Below are positions 1 to 64,000 of a stretch of 64,000 nt of DNA, piece after piece. A program made the position numbers and the translations under genes. Numbering within the stretch: the stretch's first letter is position 1; each line of letters starts with the position of its first letter. Source of the DNA: Actinernus sp. WN-2022 (Eukaryota; Cnidaria; Anthozoa; Actiniaria; Actinernidae); NCBI GenBank assembly GCA_030867875.1, contig JAOWCC010001501.1:22255036-22319035 (forward strand). The letters are read 5' to 3'. Under the pieces are notes generated by a model that was not told the DNA's origin, did not search any database, and worked only from the letters and a program-made list of their open reading frames with translations.

Positions 1-285
1 CTGGCGGCCTGAGTCTGACAGAAAGATTTGGTTATCCCTAGAGCTGTCTGTCTGCCGGTTACGGATGCCGCCTATGTAGGCTTCCATGAGCTTCACATCC
101 TCCTTAGTCAGGTAGATAGTGGCAGGTCCTGTCATGGACGTCTTGTGCTTGTACACTTTGAACTGAGAAAAAAGAAAGAAAACACCAATATCTTCTGTCA
201 GAAGACCAATAAAGCAACAAGAAGTAAACTATTGCATGTATCTTTACCTCAAACCTTCCAGTCTCATCCTCCCAGTGTTTGGCTC
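1..285 (-). CDS. Tyrosine-recombinase-like gene fragment, copy 1 (two partial exons)
   Basis: Read on the minus strand, 1-162 is open and encodes the middle of a tyrosine-recombinase-like catalytic domain: 'FKVYKHKTSMTGPA' followed by a helix-rich stretch ending 'NQIFLSDSGRQ' at the window edge. The HKT...GPA motif is typical of the strand carrying the catalytic Lys region in the Crypton/DIRS-like recombinases common in cnidarian genomes. An acceptor (CAG) lies just above 162. A likely small upstream exon is 248-285 (encoding AKHWEDETGRFE), bounded by CTAAG and GTAAAG and joining in frame. The reading frame is intact here, whereas the second copy at 6841-7002 has a stop. The rest of the gene is outside the window. 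The family call is moderate; the exact superfamily is not settled. Confidence 0.55.
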
Positions 286-2323
286 CTTAGCCAAACTTAA
301 ATATATATACATCGTTGAAAAGCTCTTGAGGCAGGAAAGATATTGATGTTAAAATATTAGAAGATAATGCCGATTTCGAAACGTTTTAAGCTATTCAATT
401 TATTGTGCTTTTATGTCTGACTAGCCTTTAAGGTCACATTGCAGAAACTCATATAAACAACTTAGAATCCGTTTGCCACGCATTAAATAACTATCAAAAC
501 ATTGTTTGATAAAAATATTCATGCATATATGCGTCACCTTTCGTAAAACAGTTAGGTTTACCCAAGAAAATACACCGTAATTAGCATATATTACCAAACA
601 TTATGAGAATTTGAGAATTCATTTCCTTAAGAAACATCCCCCTAACTTCACACTTGTACAAAACCTAAGAAAATTACTCTTAATAGATGCCTAAACAACT
701 TAATTAAGCTGTAAGATGCTTTTTACCGCATTAAAGGCGCTGTAATAATAAGAAAACGAAGAGTACCTAGGAACAATATATTAGTAAACTTACCACTGAT
801 GTAGAGTAGCAGGAAAGGGACTTCTATGGAGATTGATGTCGCTTTTATACCAAGTCACAGTTTTGCAAAAACAAGTAGTGCTGCTACCAAATTTTGGTAT
901 GTTGTGCAGAAGAACATAGCAAACACATCACCTGCTGCCATTTGCTGTTTACCTGTTGTCCTGTTACCATAGAAACTATTAAGATTTTTGGGTAAGGGTT
1001 GCACTTAAAATATAAACTATATGCCCTAATTTATTGAAAATTGACATTCAACTCAAAATTACACCACGAAGCCGCGATTTGATGAGCATCAAATAGTAAG
1101 CAAAGTTGTAGAGCTTTACCAGATCTTTCAAACCATATAAATCATTCTGGGTTGCCAAGAACTGTTGCCATGGCAACCATATAAAATGGTTTTGGGCATG
1201 AAGGAAATACACCAATCAGAACCCGGTCGTAGTATGTTATAGCCTTCATTATACCGAACAGTCTGATGTCTTTGGTACGGTCATGTGATTCCACGTTGCT
1301 ATGGCAACCTTAAATTATTATTTTTCATTAAAAATATCATAACGGCTACAGCAACTGTGATAAGAATTTCAAAGTTGCAAGTGTTGTAGACACTGATAAG
1401 GACTTCAAGTGTGCCAAGTTTCTTTAGTAAATCTTAAAAAGGTCAGAGGTTACAGCCACTTTAATGTTTAAATTTCATGTACTGTTTCTATGGCAAAGCG
1501 CATGGAAGACAGTTGCAACCGTATACGAATGAAAGACCTTACCTAGTACTGCAATAGTATGCAGTTAGTTTCTCTTCATTCCAATATGCGGAATTTTAAC
1601 AGGCTGCCAAAATTTACATTTTAGGTGGAATCGTCAGAACCACAATTTTTGTATCTCGATAACTAAGCATCGCGCAGACTCCGTTCAAATTACCAATAGT
1701 AGTATTCCGTTCGTGTAGCAACATATTTCAGTTTCAGTTGTTTCTATCAAATCCTTCCTGATAAGTAATGGGCTTCTGACAAATCAACTCATCAGTGTTT
1801 TTCTAGGTTCTGCGCATGCGCAACTAGACCAGCGAACAAGGTGCCAAAATAAACTTCACACCAAGATCAACAAATCCTGAACGTTTGATGACTTTGCGAT
1901 CATGGGAACCTTGTAAGAGCTTAGTCTGAAGTTTCGACTTTTTAAAATTTGAGCAACATGTCAAGGGTGTGATCAATAGTACACATCAACAGGACCTTAA
2001 ACTTAAACCTATTTATAACCACTTAAACTTGTTTGATTGAGCTCAAATTTGGTATATGGCTAAGTCAAGTACTGAACTCTATTGTTTTAGTTTTGGTTTT
2101 ATTCTACGATGTCAGGGGGGGGGAGTTATGGGGTCCCGCAAATTACCGGAAATTGGACTTCTGACAAGTCTCCCTCCGCACAGAAGAGAAATTTAAGGAT
2201 TTATCGGACAGATCTCTGTTCTACAGTCTGTAAGCTCTTCAATGATGTATATTTTATATTGCTAAACTGAGTTTTTACGTTTTAGGGGGAATCGTCAGAT
2301 CAGTCTGATTATTGTTATTGTTA
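1..2323. repeat. Long direct repeat, copy 1 (about 2.3 kb)
   Basis: This block matches 6841-9165 almost base for base, with roughly twenty scattered substitutions and a few single-base indels by eye, so about 99% identity. It probably continues left of the window. It holds part of a tyrosine-recombinase gene on the minus strand (1-285) and otherwise AT-rich DNA with no recognisable gene. Both copies end in the same microsatellite context. A recent tandem duplication or two insertions of one large element would both explain it. Confidence 0.93.
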
Positions 2324-2412
2324 TTGTTATTGTTATTATTATTGTTATTATTGTTATTGTTATTGTTATTGTTATTGTTATTATTGTTATTATTGTTATT
2401 ATTGTTATTGTC
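2306..2412. repeat. (TTATTG)n-type microsatellite
   Basis: Runs of TTATTG and TTATTATTG units follow the end of direct-repeat copy 1. Copy 2 ends in the same motif (9150-9170) and then passes into a CATCAT-type repeat. Confidence 0.9.
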
Positions 2413-2427
2413 ATGCTGAAGTCCGAC

Positions 2428-2592
2428 AATTCCACCTAAATTTCTGACAATTCCACTTCCGATCTGACAATTCCACTTGGGCCTCTGACAATTCCACTTG
2501 GGCCTCTGACAATTCCACTTGGGCCTCTGACAATTCCACTTCGGCCTCTGACAATTCCACTTGGGCCTCTGACAGTTCCACTTGAACTTTCT
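2428..2592. repeat. 21-bp tandem repeat (TCTGACAATTCCACTTGGGCC)-like, about seven copies
   Basis: The core TCTGACAATTCCACTT recurs about every 21 bp, with early copies degenerate. The reverse complement of the core (GGAATNGTCAGA) appears singly at about 1625, 2288, 8463 and 9129, inside the long direct repeats, so the array may be an amplified element terminus. Confidence 0.85.
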
Positions 2593-2946
2593 AAAATGAT
2601 GATTTCATTTGATCATATCTTTTGAAACAGGCTTCGCACAAAAAAGTGATGTATGAGGAAGTTGTAGCTTATCATCCAAGCTTTCCACGGGAAAGTTAAA
2701 AATATTTTTTTACCTTATATATCGGGAGATAAATAGACCTGAAGTTGCTTACGAGTGTTGCCTTCAGGGTACGTGGAAGTGAAAAAATGGCATTTTGGAG
2801 CATTCAAGCTTCAACTCCTGAGATATTTAACATCATTTGAAGTCACGCATATTTTGTCACTGAGATAGATACCAGAGTGACCTTAGCTGGCCCAATATGT
2901 AACCGGTTAGCAAAGGGAATTCACCAAATAACGAAGTGTCTTAAAA

Positions 2947-3091
2947 CAATAGTCCACTTCCGAGATATGTCTCACTTCCTACATACAGCGGAGTCAATAC
3001 GAGGCTCCGTGCATAATGCTCAGTTGTTCGTGACAAGACTACAGCACTTCGGTAGGTAGGAAGTGAGGCATATCTCGAAAGTGGGCTATTT
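2947..3091. mobile_element. Short foldback (MITE-like) element
   Basis: AATAGTCCACTTCCGAGATA at the left end is matched in inverted orientation by the sequence ending at 3091, giving roughly 35-bp imperfect arms in a 145-bp element. No coding capacity. Confidence 0.7.
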
Positions 3092-3179
3092 AATTTATAC
3101 AAGGCAATACAGTTTATTAGTTCATTCCTCTAGGACTTTTCAGAATCTTCACAGAACTCTGAGAAGTACACCGTCTAAC

Positions 3180-5885
3180 GAGCTGTTGGACTAGAACCCA
3201 CTAACAGTAATGACAACGTAGTGGTGTTAAACTCAACATGATTCTGTGCTATTCTCGACGATTTCTTCCTAACCCAGTTAGTTGGTTGTGCCACCCATAG
3301 ACTTGGGAATTTATTAGACCTTGTTTTGACAAATTTCCCTGAATCTTTTACTGTGCCTGAATGCCATGAATTTGCCTTTGACTCTGACCACCACACTATA
3401 ACCTTTGGAATCAATCTTATGGGATCAAGAAAACATAAGTTGCGCCGTACTGTCTACAACTTCAAGAAGGCTAACTTTGATGATCTTAGATCTTGTTTGG
3501 CTGATACCAACCTCGCTAAGTCTCTCCTGGATAGTGATATCAATACCAACTGGATCAATTGGCTGACGACTGTCACTCGTTGTGTGGATACCATCATCCC
3601 CAAAGTTACTGTCAAAAATTCTACTTCCCCTCCTTGGATTGACTCTGAAATAATTCACCTCTCCAACAAGAAAGAAACACTCTGGCGTAGAACCAAACGC
3701 TCTAGTTCCTTATACCTTAAAGTGAAACTACGTAAGTTAACTAATAATTTAAAGAATCTTGTAGAGTCTAAATATTATCAATTCATCAACAATGCTAGCT
3801 CTGATCTTTTTAATAACCCTAAGCGGTTCTGGTCTATTTTCCAGACTAAAACTAAATCACGTTCCTTACCTAAAGTAATTAAGGGATTAGGTCAGATCGC
3901 AGCAACCTCTATCGAGAAAGCCAACCTGTTTAATAAGTATTTTTTTTCTGTTTTCAATTTAAGTAACCTCTCTCCCAGTTCGTATGATTGCTTACCTTCT
4001 GTTAATCCTCAATTGAGTTCTTTTCATTTTACAACTTCAGAGGTTAGAAAGATTTTAGAGAGCCTTGATGTTAACAAAGCCATTGGTCCTGATGGGCTCT
4101 CACCTAGAATTCTTAGGGAATGTGCTTTGGAACTCTCTCCATCCCTTTGTTCTCTATTTAATAAATCACTCTCTTTGGGAGTTGTGCCATCAGCATGGAA
4201 GGAGGCCAATGTCACTCCAGTTCACAAAAAAGATGACAAGGACTTGGTGGACAACTATCGTCCTTTCTCCCTACTATCTTGTGTCAGTAAGGTGATGGAG
4301 AGATGCTTATTAAATCGCATGCTCCCTTTCTTGGAGGATTCTTTGTATCACCTCCAACATGGCTTCCTTAAAGGGAAATCCTGCACAACACAGATGGTAG
4401 ATGTCCTAAATTATTTTTCTAAAATCCTTGATAATGCTGGTCAAGTTGATGTTCTCTACCTAGATTATTCTAAAGCCTTTGATTCTGTCCCTCACTCTCT
4501 CCTTATCCACAAACTTAAGAATTTTGGGATAAATGGCAACCTACTTAATTGGATTCATAGCTACTTGACTGACCGCCGTCAAAGAGTTGTAATCGAAGGT
4601 AGTTCATCTGACTGGTTACCAGTAGCCTCTGGCGTCCCTCAAGGCTCAATTCTAGGTCCATTTCTGTTTCTTCTTTATATTAACGACATTCCCAGCTGTC
4701 TCTCATCTAATTCCACTCTAGCTCTATTTGCAGACGACTCCAAATGTTATAGAGAAATCACCACTCCTGATGACTGTCTGGCACTCCAACAAGACATTGA
4801 TTCCCTATTGCACTGGAGTGAGACCTGGGGCATGTCTTTTAATACATCTAAATGTAAAATCCTTAGAGTGACAAGGTCTTCTAATCCATGCATCTACCCC
4901 TATAGTATGGGTTCCAGAATCATTACACCTACACAGGTCTATTGTGACCTCGGCTTTGACGTTACGTCAAACCTTACTTGGAATGCCCACATAGATAAAA
5001 TTTCCAAAAAAGCCAACCGCTCTCTGGGTTTTGTCAAACGTACCTGTGGTCATAGAACCAATAGCTCCGCTAAGCGCCTTTTGTATCTTTCCCTAGTTCA
5101 AAGCCGACTGGAAACAGGAGTTCCTGTATGGTCAGTAGCAACCAAACGTAATTTGTTGAAGCTCGAAAGAGTCCAAAGGCGAGCTACTAAATTCATAACT
5201 TGTTCCGATTCTGACTACAAATCCAGACTCAAGTCCTGTAACCTTTTACCTTTATCTTTTCGTAGAGAATTACTCGACCTTTCTTTCTTATTTAAATGTA
5301 AAATAGGTTTAATTTGCATTGATATTCTTAAGTATTTATCACCGTACATTCCAATTAGAAATACTAGAAATGCTGCCAAAGGTCCATTATTTAGCACTAA
5401 ATTTTGCAACACTGAGACCTGTGCTTATTCCTTTTTTAACCGTGTCATTCCACTCTGGAATGCTCTACCACTTGAGGCCAGATTATCTTATAAGTACAGT
5501 TCATTTAAAAATATTATTTCTCTTCATTATTTTGAACTTTTTATCAATAATTTTGACATTAACAATACATGTACCTGGGTATCCAGGTGCCGCTGCACCT
5601 CGTGCAGACTTATCAATGCCTCTCATTTGTAATTTCAATATTAATCCTGCTGTCTTTATTCATAATATTTTACAGTGTATATAGTTTTAAAACCATAGTT
5701 ATATATTTAGTAAGTATTATTTTGTTATGTTCCAATTTATATTGATTTTACCTGGAGGACTTAATCCATAGGTGTTATCCACCTGTCTAGTCCATCCTCA
5801 ACAGTATACTCATTGTTTAAATTAATGTATTATATTAATACTGTTGGAAGCTTAATAAATAAAAAAATAAAAAAAATAAAAAAAT
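3180..5885 (+). mobile_element. 5'-truncated non-LTR retrotransposon (CR1/L2/Jockey-like LINE)
   Basis: The element runs from the very end of an AP-endonuclease domain, through a complete reverse transcriptase, to an A-rich (AAATAAAA)n tail at 5852-5885. The endonuclease is lost apart from its last part, which is the usual result of incomplete target-primed reverse transcription. It lies between the two copies of the 2.3-kb direct repeat. The intact ORF suggests a fairly recent insertion. Confidence 0.9.
3242..5632 (+). CDS. LINE ORF2 fragment: end of endonuclease plus reverse transcriptase
   Basis: The frame is open from just after a stop at 3239-3241. The N-terminus carries the endonuclease tail (LLDLVLTNFPE, then the SDHH motif). 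Next come RT blocks in the expected order: GPDGLSPRIL, VTPVHKKDD with NYRPFSLLS, HGFLKGKSC, LYLDYSKAFDSVPH, the GVPQGSILGP loop, and the catalytic ALFADDSK (F-A-D-D) box near the middle. The C-terminus ends with CTWVSRCRCTSC, a Cys-rich knuckle-like end seen in cnidarian LINEs. There are no internal stops over about 796 codons. Clade assignment (CR1/L2/Jockey group) is by motif style only. The part upstream of 3242 has a stop and the 5' end is missing, so it cannot move autonomously. Confidence 0.93.
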   Translation, partial: FCAILDDFFLTQLVGCATHRLGNLLDLVLTNFPESFTVPECHEFAFDSDHHTITFGINLMGSRKHKLRRTVYNFKKANFDDLRSCLADTNLAKSLLDSDINTNWINWLTTVTRCVDTIIPKVTVKNSTSPPWIDSEIIHLSNKKETLWRRTKRSSSLYLKVKLRKLTNNLKNLVESKYYQFINNASSDLFNNPKRFWSIFQTKTKSRSLPKVIKGLGQIAATSIEKANLFNKYFFSVFNLSNLSPSSYDCLPSVNPQLSSFHFTTSEVRKILESLDVNKAIGPDGLSPRILRECALELSPSLCSLFNKSLSLGVVPSAWKEANVTPVHKKDDKDLVDNYRPFSLLSCVSKVMERCLLNRMLPFLEDSLYHLQHGFLKGKSCTTQMVDVLNYFSKILDNAGQVDVLYLDYSKAFDSVPHSLLIHKLKNFGINGNLLNWIHSYLTDRRQRVVIEGSSSDWLPVASGVPQGSILGPFLFLLYINDIPSCLSSNSTLALFADDSKCYREITTPDDCLALQQDIDSLLHWSETWGMSFNTSKCKILRVTRSSNPCIYPYSMGSRIITPTQVYCDLGFDVTSNLTWNAHIDKISKKANRSLGFVKRTCGHRTNSSAKRLLYLSLVQSRLETGVPVWSVATKRNLLKLERVQRRATKFITCSDSDYKSRLKSCNLLPLSFRRELLDLSFLFKCKIGLICIDILKYLSPYIPIRNTRNAAKGPLFSTKFCNTETCAYSFFNRVIPLWNALPLEARLSYKYSSFKNIISLHYFELFINNFDINNTCTWVSRCRCTSCRLINASHL

Positions 5886-6071
5886 GTTTATTAACAAAGT
5901 TGATGTTGTTAGGGTAGGCTGGCAGTTACACATGCGACGCCATCTACAAATCCTGGGGAAAAAAAGCTTATACAGCATACTGCTAAGGCGCCCTGAATCA
6001 TAAGAGTGTGCTTTTACAGATAATCCCGATAATTTCCTAACTGATATAGCCATGGAGTATAATAACACATC

Positions 6072-7126
6072 TTACGAGGCATACTTCTTGCTGAAATAGT
6101 GCTTCCGATTCAGCTGCTTCCACGTGTTTCGAACCTTAGTATAACATTTTTCCTTCCACCCTTGACTTTCTCCAAGCTCCCATAATATGTTGGCTTCAGC
6201 ATGTTCTTGGAACACTTGATCCATCTTGGTGTTGCTTGGCCCTCGTACTTTGTCCCTGAACAGGTTCTTGAATGCTTCTCGTAAGACATTTACGTCCCGA
6301 CTTGGACCACCTGTACCGTCCGTGTTTGTGGCGATGAGGAGACACAATATTTGGTTGGCCACTCTTGGAGACGTTCTTGGCACTGACACAGGAGGCACTG
6401 CATTCCCCTTCAGCATCCTTAACATGGGAAGCTTCATCATCCGCGGCATCAGAACCCTCATCCTCTGAATCATTAGGATCTTTGTTGCTTTCGTCATCGG
6501 CGCCTTTGTTGTCACCAGCACTGCTTTCCAAAGCATGGGACTTAGACAAAGAAGGCTGTGGGAGAGTTGGCTCGCTTGCTTCAAGCTCAGTAGTGATCAT
6601 CTTTGCTGCTATTGCTGCCAGATGTGTCTTGCGCGTCATATCATACCAGCTGTCCGCAGTTCTTTTAGAATGCCTCATTAACAGGGCCAGCTTCTCTCGA
6701 TCCTCCTCGCTGTATCCCTCGGTGGCCATGTGGCTAACCCACATTTTACGGATAGCTGTGCAGCTTAAGGGCTTGTGAAGAATAATCCCAGTGCTCCGTA
6801 GGAATGTTCGCAGGATGCCTGAGATGTTGCCGGAAGCGATCTGGCGGCCTGAGTCTGACAGAAAGATTTAGTTATCCCTAGAGCTGTCTGTCTGCCGGTT
6901 ACGGATGCCGCCTATGTCGGCTTCCATGAGCTTCACATCCTCCTTAGTCAGGTAGATAGTGGCAGGTCCTGTCATGGACGTCTTGTGCTTGTACACTTTG
7001 AACTGAGAAAAAAAGAAAGAAAACACCAATATCTTCTGTCAGAAGACCAATAAAGCAACAAGAAGTAAACTATTGCATGTATCTTTACCTCAAACCTTCC
7101 AGTCTCATCCTCCCAGTGTTTGGCTC
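6072..7126 (-). pseudogene. Tyrosine-recombinase-like gene, copy 2 (broken)
   Basis: On the minus strand the small exon 7089-7126 and the large exon from 7002 downward encode the recombinase C-terminal domain: HKT...GPA, then ASGNISGILRTFLRS, then SCTAIRKMWVSHMAT (likely the box with the second Arg) and LLMRHSKRTADSWYDM, which fits the His...Tyr end of the catalytic site with Tyr as nucleophile. Downstream is an acidic, low-complexity linker and a C-terminal helical segment (VLREAFKNLFRDKV...). Two lesions are visible. The codon CAA of copy 1 is TAA here (base 6870 is A where base 30 is G). The acidic linker and the C-terminal segment lie in different frames, implying an indel near 6290-6300. 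It is thus probably a pseudogene. DIRS-like or Crypton-like origin is possible; no flanking element ends could be fixed. Confidence 0.65.
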
Positions 7127-9165
7127 CTTAGCCAAACTTAAATATATATACATCGTTGAAAAGCTCTTGAGGCAGGAAAGATATTGATGTTAAAATATTA
7201 GAAGATAATGCCGATTTCGAAACGTTTTAAGCTATTCAATTTATTGTGCTTTTATGTCTGACTAGCCTTTAAGGTCACATTGCAGAAACTCATATAAACA
7301 ACTTAGAATCCGTTTGCCACGCATTAAATAACTATCAAAACATTGTTTGATAAAAATATTCATGCATATATGTGTCACCTTTCGTAAAACAGTTAGGTTT
7401 ACCCAAAAAAATACACCGTAATTAGCATATATTACCATACATTATGAGAATTTGAGAATTCATTTCCTTAAGAAACATCCCCCTAACTTCACACTTGTAC
7501 AAAACCTAAGAAAATTACTCTTAATAGATGCCTAAACAACTTAATTAAGCTGTAAGATGCTTTTTACCGCATTAAAGGCGCTGTAATAATAAGAAAACGA
7601 AGAGTACCTAGGAACAATATATTAGTAAACTTACCACTGATGTAGAGTAGCAGGAAAGGGATTTCTATGGAGATTGATGTCGCTTTTATACCAAGTCACA
7701 GTTTTGCAAAAACAAGTAGTGCTGCTACCAAATTTTGGTATGTTGTGCAGAAGAACATAGCAAACACATCACCTGCTGCCATTTGCTGTTTACCTGTTGT
7801 CCTGTTACCATAGAAACTATTAAGATTTTTGGGTAAGGGTTGCACTTAAAATATAAACTATATGCCCTAATTTATTGAAAATTGAAATTCAACTCAAAAT
7901 TACACCACGAAGCCGCGATTTGATGAGCATCAAATAGTAAGCAAAGTTGTAGAGCTTTACCAGATCTTTCAAACCATATAAATCATTCTGGGTTGCCAAG
8001 AACTGTTGCCATGGCAACCATATAAAATGGTTTTGGGCACGAAGGAAATACACCAATCAGAACCCGGTCGTAGTATGTTATAGCCTTCATTATACCGAAC
8101 AGTCTGATGTCTTTGGTACCGTCATGTGATTCCACGTTGCTATGGCAACCTTAAATTATTATTTTTCATTAAAAAAATCATAACGGCTACAGCAACTGTG
8201 ATAAGAATTTCAAAGTTGCAAGTGTTGTAGACATTGATAAGGACTTCAAGTGTGCCAAGTTTCTTTAGTAAATCTTAAAAAGGTCAGAGGTTACAGCCAC
8301 TTTAATGTTTAAATTTCATGTACTGTTTCTATGGCAAAGCGCATGGAAGACAGTTGCAACCGTATACGAATGAAAGACCTTACCTAGTACTGCAATAGTA
8401 TGCAGTTAGTTTCTCTTCATTCCAATAAGCGGAATTTTAACAGGCTGCCAAAATTTACATTTTAGGTGGAATCGTCAGAACCACAATTTTTGTATCTCGA
8501 TAACTAAGCATCGCGCAGACTCCGTTCAAATTACCAATAGTAGTATTCCGTTCGTGTAGCAACATATTTCAGTTTCAGTTGTTTCTCTCAAATCCTTCCT
8601 GATAAGTAATGGGCTTCTGACAAATCAACTCATCAGTGTTTTTCTAGGTTCTGCGCATGCGCAACTAGACCAGCGAACAAGGTGCCAAAATAAACTTCAC
8701 ACCAAGATCAACAAATCCTGAACGTTTGATGACTTTCCGATCATGGGAACCTTGTAAGAGCTTAGTCTGAAGTTTCGACTTTTTAAGATTTGAGCAACAT
8801 GTCAAGGGTGTGATCAATAGTACACATCAACAGGACCTTAAACTTAAACCTATTTATAACCACTTAAACTTGTTTGATTGAGCTCAAATTTGGTAATATG
8901 GCTAAGTCAAGTACTGAACTCTATTGTTTTAGTTTTGGTTTTATTCTACAATGTCAGGGGGGGGGAGTTATGGGGTCCCGCAAATTACCGGAAATTGGAC
9001 TTCTGACAAGTCTCCCTCCGCACAGAAGAGAAATTTAAGGATTTATCGGACAGATCTCTGTTCTACAGTCTGTAAGCTCTTCAATGATGTATATTTTATA
9101 GTGCTAAACTGAGTTTTTACATTTTAGGGGGAATCGTCAGATCAGTCTGATTATTGTTATTGTTG
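6841..9165. repeat. Long direct repeat, copy 2
   Basis: Second copy of the 1-2323 block, offset by about 6.84 kb. It includes the interior exons of the recombinase pseudogene and then about 2 kb without recognisable genes. Differences include base 6870 (creates a stop) and 6918. The 3' limit is the TTATTG microsatellite. Confidence 0.93.
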
Positions 9166-9335
9166 TTGTTGTTGATCGTCATTGACATCGTCGTTATCAA
9201 CATCATTCGACATCGACATCATCATTCGACATCATCATTAGACATCATCGAAATCATCATTGACATCATTATTCGACATCATCATCATCATTCGGCATCA
9301 TCATTTGACATCATCATCATTAGACTGCAAATTGA
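9154..9335. repeat. GTT/ATC trinucleotide microsatellite
   Basis: GTTGTT units pass into a long run of CATCATTCGACATCATC-like units. It lies just upstream of the first NDC80 exon in the window and fills an intron. Confidence 0.9.
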
Positions 9336-9400
9336 CTAATCATAGCTTGTGAAATTACTTACTAGCTATATGATAATACAAATTATTGCTTATATCGCAG

Positions 9401-12400
9401 GGATAAATTCAGGAAGTACATAGCTGACCTGCAACGACACACTCAGAAGATGGAAGAAAACAGCTTACAATTTGATGAGGAAATTAAAGCAATACGTAAG
9501 TTATCTGCATATTTATTGGTCAGTATTTCAGTCTGTGATTGCCACAGCAAATTGACTTTTGATTTACTTTTGATCCCCTGTAAAATGAAATTCATTAATA
9601 CCTGCATACTTTACAAACTTGCAGTCTACTTCAAAACTAATAGCTACAACCCTGCAGTCATGATTGTAAACTGCATGGCAGCAGATTTTGCCACAATTGC
9701 AGTCCAAATAAAAAAAAACTTCCTTGTGGAAGGGTATTTTAATATTAATATTAATTCACATAGCATGTGTGCTTGTTAAAAATACTAATGAATGTAACCA
9801 TTGTTTTATTTTACATGTACTTTTTAACTATCAACTGAACCTTATTTTTTATTTCAAATATCAACTCTACATCAAGCAAGTAGTAGAATGATACAATATT
9901 TCTGGGTTTGAATGCTGTGCAAATGAGTTAGAGGTTTAAAATTTCAAAATGCTAATTGCATAATGTCAGAGTAAGCATTAACTCATTGGCACACATTCAA
10001 ACCCAGAAATATTCTACTATTCACTTGATGTAAAATTGACATTTGAAAAAATTAAGTTCATAGGCAGACAGTTGTTTCACTTCTATGAAAGAGAGCTCTG
10101 ACTGGATAATTAATTTTCAACAGGACTGGAACTTGAAGCAATAACACAAGAAAATACTCATCTTCAGGTATATTTAACAAATAAAGAAGCCTTAGCCATG
10201 TTTTATACTATCTTATCAAACTCATTAATAATTCATAAAGCAAAAACAAAGGAAATCACTGACCGATAAGTGATCTTTAAATCTTATACATATTTCATAT
10301 ATATACCAGGCATCATATGATATTTCATCCTGATTTACATAAACTTTCGCTTTGATTTTCTCCGCCAAAATAACTGAAAACATGGACTCTACATCTAGAT
10401 GTTTGATAAGTAAAATAAAGCTCGCTTTCAGCTCTAGTTTGTAAATCGGATAAAGATCGGGCACTCATTCTCTATCTACAGGTATTACTTCAAAAACTCA
10501 TGAATAAATCATGAGCATTTTGTCCAATCAGATGAAGCAAATCAGTCACGTGCATGCTTCTTTATAGTCCTGATAAAATCTCATCATTCTAAAAAGCCCA
10601 CGGAGGGGTTTGAATTCTGTCCCTGGGGGAAATGGGGTTAATGATTGAGACAGAGGATAAGCACCTTGCAACTCTTGGAATTTCTATTGATGTTTCAGCT
10701 TTCTCATTGAATTGCTAATTAGGATGAATGTTTTATATAAAGAATACTAATTCTAAAAAGCCTGCGGAGGGATTTGACTTCAGTCCTAGGGGAAAATGGG
10801 GTTAATTGATCAAAATAATGGCTTTGGTAATTGCTTATCTAGGTACCTTAAAATTTGGGTCTTTATCAGTGAATTTCTAATTAGCATGAATCTTTATATA
10901 AAGATTTTTAATTAACTAAAGGTGAATCTTTATATAAAGGTTTCATTCTAATAAATCCTGATAAAGACCCAAAGATAGCAAAAAGTACATGGACCATAAG
11001 GTACCTAGATTATCAATTTTGCACTAAATTTACTAATATCAGAAGACTACTGAGATACACAGTCAGATAATATTTTTTAAATAAAGTTATCCAACTACCA
11101 CTACTTGTTTACCAAGCCACTATTTAGTCCCAATTATTAAACCAAACTCAAAGCCGTAAAACAATAAAAACGTGCATTAAACTTACAAACATCCTCTTTG
11201 TAGCAGTGTATACGTAATGTTACTCTAGTTTCATTAGTATTCGAATGTATTATGTTACAATGTTGACCAAGACTACCATACTCCTAGTGATTCTATTGTT
11301 ACATCTTCTGCCGTCATGTCAGTCACATTGCTTTCCAAGTCTTGAACTTTATCGATGTCAACCTTGACACCAAATCCTTCAAGTGCAGGTTCTTCTTTCA
11401 GGATTGCAAAACGTCTGCTTGAAGCAATCCAAACAAACAACATAGTAATTTTTGGTAATTTCTTCATGTCATTCCCTTGAGATGTTTGTAATTGCAGGTG
11501 GTGATTACTCAAATATTTGCATGGAGTTGTGAATACAAAGGTTCAATGGCTCATTAATGAACCATTATAAGTTTTATGATGGTGTAAAACATGGATTTAA
11601 GGCTTCTTTATCTGTTTTATAATATAGATTTACACACGCGATGAAAGGAAACCGGCAGTTGAAAACAATAAAACATGGCAAACCATGTTATATACTCTGA
11701 TAAAACATGGCTTTTTAGCCAATCAGAGCGTGCATACTATCGTATCTATATTATAATACTTACTAATAGTCAAATGAAACATGAGGAATTACATGACCTG
11801 TATGACTTCTGATACCTAAGACTGCTCAGCAAAAAGCAGGAATAGAAAACAATAACAGAGTTATTGTTAGAGTATCCATTGCAACCGAGAACTGACTTTG
11901 GATAATAGTGTCCCTTGTGCCCGAACCCTAACATATGACATGCCTGTAAAAGTGCTGCACTCCTGATATTTCTTACTTTTTTGTTTCTTTCATTTTCTGT
12001 TACCTTGTATTTTGTTCTAAACCATTTGGACTGATATCCCTTGATCATTCTACCAGTTATTTTTGTCTTTGTTTTCTTTATATTTTTTTTTTTTTTTTTT
12101 TTTGGGGGGGGGGGGGGGGTTGTTTTACCTCAGTTCAGATAACTGAGAGCTCCACTTTTGGACTTGCCTAAATATATACTTGTATATTATATTTGCAGGA
12201 AACATTGAATAGGCAAGAACTGAGTCCATCTGATGTAGAGAGACTTAAAAGAGAAAAGCAAGAACTTGTGAAACTACTACAAACACTTGAGAAACACAGA
12301 GACCAGCTTTACCAAAATATATGGGACAAAGAAATGCAATATGCCAAGATACATGAAGAGGTTTGTGTTAGTTCATTCATGTAGACTAAGGTTTTTAGTT

Positions 12401-15400
12401 GGCTAAGCAGCTAATGCAGCTGTTTATTTTTAGGAGTCTTGTATTTTTTGGGAGCCTTTAGGTGAGGCAATTAAATGCATATGACATGTATCAGGGTTCG
12501 AAATTCATTTTCAAAGGAACAAGCAAAAAGTTGCTTGCGGGTTTGAAACCTACATGTACAAGCAAAACCACTCATCAACAAGCTAAAAACTAAAACATGT
12601 TTTAATGTGCCTGGTGCCTAATACAAGCATAAAAATGCCACTTCATTTATTTTCTACCAGCAAATCGGTAAATTGACTCGCGTTTTGCCAGTTTGCTTGT
12701 GCGAATTTCGAACCCTGTGTATTGACAGATTGAAGTAAAAATTACCATATTTATAGGTGGGCCGGACGGGCACTGATAATTAAGGTGACTAATAAGTTCT
12801 TTATTATAAATCTGCCAAAAAAATGCAATATGTGGCGCACAGGAAACGATACATTCACCAACAGCTGGATCAAATTTCAAGAAAATCAAACAAATTCTTC
12901 TTGATCAAAAGGCCATGTAAAAATATTCCTCAGTCAAAATTTTTGTTTCTTCCTTTGATATGTCAAAGTATTTTGGAAAAAAGGTTTTCCAATTAACAGA
13001 TTTCACCTCCCATACCCCTCCCTGTGAAAGGGAGATTATACTCTGTGAACCGAGTATAAAAATATTTTACTAACTTATCTACGTTATCACATTACAATTA
13101 CTATAAAAAAAATATTAATTGTACATTGAGATCAGAGTTTTCGTTTACTTAAGGTTACCGGATACCTTCAAAACGAAAAAGATGGGAAAATATTTTTTTC
13201 GTACAGAAATGTAGTTTTAGTAGTAGTGTCTCATATACCAAAAACTGAGTTGAATAAAAAATAATGTTGACGGAGAAATACCAAAAGGAAGTTTTTGACC
13301 GGAAGTAAAAGGTTCCGTTTGATTGACAGCAGATCAATAAACACTTGACAAGTGCTCACTCGCCCATAACGACGGTGTGAAGAAAGCTGGCGCATATAAT
13401 ATTAAATTTATTTCATATATTATTTCATATACATATTAAATTCATGTTTACATTTATTGAGAAACGTTTTTCCACACGATTCCATAATTCCATCGGTTGT
13501 TGGCCTTATGCCTTCAAAAAAGCAACAGGATGCCCTTAGATTGGAAAACAAAGAAAAAAGAAAAGCAAAACAAGGCCGAACAATGCATACGACTACAAAG
13601 CCAAATAGGAGTCCTCGTAAAACCCGACAAGGGTTCGTATTTTCACTTTCAGACAGAGTGCCGAGTGGCCCACATCTGAAAGAAGAAGAATTGATAGGAG
13701 CCAGCCGACAGAATATTTGTTTCCAAGAACGTAAAGTCTGACGGTAACTCTGAATCGCTTGAAACCAACACCACGATCTTAGCTCACTATTGCCGTGCTG
13801 TTTCAGCCGCCTGCAAATCGCTGTCTCTACTAACTATGCTGGCAGTCAAGGCGTCTCTAGGTGTTCACCTTGGCTTTGTCCCTTGCTTTGTCTTTCTCAT
13901 TTTTCAAGTCACAAGAAATTAACTAGAACAACCAGCTTTATTAACATTTTCTCGATGCGGCGCGTAGCTCTGATCGGAAATCAACATTGGCGGGGAAATC
14001 TTGACAGATAGTTGAATTGTGATGAGAAATGATTGGCCAAGAGCTCGCTAATTGTTGAAGAGGCGGGGCTTCAGATTCACACACGACAGACGGCTAGATT
14101 TTCTAAAATGCTATTTTCTACGCTTTCGATTTTCAACCAAAATAGATTGTTTTTAAAGCTCCCACTCAAGAGGAATTAAGTCGATTTGTTTGAAATTTTC
14201 ACAAAATGTCAATTGATATCTCCGCTGCCAAACCTGTATCGGGGAATTGGAAAAATTCTAAAAATAGAGCTCTTGACGGCATTTTCCGCAAATCTACTCT
14301 GATTATTTTTCGCCTTTTCACGGAGAGCATGAGAACTTTTGAACTAAATCGAATTTTGAAATTCCCCGACACGGTTTTGTAATACGATTCCTCTGAAATG
14401 TGACAAAGCAAACAGATTTTAAAACTTTTAAAACTTTTCGGAGTCGGAGCTTCTGAAAGCCATCTCACTAGAACCGAGAAACGGGATCGTGGAAAATTCG
14501 AGATTTCCAAAGAACTCAAAACTTTTTATGTATTCTTGTAGCCAATTTTATAAGCTTTAAAATGATACATGGATGATTTATCTACGATGTTTCCTCGAGG
14601 CGCTACATAATTTAGACTGGAAACGCACCCTGAAGGTATTCGGTAACCTTAACAGCAGTGTGGGCTACTAATATAATAAGTAATTTATATAGCGCCATTT
14701 CCACTGAATGTGCAATGGTGCTTTACATCACTTACTAATGGTTCTAAAATAGACTAAAATGTTAACCCACCCCCTAAAATAGTAAACATTATTTAATATG
14801 TAAAAAGGGAATTACAATAATTAATATTCACATAGCACTAATTGTACCGGTAAGATATATTTACAATAAAATGTTAAAAAGCTTCTTAAAAAGAAAAGTT
14901 TTAACTCTACTCCTAAAAATATTCATTGACTTATATTGGCATCCATAATGTCTTGTGGTAGTGAGTTCCATAAGGTAGGAGCAGAGAAACTGAGAATGAC
15001 CTTGCACTGTATGTCTTGAGGTTGTGTTTTGGAACTTTAAGTAAGTAAATTCTTACCAACAAATTTAAAGAACAAAATGGTACTGTACAAAAGGATCTAA
15101 GAGTTCACTAATGTATGATATGGAGCAGTATTGTTAAGAGCCTTAAATGTAAGTAATAAATTTTATATTAAAGATTATTCTTTGCCTCACAGGTTATTAG
15201 CCAGTGTAGGTCTCTAGATTACTGCTACTAGTTCGGAAATAAGTTAGTTTTGAGCACTGATTATAATTTCAAATTAGACCTGAAAACCCCTAAGGGGAGG
15301 ATGTAATAAATAGAGTACAGTGTATTTAGTAATGCATGATTTGGCATATGGTGATTTTATAAACAATTTACTAATATTACTGAATCAATTTTATTGCCCA

Positions 15401-18400
15401 ATAAGGCGAGGAGATTGACTGAGAGGCAAATATCCGCACATGTAAAGCTGTCATATTTTTTACATGTGTTCACTGACAGATACAATATTCCTCAGTGGTA
15501 GAAATCCTCACTTGTAAAACACTAGTTTATTGTTTATATTAGTATGATAAAAACCCAATAAATTTGGTGTTATCTGTTACACAGACTGAAAAGAACATCC
15601 GTGAATATAATGAGACAGCAAGAAAATTGAAGCTAATTCCAGTGACAGCTGAGAATGCATGTGGGTTGGACTTTGAACTGCACTTTAATCCTCTGAGTAA
15701 ACAACCTGGCATGGAAATGAAAAGGCACTTCAAGGAAGCTATCAAGGTAAGGATTGTAATGTTTGACCAAGAGCACATTACTATCCTAAAGAGCATTCTT
15801 TGTGGACCTCGTTGTTTACATTTTGTCTCATTAGCATATTTAGACATTCATCCCATAAACAAACAAGTACCATTTACTGGAAAGAGGATATCAAAGTTAC
15901 CTTGGCTAGTTATTATCTGATGACAAAGTTTAAATAGAAAATGTTGGAAATACGAATCAACCCCAACTTTATTTAAACTGCAAAATGTACATGTATGACC
16001 TCTTCCTCCTAAATAAAATGTAATCAGTCATGCAGTTATAGGAATTATTAGTCAGAATAATTATGCAAGCTTTATGCGTTATCAATTGAAACCCCAATCC
16101 CTGAGGATAGGTGGGATTTGATTTGAAAAAGACCCCAATCTAAGAAAACCCCACCCCCTGGGGCACTTTATGCAGTCAAATGGGGCCAAATCCCCATACC
16201 ACCTCTAGATCAATTTTCTTTCTTGTCTTTATACAGTTATGTATTTTCATAGCACTAAAACTAACGTGAATACTGTATTCAGTCACGGATAAGCCGCACC
16301 CCGAGTTTAGAAGCTTGATTTTAGGGGGGGGGGGGGGAGTTTTTTGAAGAATATCAAACGTACATTGTAACCTTCATCGGACTTTCAAACTGGAGAAAAC
16401 TCCAATCTGTAATTTCAGCTCTGAAATAGTAATAAACTTCATGTCTACATACTTAGATACATGACCTATCTTTCCATAGTATTTGTTTACTGAGATCTGT
16501 TCATTCGGGTCACTTTTTAGATCGAGTTTTACATGTCAACCAAACCAACAGCGTGCTCACGTTTGTCCGTAGCTTAGTAACCAGGCATCAGCTGTTGGAA
16601 AAGAGAAAAATGGACACTAGAAGTTTTGTTTTCGCTGAACAAAGTTTGCTTCCGTTGATACATGTATCATATCTGGAAACCATCTATCAAAAAAAAAACT
16701 AGTTACTCAGAGAGGTGGAAGATCAGTTCGACAAATTTGCTGTGAAAGTTTTGAACAGTGATGACACAGTGGGCCATTTACCACGGGAATACTCAAGGAT
16801 AGCGTGGTATTTTCTAGCTCGTGGAGGAACTATAACCATCAAAGTAACAGGCCAATGACAACACTGCAACAACTGAACAAGCTTTGTGGTGTTAATAAAA
16901 AAAAATTATTTGACAATTTTAATTTATGTAAATTTACGGAACCTTTGCAGATGTTCTCGCAGATAAGCTGCACCCCCGCTTTCAACAAAGATTTTGGGTA
17001 AAAAGGTGTGGCTTATCCGTGAGTTCATACGGTATGCTATCTGAGGCTTGATTATTGAAACATAACACAATACTGGTGTGGATGTACCTGCAACAGTAAT
17101 ACTGGCCAACAGGTAGGCTCTGGGTGAACTCCCGGTTAAGTCCCCAGTACAGAAACCGAAGAGGTGAAAGCCAGCGAATTCCCCACCTAGCGGGGATGAA
17201 TGTGGTGGTGAATACGAGGTAAATACCCCCTTCACCCCGGTCATGCCCGGTTTTTTTTTTTTGGGGGGGGGGGGGGGGGGGTTACATTGACTGGTGCATA
17301 AGGTAGGAGCAGAAACTGAGAATGACCTTGCACTGTATGTCTTGAGGTTGTGTTTTGGAACTTTAAGTAAATTAAGTAAATTTCAACAAAGATTTTGGGT
17401 AAAAAGGTGTGGCTTATCCGTGAGTTCATATGGTATGCTATCTGAGGCTTGATTATTGAAAGCTCTTGTGTTTAATGAAGCATAACACAATACTGGTGTG
17501 GATGTACCTGCAACACGCCTGTTCACATACTAGCATGGATGGACATTTGAAAGACTGTTCAACTATGGATAGTTTGCTTGCAGGTTTCACTACTGCCAAT
17601 TCAAATCTGTAAAACAAAGTGGGAGAAAATAATTTTATTTCACGGATTTTGATGTTTAAGCCAATGAGGTGGACAAATGAAATAATATGGAATTATCACC
17701 TTTCTGCATTCCTTTGTGGTTGGACTGCCTAGTTCATAGCCAAACCTTTACTTAAAACATTGTTTGGCAACTAAAACTTAAGTAAGCTACTAACATTTTG
17801 CTGGTGACTTAGGATTATTTTTAATTTCAAGGCCCTATACACTAGCCTAATTCACTGATGTTTACTTTTTTATAGAATAACTTGGTCAAACTAAGACAGC
17901 AAATATGTGAGAAAACCCGACAAATTCAATCACAGATTATCACTGAAGAGGAAGCCCTAGATCAGGTAATCCATAATGTGTTCTTTTGTATTTTTGTGTC
18001 CAGATTAACCCAAGCCAAAAAATGATGTTCTATTTAGTCCAAGTAAATGAGGGGGTGATAAATTTGCTATAAAAAATACCTAGCAATTTGATTGCTCTCA
18101 GTGTGTCTCCCATGATAATCACTGCATTGTACCGTTGGCCTCATGACACTACTATCATTACAGAACTGTTCCTTTTCTGGCACTATAAAAATAAAAGGGT
18201 GCTATGGAAAATGGAAGAGCTTAATTGTAAAGTGAAAGTGCAAAGCTGCCTTTCATTTAGACCTAGCTAGACCTAGCTGTGTTCCACAAAATAAATGCTA
18301 AAAACAAATTAAAATTATAATACAATATATTATAATGTCTCTTATGAAAAAGTAAAAACAAATGAATTAATCACTGACCGATAATTGATCTTTAAATCTG

Positions 18401-21400
18401 CTAGAGATTTCGTCCTGATTTACATAATTTTTTGCTTCGATTTTCTCTGCCAAAGTAAGTCTTATCGCCAAAATAACTGAAAACATGACTCTCTACATCT
18501 AGACGTTTGATAAGTGGGATACAAAATTTGTGTCTGTGCTTTATGGGAATTGCAAACTCTTGCTTTCAGCTCAAGTTTGTAAATCCCATAAAGCACAACC
18601 ACTCAATTTGTATCTATTACTTCTAAAACTCATGAGGAAAAAAACAAAAGAAATTGTATTGAGTGTAACTTATAAATGTGATCTATAGAACTGGTCTCAT
18701 TTACATAAACTTTAACTTTGATTTCCTTGGCCAAAATAAGTCATATCACCAAAATAACTGAACAACATGACGTAATTTGTAAAATTGGAGTCTGTGTTGT
18801 ATCGGAGATATAGATCCTTTCAGAAGCGGCTCAATCGGGTCTATATCTACTGATACAACGCAGCCTCTCATTTTATAAAATAGTACATATTATTTCATTC
18901 TTATCATGCATACACACACTGTCTGGTGTCTCACGTTAGGTTACTGACATGGTGAATGAGAGACGGGAGGAAGCAGCTGCACTTGAAGCCAAGCTTACAG
19001 CATTTGAAAAAGAGTTTGAATGGAAAAAGGAGGTATATTATACTAACCCTAGACATAATAACTTATACTATTGTCAGCTACAATGCAATGTTCTTGCTTT
19101 TAGTTATTCACTCTACGTACGTACAATCCGCGTATGGAACACATTACCTGAGCATGTGATCAATGCTCCATCATTACCACTATTTAATATTGCTATTAGA
19201 CCTGCGATCAAGACAATGAAGATGCCTCCATATCTTAGGCACTTATAAGCTGACTATATAATATACTTCAGCAATTATTATTTATTTGCGTGTTTATTTA
19301 TCACCTCCGTTATTGCACCTGCACATTATTGTTGTCATTAGTTTTATCCTTTTATACACCTTCCAGTATTAGTGTAAACTAAATAGGAATTAAATATCTA
19401 AGATCTAAGATCACTGTTTGATGTCATTTAAACAGGGCATTTCAAAAAAGGTTTTAAACATGCAACAGGGTAAAGTGAATTGTTGTGATAATATTGTTGG
19501 AGAGGTGTGTTTTAAACAAAGCATATAACTTTACAGATTGAATATAAATATAAATCAGAGTAAGTAAACCCTCAGGCAGATTGGTAGGCTATTTCTTTCA
19601 CATTCATTTTGCCATCGGCCTTCGGCAATTTGCTGAATTATCTTCCAAATAACAGAAGACATAGTAGTCACTTAGGCCAAATTGTCCGAAAGAAATGTTG
19701 GTACATTCAATAAAATAATATTTTATTTGCTTACAATTTGTATTTGTTCAAGAAATAAACAAAAATTGGCCGGTCAATTTTGCATCCAGCTTGCCATGTG
19801 TGCTGGGCCATCCTGAGCCTCTAAATGTCCTGAACCAAACACCTCGTAGGACAATAATTTATGTCCCCAAGCAATATTTTTTTTAGCAGAAACACTGATC
19901 CATGGCAATTCCTACACTTGGCCATGCTGGCCCTTTTGAACCCTTATTTGAAGGTGAATAATTTATTACTTCTAATCATCAGGTTTAACATTTAATAGAA
20001 GTTAAAATTATTGATTATGTGAGCTAGGAGGAAAGAATTTTATTTCTTACATAAATCAAATAAGTACTTTTTAACAACTAAAACTGTGACAAAAAATGAA
20101 TCAATCACTGTTTCTGGGAAACCCCCACACTTCACCCTAACCTTTAATGGTTAATCATTTAAGGGAGGGGTGGGTGGGTGGGTAGTTTCCCATAAACCAG
20201 GATTGAGCCCTCAATCACTGTTTCTGGGAAACCCCCACACTTCACCCTAACCTTTAATGGTTAATCATTCAAGGGAGGGGTGGGTGGGTAGTTTCCCATA
20301 AACCAGGATTGAGCCCTCAATCACTGTTTCTGGGAAACCCCCACACTTCACCCTAACCTTTAATGGTTAATAATTTAAGGGAGGGGTGGGTGGGTAGTTT
20401 CCCATAAACCAGGATTGAGCCCTCAATCACTGTTTCTGGGAAACCCCCACACTTCACCCTAACCTTTAATGGTTAATCATTCAAGGGAGGGGTGGGTGGG
20501 TAGTTTCCCATAAACCAGGATTGAGCCCTCAATCACTGTTTCTGGGAAACCCCCACACTTCACCCTAACCTTTAATGGTTAATAATTTAAGGGAGGGGTG
20601 GGTGGGTAGTTTCCCATAAACCAGGATTGAGCCCTCAATCACTGTTTCTGGGAAACCCCACACTTCACCCTAACCTTTAATGGTTAATCATTCAAGGGAG
20701 GGGTGGGTGGGTAGTTTCCCATAAACCAGGATTGAGCCCTCAATCACTGTTTCTGGGAAACCCCCACACTTCACCCTAACCTTTAATGGTTAATAATTTA
20801 AGGGAGGGGTGGGTGGGTAGTTTCCCATAAACCAGGATTGAGCCCTCAATCACTGTTTCTGGGAAACCCCCACACTTCACCCTAACCTTTAATGGTTAAT
20901 CATTTAAGGGAGGGGTGGGTGGGTAGTTTCCCATAAACCAGGATTGAGCCCTAAATCACTGTTTCTGGGAAACCCCCACACTTCACCCTAACCTTTAATG
21001 GTTAATAATTTAAGGGAGGGGTGGGTGGGTAGTTTCCCATAAACCAGGATTGAGCCCTCAATCACTGTTTCTGGGAAACCCCCACACTTCACCCTAACCT
21101 TTAATGGTTAATCATTCAAGGGAGGGGTGGGTGGGTAGTTTCCCATAAACCAGGATTGAGCCCTCAATCACTGTTTCTGGGAAACCCCCACACTTCACCC
21201 TAAACTTTAATGGTTAATAATTTAAGGGAGGGGTGGGTGGGTAGTTTCCCATAAACCAGGATTGAGCCCTCAATCACTGTTTCTGGGAAACCCCCACACT
21301 TCACCCTAACCTTTAATGGTTAATCATTTAAGGGAGGGGTGGGTGGGTAGTTTCCCATAAACCAGGATTGAGCCCTCAATCACTGTTTCTGGAAACCCCC

Positions 21401-24400
21401 ACACTTCACCCTAACCTTTAATGGTTAATCATTCAAGGGAGGGGTGGGTGGGTAGTTTCCCATAAACCAGGATTGAGCCCTCAATCACTGTTTCTGGGAA
21501 ACCCCCACACTTCACCCTAACCTTTAATGGTTAATCATTCAAGGGAGGGGTGGGTGGGTAGTTTCCCATAAACCAGGATTGAGCCCTCAATCACTGTTTC
21601 TGGGAAACCCCCACACTTCACCCTAACCTTTAATGGTTAATAATTTAAGGGAGGGGTGGGTGGGTAGTTTCCCATAAACCAGGATTGAGCCCTCAATCAC
21701 TGTTTCTGGGAAACCCCCACACTTCACCCTAACCTTTAATGGTTAATCATTCAAGGGAGGGGTGGGTGGGTAGTTTCCCATAAACCAGGATTGAGCCCTC
21801 AATCACTGTTTCTGGGAAACCCCCACACTTCACCCTAACCTTTAATGGTTAATAATTTAAGGGAGGGGTGGGTGGGTAGTTTCCCATAAACCAGGATTGA
21901 GCCCTCAATCACTGTTTCTGGGAAACCCCCACACTTCACCCTAACCTTTAATGGTTAATCATTCAAGGGAGGGGTGGGTGGGTAGTTTCCCATAAACCAG
22001 GATTGAGCCCTCAATCACTGTTTCTGGGAAACCCCCACACTTCACCCTAACCTTTAATGGTTAATCATTCAAGGGAGGGGTGGGTGGGTAGTTTCCCATA
22101 AACCAGGATTGAGCCCTCAATCACTGTTTCTGGGAAACCCCCACACTTCACCCTAACCTTTAATGGTTAATCATTCAAGGGAGGGGTGGGTGGGTAGTTT
22201 CCCATAAACCAGGATTGAGCCCTCAATCACTGTTTCTGGTAAACCCCCACACTTCACCCTAACCTTTAATGGTTAATCATTCAAGGGAGGGGTGGGTGGG
22301 TAGTTTCCCATAAACCAGGATTGAGCCCTCAATCACTGTTTCTGGGAAACCCCCACACTTCACCCTAACCTTTAATGGTTAATCATTTAAGGGAGGGGTG
22401 GGTGGGTAGTTTCCCATAAACCAGGATTGAGCCCTCAATCACTGTTTCTGGTAAACCCCCACACTTCACCCTAACCTTTAATGGTTAATCATTCAAGGGA
22501 GGGGTGGGTGGGTAGTTTCCCATAAACCAGGATTGAGCCCTCAATCACTGTTTCTGGTAAACCCCCACACTTCACCCTAACCTTTAATGGTTAATCATTC
22601 AAGGGAGGGGTGGGTGGGTAGTTTCCCAGAAACTGGGATTGATCCAAAAAATTGTGTGCTAAACCAATGCTATGCTTAATGTTGTGTCAGGTTATGTCCA
22701 AGGAATACCAGAAAGTCTCAGGAGAATGTCAAAAGCAAGAGGCCAAGGTGTTGAACACGAAGCAGCAAATACAAGCAGGAGCAGAGAAAAAGGAACAGCA
22801 ACTACAAGAAACCAAAGAATGGTATGAATTATACATCATCATTATAATTTATTAATAAATCATGCATGGGAAGCTCTCTTGGTGCATGGGGTATCCATCA
22901 TTTTTTTTTTGTGTATCGTCTATTTTTCTAACAGCTATTATTTTCAAATGGCTCAGTTTTCTATTGTCCTTTCAGGGAAATATAGCACATAACTCCTAAC
23001 TAATTAAATAATATTATGCTGGGGGAATATATTTTCACCTAGGGGGAAATATATTCCTCCTGCATATTTAATTAGCTACACATGGGGTTGTATGGCATAT
23101 TCCAAGCTATTCTGTTATCTTTCCCTTCGTTTATAGTTGAGAATTTGCTAATAAAAATAAGACCAATGAAGAAATTTCCATTTTTTCCAGTGTATTTCCA
23201 GTGTACTTGTTAATGAGAAAACTGAGCCATTGTAAATAATATTAAGCATTTTGTTAGCCTGAAACGAGGGGATGTGATTAGTCCCCTCGGGTTCCAGAAC
23301 CCGTGGGGACTATATCACATAACCCCTCGTTTCAGGCCAATAACCGCTACTTATTGTATTAGTTTGTAGTGTTTCTTGTGCCGTATGTGCAGGTAACACC
23401 GCTGCCCACCATTGCCAGGGTTTGCTGTGCAATTATCTAATGGCAATTGTGTCTGATTAAAGACTTTCTATCGCTTCTGTAAATTCAGTATTTTCATCTT
23501 CAATAATTACCATAAAATCCTGCTTATGAGCCCTGAGCTTATTATACAGCTTGGTAAGGGCTTTCAAACATTTCAATTGAACTCTTAAATAATTCTTGGT
23601 CTAGCAACAGGAAAAACAAGTAGATGTTTAAAAATTGCAGAGAAACTGAACTTCATATTTCAAATTGTGGAGGGAAATCCATGTACAAATTAAATTACTT
23701 TTATGTCCAGCAAAACTTCATGGTCAACTCAAAAGAGCTACATGTTTAAAGCCATTAATTTTATTCTGCCAAACAGTTGCTAAAATAATTAAACTGGTGA
23801 TTTCTCTTTGCTGCTTATTAGGGCAGATGCGAAGCTTGCTGAAATGGATAAATCAAGAAGTGAATATGAAGACTTCCTAATGGAGGCTTGTAAACTTGTG
23901 ATGGAACACAAGACACTCATACAGGTAACATCAAATAGTGCTAGTCACACACCCAGTTATGAGGGGAATTGAAAAGTAGGGACTGCAGACTCTTTCTGAA
24001 GTTTTGTACTGACTGTGCAGGGCTCGACCGACTAACAGTTACCCTGTCACCAGTGGAAAGTAAAATCTATCAAAAGCTGAAGAATATTATTTACTCATTT
24101 TTTAAACATTTGAATTGCATCTAGTGAAAACTCACATAACTTTAAATGACGAAAATTCAACGTGGGGAACATTTAAAAATTGAAAGCTTCTTGGTTATTG
24201 TTTTGTACTCTTCTGATTGGACCAAATGTTTTCACACAAAAGGAAAGTAGTTTTAAAACACAGTTTTAGTGGATTTGATTTCAGAAGTTTATCATTTAAG
24301 CATTGATGAGTTGTCAGTATGAAAACAAAAAATTCTAGTGTAGGGAAAGGAAATTGTATCTTCAATCATAGAATCGTGCCTACCTCTTGCACAGACCATC

Positions 24401-24604
24401 ACTTAATATACTCATCACCGGATTTGATAGGGGTTTAAAAGTATTCTAATGTTCAAGTCAACAACTATTTAGTCTTAAAATTTGAAACCTCAACAGAATC
24501 GCATTGCAGAACTGGAAAAGCTTGCTGCCTTGGATCTTGAAGAGATACAGAACTTGGAAGTGCCTGGGATATCAATACCATTACCAGATGACGAGCAAAC
24601 ATAA
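9401..24604 (+). CDS. NDC80: NDC80 (HEC1) kinetochore protein, C-terminal half, nine exons
   Basis: Phase-consistent coding exons are 9401-9495, 10124-10167, 12199-12360, 15585-15746, 17876-17965, 18940-19032, 22691-22821, 23822-23924 and 24497-24604 (TAA stop). Together they encode about 328 residues of mostly coiled coil. They can be lined up with vertebrate NDC80 from about residue 330: ITQENTHLQ; then SDVERLKREKQEL; the loop-region signature ARKLKLIPVTAENACGLDFE followed by FNPLSK; then the long C-terminal coil ending IPLPDDEQT. NDC80 dimerises with NUF2 and joins SPC24/SPC25 through this C-terminal part; the microtubule-binding calponin-homology domain should be encoded left of the window. 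Introns are filled with repeats, including the 106-bp satellite. No frameshift or premature stop is seen. No clear AATAAA was found just after the stop. Confidence 0.93.
9853..10050. mobile_element. Foldback MITE in NDC80 intron
   Basis: Arms of about 60-70 bp: TCAAATATCAACTCTACATC... on the left and its near reverse complement on the right, both containing the palindrome-mate TTTCTGGGTTTGAATG. The spacer is short and non-coding. Confidence 0.8.
10225..10460. repeat. Dispersed repeat copy A
   Basis: The stretch with AATCACTGACCGATAA... GATTTACATAAACTTTCGCTTTGATTTTC ... GCCAAAATAACTGAAAACATG recurs at about 18362-18500 and, more degenerate, at about 18690-18775, so it is a dispersed intronic repeat. 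Unknown family. Confidence 0.7.
10585..10990. repeat. Duplicated and inverted AT-rich segment
   Basis: 'CTAAAAAGCC(C/T)(A/G)CGGAGGG(G/A)TTTGA' with following sequence appears twice (about 10590 and 10755). After it, CTTTATATAAAGATT and its partner form short inverted arms. No gene. Confidence 0.6.
12083..12119. repeat. T21-G16 homopolymer junction
   Basis: A pure T run passes directly into a pure G run, followed by GGTTG. The same arrangement occurs at 17251-17281 and 40308-40341. Confidence 0.95.
13149..14652. mobile_element. TTAA-flanked TIR element (about 1.5 kb)
   Basis: TTAA at both edges, then GGTTACCGGATACCTTCA on the left and its near-perfect inverse (TGAAGGTATTCGGTAACC) on the right. 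TTAA target duplications are typical of piggyBac and Kolobok elements. An open stretch of 94 codons (13457-13741) is lysine-rich but not recognisable. No transposase was found, so it is probably non-autonomous. It lies in an NDC80 intron. Confidence 0.72.
14665..15340. repeat. Interspersed repeat of unknown family
   Basis: Begins with AATTTATATAGCGCCATTT and GTGCTTTACATCAC, a string common in invertebrate repeats, and continues in AT-rich non-coding sequence. About 75 bp (14967-15045, around GAATGACCTTGCACTGTATG) is repeated at 17297-17372. Confidence 0.5.
16271..17033. mobile_element. TA-flanked TIR element carrying a HIRAN-like fragment
   Basis: The left end TA-CTGTATTCAGTCACGGATAAGCCGCACC is matched in inverted orientation by the right end (…GTGTGGCTTATCCGTGAGTTCATACGG-TA). 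The first bases resemble the CCGTATTTAC end of the element at 40835-41699. The interior includes a G14 run at 16324-16337 and a coding remnant at 16713-16858. TA duplication suggests a Tc1/mariner-type mover. Confidence 0.7.
16713..16858 (+). pseudogene. HIRAN-like domain fragment inside a TIR element
   Basis: One frame reads EVEDQFDKFAVKVLNSDDTV then GHLPREYSRIAWYFLARGG then TITIKVTGQ and a stop. The pattern D.FAV.V......VGH.P......FL..GG.I...VTG matches the HIRAN domain, a DNA 3'-end-binding module known from HLTF. About 48 codons remain and no start or full domain is visible. It lies in an NDC80 intron and is not part of NDC80. Confidence 0.6.
17100..17520. repeat. Mosaic of duplicated repeat pieces around a T12-G19 tract
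   Basis: After the homopolymer tract at 17251-17281, 17297-17372 copies 14967-15045, and 17383-17515 copies 16979-17094 with a 20-bp addition. The 17110-17245 part ('CCCCACCTAGCGGGGATGAA') is not matched elsewhere in the window. Confidence 0.8.
18362..18880. repeat. Dispersed repeat copies B and C
   Basis: Two further copies of the 10225-10460 repeat. The 18540-18600 part forms an inverted pair around 'GCAAACTCTTGCTTTCAGCTC', and 18800-18860 forms another around 'TGTATCGGAGATATAGA'. Confidence 0.65.
19040..19412 (+). mobile_element. LINE 3' fragment (C-terminus only)
   Basis: One frame reads YSLYVRTIRVWNTLPEHVIN then APSLPLFNIAI and ends PPYLRHL-stop at about 19248. This is the post-RT C-terminus typical of Jockey/CR1-like LINEs ('RT..WN.LP...V.A.SL..F'). 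The 3' end shows short AGATCTAAGATC repeats. It begins only a few bases after the donor of NDC80 exon 18940-19032. Confidence 0.8.
20101..22642. repeat. 106-bp satellite/minisatellite array, about 24 copies
   Basis: Unit starts TCAATCACTGTTTCTGGGAA and ends with its imperfect inverse ...GTTTCCCATAAACCAGGATTGA plus GCCC, so each unit is itself a foldback sequence. Copies are nearly identical and differ mainly at a central site (AATCATTC, AATAATTT or AATCATTT before AAGGG), with partial alternation of types. The final copy ends in GTTTCCCAGAAACTGGGATTGA, a better mate to the first arm. A dispersed relative lies at 42478-42605. The array is in the NDC80 intron between 19032 and 22691. Confidence 0.97.
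23257..23337. repeat. Hairpin-forming foldback
   Basis: GCCTGAAACGAGGGGATGTG pairs with the inverse CACATAACCCCTCGTTTCAGGC; a second stem pairs CCCCTCGGGTT with the AACCCGTGGGG side. It is an 81-bp near-complete hairpin in an NDC80 intron. Confidence 0.8.
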
Positions 24605-25144
24605 GGGGGATATGATGAAAAGGGACCAAAGTTAAACATAATTATTTTCTTGAGGTTTCTTCACTGAACTTGCTAGATTCTACAAAGAATATGGCAATCG
24701 TGTTGAAAATCCATTATGATTTTATTACTTGTAAGAAATGTGTGTACATTCACAAGAAAACATCCAAGTTACCAAATAGTTGGTTAAAAGGCACATGGTA
24801 TCCATTTTGTTTTGTAAATATTTTCACCTGATTGGCAAATGATAAAGCTCCTCCATATACAAATTTGCACATGTAAATATTATTTTAATAATAGTTTTAC
24901 TTGTGTTCATGTTTCTCTAGTCTTATTTAAAGATTGGGGCACTGTCAAGCCTAAAAGAAAGGTGACAAAAATCGACAATTTTAATATTTAGTTAGAATAT
25001 TGTCACAGCCAATAGCACCCAGCATTTTACAGCACTATATTCCATAAAGTGTCTTAATGAGGCAAGTGGCATGGGCACATTGGAGTTAAAGAAATTAGTA
25101 CTCATATTGGAACTCTAAAGAGAGCTCCATAATGAGGCCTTTTG

Positions 25145-25864
25145 TTAAAGTGCCTATAACCTTTTTGCAATTTTTATAGCTATGAACCTCCAAAAAGTTT
25201 TGAGTACTTCTGTGAAGAAAGTTTTGGTTTACAGTGAATACTTTGTTCTCTGGTCGTTTGAAATCATGTAAATGTGGACCTTTCCTGACCCATGACCGCG
25301 TCAGGAAAAGCCTGGGTCGATACCTGTATTGACGTCATCTCATTAATGCATTATTCTCCATGGTGCCTTTCTATCACAACAACATCGATACACAGTTTGT
25401 GAGTTGTTAGTAAAGAAAGTCATTTTAGTCAACATGCTAAGTATTTCTTCAAATGATTGCAAAGCCGTTTTTTGATATGATAACGGCAAGTCTTATTTTT
25501 GGGGGTCCGTTCCAGTGACAGAGCTAAATTCCAGCGGACGTCACCTCATTTCTTAACACAACAACATGCGGGGCTACGTTGCACACAAACTTTCGCATGT
25601 TTATGCTATATTTTTCCAAAAAGGAAAGGAAAGAAATGGAAATATGCATTTACAAGAGCGACGCGTTGAGAAAATGATGCCACGATAGCAAACTGCTTCA
25701 GTAATGGCAGACGTGATTTCGACTGTAAACTCTGCAAAGCTCAGTTTAATTTGGTCCTTTGGTAATATTTTTCAGTGATTTGGAAATGTTCTACAATGTG
25801 TATCGTTTTGGAAGACAAAAAGTAGAAAAGAAAATGGTCGAATTTCGTCGTAGTGGCACTTTAA
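25145..25864. mobile_element. Short-TIR (TTAAAGTGCC) MITE-like element
   Basis: TTAAAGTGCC at the left edge and GGCACTTTAA at the right edge; about 720 bp, no coding sequence recognised. Confidence 0.5.
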
Positions 25865-26213
25865 GGTGGCCCGCGGCTATTTATTTTGGCAACGGGGGTT
25901 GCGTTTTTGAACAGCAAAACATCATCCGATTTCCGAGAACTTTTAATAAAGAATCCTCGAATTTTATATAAAGTACAATTAGAAAGTGATTAACAAAGAA
26001 TTGCTGAAGATATAAGCGATTTTCGAAAACGTTTTTTAGGAAAGAGCGTACAAGGAATAATATTGAAATGAGATTACATTGTAATTCATGAAGCGTTTCC
26101 ACAATAGGAAGGAAAAAGAGGAAGCACAATGTAAAAGGTTTACGTAATCTGCGATGGCATGTCACCGAGAGCTGTATTGATGTCAGAAATAACGATAAGG
26201 CCACTTTAAACTG
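25861..26213. mobile_element. Short-TIR (TTAAGGTGGCC) MITE-like element
   Basis: TTAAGGTGGCC at the left edge and GGCCACTTTAAA at the right edge, directly abutting and sharing TTAA with the preceding element. Non-coding. Confidence 0.45.
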
Positions 26214-26309
26214 CCTCATCAAGGAAGTTCCAGTAGTTAATACCTACGCGCGCTTAAGATGTTTTTCTGGATCGTAATTTGCCCTCCATAATATTAATGG
26301 TAATAAAAT

Positions 26310-26438
26310 AATGACAAGTGAAATTAGGGATAAATTTCACTTGTGTTTGTCAAAATCTACGTAATTTCCCTCGCCGGCTCCGGAAATTACTTCGATTTTG
26401 ACAAACACTTGTGAAATGTATCCCTTATTTCACTCTTC
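26310..26438. repeat. Foldback repeat
   Basis: ACAAGTGAAATTAGGGATAA ... GTTTGTCAAAATC is matched in inverse by GATTTTGACAAACAC ... TATCCCTTATTTCACT, with GGAAATTAC/GTAATTTCC at the centre. Confidence 0.75.
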
Positions 26439-28750
26439 CCCATTTACGAATAAGTGAGACAAAAGAAAACAACAGCTTGTTAACTCCAGACCAATTGAAT
26501 GTATTCTCTCTGTGTCACGCTCTTCTTTACAACTTTCTCGATCTCTGCGAGTACGTTTTTCTTCTCTTATTACACCAGTACAACTCGTAAGGAGCGTCGG
26601 AGATATTCTGAAAACTATAAAAATAAGCTGCAGATGAAATTCCTTCGTGAGTGTAAACCTTATTCTAAGACTTGTACTTGTGCTTTATGGGTTCATTGTC
26701 TAATGATTTCTATTGGAGGTTCAGCAGATATTTACATGAAAACCTGTGTTACTTCTGCATCCATTTTCCCCCTTATATTGGGAATTCCTCATCACAGACA
26801 TAAGTAGGCAGTTCTTTGAAAAACGTGTCCATCCCTGCCACATATCCACCCAGTAATGATATTTGGGTTTGATGTATACTTTCCCATTCCAACATCTGCC
26901 CCTCGATATCGCCAAGACCACATTTTCACGAGTACTTTTTTACTCTCACTCTGTAGTTGTTACATGACTACCGCTGGTATTGTTTGCTTCCCCTGTCATC
27001 TCTGTCTCTATGCTTTCTTTCTCGATCATGCGAGGAGCGTGGTGAGGGGGAACGCTTGCTTTGATGGCTGATTTGAACAAGGGAAAAAAGTAGATGAAAG
27101 GATTATTATTCACAAAACAATAACCACATGCAAAGAGTTCAATTCCACTTCAAAGTCCGAATTCTTTGAGATTCAAAGTACTAGAGAATTTCCATAAACT
27201 GGCAACTAAGAAAAAAAAACTGCCTCTAATGATTCGGACCAACTTTATCTCAGAACCCACACATTTCTAGCGGGCATTCAGCTACATACTTTCTAGTTGA
27301 GAAAGGCTAAATTCTACTTCATTAATGAACTCTAGCATTTGTCAACAATAGATCATTTCAAGGTGGCCATTACCAGTACGATATCTACTGCACCGGTGCT
27401 CCTGAAAATTAGTCAAAATCCCAAATTTGAGAGTTCTACTTCACCTGGAAGCCAAGATATAGTCAGTGAAGTGCGCATTGTATGAGGGAGTGCAACATTT
27501 TGCACCCCTGCATACAAATGTCTGTAAATTTGTCTTACTTTGTGGGACTGCATCTTTTGCTCACATAATTGAAGTAGATATCGTAATATTAAAGGCGACC
27601 TTGAAATGTAATCTTGTAACACGGCACAGCATATCAACCCAAGAACTGAGAAAGAAGAAATTTGTCAACTCCGCGAGGTTAAGGGAAACTGTAAATAGGT
27701 GTTAGAGATTTAATAAACTTTATCTAGTGGATTTGTTTTTATTTGTATGTTAATTATAGTTGAGTTTGAGAGAAGAATTTGCATCTCATCCTAAAGTGCT
27801 ACTGAAGCGAAATTTCATCATTAAAATTAAGATCTCACTTGAAAGTCAATGAGGTTTTTGGAATATGCAAATTAGATGGTCTGTCATAAGGTTGACACGG
27901 CCATGAAGAATATCTGCAAATTGTGGGTAAAAATAATTGAAACTTTGCACATGTATGGCACGAAGGAAATACATCGCTGGCATACTGTTCTTCCGTTATC
28001 GCTAATCCCTAAGGACAACAGCAAAGTTGTTCTAATGAGGAGTCATAGTGGATTTACTGTAAAGGTTTATAAATATTCTGATCTCAGAATTACGTTAGAG
28101 TGATAGCGAAGAAGGTAATAGCTGTAAGGAAAATAATATGCATTTTAGGGGCTTGCTGTGCAGCTTAAATTGAAATCCACCATCATGAGATTCCACAGCA
28201 CTTCATTCATGCGTTAAAACAATAGATAATGAAAGACATGACGTCGTTTAAAGCGCCACAAAAAAAAAGGACTAATTCGGTCCCTTACCTACTACTTTTG
28301 TCATCACTAGTTAGTAGCCTGGGAAACCAGCCGACTCTTATCGCTCCCCACTCGCGAAAGAGACGTCTGGGGAGCGAGGTAGTAAATTCCATACTGATGG
28401 CGTAGCAGATAGCCGTTTCACGATGCATAAATTAGTTGCAATCTCAGGAATGGGAACAACGGAGATCTTTTTAAGGAATATAACTACCGAGGCTGCTCGT
28501 TCGCGGCCAGAGTAATAATTCTCGTTACAATGAGGGAAGCCACATCAGAGCTATTCATCATTATTTATTCAAATATTAATGCTGGAATAATGCTTTACAT
28601 ACCCTGATATGTGTCTGTCTTTATTTGATCTGCTCTTATCTGCTTGTCTATCTTTTCCAACCTATGAAAAAGGGACTTCATTCTTTAAAATTCAATTCAT
28701 AAGACCATGCAGAGGTCTCACTGGAATCTTCAGTATTGAAGGAGGTGAGT

Positions 28751-31700
28751 TTATTGAAAGAAGAGGTAGGCCAAATATTCGATACAACATTTACACTCGT
28801 ACTGAAAACCCTGGTGTGACGTCTTGCTCGGGAGGGGAGAGGTATGGGAGTTTCGTACCTTTTCACTCCTGGTGTGTGATTTTGTTTCATGTCTGTCACT
28901 TCTGCCTCTCGCCTTTTTATCACTCTCCTCGCTGTCCAAACGTCGCTGCTCGTGTCTGTCCTTCTTTCTCTCCTTGTGCCTTCTCTCATCTTCACTATCA
29001 CGATCTGCTCTTTGAGATTTTCTCTTTCCATGGTCATCCCGATCATGTCGCAATTTTTCTTTGTCAGAATTGCTTTTCTTCCTCCGCCTTTCATCATCAC
29101 TGCCATCACTAGAATTACCTTCATCATAAACAAGATCATATCTGGGATATGTTAAGGCTAAAGACTGCCCACCAAATATGTAATTTATTTATAAATTAGA
29201 AATGACACTGCTTCTGAATGCTAAAAATCTTTAAAATAATTCCTTTTTTTGTATCAGCCAATGAAATTGTGCTACAACAGTAATAATCAACATCACCTTG
29301 ATAAGGAAATGTATTAAAGGAGAACTGAACCCTAAATCAATCCGACGACCGTACAAACTTGTATTCAAGAGAAATTAGTTCTGCTATTTTATTTCTTTAT
29401 GGTGCACGTCTAAAAAGAGCTGATTCTTCGCTGATAAAGCTAGTTTGTGTGGCGGCTCAATTGAGTGTTTTCCCCCGTATCGTACGTCATGCATACCAAG
29501 GAAATGCAACCACACCTTCAGCACAAAGAAAGCACAATAGTGCGCAATTATGAGTCATTAGTCCATCTATCCAAAGCCGAGAACAACATGACAAAACTAA
29601 TTTATTCCTCGTATCGTACGTCGCAGATGACAGGATTTGAAGATTTTCTTTCCTTTGACACAAAACACAGTAATATAAATGTTGGTACGACTCTTCGTGT
29701 TTAGATCTACTCATTGAGCTAAAGCTGATTTTAAGCTTCAGTTCTCCTTTAAAGAATATGGCCCACCGTCATGCTTAGCCACCTTTCGCTTTGTTTTGTT
29801 TATTACTGCTTCGATCAATGAACGTTACAAAAACATTCAAATTGCAACTATCGCACAAAACAACTGGACTATAACGATTTTCAAAAGATTGGAAGACAAC
29901 TCATACAAAACTTTTCAAATAGCGCGCAAAACATGACGGTTGGTTTATATTTTTAAGATTATTCATGTCTCTGATTGCACTCACCGATGTCAATTTTAGG
30001 GAAGCTTGAGTTAAAGTGAACAAGGGATACTGAACTAACTAATTAGAACCGCTCCACCGCATGTGTGTGTTGATCTTAGCATTTGTATAATTTAATTAAC
30101 TAAAGATGATGATAAAAACGTTTGAGTATTGAGGTTCAATGTGCAAGGAATTAACCTGTAGGTTCTCTACTTTTGCCATGGATGTTCACACACTTTTGCC
30201 TAGCCTCAATTTAGCCGTCTCCTTTGTAGTCAGGTCTCTTAGGGTCTTGATCGTTACAGAGCTGACAAAAGCACCAAACTTGGCATAGTTGTAGTTTATG
30301 GTAGTACTATCAATGTTAGAGGGGGAGCCCAACGTAAATATTCCTTTAAGGGGAATTACGGAGGATTTACTTTTTCAAATTTCACGAATTGGGTTCCCTG
30401 TGGTACTTATTTTAAATATATTTATTAAATATGTAATAACGTTTTAAATAAATTTTGAAAAAGCTATCAACCATTAGAATGCATTATCTGTCATGACTGT
30501 CGGTTACAACCCCGAATCTTAACAAAAAAGCTACTTTTCGGCATCTCTTTGAAATACTGGTGCCCAGTCCCACTCGGCCATTGGCTAAATCCAATATGGC
30601 GGCTCTCAGGAGTACCTACAAAATCTGTAAGTATTTCGCTATTAAAAGGCCATAATCTTGCTAATTTTATATTGTAATATATATAAAATTTTAAGTTGTT
30701 TTTTCTAAGTAATTAGCTAAAATTAATCGAAAATATAACCGTTTCAAATTTCAGAATCGGAAATGGAAATATCTTGGACTCGATGCATCATATGCCAAAC
30801 AACCACAACAGAAGATTTAAGATGTCCTCTTAGAGCATGTGGCCCATGTTATGACCCCGTATCAGTCTATGCCTCTTTTCTTCAGAATGTTCTCGAGTTT
30901 AGCTCACTAGGTGCCCTGCCAGTCAATGTTCCCTTCGCTCTTGATATAGACACTGATGTTTTAATTAAAAACGAGGCATCTTGGCACAAGTCTTGCTATT
31001 TGAAATTCAATTTGTCGAAGCTACAAAAAGCCAAAGAAAGAGTATCTAGGAAAAGGGAGAAGGAAGAAGGCCAACCAGAAGAGGAGGAGAACGCCCCGGC
31101 ATTAAAGAATCGACGACAATCACTAACACACAATAAGGTGGACTGCATATTGTGCGGTAAGGGGGGGAAGCTACATGAAGTCACCACTTTTTCGACTGAC
31201 CAGAATATCCGTCGCATGATTACTGAAATTAACGATGCTACGCTAATGCCAAAGATCTCAGGAGTTGATCTCATAGCTGCTGAGGCCAAATATCACCTTA
31301 AATGTTTGACTGATCTAAGAAATCGGTATAGGAGTCAACTCACTAAAAAACGACAAGAATCTTGTGAAGAAGAGGATGAGAGGATTATGGAATCTCAAAC
31401 ATTCATTGAGTTGGTTGAGTATATTGAGAACTCTGTTGAGGACAACAAGCTTCTTTTTATGCTATCTGAATTGCATTCACTTTATATAAGTCGCCTTGAA
31501 GCTTCGGGCGTTTATAAGACTGTAAATAAGACTCGACTGAAGAATTCATTGTTAGATCAGTTTCCTGATGCACAAGAGCAAAATGATGGAAAAAATCTTG
31601 TCATAATTTTCACGAAAGCATTACAGGGCATGGTTAAAGATGCAATCAAGAAAAGGGACTTCTCTGAGGACGCCACGATACTGGCCAAGGCTTCCGCAAT

Positions 31701-34700
31701 TGTAAGAAGGGACATACTTAAGAAGAAAGGCTTCAACTTTTCTGGAAGTTTTACTACAGATTGTCAAGAAACGTCCACCCCAGCAAGTCTGAAGTCGCTC
31801 ATTTCTATGATCCTGAGTGGTTTGGACATTGAGAACACTGAAGCTCAAGATTCCCAGCCATGTTTAACTGTGTGCCAGACGATAATTTTCAATGCAAAGG
31901 AACGAAGGGGTAGGTCAAAAAATGGCCAGACACGACATACCAAGTCCCGCGAACCACCACTCCCATTATACATCGGATTTAACATACACGCAACAACAAG
32001 AAGCAAGGCACTAATAATGAAGCTTTATCAGCTGGGGCTGTCAGTCTCATACCAAAGGATCATGGAGCTAGAGGAATCCCTTGCCAGCTCCATAAGCGAG
32101 CGATTTGTTGCTGATGGGTGTGTAGTACCTACTAGTTTGAGAAAGGGACTGTTCACGATAGGAGCGCTGGATAACCTTGATCATAATCCGAGCTCGACAA
32201 CCGCTGCATCATCATTTCATGGCACTGGCATCAGCCTCTTTCAGCTCCCAACGGCTGGAAATCATGGGGAACCCAGAGATCCGATCCGTTTACCATCACA
32301 AGGATCAGGACACTCACTACCAGAAGAGTACGCCGTTGTCCACCCCGTCGAGCTAAGCACCAACAGTTCTGTAACACCAGCAAGAATCACGAAAGAAACA
32401 GGGAGGTCTTTGAACATTGAGGAAGGGGAAGAAAAACGATGGATGGAGGAGACCCTTGTTAAATTGGACAAAGAACACGTTGTGGCTGGTGACAAGTTGA
32501 CGTGGGCAGCCTTTCACTCGGCAAAGCAAGTCGAAAAAGACCCGCCAGCATTAACTGCACTGTTACCCCTTTTTTACGAGAAGGCAGCAACCCCAGCCAT
32601 GATAAAGCATGGGATGGATGTAGTACGACAGGCGACAACCTTTCTGAACCCGGGCCAGGTCCCAATCATCACTGTAGACCAGCCTCTATTTGCCTTGGTG
32701 AAGATGGTGCAGTGGAAGTGGCCGACGTCACACGGAGAGCAGGCATTCGTTGCGATGATGGGTGGTCTCCACGTTGAGATGGCACTATGGAGTGTAATTG
32801 GCGATTTGCTAGATGGATCAGGATGGACCACCGCCTTGACAGAAGCTGACGTGGCCTCGTCTGGTGTGGCAGATTCATTCCTAAAGGCATCACATCTAAC
32901 AAGAACAAGGTATGATTGGATTGCTGTTGGTACAACTAGTTGTTTTCTCAGCCAGTGAGAGTTGCTTTTATTGTAATGAAACCGTAACTGTATACTTTTA
33001 AATTTCAGGCATGCTCACCAGGTTACATCTCTTGCCCTGCATATGCTAAGGAAAGAGGCATTTTCGACGTGCGCTGATGACACTACAATGGCTACATGGG
33101 AGGACCAGAGAAAAACAAGGAGCCCGACGTTTCTGTTCTGGGATCTTATCTTGAAGTACGAGACCCTGGTTCTACTTGTTGTACGTGCACATCGCCAGCG
33201 TAATTTCACCCTGTACGTGGAGGCCCTTGAAGAGCTGATACCATTATTCTTTGCACTGGATCACGTCAACTACGCCAGGTGGACACCCATCCATCTTCGA
33301 GACATGAAGTCCTTGCCTGAATCAATCTCCAAGGTATTCCAAGAGGAAGGACGATGGGTATTGTCGAAGACGGGCAATCGGTTCTCCGCGATCCCCTTTG
33401 ACCAGGCGCACGAGCAGGAGAACAAGGTTGTAAAGAGTGCAGGAGGAGCCGTTGGCCTTACGGAGAACCCTGTTGCCTTTAGGTAAACTCATAATATTTT
33501 TTTTTAAATGCATGTTACAACTGAATTCGATGCATCGCGAACTTTCATTTCCAAAATCCTGGTTTCGTTTTAGATCTTGAAAAGATGGCATAGTAAATCA
33601 ATCCAATCCATTCGAGCGACTCCTGTATTGACAGAAATCCAATTGCCTGCACTAGGGGACAGGGCAAGTAATTGATAACAGGACAAGTAATTGATTGTCC
33701 TGGACGGTTTAATCGACTACGCGCTATTATGAACACAAAAATGGTTGCGATGCATTGAATTCAACTTGCAAGGCAGATGGTTGTTCTGGAAAATTTGAAT
33801 GCGTTAGTTACAAAATATTGATTAATAGGGATAAAAGCAATAACTTAGTTTCGGCTGAGCAATTATTATTTTACATTTTCTATTTTCAGACGATGGATGC
33901 TTTCGGGCCCCGAGACAACAAGGCTTCTGCACCAGTTCGAAGGTCAATATCTAGAAGATAGCGACGAGCATAGTGGACGTCTCAACCACGAAATGGGCCT
34001 CAGAGCACAAAAGACGTTCAAGCAGCAGGTGAATAATCTAGTAGATGTCATGAGAAAGATGGGAAACCCTTTCCTCGACGACTTCCCTGAGTTGGTTACA
34101 CTGGATAGCCGTGATTGTGCATATGATGACGTAGCTAAGGCCGTGATGAACCTCGACACCCTTGGTCAGACCCAGTATAGGGAATATGTCAAGGCAGTTA
34201 TAGAGGACCGGACGACCTCCATTCACAACACCATTAAGAGGAACAAGATCCCCCTTTACAAGAAACAACCCCTGCGAGACAAATCTAAACAGACGAAGAG
34301 AATAGCTGCACTCCAAAATAATGTTGCACTATTTGCACAGCTGTACATCGCCATGCAGAGCCGTAATGCTGACCTCGAGGAGTTCTTCAGCCATGAAGTT
34401 CAACCATTCCCTCCCTCCTTATCAGAATTCGGCAATCTTCGTCTACCAAGCGCTAAATCGGACCTCCTCGAGTGCATTATTCCATCGACTCAGCCAGAGC
34501 ATCCCACGCAATTTGACTGCAGCGTTCTAGACGGAGCTGTCGTGGGCCACTGCCTTCCCGTAACTGGTTCGAGCACCTTTGATGATTACGCCCATAACGT
34601 CTTCATTCCCCACCTCAGCAGCCAGAGAAGTAGAAGAGTGGACGTTGTCTGGGACACATACATACCTAATAGTCTCAAGGAGTCCACCAGGGTGAAGAGA

Positions 34701-37700
34701 GGCAAAGGCGTTCGACGGAAAGTAGCTGGGGGTACTAAACTACCATCCAACTGGGTGTCATTCCTGCGGGATCCGTTAAACAAAAAAGAGTTGTTTCACT
34801 TCCTATCGTTGAAGGTTGCTGGACATAACTGGCCAGAGAGGAAGACAATCTACGTTACATCAGGTAAACATACAACACATATGTCAGCTACTGTATGATA
34901 CTCAAACAAAGTATGTTGTAGGCGTCATACAACAAAGGTAATTAACTAACAAATCTTTCGGCCAAGCGACACTCCTCAGTGTTCTACTAAGACATAATGA
35001 CAAGTGGTAACAATCATGCTAATGTGTATAACCTATGTTGGAATCCCACATAAAAAATGTTAACTACCGAAATATTTTTTCTCCAGGTACTTCTGTGATT
35101 TCCATTGGCTCTGCTACCGCTATGACAGATTGTACTCACGAGGAGGCGGATACGAGGGTTGTCATCCATATCCTTCACGCCATCCAAGTTGAAGAGGCGA
35201 AAACTGTCCTCGTCCGAACCGTGGATACCGATATCCTAGTCATCTTGGTGGGAAAGCTTCAGGACCTGAGAGAAGTCCAGCCGGAACTTGATCTGTGGCT
35301 TGCCTTTGGTATGGGTCGAAGCTTTCGCTTCATCAGCGTCAACTCTATTTGTGCTGTTCTTGGTAAACCACGATCTACTTCCCTGCCTGTATTCCACGCA
35401 TTAACTGGCTGTGGTACCACCTCCTGCTTCTTCGGGAAAGGAAAGAAGTCAGCCTGGCAGGCATGGGAGATCTTTCCAGAGGTCACGCCCACATTCGAAA
35501 TGCTTGCCAAGACGCCATTTATGCAGCTTACGACAGACTCGCCCCTCTTCAAACAGATCGAGAGATACACGGTAATCCTGTACGATAAGCTCAGCCCCTT
35601 ATCTGACATCAACCTGACCCGGATGGAGCTATTCTGCAAGAACAGTAGAGCAATGGACAAGCTCCCGCCTACACAGGTAAATATTACTTCTTTCTTTATC
35701 GCAATTTTTCTACGTTTCACCTAGCAGGGGCGGATATGAGGGGAAGGGCTCAGGGGGCCAGGCCACCTGGCCCTTTAACTGGCAATACTCACAATGACAA
35801 GTTTGAACTAACCCGCTGCACCTTCTTTCTATGAAACTAGGATCAACCTCTTCCTAATTAATCCTTAATAACATCGACACTGTTGTTATTTGCAGGATGC
35901 CCTTTTGCAGCATGTCCGTCGCACCGTTCTCCAGGCCGGGATCTGGACAGTCAGCGATCAGCCACAGCCACCTGTGCCATCACCAGGGCAGTTCTCGTGG
36001 TTTGAAGACGATGGCAAATGGGTTCCGAAATGGATCACCATACCCGAAGTATCCAAGGCTTGTAGTGAGCTGATAAAGTGCTCTTGTACAAGATGCAAGT
36101 GTGCCAAGGCTTCCTTGGGATGTACCCCCCTTTGCAGATGCCAATGCCTATCCTAAAAGTAACTGCATCAAGCTTACATGATAATCTGAAGAGTTTCAGC
36201 GACCGAGCATTGTTTCCGTTATGTAGCCCTAACTGAATTCTAATAATATAGCTATCTCTTGGCGTTTCTATTAGCGCTATTTGAAAGTACATTTGTTTCG
36301 CGAACATATATATCAAACAGCAGTAATTTAGGTTCAAAATGCGAGTTTGAGAAAGGGAACGTGTAATACGAATCAGCTATGGCGGTAATGTTGAAATTTG
36401 ATCATTCTTACCGAGTAGGGACTGGGAACTAGTATATATCTAAAAGCCTTATGTAATATATAAATGATGGCTTATAATGAAATATGCGAAGAAATGAGTA
36501 AGCATAATAGTTTCAGTCAATAAATGTCACTACTGCATTTCTTGTTAGCTGTTTTACTTGAAAACTGCAAACCACCACAGGTAGCCCAATTCGTAATTAA
36601 GGTAAATTTTAAACGCCCCGTTAATCCTTATGTGGTAACGATTGCGTTGGGCTCCCCCTCTAATATTAATCAGTAGGTCCTAAGGAACATCTCTGCAAAA
36701 TTTGGCGCTTTTGTCACTTCTGTAACGATCCGACCCATATTTTGCCATAAGAGACCTGACTATTGGTTCGTTCCTCTCTCGGGAGGAACGAACCAGAGGA
36801 GACGGCTGAAATTCAGGCTAACTTTTGCCGTGGGTGTTCACACAAAAGGCTTTTACCATGACAGTTTTGGGGATGAAATAAAATGAATGTTGACGTATTC
36901 TTTTGTTAGTTTGGTGTTCACTTAAAACTGGGCCAATGTACAAAGCAAGGGAATCCTTTGTTTTTGCTAGGCTAAACTCGTTCTGATATCCCACAGTGCG
37001 AGGCTAACCTAGCAAAAGCAAAGGATTGCCTCGCTTTGAATCCAAGATGGCCACCAGGTGAAAAGAGTGAATTGGGCAGTGTTCTACAGAAGTGCTAGCT
37101 GTCCGTGTTTTCGTCAACTACTCAATTCTCAAATCCCTCTTCAGTTCGTTGACCAGTGCAGTGTACTTTTACTATTTCACTGTCTACTGAAAAAATGCCT
37201 GGAGAACAGTACTTGGGTTCTCAAAATTGTTGTGTCAAATCTGTATTTCATTTTACTTTATATTCAGTCCAACTCTAATATCATCTTTCATTTCTATCAA
37301 CATGCAAGGATACTTGTCCTTTCTTGTTTTTTCTTTGATGGCATATTTGGGTTTCTCATCCTTCTTGTCGGACATTACAGGTCGTGCTCCTATGAATTCA
37401 AAACAAGTTTAAATAATAAAAAAATGTTCTAGCTATTATATAACAATCTGTTGAAGATAAGAAAAAGTCCACCTAAATTATAATGTTTGTCCATCTTTCG
37501 TTTTCCCAGTAATGTTAAAGGGAGCCTCCACTGAAAAACTGTTTTATCTCAAATGTTTGTTATTCATACCTAAATCTAATGATGTGTTTGTTTCATGTAA
37601 ATTGTACACTATAATTATTCTCCTGTTACGCAACAAAAGAGCTATTGTTTTCTGACACTCAATTCTGAATCTCTAACAAGACCTGAAACAACCATGGGGG

Positions 37701-40308
37701 CTGATCAAAGCCAGGTCCCGGCTAATCCACAGATCGAATTGGAATTTAGCGTATTGGTTTTTGCGGAGGGAGGAAAACCCTTGGAGCAAGGGCAAGATAC
37801 ATGTACCAACAAACTCAACTCACGTATGGCGCCGCGTCCGGGAATCGAACTCCTGGGCCACAGAGGTGAGAGGCAAAGCAATTAACCACTGCACCACCAG
37901 GGCTCCCCAATAGAGAACCACGTGACATAAGATCCAAGATGGCAGTGGGAAATTCAAATGAGAAATTGGTCCATAATCGACATCTAGTGTACAATTAACA
38001 GGAAACTAACAGCATTAGATTTAGGTATCCATAACCAACATTTGAGAATATTGTTTTTCAGGTTCCCTTTAATGGAAGGAGGGGAAGGTGAGAGCCTGCA
38101 CAGAAGGCATACAATTTATAACTTCCCCCTCCTTCCATTTTTCCTCGCCCCAGGTAACCCAATCCAAAAAATGAATGGAAAACCCAACCAGTGCCACTAG
38201 CAGGCTCTACTGAAATGTAGTCCAGTACTGATTAGAGGGTTGGGTTGTGCAACATGTTTATATACCTTGCTTCAGCCACTTGACTTTAGCCACAGACTGT
38301 GAGAAATCTACATGAATACGTCGATCATCAATGAGAACATTGTCCATTTTAAAGTATGCCCTCTCACAATCCTCTGCCTAAAACACGGAGAGTAGTTTAG
38401 TGGCTTTGATAATAAGTATGGTGTATGTATTGGTATAATACAGAACCCTGATAACTCTAACCCTCAAGGAAAATAAACAGTAATGGGAGTTCGAGTTATC
38501 GAATGTGGCATTAAATTAAAAATTGACACTCGTTCAAGAGGTTTGAACAGTATTAACCTTCTATCACTAACGTGTATTATTGAATACACTTACATGTACT
38601 TGAACTTAATTCATAATAAAGTGTTTTCTAAACCTTTCTCTGGTATTGCTGTTCATCCTAGCATGGCTGTACAATGAGCTTGAGTTAGTGGGGATAAATC
38701 AGTGGGAAATTGTCCTCAGGGGATCCATAATCGTTTTTGAATTAGCTAAAAGTTATCCAGGGTAATTAACTGTAATAGAGTGAAAACAGCCTTTAGTTAG
38801 AGTTAGTGATCGAAGTTAAACCAGGGTTTGAGATTCTACCACATAATCAATTTTCCCATTAATACACCTAAGAAATTTTATTTGTTGAATACCATTTTTT
38901 TTCATTGTTGATCATAAATAATATTAATAGGATAATTGTGCAAACAGCCATGTTATGAGTACATGTAATTCCTCACTAAGTATTACCATTAAAGTGCCTT
39001 ATGTACATGTCTGTTGGCATCTTGTCTGGAGATATGCAAGGCATGTAAAGGGTATCCCTGGTTGATAGACTGCTTGTGGCCCTTTCTTTGGTGAAACACC
39101 AGAGGAATATCAGAGCTAAAGTTGCTGTGTTATGGTAGCTGCACAAGGGCTGGCACAAGGGCTGGGGCAAGCACCAGTAAAGCCCCCCATAGGGTGACTG
39201 ATTAATTAGTAACTTCCACTTGCCCCAGCTATCGCGTGACTGCCATAACACAGCAACTTTACCTCTGGTATTCCTCTGTTTTTTTTTGCCAAAGAACAGG
39301 CTGCAAGCAGTCTACAGGTTGAATGAGATTGGACCTGAAAATGAATTTCACCTAGAGTATACAAGTATGTACAATTATGTTTAATAAAGACTTACGTTTT
39401 CAAACTCTATGAAGCATACTGTAATGAATCTCCAGTTTTTTGTTCTCGTATGACCTCGCAGCTAAAAATTAAAAAATTATGTTACCATACTCTGCTAGGT
39501 TTTGCCAAACAGTATAAACATACACAACAACACATACAATGTACTACTGTCAACTCTCTCTTAAGCGACCACCCTTGGTGCACAGACAAAGTGGTCGCTT
39601 ACGGGAAAAAGCAACACAGGTAGCCCAAGTGATTGCTAAACAGATCAGACTTCTAGCACAGCTCTAGCACGCTGTCACCATAACAACATAGCTAATAACG
39701 GGAGTTCTAGCTCACGTTTTTCCAATCTTTTTTAGTTTCTTATCTGTCAGCGCCATTAAAAATTGAACTTTGTGGTATCTGAGTAATGATTTTCTAAAAA
39801 TACAGTACAATCTACTTTGGTGGTCGCTTATCGAAAACAAAAACAATAGAAAGTGTCGAGACTAAAAAGTGGCTGCGGTCGCTTAAGAATTTTTGCGATG
39901 GTCAGTTACGAGAGAGTTTTTACAACAGAATTTGACTGAGAAAAAACGGTTCTTTGGTAAAGTGGTCGCTTATGGGAGGTGGTCGCTTATGGGTATATTA
40001 TATTATATAGTATATTATAGTCTCACTGGTCCAGCCTCTAGGTTTTGCCAAAGAGTAACACAAAATCTTGGAAATACACAAAAACATACTACAATGTAGT
40101 TTGACAGGTCCAGCCTATAGGTTTTATCAACCAAAACAGCATCTAGCCGCATGGGAATCTAGTCTTGTTGTGAACTGGCTTATGTTCAATGCTCCCAGCT
40201 TTAATATAAGCATGGCAATGCAGCTAAAACCTATCTATGGGAGTGATTTTGACCATTGTAAAGTCCAAACTTCGGTCCCTAAGGGGAACTTGTGGATAGT
40301 CAGCAAAT

Positions 40309-40339
<31 letters not shown>

Positions 40340-43300
40340 GGTTGTTTGTTCAACACTGGTAATAGTAATGCAAGGTTTAGTATTCAAATCCCCTTTTTTG
40401 TCTGCTACTTTGAGCAATCAATCGTTTATTTATACTTGTAATGCCAAGGAGCTAAAACTTGTTAAAACGTGCATGTGTTATTAATCTAAAATATGTAAAA
40501 AAAAAATATACATGTAAATATTATGATTGTATACACGACTCATCATCTAATCAGTTAAAACTATTAAAATGATAACGGCAGAAGATCAACTAAAAACATT
40601 TTACAATAAAATAATGTCCTCAAAATAGAAAACCATCGAAAAAATACATTTTATTCAATAATTTGTAAAGAATTTATTTATTTTTGATCAAACTAACTGA
40701 TTAATTTGAATTTGAAAAATATTGTATGTGGGGAAAGTTCTCAAATTTGTGATTGAAAGATCTTTTGTTTTCTCCCTTTCTGATAATAATAATGATTGTG
40801 TTGTCATTACCAGCACTCGGACCTAACATTCATATTACCGTATTTACCCGTGTATAAGCCGCACCTTTTCACCCAAAATTTTCGTTCAAAATCGGGGGTG
40901 TGGCTTATCTACGGGAACATCTAGAAAGGAGACCCAACATTAACATATATTTACATACATATATTTACATACATGTATCATGAACCTGAATGAAGCTTTT
41001 ATTATGCGACGGTGTGTATATTACAATCAGGTTCAAATCGCATCCGATTGTGTAATATAGCAATTTAAGCATAATCATTGAAAAAAAAAAAAACACTTTC
41101 AAAGAGTTAAAGCAAAAACTCTTCTAAGACCCACCTTAGACCTAATATATTAGAATTTCGTGAATATTTAAACGTGATTAAGCTTATTTACCTTCCAAAA
41201 CAGGCTGATTCGCAGCGGTTGTCAAAGCATGCATCTAAACAACCAGGCATTCTTCGCAATTTTACATGTGGGAGATTGGCACTAGTTAATGAAAATCCAA
41301 GATGGCGGACCTGACCTACTCGTGCAAGTATTGTTTCGCCAGAAAACCTTTCTTGCTCTAGCGATTAAAGGAAAGCGGTTACTTGGAATTGTTGTTAGTA
41401 AATTGGGGAATAAATGTGGAAGAATTCTGGAGTGATTTAAAGACTGCAGGTTAAAATATGCACAAGAAATGACAAGGCAAGTTGAACCATAATTATTCGA
41501 ATTTCAATCGAATTAAAGTTGTGATTATTTATTTATGACAATCTGATGAAGTTTTGCTTCAAGTACGAGTGTTTATGAACTCCAACAAAAGATTATTCTT
41601 TTTTTGAAGAAGTTTGGCATCAAGTACAAGCGTTTATGAACTCGGACAAAAGATTTTCTAATTATTTTTTGTATTTTTCAAAAAAAGTAAATACGGTAAG
41701 TGGTTTCTTACGTCTTGATTGTTCCAAATCTTGAAAATATAATCTCCAGGTCTTCATCTACTGTTGCAGGATTAAGTTTGCACACAAACAGCACATTATC
41801 AGGAGGTTTGATATCTGCATCTGGGATGTCCCCAACCTAGAGAAAAGCAATTACCGGTATTATAATTTCTCTGCACTCCGAGTGTTTATCCACATACAAC
41901 AGAGAAAGACTACTGCAAATACCCATGTCTAGACTGCACTTTTTTGGAGAAAAACAAGTTGGGGATGCATGTGGCTTATACATGGGTACAAGCAAGAAAA
42001 CACTCACTGCAGGACCCTCCTTAAAAATTCAAGATGGTGGACCATGGACATACTGGTCAGTAGACACATGCAATTATTAGCCTTGTGCACTCTCTTGTAC
42101 TTAAGAGGTTCCTTGAAAAATTATGTTATTAGCTAATGGGGAAATAATTAAAGCAGAAGAAATCTGGAGTGATTTAAATACAGCTGGTTAAAATACGCAC
42201 AAGAAATGACCAAAATGGAAGTTGCAATAGCAGTTGGCATGAATTGGAATGACGACAATCTCTTGAAGACATTCTCCAAGAGCTGCTTCTACAGAAACCC
42301 CTGAGCAGTTGGTATAGGCTGACCATTATTTTGAACAACTACATTGAATGCAATTTTATATTAATTCTTGCAGTGATAGCCACCCTAAAAAAAAAAAAAA
42401 TTTTTTAGCAAAAAAAAAAAATGCGTAGCCCCGCCCCATCAATTGGTCCATCCCTTTGATATGATAGGAAAATCGGCTCAACCACAATTTCTGGGAAGCT
42501 CCACCCACCCGTCCCTTTGGTATATATATGTAAGCAATGAATAACCATTCAATTTAGGGTGAAACATGAGGGGGTGGGTGGGAATTTCCCAGAAACCATG
42601 ATTGAAACAGAAAATGTGTGCCATGTAATACATGCTTGCATGAACTTGATACGCAGGCACACCTGAACATGGCATGTCAATGTCAGGTTGTCATGGCAAC
42701 CAAACAAAACCACTGTGAACTGGCCATGTTGGTTTTAATTGCCTAGCAACCAATAACAATGTGATGTGTGTGGGCAGATGGGTAAAAACTAAATATTTTT
42801 TATTTCTATAAATAAAATATTTTACTTGGACAACTGTAAACCATGAACTCAAGGTTATAGAAACCATTGTTGTTCTTTTTTATCACTTAAGCCTTATCAA
42901 AATCATCATGATTGTAATTCTAGAGAACATTACTGGAAAATCTTAGAAACTTTTAAGCTGCTGGTTTATTGAAAAGAGGATAGCTATATATATACCACTG
43001 AATGATATCCAAATGAAATTATAAAAACGTTTTTCTGCAAAGCCTTAAAGGGCATCTCTCAACCAGTGTGCAATGCATGCATCTGTTATTATATCTGGAA
43101 ATGTTCAATTATCTGCTGTCCAAAGCATACAATGTATGTCATTCAGTTGAGTTTCAAAAGTCACTGACATATATTATACAATAATAAATAAAGCCTAACA
43201 AGTCCCATTCCTTGTTTTTCACTAAGTTTTCAAGAGATCTGAATTTTGGGATGGTAGCCACTGGGATTCTGCAATGTAGACTGGTTGGGAGTGACTTTTT

Positions 43301-46300
43301 AATCACTATTCTCAGCACAAAGTAATGATTATTAATTTTCAAAATTTTGAAACTGTACTTTACCATTTCAAGGAGTTGAGCTCCAGCCTTTTCTTCTCTC
43401 TCTTCTATCATTTCCTCTACCTGCTCCATTGTCTTGCCTTTGGCATCGTCTATCTCTTCATCAGCACCTATAAGTCCACTCTGAAAAGACAAAACAATGA
43501 AGAATTGGTTTTATATAATTAATGATTTGCTATGCACCTTAATATAATTATGGTCCTTTTAGTAAAAACATTTATTATAGGACTGTGATATAAATTTACC
43601 ATAATTTTTATAAGGTCAAATTCGAGGGAAAATATGGAGCTGTAATACCCACCAGACGTTCCATATTGCCCTGTAGAATACCTGTTTGACATTCCATGCC
43701 ACTACCTTATGATCTGACACTAGAAACTGGTTTATCAAGTTCCCTTCAATTGTCACACTTCTTTCATTAAAACATGTAATTGGCTTCCGTGCATGATTCG
43801 TCATCATTGATTTCCTTTCAGATTCTATTTTCCTGGCTCCCTGGGCAAAAAGATGAATTCTGGGACATTTTCATTGATGATAACTGCCCCCCCCCCCCCC
43901 TATGCCACTGATCTAAATGTAGTAGTAGTATAACTTTATTTAAGCACGCTAGCCCTGTCAACAGCAGCTGATTTACACAAGGGGCGTGACAGAAATATAA
44001 AATTTACAAAATATAAAAATATATTATGAATATAGATAAAAATAAAATGTTTGAATATTATGTAATAATGATTAAATATTTTTATAGCTGGTATTTTTGA
44101 GCGGCAATTTTAGTCTTGAAAGAAGGGAATGAGTTGGAGTCCCTAATTTCATTATGGAGCGAGTTCCATATTTTAGCCCCACTGTACGAGAAACTCTTTT
44201 TCATACTTTCGGTTTTGGGTAAAGGTAACTGCAGTGAGGAATTGGAGCCCCTAAGATTGTATTCCGTGACCTCAGATTTCTGTTTAAACAGATCTATAAG
44301 ACAAGTTGGGGCTTGACCATTTATGACTTTGTACATTTGTTTCGCCTTATTTTTAGCCCTTCGAGTTTCAAGTGTTTCCCACCCTAGAGCATCTAATGCT
44401 TCAAGGTGGGGAGCATCGTTTCTCAAATTCAATATTATCCGAGCAGATCTATTCTGTAATATTTGCAAACGTTTGGAGTGTCCGTGTCCAAATGCTTTCC
44501 CTTTACTGATTGTACCTAAAGTTAACGATTGAACCTGGATTTAATTATTGGTATTATTAATCCTGTCTTTATTCATCATGATTGCAATTAAGATGGGGTT
44601 CTGTTCATCACTTGAGTTCATATTACCTCAAGTTGTTCCTTGGTTGGTTCAGGTGAGCGATCTGGGATGGGAAGTCCTTTAGGGTCATCAAATGGGTCAT
44701 CTAGAATAACTGTATGGCTTATCCTAGTAAAGTTGGATTGATAAATGATCTTAGAGTAAGAGTAATACTATACCTTTGTTAGACAATGAAATAGTACTCA
44801 TCTAAAATTCAGTAAAAAATTAAATGCCATTGCATAAACGTAAATCGTTCCAATGTCTTTTTTATTTATTTAACATAATTAATAAATACTGACCAATAGC
44901 TAGATTTTTCTACTGTAGTTTAAGGGCATTCAATAATAACAATAATAGTTATGACAAAAGCTTAGAAATTTCTGCAATCTGATTGGCTAAGAGCGGTATT
45001 TAAGCGTAATAGTGAAATTACAAGCTCCAAGGAGTGACATTTCAAGCCCACGTCTGTTAAGTCAGAAAGTTCATAAATGCTGGTACATGAAGCAAAACTT
45101 CTTCAGAGATTGTTGTCATTCCAAGTCACACCAAATGCTATTGCAACTTAGAATACAGTTACAACTCACTTTATTTTAACCTTTCTGGCAGTCTACAGAA
45201 TTCTACTTCTTTCATTCCCCAATTAACTGACAAGATTTTCAAGGTACCTCACAAGGTACAGTGTACAATGTATCATGCAAGAGAAAGCGAGGTTCCTATA
45301 ATTATTCCCTCGAGTCCCTAAAACACACAGCAACACTTTGCGTTGACGGTTACAGGCCCACAGTACACAAAGCGAGCCAGAACCACAATGAACTAACTGT
45401 GTCTCCTGACAGTTTATTTTACCCTAATTATCATAACAGCTCTCCAGGCCCTCTCATCCACATAGTAACATTTCTCTTTGCACTACCAATTCATAATACT
45501 CATTGTCCGTTACAAGAGATATACATTTTTCTGGCGAAACAACAGGTGTGAGTCAGGTCCGCCATCCTAAATTTTGAAGTACGGGCCTGGGGCAAGTGTT
45601 CGTGATAAAATAGAATATATATGCTAGCACCCGCATGTAAGCCACACACCCAACTTTGGCCCTTGTTTTTCTCCAAAAAGTGTGACCTATATGCCGGGTA
45701 TTTACTGTCAGTACTACTTTTCCTTGTGCATGCTGGGTCCAGCTCTAGGGCCCAATTCCTCACATATCTACCCTTACCATAAAGACCCATGTATAAGCCA
45801 CACCAATAGACCCTATGCATAAGTCCTGGTAACTAGCATGTCAACGAGGCCAGTAGGTCCTCTGGAATGTTGAAATTGAAGCGCCCGGGGAGATTGTGAA
45901 ATGCACTGAAGGAATGTTCAGTGAAACAATGCCGTTAATTTGCTATGCGCCTGGCTGGTTGTACTATAAAGAAACATTTTTCAACTAAACAATCATGTTC
46001 AACACGTTTCACACTTCCTGCTAGCATTTCAACTTCAACATTCCAGAGGACCTACTGGCCTCTTTTTCGTGTTGTGACCGCGCGAGTTATGCATAGTGTG
46101 TATAGATAATCCACACCCAATCTCGAAAAAAAGTGAGGTTTAAATAAATGGTAATTTATGCAAATTTGTGCTACCTTTTCTATGTTTTCCCGTAGATAAC
46201 CCGCACCCCTGATTTTGAATGGAAATTTGGTGGGAAAAGGTGTAGCTTTTCCAGTAAATTTCGTAGCTGATAAAATATTATAATTATAAACAAATATTTG

Positions 46301-49300
46301 GCATAAATACCAAGTGATATTTCTCAATATTATTGTTTGTAACATCACTCTCCACTTCAGGGCTCATGATTTTATGGACAATTTTGAAATATCACTTGTA
46401 TACCGGTATTTATGTCAAATATCAATATGAACCATGCTACATATAATAACGATAATTATGATGATTATCATAATAACAAAAACAATAAGACGATAACAAT
46501 AATAATGATAATAACCTTATGTCTTGGAAGGGCCTATTATTGTCATTGCAGATAGTTTCACTAATCTTGTCCAGGATTTCAAACCCTTCAGACACCTCAC
46601 CAAAGACAGTATGAACACCATCAAGATAGTCCAGGCTGTCAGCCAATGTGACAAAGAACTAAAGGACCAAAATGGTGCAATAATAAACAATTTTTTATTA
46701 ATACAACTTGGCATTTGAGTTCAAATACATAATAGTACAGGCCAAACCAAATGCAAATACAAGATCTTATAAACCATCAAATATTTTCTCGCACATGTGA
46801 TTGGTCGAATGAGTCATATGACCCAATATTTTATATCCGCTAGTGGGAAATATCAGCAAATACACCTTCTCTGAGCATAATAAGCAAACATCAAAGAAAA
46901 CATATATTTGATGATAACAACAATAACCTACATTGTGGCATTGAAATATGCCCTGATATTAATTTATTCTTGGACATTATCGGATCCTAGAAACTCAGTT
47001 TACCTGGAGCTTCGAGATTTGCTCTCGGGAACTGTTCTCTTCTCGGATCAGATAATGTCTGTAGACGAAATATCAGGGCATATTACAATGCCACAAATAG
47101 GTTATTGTATTTATATTACACGGGTTAGAAACCGGTTTATTTTAACAACACTTGAAGGGTTTCATAAGTACACAAAAATAATAGTTTGAAGTTGAATCGA
47201 TTTAATTACCTGTGATCCATGCATGTTGTCTCCATTATTCACCATAGATACAGTTCCTTTGTTCTTGTGTTTCAGTCTTGGTTTCACTTCTGCCTCAAAA
47301 AATTTTGCCTGCTCTCCATACACAACTCTAAATGAAAAAGTGCAATGATGAAGAATTGGTAAATGCTTCTAATGCTGTGGGAAAGGCAATTAAGATATTA
47401 AAAGCCATCTCAATAAAATGTTTTGTTTCAACCACCTGACTGACCCAATTTTATGGAAAAGTAAAACAAAAAGATTGATGAATAATTTCATAACTGCACC
47501 TCTTTGCCAAGCTCTCTGTGTTTTAGTTACCATACTTGCTTTTCTCATGCAAATGATCAATCCACAACCAGTAGAGGAAAAGTAGTAGAGGGAAAAATAG
47601 TTGAGGAACACATGAAAATTTTAACTAGTCAAGGCAATCAAATAAAACACTTTACTCGGATGTCCTAATAAGTCCAATATGAACTTATATTTTTCTGATT
47701 TACACACTCACTTCTAAATAATTACAAATGTACCTGAAGACTGATTCTCCTCCTTTCCCAGTTCCTGTTGGGTCACCTGTCTGGGCTGTGAAGTTTCTCT
47801 AAAAATTACACAAATTAAGTAAAGTATCAGGATTGTCAGTAGAAATTGAAACAAGGGTTACATTTCATGTTCAGAGTTTCCATAAATTCTCATTTTTCTT
47901 CACAAACCACCACACGATTTTGGGCCAATAAACTACATTCATTATTTTGTAAGCACAGCTATCCCCTTTCTTACCACCCTGCCTATGGGATTTTGAGGAA
48001 CATGTACATTGTAATGGCCCATGTTAACTGACACAGTCCACAAGGAAAACAGAAAACAAGACACAAAACAACTAAGTCAATACTAATTCAAAAAGCAGTC
48101 CCTGTTTACAGTATAACAAGGCAGCATAATTTGTGCATGTGGAAAGGTTGCCTAAAAAGTAAGTAACAATGGTGTGTAATATTAATTAATGATAATAGTG
48201 AAGGGTGTCTGGGAGGGGTAGAGGGTGGGTTGGAGTAGAGGAACAGAAGTGCAGAGGGGAGGTACATTAAGCAAAGGGGAACAGAGAAAAGGGAAGGGAG
48301 AGGTACAAAAAGATAACTAAATCCATTAATTATTTTTAATTTGTGACTCTTCAAAAAGAAAGGATACCTTTTTAGAATGAATATCTGACCAAAAATAACC
48401 TAGTGTATGGTAGGATGCAAAAAATAGAAAGGTAGAAAAAATTGTAGCACCCCCAATGGTGAACTTGTGACTGCAAAGTGTATTTTAGTGTGTTCTCAAG
48501 GGTAAACATGTTAAAAGTTTAAGTTATTATTGCTGTTGTGATAGCCTGTAAAATCATGTGATCAATGACATCATCATTACGATATCACCACTAAATGATT
48601 TATGGGAGCCCAATACCATGTCTGTCAAAGTTTGAGCCGCCTGGAACATACATGTTCAAGTGAGGGAGATACGAGCATGCTCTTAAAATCACATAACCAA
48701 TGACAACATCCTTACAACATCACCCCTAAGTGATTTATGGAGACCCAATACCATGTCTGTCAAAGTAGGCAGACTAGAAGTAGGAGGAGACAAAGCCAAC
48801 GGCTTATAAACGTCCGACCTCCCGCACTCTAGACCGTGCTCTACCAACTGAGCTAACCAGTGAGGCGGTTGCTAACCAGTGAGGTGGATACAAGGTAATA
48901 TAATATAATATATAGATACGAGGTAAACCATTGAAGGGCATGAGGGTCTGCTCCATAGAGTTTGAGCTTTTTCTTTTTGATGATCGACCATGTCGAAAGC
49001 CTCTTTTAGATCCAGAAATAACACTCCATTCAGCAGCTGGCCATTGTCAATATTTAGGTACCATTCATTTGCAGCTTCGAGAAGAGTTTTTAAAGTTAAG
49101 TGCAGCAGTCTGAAGCCATGCTGAGAGTCTGTAAGGAAATTATTTTCAACCAAATATGTATAAAGTTGGTTGAATACAATATTATTTGAGTTTGTAAAAT
49201 TCATGAATAATCAATGAGGGTGAAAACCAATCCCAGCTCAGTACCGGTATTCAGATCACATGCACAGTACTGTAAATCCCAATAAAATTATTAATGAGTA

Positions 49301-52228
49301 AATTAACTTTTGATAAAGATTTCGTACTCAGCTAATAAGTATGCATAACTTTTGATAAAGATACGTAACTCCTATGGGACATACATGGTCATTTCAAGTT
49401 CCACAATTAGAATAACACAGAATCACATAACAATAATGTGCATTCCAATTATTGTTTCATTTCACAAGCACGATAAAATATTCATGTCCAATCTTTATGG
49501 TCATTTACAATGGCTTGCCGAAGCAGCTCACCATTGTAAATGACCATAAAGATTGTCCACTTATATTATTTTTATCTACCACTTATAATTGTATGAAACA
49601 ATAACAAAACCTCTCTAAATCGTCTAAGAGGTACTTCAAGGTGTCAAAAGATAACATGAGAAGGAAAAGATGTTGAGGCAAAAGTTTGTTAATGCTGCTG
49701 AAGGTGTGAAAAGGTAAGATGGGAAGGAAAAGATGTTGAAAGAATGGCAAAAGTTTGCAAAAGTCTTTGCTTTGATGTTTATTCTAAACATTTTGAGCTA
49801 GAGCAAAATGTTAAAAAAAACCTAGAAGATATTTTAGACCCCTAATCTTGTTTTATAAATGGAAGTTTTAACTCTTGATTCATGTCTTCGGCTAGCATTT
49901 ACTTCAAACCCTCCACAAATTTTACATATTTGTACGTCAAAGTACTGGGTTTGCTCAGGGTTTGCTCTAGGTTTGCTCAGAGTTTGCTGCAGGTTTGCTT
50001 AGAGCAAATGCAGCAAACATTGAGCAAACCCTTGGGTGCATCATGGACTTGCTCGAAAGTGAACCCGAACCTGAATGCATTGGAGATTAGTTCTGGTCGG
50101 TACTCTATCTTAGCGTCTCTAAGTCCCGCACTGGATTTCTTGTCTACAGAAGATGTTATGTTAAATACCCAGCTAATTCGAAAACGGAACGATGACCATA
50201 TGTTAATATTCTAAGTTGGAAGTTCAGTGCCCAAGGCTGCAACAGTGCTTGAGAGCTCAGCTGCCAGGAACCCTGGCAACCAAACAGCCCAGCACACTGG
50301 GTTGCACAAAAGTGGACAAGGAAGGGAAAACCGCGAGCGATCACAGCGACGTGAAACTGACATGTGGGAAACCGAGCCACGATCAAGACAACAACACAAA
50401 GCACAAGTCCTGGATGAACCAGCCCCAGGGCCGCATGAGCAAACACAGTCGCTGGATCTTTAACCATGCCTAAATTACATTTAGTCTCAATTATACATAA
50501 ATGCTGTAATCAGTTTAGCCTTCTTTAGCTTCCTCCATTGCAGCAAGTTTATTTCTCCTCTGGAGGAGATGACATTGTGGTTGACTCACACCTGTAACCA
50601 TGTTATCTCATGTTCATTTTCATCAAAGCTTCAAAAACAGACCCCTTCTGACAGCTGGGCTCCACCAGCTTTATTTAACCTTATTATTTTTTTGACCTGC
50701 AACATATACATCTGGGCCCAGTTGTTCAAAGGGTGGATAACTTTATCCACCAGATAAATCCTTATGCACCTATCAGCAGCTTCCCCGAGGGGTCGACCCC
50801 CGGGCTGACCAGGGGGATTGTAAAAAAACAGAAACAATGTTGATGATTTCCCCCAGGAGAAGGGGAATTGTCCCTTTCAAAGTGCCCTGGTTAGGTCTTC
50901 CACGACCTACAATCTCCTGTCATTTTGCACGAAATGAGAACGATGGAGCTGAATTGACTACTGAATCTCGTTACTAACGTTATTTCTATAACATTGAACA
51001 CTATTTTCAACAGAAAATGGAACTTTATCAACACTTCACTGAACTTCATAGCATCTTTAAGGAACAAATCCCCAACCCCCGTTTTCCAACCCTAGAGAAA
51101 AGTCGAGCATTTCCCCGACCCCAGGGGCAATGTTTGCATTCAATCCTCCCGATTCCCCCACATATCTCCGTAGTTAGCCCGAGGTCGACTCCTCGGGGAA
51201 GCCGCTGATAGGTGCATTATCCAGTGGATAAAATATGTTAGTTTGGTTAACACTTATCCACTGGATAAGGATAACCCTGCTAGCAGAGGTTCTTTTCTCT
51301 TACCCTCTCTCCAGTTCCACTAACGAGGGAGAAAGTAACCTCTGCCACGATCCGAACGGTTTTCTGTTGAGCATGCGCCACGGTATCTCGATTTCCATTG
51401 GCTGAGAAAAACGAGACAGTAAACATTGTAGATTTCCAATTGTTAATGGCAAGAGAAGGCATGGGAAAAATAAAATAAAGAGTGATGTTGCTTTCCTTGA
51501 GGTTTGACACAGCTGCTTTTAACGCTACTTCGAACTCGCTCACGCTCATGTTCACTCCAAAAACAGATGACATCTTGAAACTGCAGATTCTAGACTGGGC
51601 AGTGTTTTAATAGTATCAGCAGGTAATGTGCGTGTGACGTCGATCTCGAGAAACCAGTTTTTAAACCGGTTAGTCATGTGACTTACCTCCAAAAACTTGG
51701 AGCCGGCGAGATCTAAAGAACCGTTCGGATCGTGGCAGAGGTTACTTTCTCCCTCGTTAGTGGAACTGGAGAGAGGGTAAGAGAAAAGAACCTCTGCTAG
51801 CAGGGTTGATAAGGATTTACCCAGTGGATAAAGTTATCCACCCTTTGTCTTTGAACAACTGGGCCCTGTACGTAGCTTATGTACCCCCTGAACGTTCATA
51901 TATTTGTATTACACCCCTATGCACTAAAAAATGCATTGTATATCAACATTTAATGCTTACCTGCACTGAATGAAAGAGGCAGTAGTTGTAAAACTTGATC
52001 TTGCAGAGCTTCAGAAAATTCAAACAAGCTGAAGAGTCCACGAGAAAATCATCGGTCAAAGCATGGTAATGAAACGTTTAGGAGAACACTTGACTAAAAA
52101 CAGCTTTACCTGCAAGCACAACGTCCTGTTATAAGTTTCATCAGGTTCTCGTACTTACTTCTTGGTCTTTCATCCGTAAACAAGTCGATAACAATGTCCC
52201 CAACAGTCGTTTCCAACAAGACAGACAT
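28751..52228 (-). CDS. PPIL4: PPIL4: cyclophilin-type peptidyl-prolyl isomerase with RRM, twelve exons
   Basis: Exons in transcript order are 52228-52159, 52028-51961, 47798-47734, 47327-47210, 46658-46516, 44723-44627, 43480-43364, 41836-41712, 39461-39396, 38377-38266, 37389-37314 and 29141-28751. The protein starts [20 protein letters not shown], the conserved PPIL4 N-terminus. Residues 1-160 form the cyclophilin domain ([42 protein letters not shown]); the cyclophilin Trp is Tyr, as in vertebrate PPIL4. An acidic linker ([12 protein letters not shown]) precedes the RRM (LFVCKLNP as RNP2, then [15 protein letters not shown]). The tail from KYDLVYDEG is Arg/Lys/Asp/Ser-rich. With one missing base restored in exon 9 the chain is 482 residues, close to the 492 of human. 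PPIL4 is a nuclear, spliceosome-associated protein. Exon 9 is 66 nt where phase demands 67. The last intron hosts the 6.6-kb transposon. Confidence 0.93.
29314..29752. mobile_element. Foldback MITE (TTAAAGGAGAACTGAA ends)
   Basis: TTAAAGGAGAACTGAA at the left is mirrored by TTCAGTTCTCCTTTAA at the right. The interior also contains CGTATCGTACGT twice (about 29477 and 29610). It lies in the last PPIL4 intron, just beyond the last exon's acceptor. Confidence 0.8.
30201..30406. repeat. Left terminal inverted repeat
   Basis: Aligns with the reverse complement of 36571-36820 with scattered mismatches and gaps; the right copy has an extra roughly 30-bp hairpin and an 11-bp insertion. The inner limit is near CGAATTGGGTTCCCTGTGG. 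Confidence 0.8.
30627..30754 (+). other. Possible 5'-UTR intron of the transposon gene
   Basis: A strong donor (AAATCT-GTAAGTATTT at 30627) and an acceptor (TTTCAAATTTCAG ending 30754) lie just before the start codon at 30763. An upstream ATG (30595) would read ten codons and then hit TAA across the junction, so this is best seen as leader sequence, not coding. Confidence 0.45.
30763..36156 (+). CDS. Transposon-encoded protein with duplicated Cys/His modules, XPG/FEN1-like module and Cys-rich tail
   Basis: Exons 30763-32909, 33009-33482, 33890-34863, 35087-35676 and 35896-36156 join in phase to an uninterrupted 1,481-residue protein. Near the N-terminus are two modules of the form C-x2-C ... 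H-x2/3-C (C8/C11 with WHKSC at 74-78; C128/C131 with YHLKC at 177-181), separated by a basic/acidic linker. The centre holds conserved blocks: [64 protein letters not shown] and [20 protein letters not shown]; the Asp and Glu residues here could form an RNase-H-like DDE site (inference). Exon 4 carries [17 protein letters not shown] then [12 protein letters not shown], which resembles the acidic active-site block of FEN1/XPG nucleases. The C-terminus is CSCTRCKC...CTPLCRCQC. Proteins of this architecture are abundant in coral and other invertebrate genomes, usually left unnamed. This copy looks intact and young. The catalytic role is inference. Confidence 0.85.
36571..36820. repeat. Right terminal inverted repeat with internal hairpin
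   Basis: Inverse of the left TIR. It contains an extra palindrome at 36765-36794: GGTTCGTTCCTC, a 6-nt loop, then GAGGAACGAACC, a perfect 12-bp stem absent from the left end. Confidence 0.8.
36943..37040. mobile_element. 98-bp foldback MITE
   Basis: CAAAGCAAGGGAATCCTTTG...TTTTGCTAGG is inverted at the right as CCTAGCAAAAGC...TTGCCTCGCTTTG; arms are about 35 bp. It lies between the transposon and PPIL4 exon 11. Confidence 0.82.
37515..38072. mobile_element. Foldback MITE containing a SINE
   Basis: Arms TTAAAGGGAGCCT...ACCTAAATCTAATG on the left and CATTAGATTTAGGTAT...GGTTCCCTTTAA on the right, about 110 bp with mismatches. The same arm family recurs at 61801-62116. The central part holds a tRNA-like SINE. 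Confidence 0.8.
37690..37910 (-). mobile_element. tRNA-derived SINE
   Basis: On the minus strand, 37908 downward reads GGAGCCCTGGTGGTGCAGTG then GTTAATTGC (A box) and AGTTCGATTCCCGG (B box), about 55 bp apart, followed by a non-tRNA body. Inserted inside a foldback element. Confidence 0.78.
39060..39324. mobile_element. Foldback MITE
   Basis: GTTGATAGACTGCTTG and AAAGTTGCTGTGTTATGG on the left recur inverted at the right (CCATAACACAGCAACTTTAC, CAAGCAGTCTACAGGTTGA). It lies just downstream, on the plus strand, of PPIL4 exon 10. Confidence 0.8.
39546..40000. mobile_element. MITE with CTTAAGCGACCACC ends
   Basis: Begins CTGTCAACTCTCTCTTAAGC and contains several GTGGTCGCTTA(C/T)GGG motifs at both ends. 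The terminal layout resembles the TA-flanked element at 54076-55332 (GTAAGCGGACACC). The right limit is not clean. Confidence 0.6.
40308..40341. repeat. T11-G23 homopolymer junction
   Basis: Same T-run/G-run arrangement and following GGTT as at 12083-12119 and 17251-17281. Confidence 0.95.
40835..41699. mobile_element. TA-flanked MITE (CCGTATTTAC ends)
   Basis: TTA-CCGTATTTAC at the left and GTAAATACGG-TAA at the right, a 10-bp perfect inverted terminus with TA duplication. Near the left end GTGTATAAGCCGCACC is followed by a small palindromic mate (GGTGTGGCTTAT). A short open stretch encodes [15 protein letters not shown], and a similar string ([13 protein letters not shown]) is on the minus strand near 45560. 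An internal 80-bp piece (GGAGTGATTTAAA...CAAGAAATGAC) recurs at about 42133-42215. Confidence 0.75.
42133..42330. repeat. Fragment related to the TA-flanked MITE
   Basis: CTGGAGTGATTTAAATACAG followed by a CGCACAAGAAATGAC block matches 41430-41475; flanking ends are not recognised. Confidence 0.6.
42478..42605. mobile_element. Solo foldback MITE related to the 106-bp satellite
   Basis: Starts TCAACCACAATTTCTGGGAA, ends ...TTTCCCAGAAACCATGATTGA, and the interior contains AACCATTCAATTTAGGGTGA and GGGTGGGTGGG. Read in reverse, this follows the satellite unit (TTCACCCTAA, TTAATGGTT, CCACCC). It is a single copy in a PPIL4 intron. Confidence 0.8.
43925..44540 (-). mobile_element. 5'-truncated LINE fragment (C-terminus and 3' end)
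   Basis: Minus-strand frame 44468-44082 reads [20 protein letters not shown], later [37 protein letters not shown] and [19 protein letters not shown], the C-terminal region of L2/CR1-like ORF2. The RT itself is missing. A C-run (43886-43901) lies beyond the 3' end. Confidence 0.88.
45540..45835 (-). repeat. Relative of the GTATAAGCC(G/A)CACC MITE family
   Basis: Contains 'TGTAAGCCACACACCCAACT', 'ATGTATAAGCCACACC' and the minus-strand [13 protein letters not shown] codons also seen in 40835-41699. A further relative, with AACCCGCACCCCTGATTTTG, lies at about 46090-46260. Full ends were not determined. Confidence 0.45.
45846..46062. mobile_element. Foldback MITE (GAGGCCAGTAGGTCCTCTGG ends)
   Basis: GAGGCCAGTAGGTCCTCTGG followed by AATGTTGAA is mirrored exactly at the right; the 217-bp element has about 35-bp arms. 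Confidence 0.88.
46922..47106. mobile_element. Foldback MITE
   Basis: AATAACCTACATTGTGGCAT and ATGCCCTGATATT on the left are inverted at the right (AATATCAGGGCATATT, ATGCCACAAATAGGTTATT). Confidence 0.82.
48551..48768. repeat. Two-copy direct repeat, spacing about 140 bp
   Basis: 'GTGATCAATGACATCATCAT ... TGATTTATGGGAGCCCAATA CCATGTCTGTCAAAGT' and a diverged second copy (ATAACCAATGACAACATCC ... CCATGTCTGTCAAAGT). Confidence 0.8.
48785..48866 (-). mobile_element. tRNA-related SINE head
   Basis: The minus strand reads GCCTCACTGGTTAGCTCAGT then TGGTAGAGC, a good A box; the B-box region (GAGGTCGGACGTTTA) is degenerate. It is not a functional tRNA because the cloverleaf is not recoverable by eye. 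Confidence 0.65.
48900..49204 (-). mobile_element. LINE reverse-transcriptase fragment
   Basis: The minus-strand frame from 49204 reads [20 protein letters not shown] then a degenerate stretch and [16 protein letters not shown], i.e. the finger and first palm block (F-L-D-L-K-x-A-F-D) of an L2/CR1-like RT. Only about 100 codons remain; the catalytic FADD box is absent. Confidence 0.88.
49490..49554. repeat. Perfect 24-bp stem hairpin with 17-nt loop
   Basis: AATCTTTATGGTCATTTACA-ATGG (49490-49513) pairs without mismatch with 49531-49554. The size is that of a small pre-miRNA, but no expression evidence is available. It lies in a PPIL4 intron. Confidence 0.85.
49935..50035. repeat. Short GTTTGCTC tandem/inverted repeats
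   Basis: TTTGCTC(A/T)(G)(A/G)G recurs five times and is followed by the inverse GAGCAAA/GCAAAC motifs. Low complexity. Confidence 0.7.
50765..51216. mobile_element. Inner foldback MITE A
   Basis: TGCACCTATCAGCAGCTTCC then CCGAGG at the left; CCTCGGGGAAGCCGCTGATA then GGTGCA at the right. Non-coding. Confidence 0.82.
51274..51807. mobile_element. Inner foldback MITE B with 88-bp perfect arms
   Basis: 51274-51361 (starting AACCCTGCTAGCAGAGGTTC) is a perfect reverse complement of the right arm that ends at 51807. The arms are the longest exact inverted repeat seen in the window, which points to recent insertion. Confidence 0.92.
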
Positions 52229-53017
52229 GGCTGACGTTTGACTGTTTAGACTTTGGTGCAGTAGAACATGTGTCCTCACTCCGTCCTAAAATTCTGTCTT
52301 ATGAAAACTTCATAATGCTTTCTAATGCTTCAATGTGGTGTTGGGAAGAAGGAAAAAAGCTTTGCGATCAAAGCACACCTTCTAGCTAGCTGCGATGAAG
52401 AACAACGAACAACTGTTGAGCACCGTCGCGTGGTAGAAGAGAGTCCACATGCGCAAGATCGATCCAAGTTGGTAAAACATAATCTCATGGGGTGGTACTA
52501 ATAGCAAAATAAAAGTAAAACATTACGAATACTAAAATTAAAAATCGTTGCAGTCAAAGGTTTTTTTACTTCACAAGCTAAATATACTAAGAATATGATC
52601 TTCATGCTCTTCTTATCCGAATTTCCTTAGTATTATATGAGAAATATGTTGCTATTTTAAAGCTGCGTTACCCGTCCCCGGAGAGTAAATTCGTTGTCTG
52701 TCCATATATCAAAATATATACTTTAATTTAATGAAGTAATATTTCTAAGGTTACTTATTGGGCTGGGGCTCTTTCTACAAGTCTGGGATAGGATATGGTA
52801 AAAGGCATTCTTTAGGTCTGGGATAGGGTCAGGGTTTTGAGGTCTCCGCGGCACATCTCACCCCTATCCAAAAATCTTCTGAGTGCCCCCCCCCCCCCCC
52901 CCGCCCGCTATCATCTTTATTGCACCTATAACCCCACCCATAAGTTATGTCTTTCGTTTCGACGCCCCCCTGGCCCTTACGTCTAAATAGCGCGCCATTT
53001 TCGAACGAGAATCCAAG
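52229..53017. promoter_or_regulatory. Probable shared promoter region of PPIL4 and SKA3
   Basis: Only 789 bp separate the two divergent start codons. The stretch holds a C17 run (52886-52902) and sequence such as CGCGCCATTTTCGAACG close to SKA3. No TATA box was identified. The 5' UTRs of both genes must lie here. Confidence 0.6.
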
Positions 53018-56000
53018 ATGGCCGCAGGGTCGCGCGAGTTTTTCTCGCATTTTCGCCACTTTGGCTCTTCGCTGGAAAGAGATTGCAATGACTTGAAGTC
53101 TAGGCTTGACGATAACGAGAATGCTACAGAAAAAGAAGGCCGTTCTCACCTTGTTTTGCGAGGAATACTGTCTGATATCACTGAATTGAAGGTATTTTAA
53201 CAACATTATTAGTCATAGTTAGCGTAATACGTGTAGCGAAGGAAATAAGTTAAATGTCTTCGACTTCGAGCAGTCTAGCTTCTAGGGAATAGTAAAGAAT
53301 CCTTCACATTACTTTTGCTGCGACTTTTAAATTTATTTGCCTGCAAACAAGCGTAATGTGATCTGAGTGACAAAGTTATGACAAAACATTTAGGGTGAAA
53401 TGAGCACTAAAGCAACACAAGCCAAAGCGAACCTGTCCTTTGGAGAATTTCTTACTGCATGCGAGAGGCTTGCCGAACACACCAAGGATTGCACTGAGGA
53501 TTTAGAAGAACATCTTCAACAATATGGCTACAGAAAGCCAGGTAAAAAAATAATTTAATAATACTATGAAATAATATAGCAAAATATTAGTGCAATAGTG
53601 GTGATTCTTGGTTTGCATACAGTCATAAATTAGAAAAAAAGTATTTCTGGGAAACAGTTAGGGGGGACCATCAACATATTCCTAGCTAGTGCCCCACTTA
53701 ATGTCCAATAATAATGGACATTAGGGACTGTTCGTTATTTATGGCTAATGGGGGGGGGGACCATAGAAAAATTTACAACCCCCCCTCCCTCAAACTCCAA
53801 TATATGAAAAACCTACCCCCCTCTCAATAATGCCCAAGATGACTGCTGGACTAGGTCTTAGGTGGGTGTCTGGTAGCCATTGGACACCCCTTTGTTGTGG
53901 ATCCACCACTGGCTCAGGATACCAGAGGTTCTAGTCTCTAAGCTAAAGTTAAGGTGCTGCCCTCAGGTATTTAAGCTGTTAATTAGTCAATACTGAGAAC
54001 CCCAGAGAACTATTCAGTGCTGCATTGTGAAGAATCTCTAAATGAGTAAATATGGAAACTGCAAAAACTACAGTACAGTCGAACCCCTCGTAAGCGGACA
54101 CCCTTGGGACCGCCTCGAAGTGTCCGCTTACGAGGGGTGTCCGCTTACGGGGGGTTGAAAACGAAACGAAACAAGACAGAACACAATCCTCATCCAAATG
54201 AGCTAACAAGCAACTTAGAAGTTGTTGGTCATGTACCCAAACTAATGGCACGCTGGGTGACAAGATTTCTGAAACGTCAAACTAACTCGGCAACCGTAGT
54301 TGTTAAGGGGAAACGAATTAATCGAGGCACTGGTTATGGACTTGAGCTGCCCTGTCATTATCACTTCAAGGGGGACACATTTTCTTGCGACTGGCTGAAG
54401 GAGAAACTACAGCAAGGATCATTTGAAGTGGATGATGACTAAATGCCAAGGACTCTATAGTTTTATGAAAATACTTTTAAATTGTACTGAAGTTTTGTTT
54501 ACATTGATCTTCGAGCATGATCCCCTGATTAGTAATTGTGATCACGACAGGATATCACTAGATACTTGACACACGACACCGACGCACATTAGTAATTGCG
54601 ATCACGACAGGATATCACTAGATACTTGACACACGACACCGACGCACATTAGTAATTGTGATCACGACAGGATATCACTAGATACTTGACACACGACACC
54701 GATGCACATTAGTAATTGTGATCACGACAGGATATCACTAGATACTTGACACACGACACCGATGCACATTAGTAATTGTGATCACGACAGGATATCACTA
54801 GATACTTGACACACGACACCGATGCACATTAGTAATTGTGATCACGACAGGATATCACTAGATACTTGACACACGACACCGACGCACATTAGTAATAGTG
54901 ATCACGACAGGATATCACTAGATACTTGACACACGACACCGATGCACATTAGTAATTGTGATCACGACAGGATATCACTAGATACTTGACACACGACACC
55001 GATGCACATTAGTAATTGTGATCACGACAGGATTATTTATCACTAGATACTCGACACACGACACCGATGCACAGTTGTGCGATGAAAGGAGTGCTTTTGT
55101 ATCAAATAAATATCATTTCCTGAGGATTATGTTTTCAAGTGTCCACTTACGGGAGGTCTTTTTTGCCGTTGGGACCAGAGAAATGGTGTCCGCGTCCGCT
55201 TACGGGAGGTGTCCGTTTATGGGAGGTTACAAATATAGGGTTTTCTTAAGGAAACGGCCGGGACTTCAAAATGGTGTCCGCTTACAAGGGGTGTCCGCTT
55301 ACGAGGGGTGTCCGTTAGGAGGGGTTCGACTGTAGTTTCAAAAAATTGTGCAGAGGAAAAAGCTGCAAAATAATGTGCACTATAGATGGGCAAAATAAAT
55401 CCTATTCAGTAAAATGGCCCATCACGTTTCTAATGGTCTGTCCCTTGGGCCAGTACAAAGACATAATTTTGCAGTGCACTTATCCTCAATTTGACCTTAC
55501 ATCATGTAATTTATTGACAGGAGATCTCCCCCTCGTAGAGAGCATATATGAGGTGATAAGCAGCAGTAGTGATAACGATAAAAGGTACTGGTCAGCTCCT
55601 GACCTTCATGGCATATAAACCTTATTCACACAGCACCTTTGTTTCCTCATTGTGATATACTGCTCAGTGCGATGTTTATATACATGGGAAATCTATTGTT
55701 TCTATCAATGGCTGCCACACACATGACAAGGGCGAATTGATTCCCAGAGAGAGTAAAGGATATGGAGAGGACATTCCAGTTAGAGAACTGTGCTTACACT
55801 GTCTTGAAAAGCCCTTTTATACATATTAATGGTACTGTTCATCTTGAAAAGTCCTTGTAATGAATAAAAAAATCCTTGAAAAGGACTTGAATTTCTTTAG
55901 TATATATGCTGTAAGCATGTTGTTTTTTTAAGAAATAGAATTACCAAAAAATATCTGTAAGACAGTGAAATAATTCAGTTTGATTGTTTCACAGTAGTTG

Positions 56001-59000
56001 ACAAACTTAGGTACATATAATTAGGTCTTTCAGTATCGACCCTGTGTGCTGTTAGTTAATGTTTATCGTATACTTGAAAATTATATTTTGTTCTTAAGAA
56101 CCCCTTGGTTGGTTAAAGCTGTCTGAATCATGGTCCTAATGTTTAAAGTGCCTATGAATCAAAACTTAAGTTGATCTCACATAAAAATCCTTTCGAAATG
56201 AGTAAGGATGGCATTTGCCAATATCTCACATACAGTTGTTTTAGATATTCAGGTTTTTTGGCAAATTATATGCAGATAAGATGAACTGTGGCATCAGACC
56301 TTGATACAGCCTCATGGAGACAAATCACAAAGTGAAGAATATATCACTGTGCAAATAGGACAATTGAAACTGTAATGTATATGTTTCAGTTGAAATTGAC
56401 CATTCAGTTCAATTTGACCATGAGTCAAAACAAACTAGTTCAATTTGACCATCGGTCATATTCAACTAGTTCAATTTGACCCGGTCAAACCAACTTAGGT
56501 CAAATTGACCCGGGTCAATTCAACCTAGGTCAAATTCACCCAGGTTTTGCTATCAATGATTCTAAAAAAATATTCACCCTCCCCTCCCTCCCTCCCTTCC
56601 TTCCTTCCTTCCATCCCTTCCCTCCTCTCCTCTCCTCTCCTCTCCTCTCTCTCCCCTCCAATATACTTACACTTACCTTTCATTCAGATGTAATACTACA
56701 TATTGAACTCAGAGGGATTTGAACTCAGCAGCTCTGCCTTGACACACCCAGTTTTCCACTGACTTAACACACTGCGCTACACAAGCGCTTGTTGATTTGG
56801 AAGCAACATTTATAGTATAACTAACTTAAACCAGAACCCAGATCCTCTTGGGTCAACACTTAAATGAAGTAGTAACCCACATGGAATCTGTCATGAAACT
56901 CCAAATTTTATTTTTTGCTTTAGTTTGCTTCAAACAATCAATAATCATGTGAACTAATCCAAATCCTACCCCTACATAAAAAAAAAACACCTAACCGTCA
57001 ACAATGTGTGCTCACTAATTTGTTTGAGTCAAATTAAACTAGTTTGTTTTGACCATGGTCAATTGCCCTATATCATTATGACGTCATGGCTTGTTTATGA
57101 GGGGGACAGAATCGACATGAACAATAGCATTTCAAACTAAATCTGCTCTGCTGAGGAAAATTTAACTTCGAATTGTCTGGTTTCCAGATATCAGCTGTAT
57201 CAATGTTTATCCCACAATATTTACCGTATTTGGTGGCTGTTACCGCTATTCTATGTTCTACAAAATGCATTTGATGGCGATTTCCTTTGTGTTGTTGCTG
57301 TTTTGTCCCCCTCCCACATTGTTTTGATTTGACGTCATAATGATATAGGGCAATTTGAACTAGTTTGTTTTGACCAGGTCAGATAATTTTGACCTAGTTT
57401 GAATTGACCGGGTCAAATTGAACTAGTTTGTTTTGACCCATGGTCAAATTGAACTGAATGGTCAATTTCAACTACAACATATACATGTATAGTGCTAAGG
57501 AAAAACACATACTGTGCTAATTATGTTGCCATGGAAACACAGTAGGCCCCAGGCATTTTGCATGTGTTAAATAAATTCCCCAATTTATCCTTTTAATTAC
57601 ACAATTTACTGCAGGTGCATTGTATGCGAGTGCACGTTTAAAGCAAATTATTTTCTAAAACAGAAACAAAACTTGTAATTTTATGTTCAAGACAAAAGGA
57701 GCCATTCTTCCTCATTTCTGAAGGATTTTCAAATGAGATAGACTTAATTTTCGAATCATAGGCTCTTTAACCAGGTAAATTATGACAAAACTTATTCTTT
57801 GAAAAAAAGTAACTCAGATTAGCTTTTTTGTATCGTTTTTTGCTGATAATCCCATCTTTGATCATTTTACCTCAGTGCTTCCATGGAAACAGAAGATAGT
57901 GATAGCTCCCTTAACAATGACAACACAGATGACAATGGTGATGTTGCCATGGAGACAGAGAGCAAAGTCCATGATGAGCAATTTCCCTTAGCAACCAAAA
58001 TTAAAACAAAAGAGGACGGTATGACATCAATTACATGTATTGGAGTCTCCACTACTATTAAATATACAATCATACAGTTACATACATGCACATGTAGTAT
58101 CCACATATCATTTAAGAAAAACATGAATTAGTTTCTGAATCTTGTAGATTTTTTTAATATCAATGACATTGAAAGCAATACATTATTATTATAATAGTAA
58201 TAACAACAACAATGGTATTTAGGGTACATGTAGAATAATTTCAAATAAAAATGTGTCAAGAGTGCTGGCACTTAATCTGTGTAATAAGAGTAAGTGGATG
58301 TTAATTTATAATTATTTTGTTAAATAAAAACAAGCAAAAAGAAAAGCATTAATTAGACAAATCTTGCATTGCACAGATTATGCAATTGTCCCCTGTCTGA
58401 GTTTCAAAACTTAAGTCGTGTTGCTGTCCCAGAAGGTGGGCATGTCGCTGTTGGAATTTTGTCTATTGTTTTCTTATTTCTCTCTGTTGCTCGACTTGCA
58501 ATTTCAGATCTTTGTCGTTATTTTGTGTCCTTCGTGTTGCTGTTTCAACACTGCATTGCTTAGTCGGAATTTCCCCTAAAAGGGCCTCATTAATCCTAGG
58601 ATAAATTTCCCCACATAAGTGGCTATAATTTGTAAATAATATACCAACAATGTGGTAGTTTGGAATCATTAATTGCTAACTATTGACTAAAACATACCCA
58701 CTTAATATGAACACAATGTTATACTAACATAACATATTATCACTCTTTTCCAATATACTTTGAAGACCCATTGAAGTCTCCAGTCAAACCAGACACATTT
58801 ACTCCAATGATTCAACTTACTCCTCTCAAGATAGCAGCCCAAGAGGAAAATTCCAGCACCCCACCTAACTCACCAATACCTCCACAGACAACCACACCCA
58901 TGATCAATTCCAGGAGAGCACCTCAAACTACTGGTCATAATGGACCCTCAACACCGGACTACCACACCATGCCGCAGCAACCACTGACCTTCACTCCCAT

Positions 59001-61405
59001 GATAAAATCTGGTGAAACTGCATCTAATAGGTGCCAATTAGAGCCAACCAAGGCATCCGCTTCACCCCTCCCCATACCACCAATGCTAAGTACACCTGGG
59101 TTGAAAATGATGAGGCCACCAGGTCATGTCATTGGTTCTCAATCTCTTAGCCCAAGCCCTCCGCAAGACATTGAAGCATTTAGTACACCAACCCCTCCAG
59201 AAGTCACATCTGTTATTCTATTACAGCCTGGTAAATTTCTTTTTGTTTTTGACCTTGTATTATCAATTGAATGTAACCATCATTTTAATAGTAGCATACA
59301 TCCCAGCCACTTTTTGGACAAATTTGATAGGAAATATAGGCTGTGCAAGTTCTAAATATAGCAAAATATAGGATTTTTTACCAAAATATAGGCACTTTAT
59401 AGGAGCTAAAATAGCTTTCAAACAATAAATAGTAAACAATAAACACACAATTTTTTAAACATGTGAACTTTTAATGTGTTTGATCAAACCTGTTTTTTTT
59501 TTATTGATAGGAAATAATTTTGCTTTTGTTAATTCACAACAAAAATGCTAAAAAGTGCAAAATATAAATGTATCACTCAGCATACATCCTATTTATAGGA
59601 AATATAGGAGGGTTTCTTGAAATATAGGCTCTTTATAGGATCCTATACTAATTATAGGATAATTATATAGGAAATATAGGAGGTCTGGGATGCCTGTAGT
59701 AGGGAACTTAGCAACCACAATGGCAACGTCAAGGATGACAGCATAAAACAATAGCCTTAATTACAAAATACAATAACTGCACGTGAAAATGCATGCAGTC
59801 ACCTACATTTCAACCATTGTCTGCAAAAATGCAACGTGAAACCCCCACATTTTACGTTTTAAAGAGAACACGAACGTAAGAAAGATAATCAATCTGTTTT
59901 TCGTTCTGCGTGAATATACTCATCGTATTTTTCGAAAATATGGTTGTAGAAACAATTAAAGGCAAACAAAGTAAAGAGTAAACTGCCACCAAATTTCGGC
60001 AGAAAACACTTCTCTACATCCCGTTGTCACTGCCATCGCTGTCCTTGTAGCTTAAGTTCCCTAATGTAAACCTGACATCACCAAGGTAGCCACATGCATT
60101 TATAACAAAAAAGGTACTACTTAATTTGAATAAGGGACCATTTTTCTATTTAGTTTGTTCCAAAGTGAAATCTCTACATCTGAAACCTCTTAAGTCTCCC
60201 TCTTCTTCTTCCCTTTTTTTGTGTTTATACACTGTTTACATGATTTTTTTTAAGAAGTAAAGGAAAGTTTGATAATTATAAAGTATAAAAAGAGCCTCTG
60301 GGCCTGATACTCAGGTTACTTTCATATGACGTTAAGGGCAGTTGCTAATGAGAGGTTCGACTCTATTAATTTTGTTTTCTGCAGAGGATATCAAGCCACT
60401 GACACTGGGTGCACATGACAACCCCAGCACAGCTGCGAGTCATAACAATCTACAGGTTGGCAATCAGCAGTCAACTGTACGACCCATCAGTGATAACGAA
60501 CATGTTACCCTTCCCAGCTACATCAAGACACATTTTAGTGTTGAACACCTCAACAAATTGTTGGAGAGAATAAGTGAGCACCTTGCAGATCAATGCCAAG
60601 GTATAAGTTCTTCCTAACATCCAAAGTGCAAGGCTGTAGATTATTTTTATTAACATAATTTCAAAAAAAGGTTATCTCATACAAACAACAACATATTGTG
60701 GTTATAACTGTCAAGCTGTGCAAAATGGATAAACTACAGTGTAATTGGAAAATTGATTCGCAGGAGACCTACCCTGGATGCCAGAGGTTCTACTGCTCTC
60801 TCTAAACCGAAGCGCCGCTTGCGAGTAGCAAAGCGACAAAGCTCCTTCACACCTAAACTTTGGCTTTGAGAGGGCAGTACGACTTCTACCATTAACATTA
60901 CACTTTTTGACCCAAAAACAAACAAATGAATTCACCAGACTTTCAGCTACAGTCACGATCCATTTTGGTCTGGGAATGTCTCTTCTCATTTGTCCTTTGC
61001 CATTTGTCCATGACAACCTTTTTTGAAATAGGTATATGAGAGAACTTTGCCTGGTACTCAGATAGACTGCGAGCATGTCCCTGTATTTTTTTGTTGGTGT
61101 TGCTCATTGTAACTTTGTCGGAGTGAAGATTCCTTGCAATTGGACTGACCTTGTTCTTAGCCAGACAGTTAATAATACATAGAGCAACTTAAACAGGGTC
61201 ACTTAACAAAAACATTAATAATAAATTATAGTTTTAATTTTAAATTTAAAATTTAAAATCTACAGTTGGTGGCCAGCCAAAACTATGTGAAGCGGAGCTG
61301 CAAAACATGTTCCATCTTGGAGGAAAAACCAAGGCATTCATGCTGGTGCTTACAAAATTAAGGAGAGCAAAAGTGTCTGGTGACCAGGTGACTTTTGTTA
61401 TTTGA
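53018..61405 (+). CDS. SKA3: SKA3: spindle and kinetochore-associated complex subunit 3
   Basis: Exons 53018-53191, 53394-53541, 57876-58018, 58766-59230, 60385-60600 and 61266-61405 (TGA). The first two exons encode the helical N-terminal region that assembles with SKA1/SKA2 (SREFFSHFRHFGSSLERDCN ... LEEHLQQYGYRKP, matching the QKYGY motif of vertebrate SKA3). Exon 4 is a Pro/Thr-rich disordered segment with TP motifs in TFTPMIQLTP, TTTPMINS and TFTPMIKS, then STPGLKMMRP and STPTPPEVTS; the last matches the human SKA3 TPTPPEV site that CDK1 phosphorylates for NDC80 binding. The final exons carry LPSYIKTHFSVEHLNKLLER and a short basic C-terminus. Exon 2 ends in phase 1 but exon 3 needs phase 2, so a small exon between 53542 and 57875 is unrecognised or an indel exists. 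All other junctions agree. The protein would be about 430 residues, near the 412 of human. Confidence 0.88.
54104..54442 (+). CDS. HIRAN-like domain ORF inside the TA-flanked element
   Basis: A 112-codon frame contains VVGHVPKLMARWVTRFLKRQ then TNSATVVVKGKRINRGTGYG and LELPCHYHFKGD followed by a short helix (DWLKEKLQ). The order VGHVP....., FL, V.G...NRG.GYGLE.PC.Y.F.G matches the C-terminal part of the HIRAN-like proteins frequent in cnidarians. The first 30 codons overlap the TIR, so the true start is uncertain and it may be a remnant of a longer gene. No transposase motif is visible. Confidence 0.62.
   Translation: MGPPRSVRLRGVSAYGGLKTKRNKTEHNPHPNELTSNLEVVGHVPKLMARWVTRFLKRQTNSATVVVKGKRINRGTGYGLELPCHYHFKGDTFSCDWLKEKLQQGSFEVDDD
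54530..55075. repeat. 60-bp tandem array, about nine copies
   Basis: Unit begins TAGTAATTGTGATCACGACA and has period exactly 60, with one C/T site (CCGACGCAC/CCGATGCAC) varying. Each unit includes the palindrome GTGATCAC. The last copy has a 5-bp insertion. It lies inside the TA-flanked element. Confidence 0.97.
56570..56665. repeat. Pyrimidine (CCCT/CCTT/CTCCT)n tract
   Basis: Almost pure C/T on the plus strand over about 90 bp. Confidence 0.93.
56703..56792 (-). mobile_element. tRNA-like SINE head
   Basis: The minus strand reads AGCGCTTGTGTAGCGCAGTG then TGTTAAGTC (A box) and GAGTTCAAATCCC (B box) with a variable-arm-like spacer. Class II tRNA origin is possible. Confidence 0.68.
57061..57355. 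mobile_element. Nested foldback MITE
   Basis: AATTGCCCTATATCATTATG-ACGTCA at the left and TGACGTCATAATGATATAGG-GCAATT at the right; 26-bp perfect arms. Inserted in the right arm region of the larger foldback. Confidence 0.88.
59330..59690. repeat. ATATAGGA-rich degenerate repeat
   Basis: (A)AATATAGG(A/C) and CTTTATAGGA motifs recur more than ten times in a SKA3 intron. No coding. Confidence 0.75.
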
Positions 61406-61800
61406 TAAACAGTTTTAGGTTTCCATGGAGATGATGGATGTGAACATGACAATCAGAAGACATTTCAAAAATTGACTTACAGGTTGAGTTAAGCTGCTTG
61501 GATGTATGCCATTAAAATGACTGTAAATACATTAATATTGTCTCTGTTGTACAGTGGTTTCAGTAGATCCTTTCAGTTTGCCTGTTTGTTGCTTATTTCA
61601 GATGTGACAATTCTCGAGAGGATTCAGTGCTTTGTTTTCCCATGATTATAGAAAGTGATCCATACCCTCTTGGGATACAGGAAAACAAACACTTTACTCA
61701 AGTAAAGTCATGTGGTCTGAATTCGGGTAACAGAGGCAAGTTGGAAGGGTCTATAAAGTAAAGGGTGAAAAACAATGTTTGCTTCCAAATGTTCCTTACA

Positions 61801-62116
61801 GTTTCTGTGTTTGTTTTCTGTAAATTGTACACGTGATGTCAGTTATGGACCGATTTTCGTGTCCACAAAAGTCGTTTGAATTTCATGAGCATTGCCATCT
61901 TGTATCTTATGATGGCAGTGTTGCCCCTATTGTATTGTCATTAATAGCTCTTTTGTTGTGCAAGAGGCAATACTGTGACATCATAAGATCCAAAATGGTG
62001 GCACGCAGGAAATTCAAATGCTTTTGTGGACAGGAAAATCAGTCCAAAACTGACATCCACTGTACAATTTAAAGAAAACAAACACAGCATTATATTTACA
62101 TATCTATAGGCATTCT
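61801..62116. mobile_element. Inner foldback MITE C
   Basis: TTTGTTTTCTGTAAATTGTA and TTTTCGTGTCCACAAAAG on the left recur inverted on the right (CTTTTGTGGACAGGAAAATC, TGTACAATTTAAAGAAAAC). Its arms belong to the same family as 37515-38072. Confidence 0.78.
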
Positions 62117-62821
62117 TAAAGGGAACCCCATACTGTTGAAACGAGTTGCTGTTAAATTGTTGGCAATGTGGTCTAAATTTAAAATGTTGAAAAAATTGGA
62201 AAATATATATTTATTTTTTTGCATACAAGTATGAGCCATTTTGGGCTTGGGTGCCCGCTGATGATCTGCTGGACAGGGTGTGGTTTTTAGAGTTTCTGAT
62301 CTTAGACAGGGTATCCATTTTCACATCGACAGATCTTGAACAGGGTATGGTATTTATCTAGTGCCGTTATTTAGTCTAGTGCTTGATAAAGACTTATTTA
62401 GTTATGACACTCATTATACAAGATCACAATAAACACTGACATCCAACTATAGACAATTTGTCTTGAAATGGGATACCTATGGTTTGTTGGCACATATTAA
62501 ACATTTCCATATTTAGCTTGACCACCATATTGGATGCCCACATCACGTGATTAAAATCTCCAGGATTTCTGGAGATTTTTGGTCACATGATTCAGCCTTT
62601 ACCAGGGTCTTCTCTCGGAGCAGCCGTCATCTTAGATCTGACCGAGAAGACCCTGGGCACGAGGTTGCTGTGAAACGTCATCAGATCCAAGATGGCAGCA
62701 CCCAAGCCAAAAATGGCTCATACTTGTATCCAATTTAAAAAAACAAAACCATTTTTAATTTAGACCATATTGCCAACAATTTAACAGCAACTTGTTCCAA
62801 CAGTTGGGGTTCCCTTTAAGG
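62117..62821. mobile_element. Inner foldback MITE D (CTTAAAGGGAACCCC ends)
   Basis: CTTAAAGGGAACCCCATACT...TGCTGTTAAATTGTTGGCAA is mirrored at 62755-62821, with arms of about 150 bp. The centre has a second stem (CCAGGGTCTTCTCTCGG with CCGAGAAGACCCTGG at 62600-62656). Confidence 0.88.
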
Positions 62822-62872
62822 AACAATTGGGAGCAAACATTGTTTTTCAGCCAAGGTTCCCTTCAACAAGTG

Positions 62873-63590
62873 GAAGCCACTGGAGGGGGCGGGGAGTTAC
62901 AAATGCAAAAAACATATTCAAAGTAGACAGTTTAATACATGCATGTTATTGTATGATACCACTTAAACTTAGGTTTTGTTTGAAATAAAATAAGTACATG
63001 TACAAAACACAAGGACATGAAAATAAGTTTTTATGATTCATAGACTGTGACAGAATTGTTGACATTGTGATTTTGACAGACAAGTGTAACTTCAATAAAA
63101 TTGAAAACAGAGTTTGGGGCAGTGTTTGTAAAGTTCATAGGCCATTTTGACAATGTTGGGCATGAATCAGTAGAACAATAAATGCGAGCTGCTACGACTT
63201 GTTCTGGTTCACCAGCTTTTTATTATTTAAAACAAATAGCCATTGTTCTAGCTGTACACGCAACTTGGTATTCTCACTAATTCCGATGTGGTCTTTCTTT
63301 TGACAAGGTTTATTTGTTAATTAGATTAACTTTACAAACTCTCGCCAAGTCCTTTTTCAATTTGGTAGTGGCCAATAATATTGTGCATCAGTCAATTCCA
63401 GCAATGCTATAATAGGGACTTGAGCACTGAGAACCAATACAATACAGTATAATTTGCTATCTTTTAAATGCTGCACAAAATTTTATTAAACTAGTCTTAA
63501 CTAGAAAGCCACAAAAATACTGTTGTTGAAATTATCACTGTAGAATGCACATGTTGGAAATGATGGTACAGTGCAAGAGACTTATTAGGG
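62873..63590. other. Stretch without recognised features
   Basis: AT-rich; no exon, tRNA or inverted repeat supported by eye. Confidence 0.5.
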
Positions 63591-63925
63591 AGCAGGTCAA
63601 AACACATGCCCCAGATCTATAGGGAGCCATTCTTTTCAACAGACACAGCTGTCAGTGCAGGGTACCACCCCCATCCGCAATTTTTGACCATCTGTTTTCC
63701 ATTCTTAGGGACCTAGTGGTAATTTTAACACAGAAAATGAAATGATAACGTAAGACAAAACATGCAGTGCATTTGTTTCTAGATTATGCCTTTTACTTTT
63801 GAAGATATTTAAGAACATTATTATTTTTAATATTTAGTTTTCTCTCCAGAGGAGATGGCTGGCAGCAGCCCCCACCCCCCTACCCCAAGATGGGTCCGTC
63901 GAGAGGGCATGTGTTTTGACCTGCT
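63591..63925. mobile_element. Short-arm foldback
   Basis: AGCAGGTCAAAACACATGCC at the left and GGCATGTGTTTTGACCTGCT at the right, 20-bp perfect arms, 335 bp apart in total. Confidence 0.78.
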
Positions 63926-64000
63926 TTCTTAGCTATTAAAAAAAAATGGTGTTGGATTAATATATATAAGCCACTTCTTCAATTTTGATTCTAAGGGACT

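Follow-up and report, generated by a model that had tools for sequence, protein, structure and literature searches.

A probable DNA transposon of Actinernus that encodes a predicted DDE transposase with a built-in flap nuclease domain

The window, which is the whole stretch of 64,000 nucleotides of Actinernus sp. WN-2022 DNA that was analysed, contains an element of 6,620 bp at 30201..36820. Its inverted repeats stop precisely at both ends and surround a single spliced gene. The ends, flanks and exons are as follows:

30169..30191, no strand: host repeat unit of 23 bp, to the left of the insertion, identical to 36821-36843 at 21 of 23 positions
30192..30200, no strand: left 9-bp target-site duplication, ACTTTTGCC, exactly at the repeat end
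30201..30413, plus strand: left terminal inverted repeat, about 213 bp, with the outer end TAGCCTCAATTTAGCC
30763..32909, plus strand: exon 1, coding for residues 1-715 plus two bases of codon 716, colinear with uninterrupted relatives
33009..33482, plus strand: exon 2, from the splice model
33890..34863, plus strand: exon 3, from the splice model
35087..35676, plus strand: exon 4, which holds the EEAD, DTD and GCG (GCD in relatives) motifs
35896..36156, plus strand: exon 5 with the stop codon, from the splice model
36562..36820, minus strand: right terminal inverted repeat, about 259 bp, containing an additional palindrome near 36764-36795
36821..36829, no strand: right 9-bp target-site duplication, ACTTTTGCC, exactly at the repeat end

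The five GT-AG exons form one open frame of 1,481 residues, from the ATG at 30763 to a stop codon that ends at 36156. Splice sites were sought in short windows close to where the open frames begin and end. Each window contains exactly one GT or one AG, and the single resulting model agrees with a preliminary description of this DNA, made from the sequence alone, in which five exons joined in phase with no stop. The nine relatives viewed are colinear with it and unbroken across the four exon junctions, with small length differences just past junction 3. Chance is excluded as an origin of the frame, because the best full-length relative among the matches listed shows 56% identity across 99% of the query.

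The terminal inverted repeats, first estimated at 200-250 bp, are far from perfect. Their outer tips share TAGCCT(C/G)AATTT(-)AGCCGTCTCCT, and their inner part is 70% identical over 192 columns (blastn, E 8e-16). A gapped local alignment of the two ends scores 205, a value partly raised by the extension of the alignment about 31 bp into the flank, against a best score of 65.5 among 200 shuffles. The inverted repeats and the flanking ACTTTTGCC place both boundaries, to the base, where the preliminary description had put them, and the sequence that it had seen at both ends lies at 30192-30200 and 36821-36829. The palindrome at 36764-36795 (87.5% over 32 bp) is absent from the left arm and could be a small foldback insertion. 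A separate 45-bp inverted repeat at 36941-37038, which is 82% complementary with an 8-bp spacer, adjoins the right side of the element.

The two flanking 9-mers are identical, and the chance of a 9-bp match at two random points of the window is 2.5e-5 (10/400,000). The target was already a 23-bp tandem repeat, so ACTTTTGCC is also present at 30169. A repetitive target leaves room for an AcademX element that is ordinary throughout, whose true duplication would be of 3-4 bp or otherwise and whose 9-bp flank would be a by-product of the 23-bp repeat. AcademX is described, in the available text of PMC10045372, as a DDE transposase with a nuclease in one element, and the mean length of curated Academ elements from bivalves is 5,565 bp according to the available text of PMC10294476, which is near the 6,620 bp found here. 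However, with the boundaries set where the inverted repeats end symmetrically, the match between the flanks is 9 bp long, not 3 or 4, and a 3-bp match is obtained only if each end is shifted outward by 3 bases, into the 9-mer, a position in which the arms are unpaired. Removal of the element and of one ACTTTTGCC restores two clean 23-bp tandem units, while a zero or shorter duplication would leave an odd partial unit of 9 bases in the empty site. An ordinary AcademX element is thus rather doubtful. Two shorter duplications were rejected on inspection of the sequence: TA, with which the empty site would retain an odd, incomplete repeat unit, and CTA, which shifts the inverted repeats by one base relative to each other.

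The window protein has no Pfam match at E ≤ 1, and a PDB sequence search returned nothing for P0001 (E ≤ 1) or for profile A1 (E ≤ 10). In a protein database search 7,987 candidates were scored and 149 proteins reached E ≤ 1e-5, and a profile built from 31 relatives found 427 proteins among 7,993 candidates. Relatives among the matches listed include proteins of Nematostella, Oculina, Actinostola, an eel, a hagfish, two carps, Haliotis, Mytilus, Amphimedon, a thrips and a crab. Many “uncharacterized” or “hypothetical” entries, including some of cnidarians, fish, hagfish, molluscs, a sponge and arthropods, could be renamed transposases. In a FastTree tree the window protein joins one Nematostella protein (support 1.0) and a second Nematostella protein lies far off, which indicates at least two lineages of the family in one genome. 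DUF6589 (PF20231), a Pfam family with no stated function, is matched by relatives and not by the window protein. It was found at E ≤ 1 in 18 of the 31 relatives scanned (best 2e-8), a share inflated by the inclusion of all 10 rows already tagged DUF6589 among the best 120 of 149; provided that all 10 match, 8 of the other 21 do so. In relative P0012 the match falls in the second half of the DDE core (residues 745-892), with 27.1 bits against a curated cut-off of 27. A literature search found no paper on DUF6589.

Searches of viral contigs and of prokaryote genomes for relatives gave pattern matches, none of which was confirmed. Relative P0145 is filed under a bacterial MAG (Sedimenticola); a genome-contig search found no locus for it, and it is probably animal host DNA in a bacterial bin. 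The Actinostola relative P0159 carries a precomputed tag of PF13359, a DDE transposase family, beside sequence of the transposase-nuclease family, and may result from two transposons fused in one gene model. Against viral structures, the model m9068dc8724a0 matches Allo54 of two fish herpesviruses and, in the same range of E (2e-4 to 2e-3), unnamed proteins of two frog herpesviruses. These matches are listed amid giant-virus XRN and FEN nucleases and are perhaps due to the FEN part alone.

The domains and key residues of the protein are located as follows:

30784..30996, plus strand: CxxC...HxxC module 1 (C8, C11, H75, C78), by ligand conservation
31144..31305, plus strand: CxxC...HxxC module 2 (C128, C131, H178, C181), by ligand conservation
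32170..32172, plus strand: codon of D470, first DDE residue, in the first strand of the core model
32677..32679, plus strand: codon of D639, second DDE residue, immediately after strand 4 of the core model
33412..33414, plus strand: codon of E851, third DDE residue, in the HEQxN helix of the core model
34452..35985, plus strand: predicted FEN1/EXO1/XPG-type nuclease, about residues 1062-1425, in parts of exons 3, 4 and 5, by the model of relative P0029
35413..35415, plus strand: codon of residue 1308, Gly here, the probable equivalent of FEN1 D233
36061..36147, plus strand: Cys-rich, CXC-like tail, residues 1451-1479, by alignment with relatives

Both CxxC...HxxC modules of the preliminary description have near-invariant ligands among the relatives that cover them: C8, C11, H75 and C78 are conserved in 131/132, 133/134, 141/141 and 142/142, and C128, C131, H178 and C181 in 143/143, 143/144, 152/152 and 152/153. 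The Cys-rich tail, also noted earlier, is CXC-like, and a Pfam TCR/CXC match occurs in 1 of 31 relatives (E 0.93).

Active site of the DDE core—The conserved central Asp and Glu blocks, for which an RNase-H-like DDE fold had been suggested, are in the predicted model a P-element/hAT-fold DDE transposase with D470, D639 and E851. Among 171 relatives, counting for each column only those that cover it, these residues are conserved in 170/170, 168/168 and 164/165. The P element transposase (6pe2, 6p5a) gives the best structural match of the core, covering most of its length, and the match to Hermes, a hAT enzyme with the same RNase-H fold and helical insertion, is weaker (Z 8.3 at 8.4 A rmsd). P transposase has a GTP-binding insertion, whereas the insertion ahead of the Glu helix is predicted here to be all-helical. 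The isolated core gave no significant match in a direct Foldseek search. A RAG/Transib reading was dropped, since the long model matches HzTransib and RAG with probabilities of 0.25 and under 0.1, and neither is among the best 50 of 111 or the best 50 of 136 structural matches of the core.

Active site of the nuclease domain—The EEADTR...TVDTDILV stretch, thought at first to resemble FEN1/XPG, belongs to a full-domain FEN fold in the model of relative P0029 (range 714-1079), with about 13% identity to EXO1, FEN1 and XPG nucleases. Seven carboxylates, at D1088, D1129, E1218, D1220, D1245, D1247 and residue 1308, are taken by us, by order and motif, to be FEN1 D34, D86, E158, E160, D179, D181 and D233. 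An hhalign comparison aligns residue 1308 with D233 and GKGKKSA with the GIGPKRA turn, but is not significant (prob 0.4%). The first six are conserved in 147/148, 147/148, 131/133, 131/132, 128/129 and 128/129 of the relatives that cover them, and residue 1308 is Asp in 124/127. The window copy keeps six of the seven. A structural or DNA-binding role of the FEN-fold part, in place of a nuclease activity, is quite improbable: its activity is predicted and this copy has Gly1308, but the carboxylates are near-universal in relatives (124/127 to 147/148).

With one of the seven metal-binding carboxylates replaced by Gly, the nuclease of this copy is, from its sequence, probably weakened or dead, while its transposase core looks sound; Gly1308 could still be a sequencing error. 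Of 124 near-invariant columns (≥97% constant in 103 full-length relatives), only 1308 is broken in the window copy, which therefore looks well kept apart from this predicted metal ligand; relatives break 0 to 10 each. The element, which had been called intact, is almost complete, with one predicted catalytic residue of its nuclease changed. A host gene that descends from such a transposon and is no longer mobile, with the repeats left over, could account for the changed nuclease site and for the single copy visible in the window, but is highly improbable, since the gene still lies exactly between the terminal repeats and the duplication, the two copies of the 9-mer do not differ and 1 of 124 near-invariant columns is broken.

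The nuclease of AcademX elements is of the XPG type, and the P element and hAT elements such as Hermes make 8-bp target-site duplications, against 9 bp in the single copy here. The P superfamily has a THAP zinc finger; the window protein has no Pfam match and carries two CCHC modules of other spacing. P transposase is not known to have a FEN nuclease. The fold and the seven carboxylates of EXO1, FEN1 and XPG are shared in relatives, here fused to a transposase. AcademX likewise joins a DDE transposase and a nuclease, both assigned here from folds predicted for a relative, in an element of comparable length, but its published duplication is 3-4 bp (PMC10045372, available text), against 9 bp in one copy here. 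AcademH duplications of 9-10 bp (same source) fit this one copy, but AcademH encodes a helicase, and Pfam scans of the window protein and 31 relatives gave no DEAD or Helicase_C match, and a lone weak Pox_D5 match (E 0.0094) occurs in one of the 31. The earlier statement that a 9-bp duplication would not fit Academ fails on this point, as helicase-bearing AcademH makes such duplications in the available text of PMC10045372. A literature search on Academ, XPG and transposons found nothing closer than that paper, and did not find Academ and XPG together.

Judged by published descriptions of Academ, the element is AcademX-like by layout and not by duplication length. Duplication length in Academ seems, in the available text of PMC10045372, to be related to the presence of helicase or nuclease, and an element that combines a nuclease with a 9-bp duplication is a direct test of this relation. 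Tentatively, the element may belong to a lineage of its own and not to AcademX, with a P-fold DDE transposase, a flap nuclease built in to cut the second strand, and 9-bp duplications, a reading that, like the duplication length, is based on one insertion. If true, it would break the proposed link of nuclease-type Academ with short duplications.

The best explanation of the locus, with a probability of about three in four, is a DNA transposon of the cut-and-paste kind, whose one spliced gene encodes a DDE transposase fused to a complete FEN1/EXO1/XPG-type 5’ nuclease, with two CCHC zinc modules ahead of them and a CXC-like tail after them. What is observed in its support is the layout, the folds predicted on a relative, both active sites conserved in relatives and one insertion flanked by 9 bp. 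In such a transposon the zinc modules and CXC tail would bind the terminal repeats, the DDE site would cut and join the 3’ ends across a 9-bp stagger, and the flap nuclease would make or trim the 5’-strand cuts at a branched excision or integration intermediate. In Tn7, TnsB and TnsA divide the labour of strand cutting and TnsA cuts the 5’ strand; by analogy, the DDE site and the flap nuclease may divide it likewise, with the flap nuclease in the role of TnsA. P-type enzymes leave long single-strand ends, which could serve as FEN substrates. A copy with Gly1308 would be weak or rely on a helper copy. Two nucleases in one transposase provide a concrete, testable model for second-strand cutting by a transposon.

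Elsewhere in the window, direct repeats at 1-2332 and 6841-9174, which are 99% alike, frame an ORF at 3242-5632 of 796 residues with a reverse transcriptase match (RVT_1, E 3.9e-35). They mark a retroelement, either of LTR type or a tandem one of Penelope type, which may be truncated at the start of the window. Two tandem arrays are also present, one at 20101-22642 with 24 copies of a 106-bp unit (98% matches) and one at 54528-55073 with 9 copies of a 60-bp unit (97% matches).
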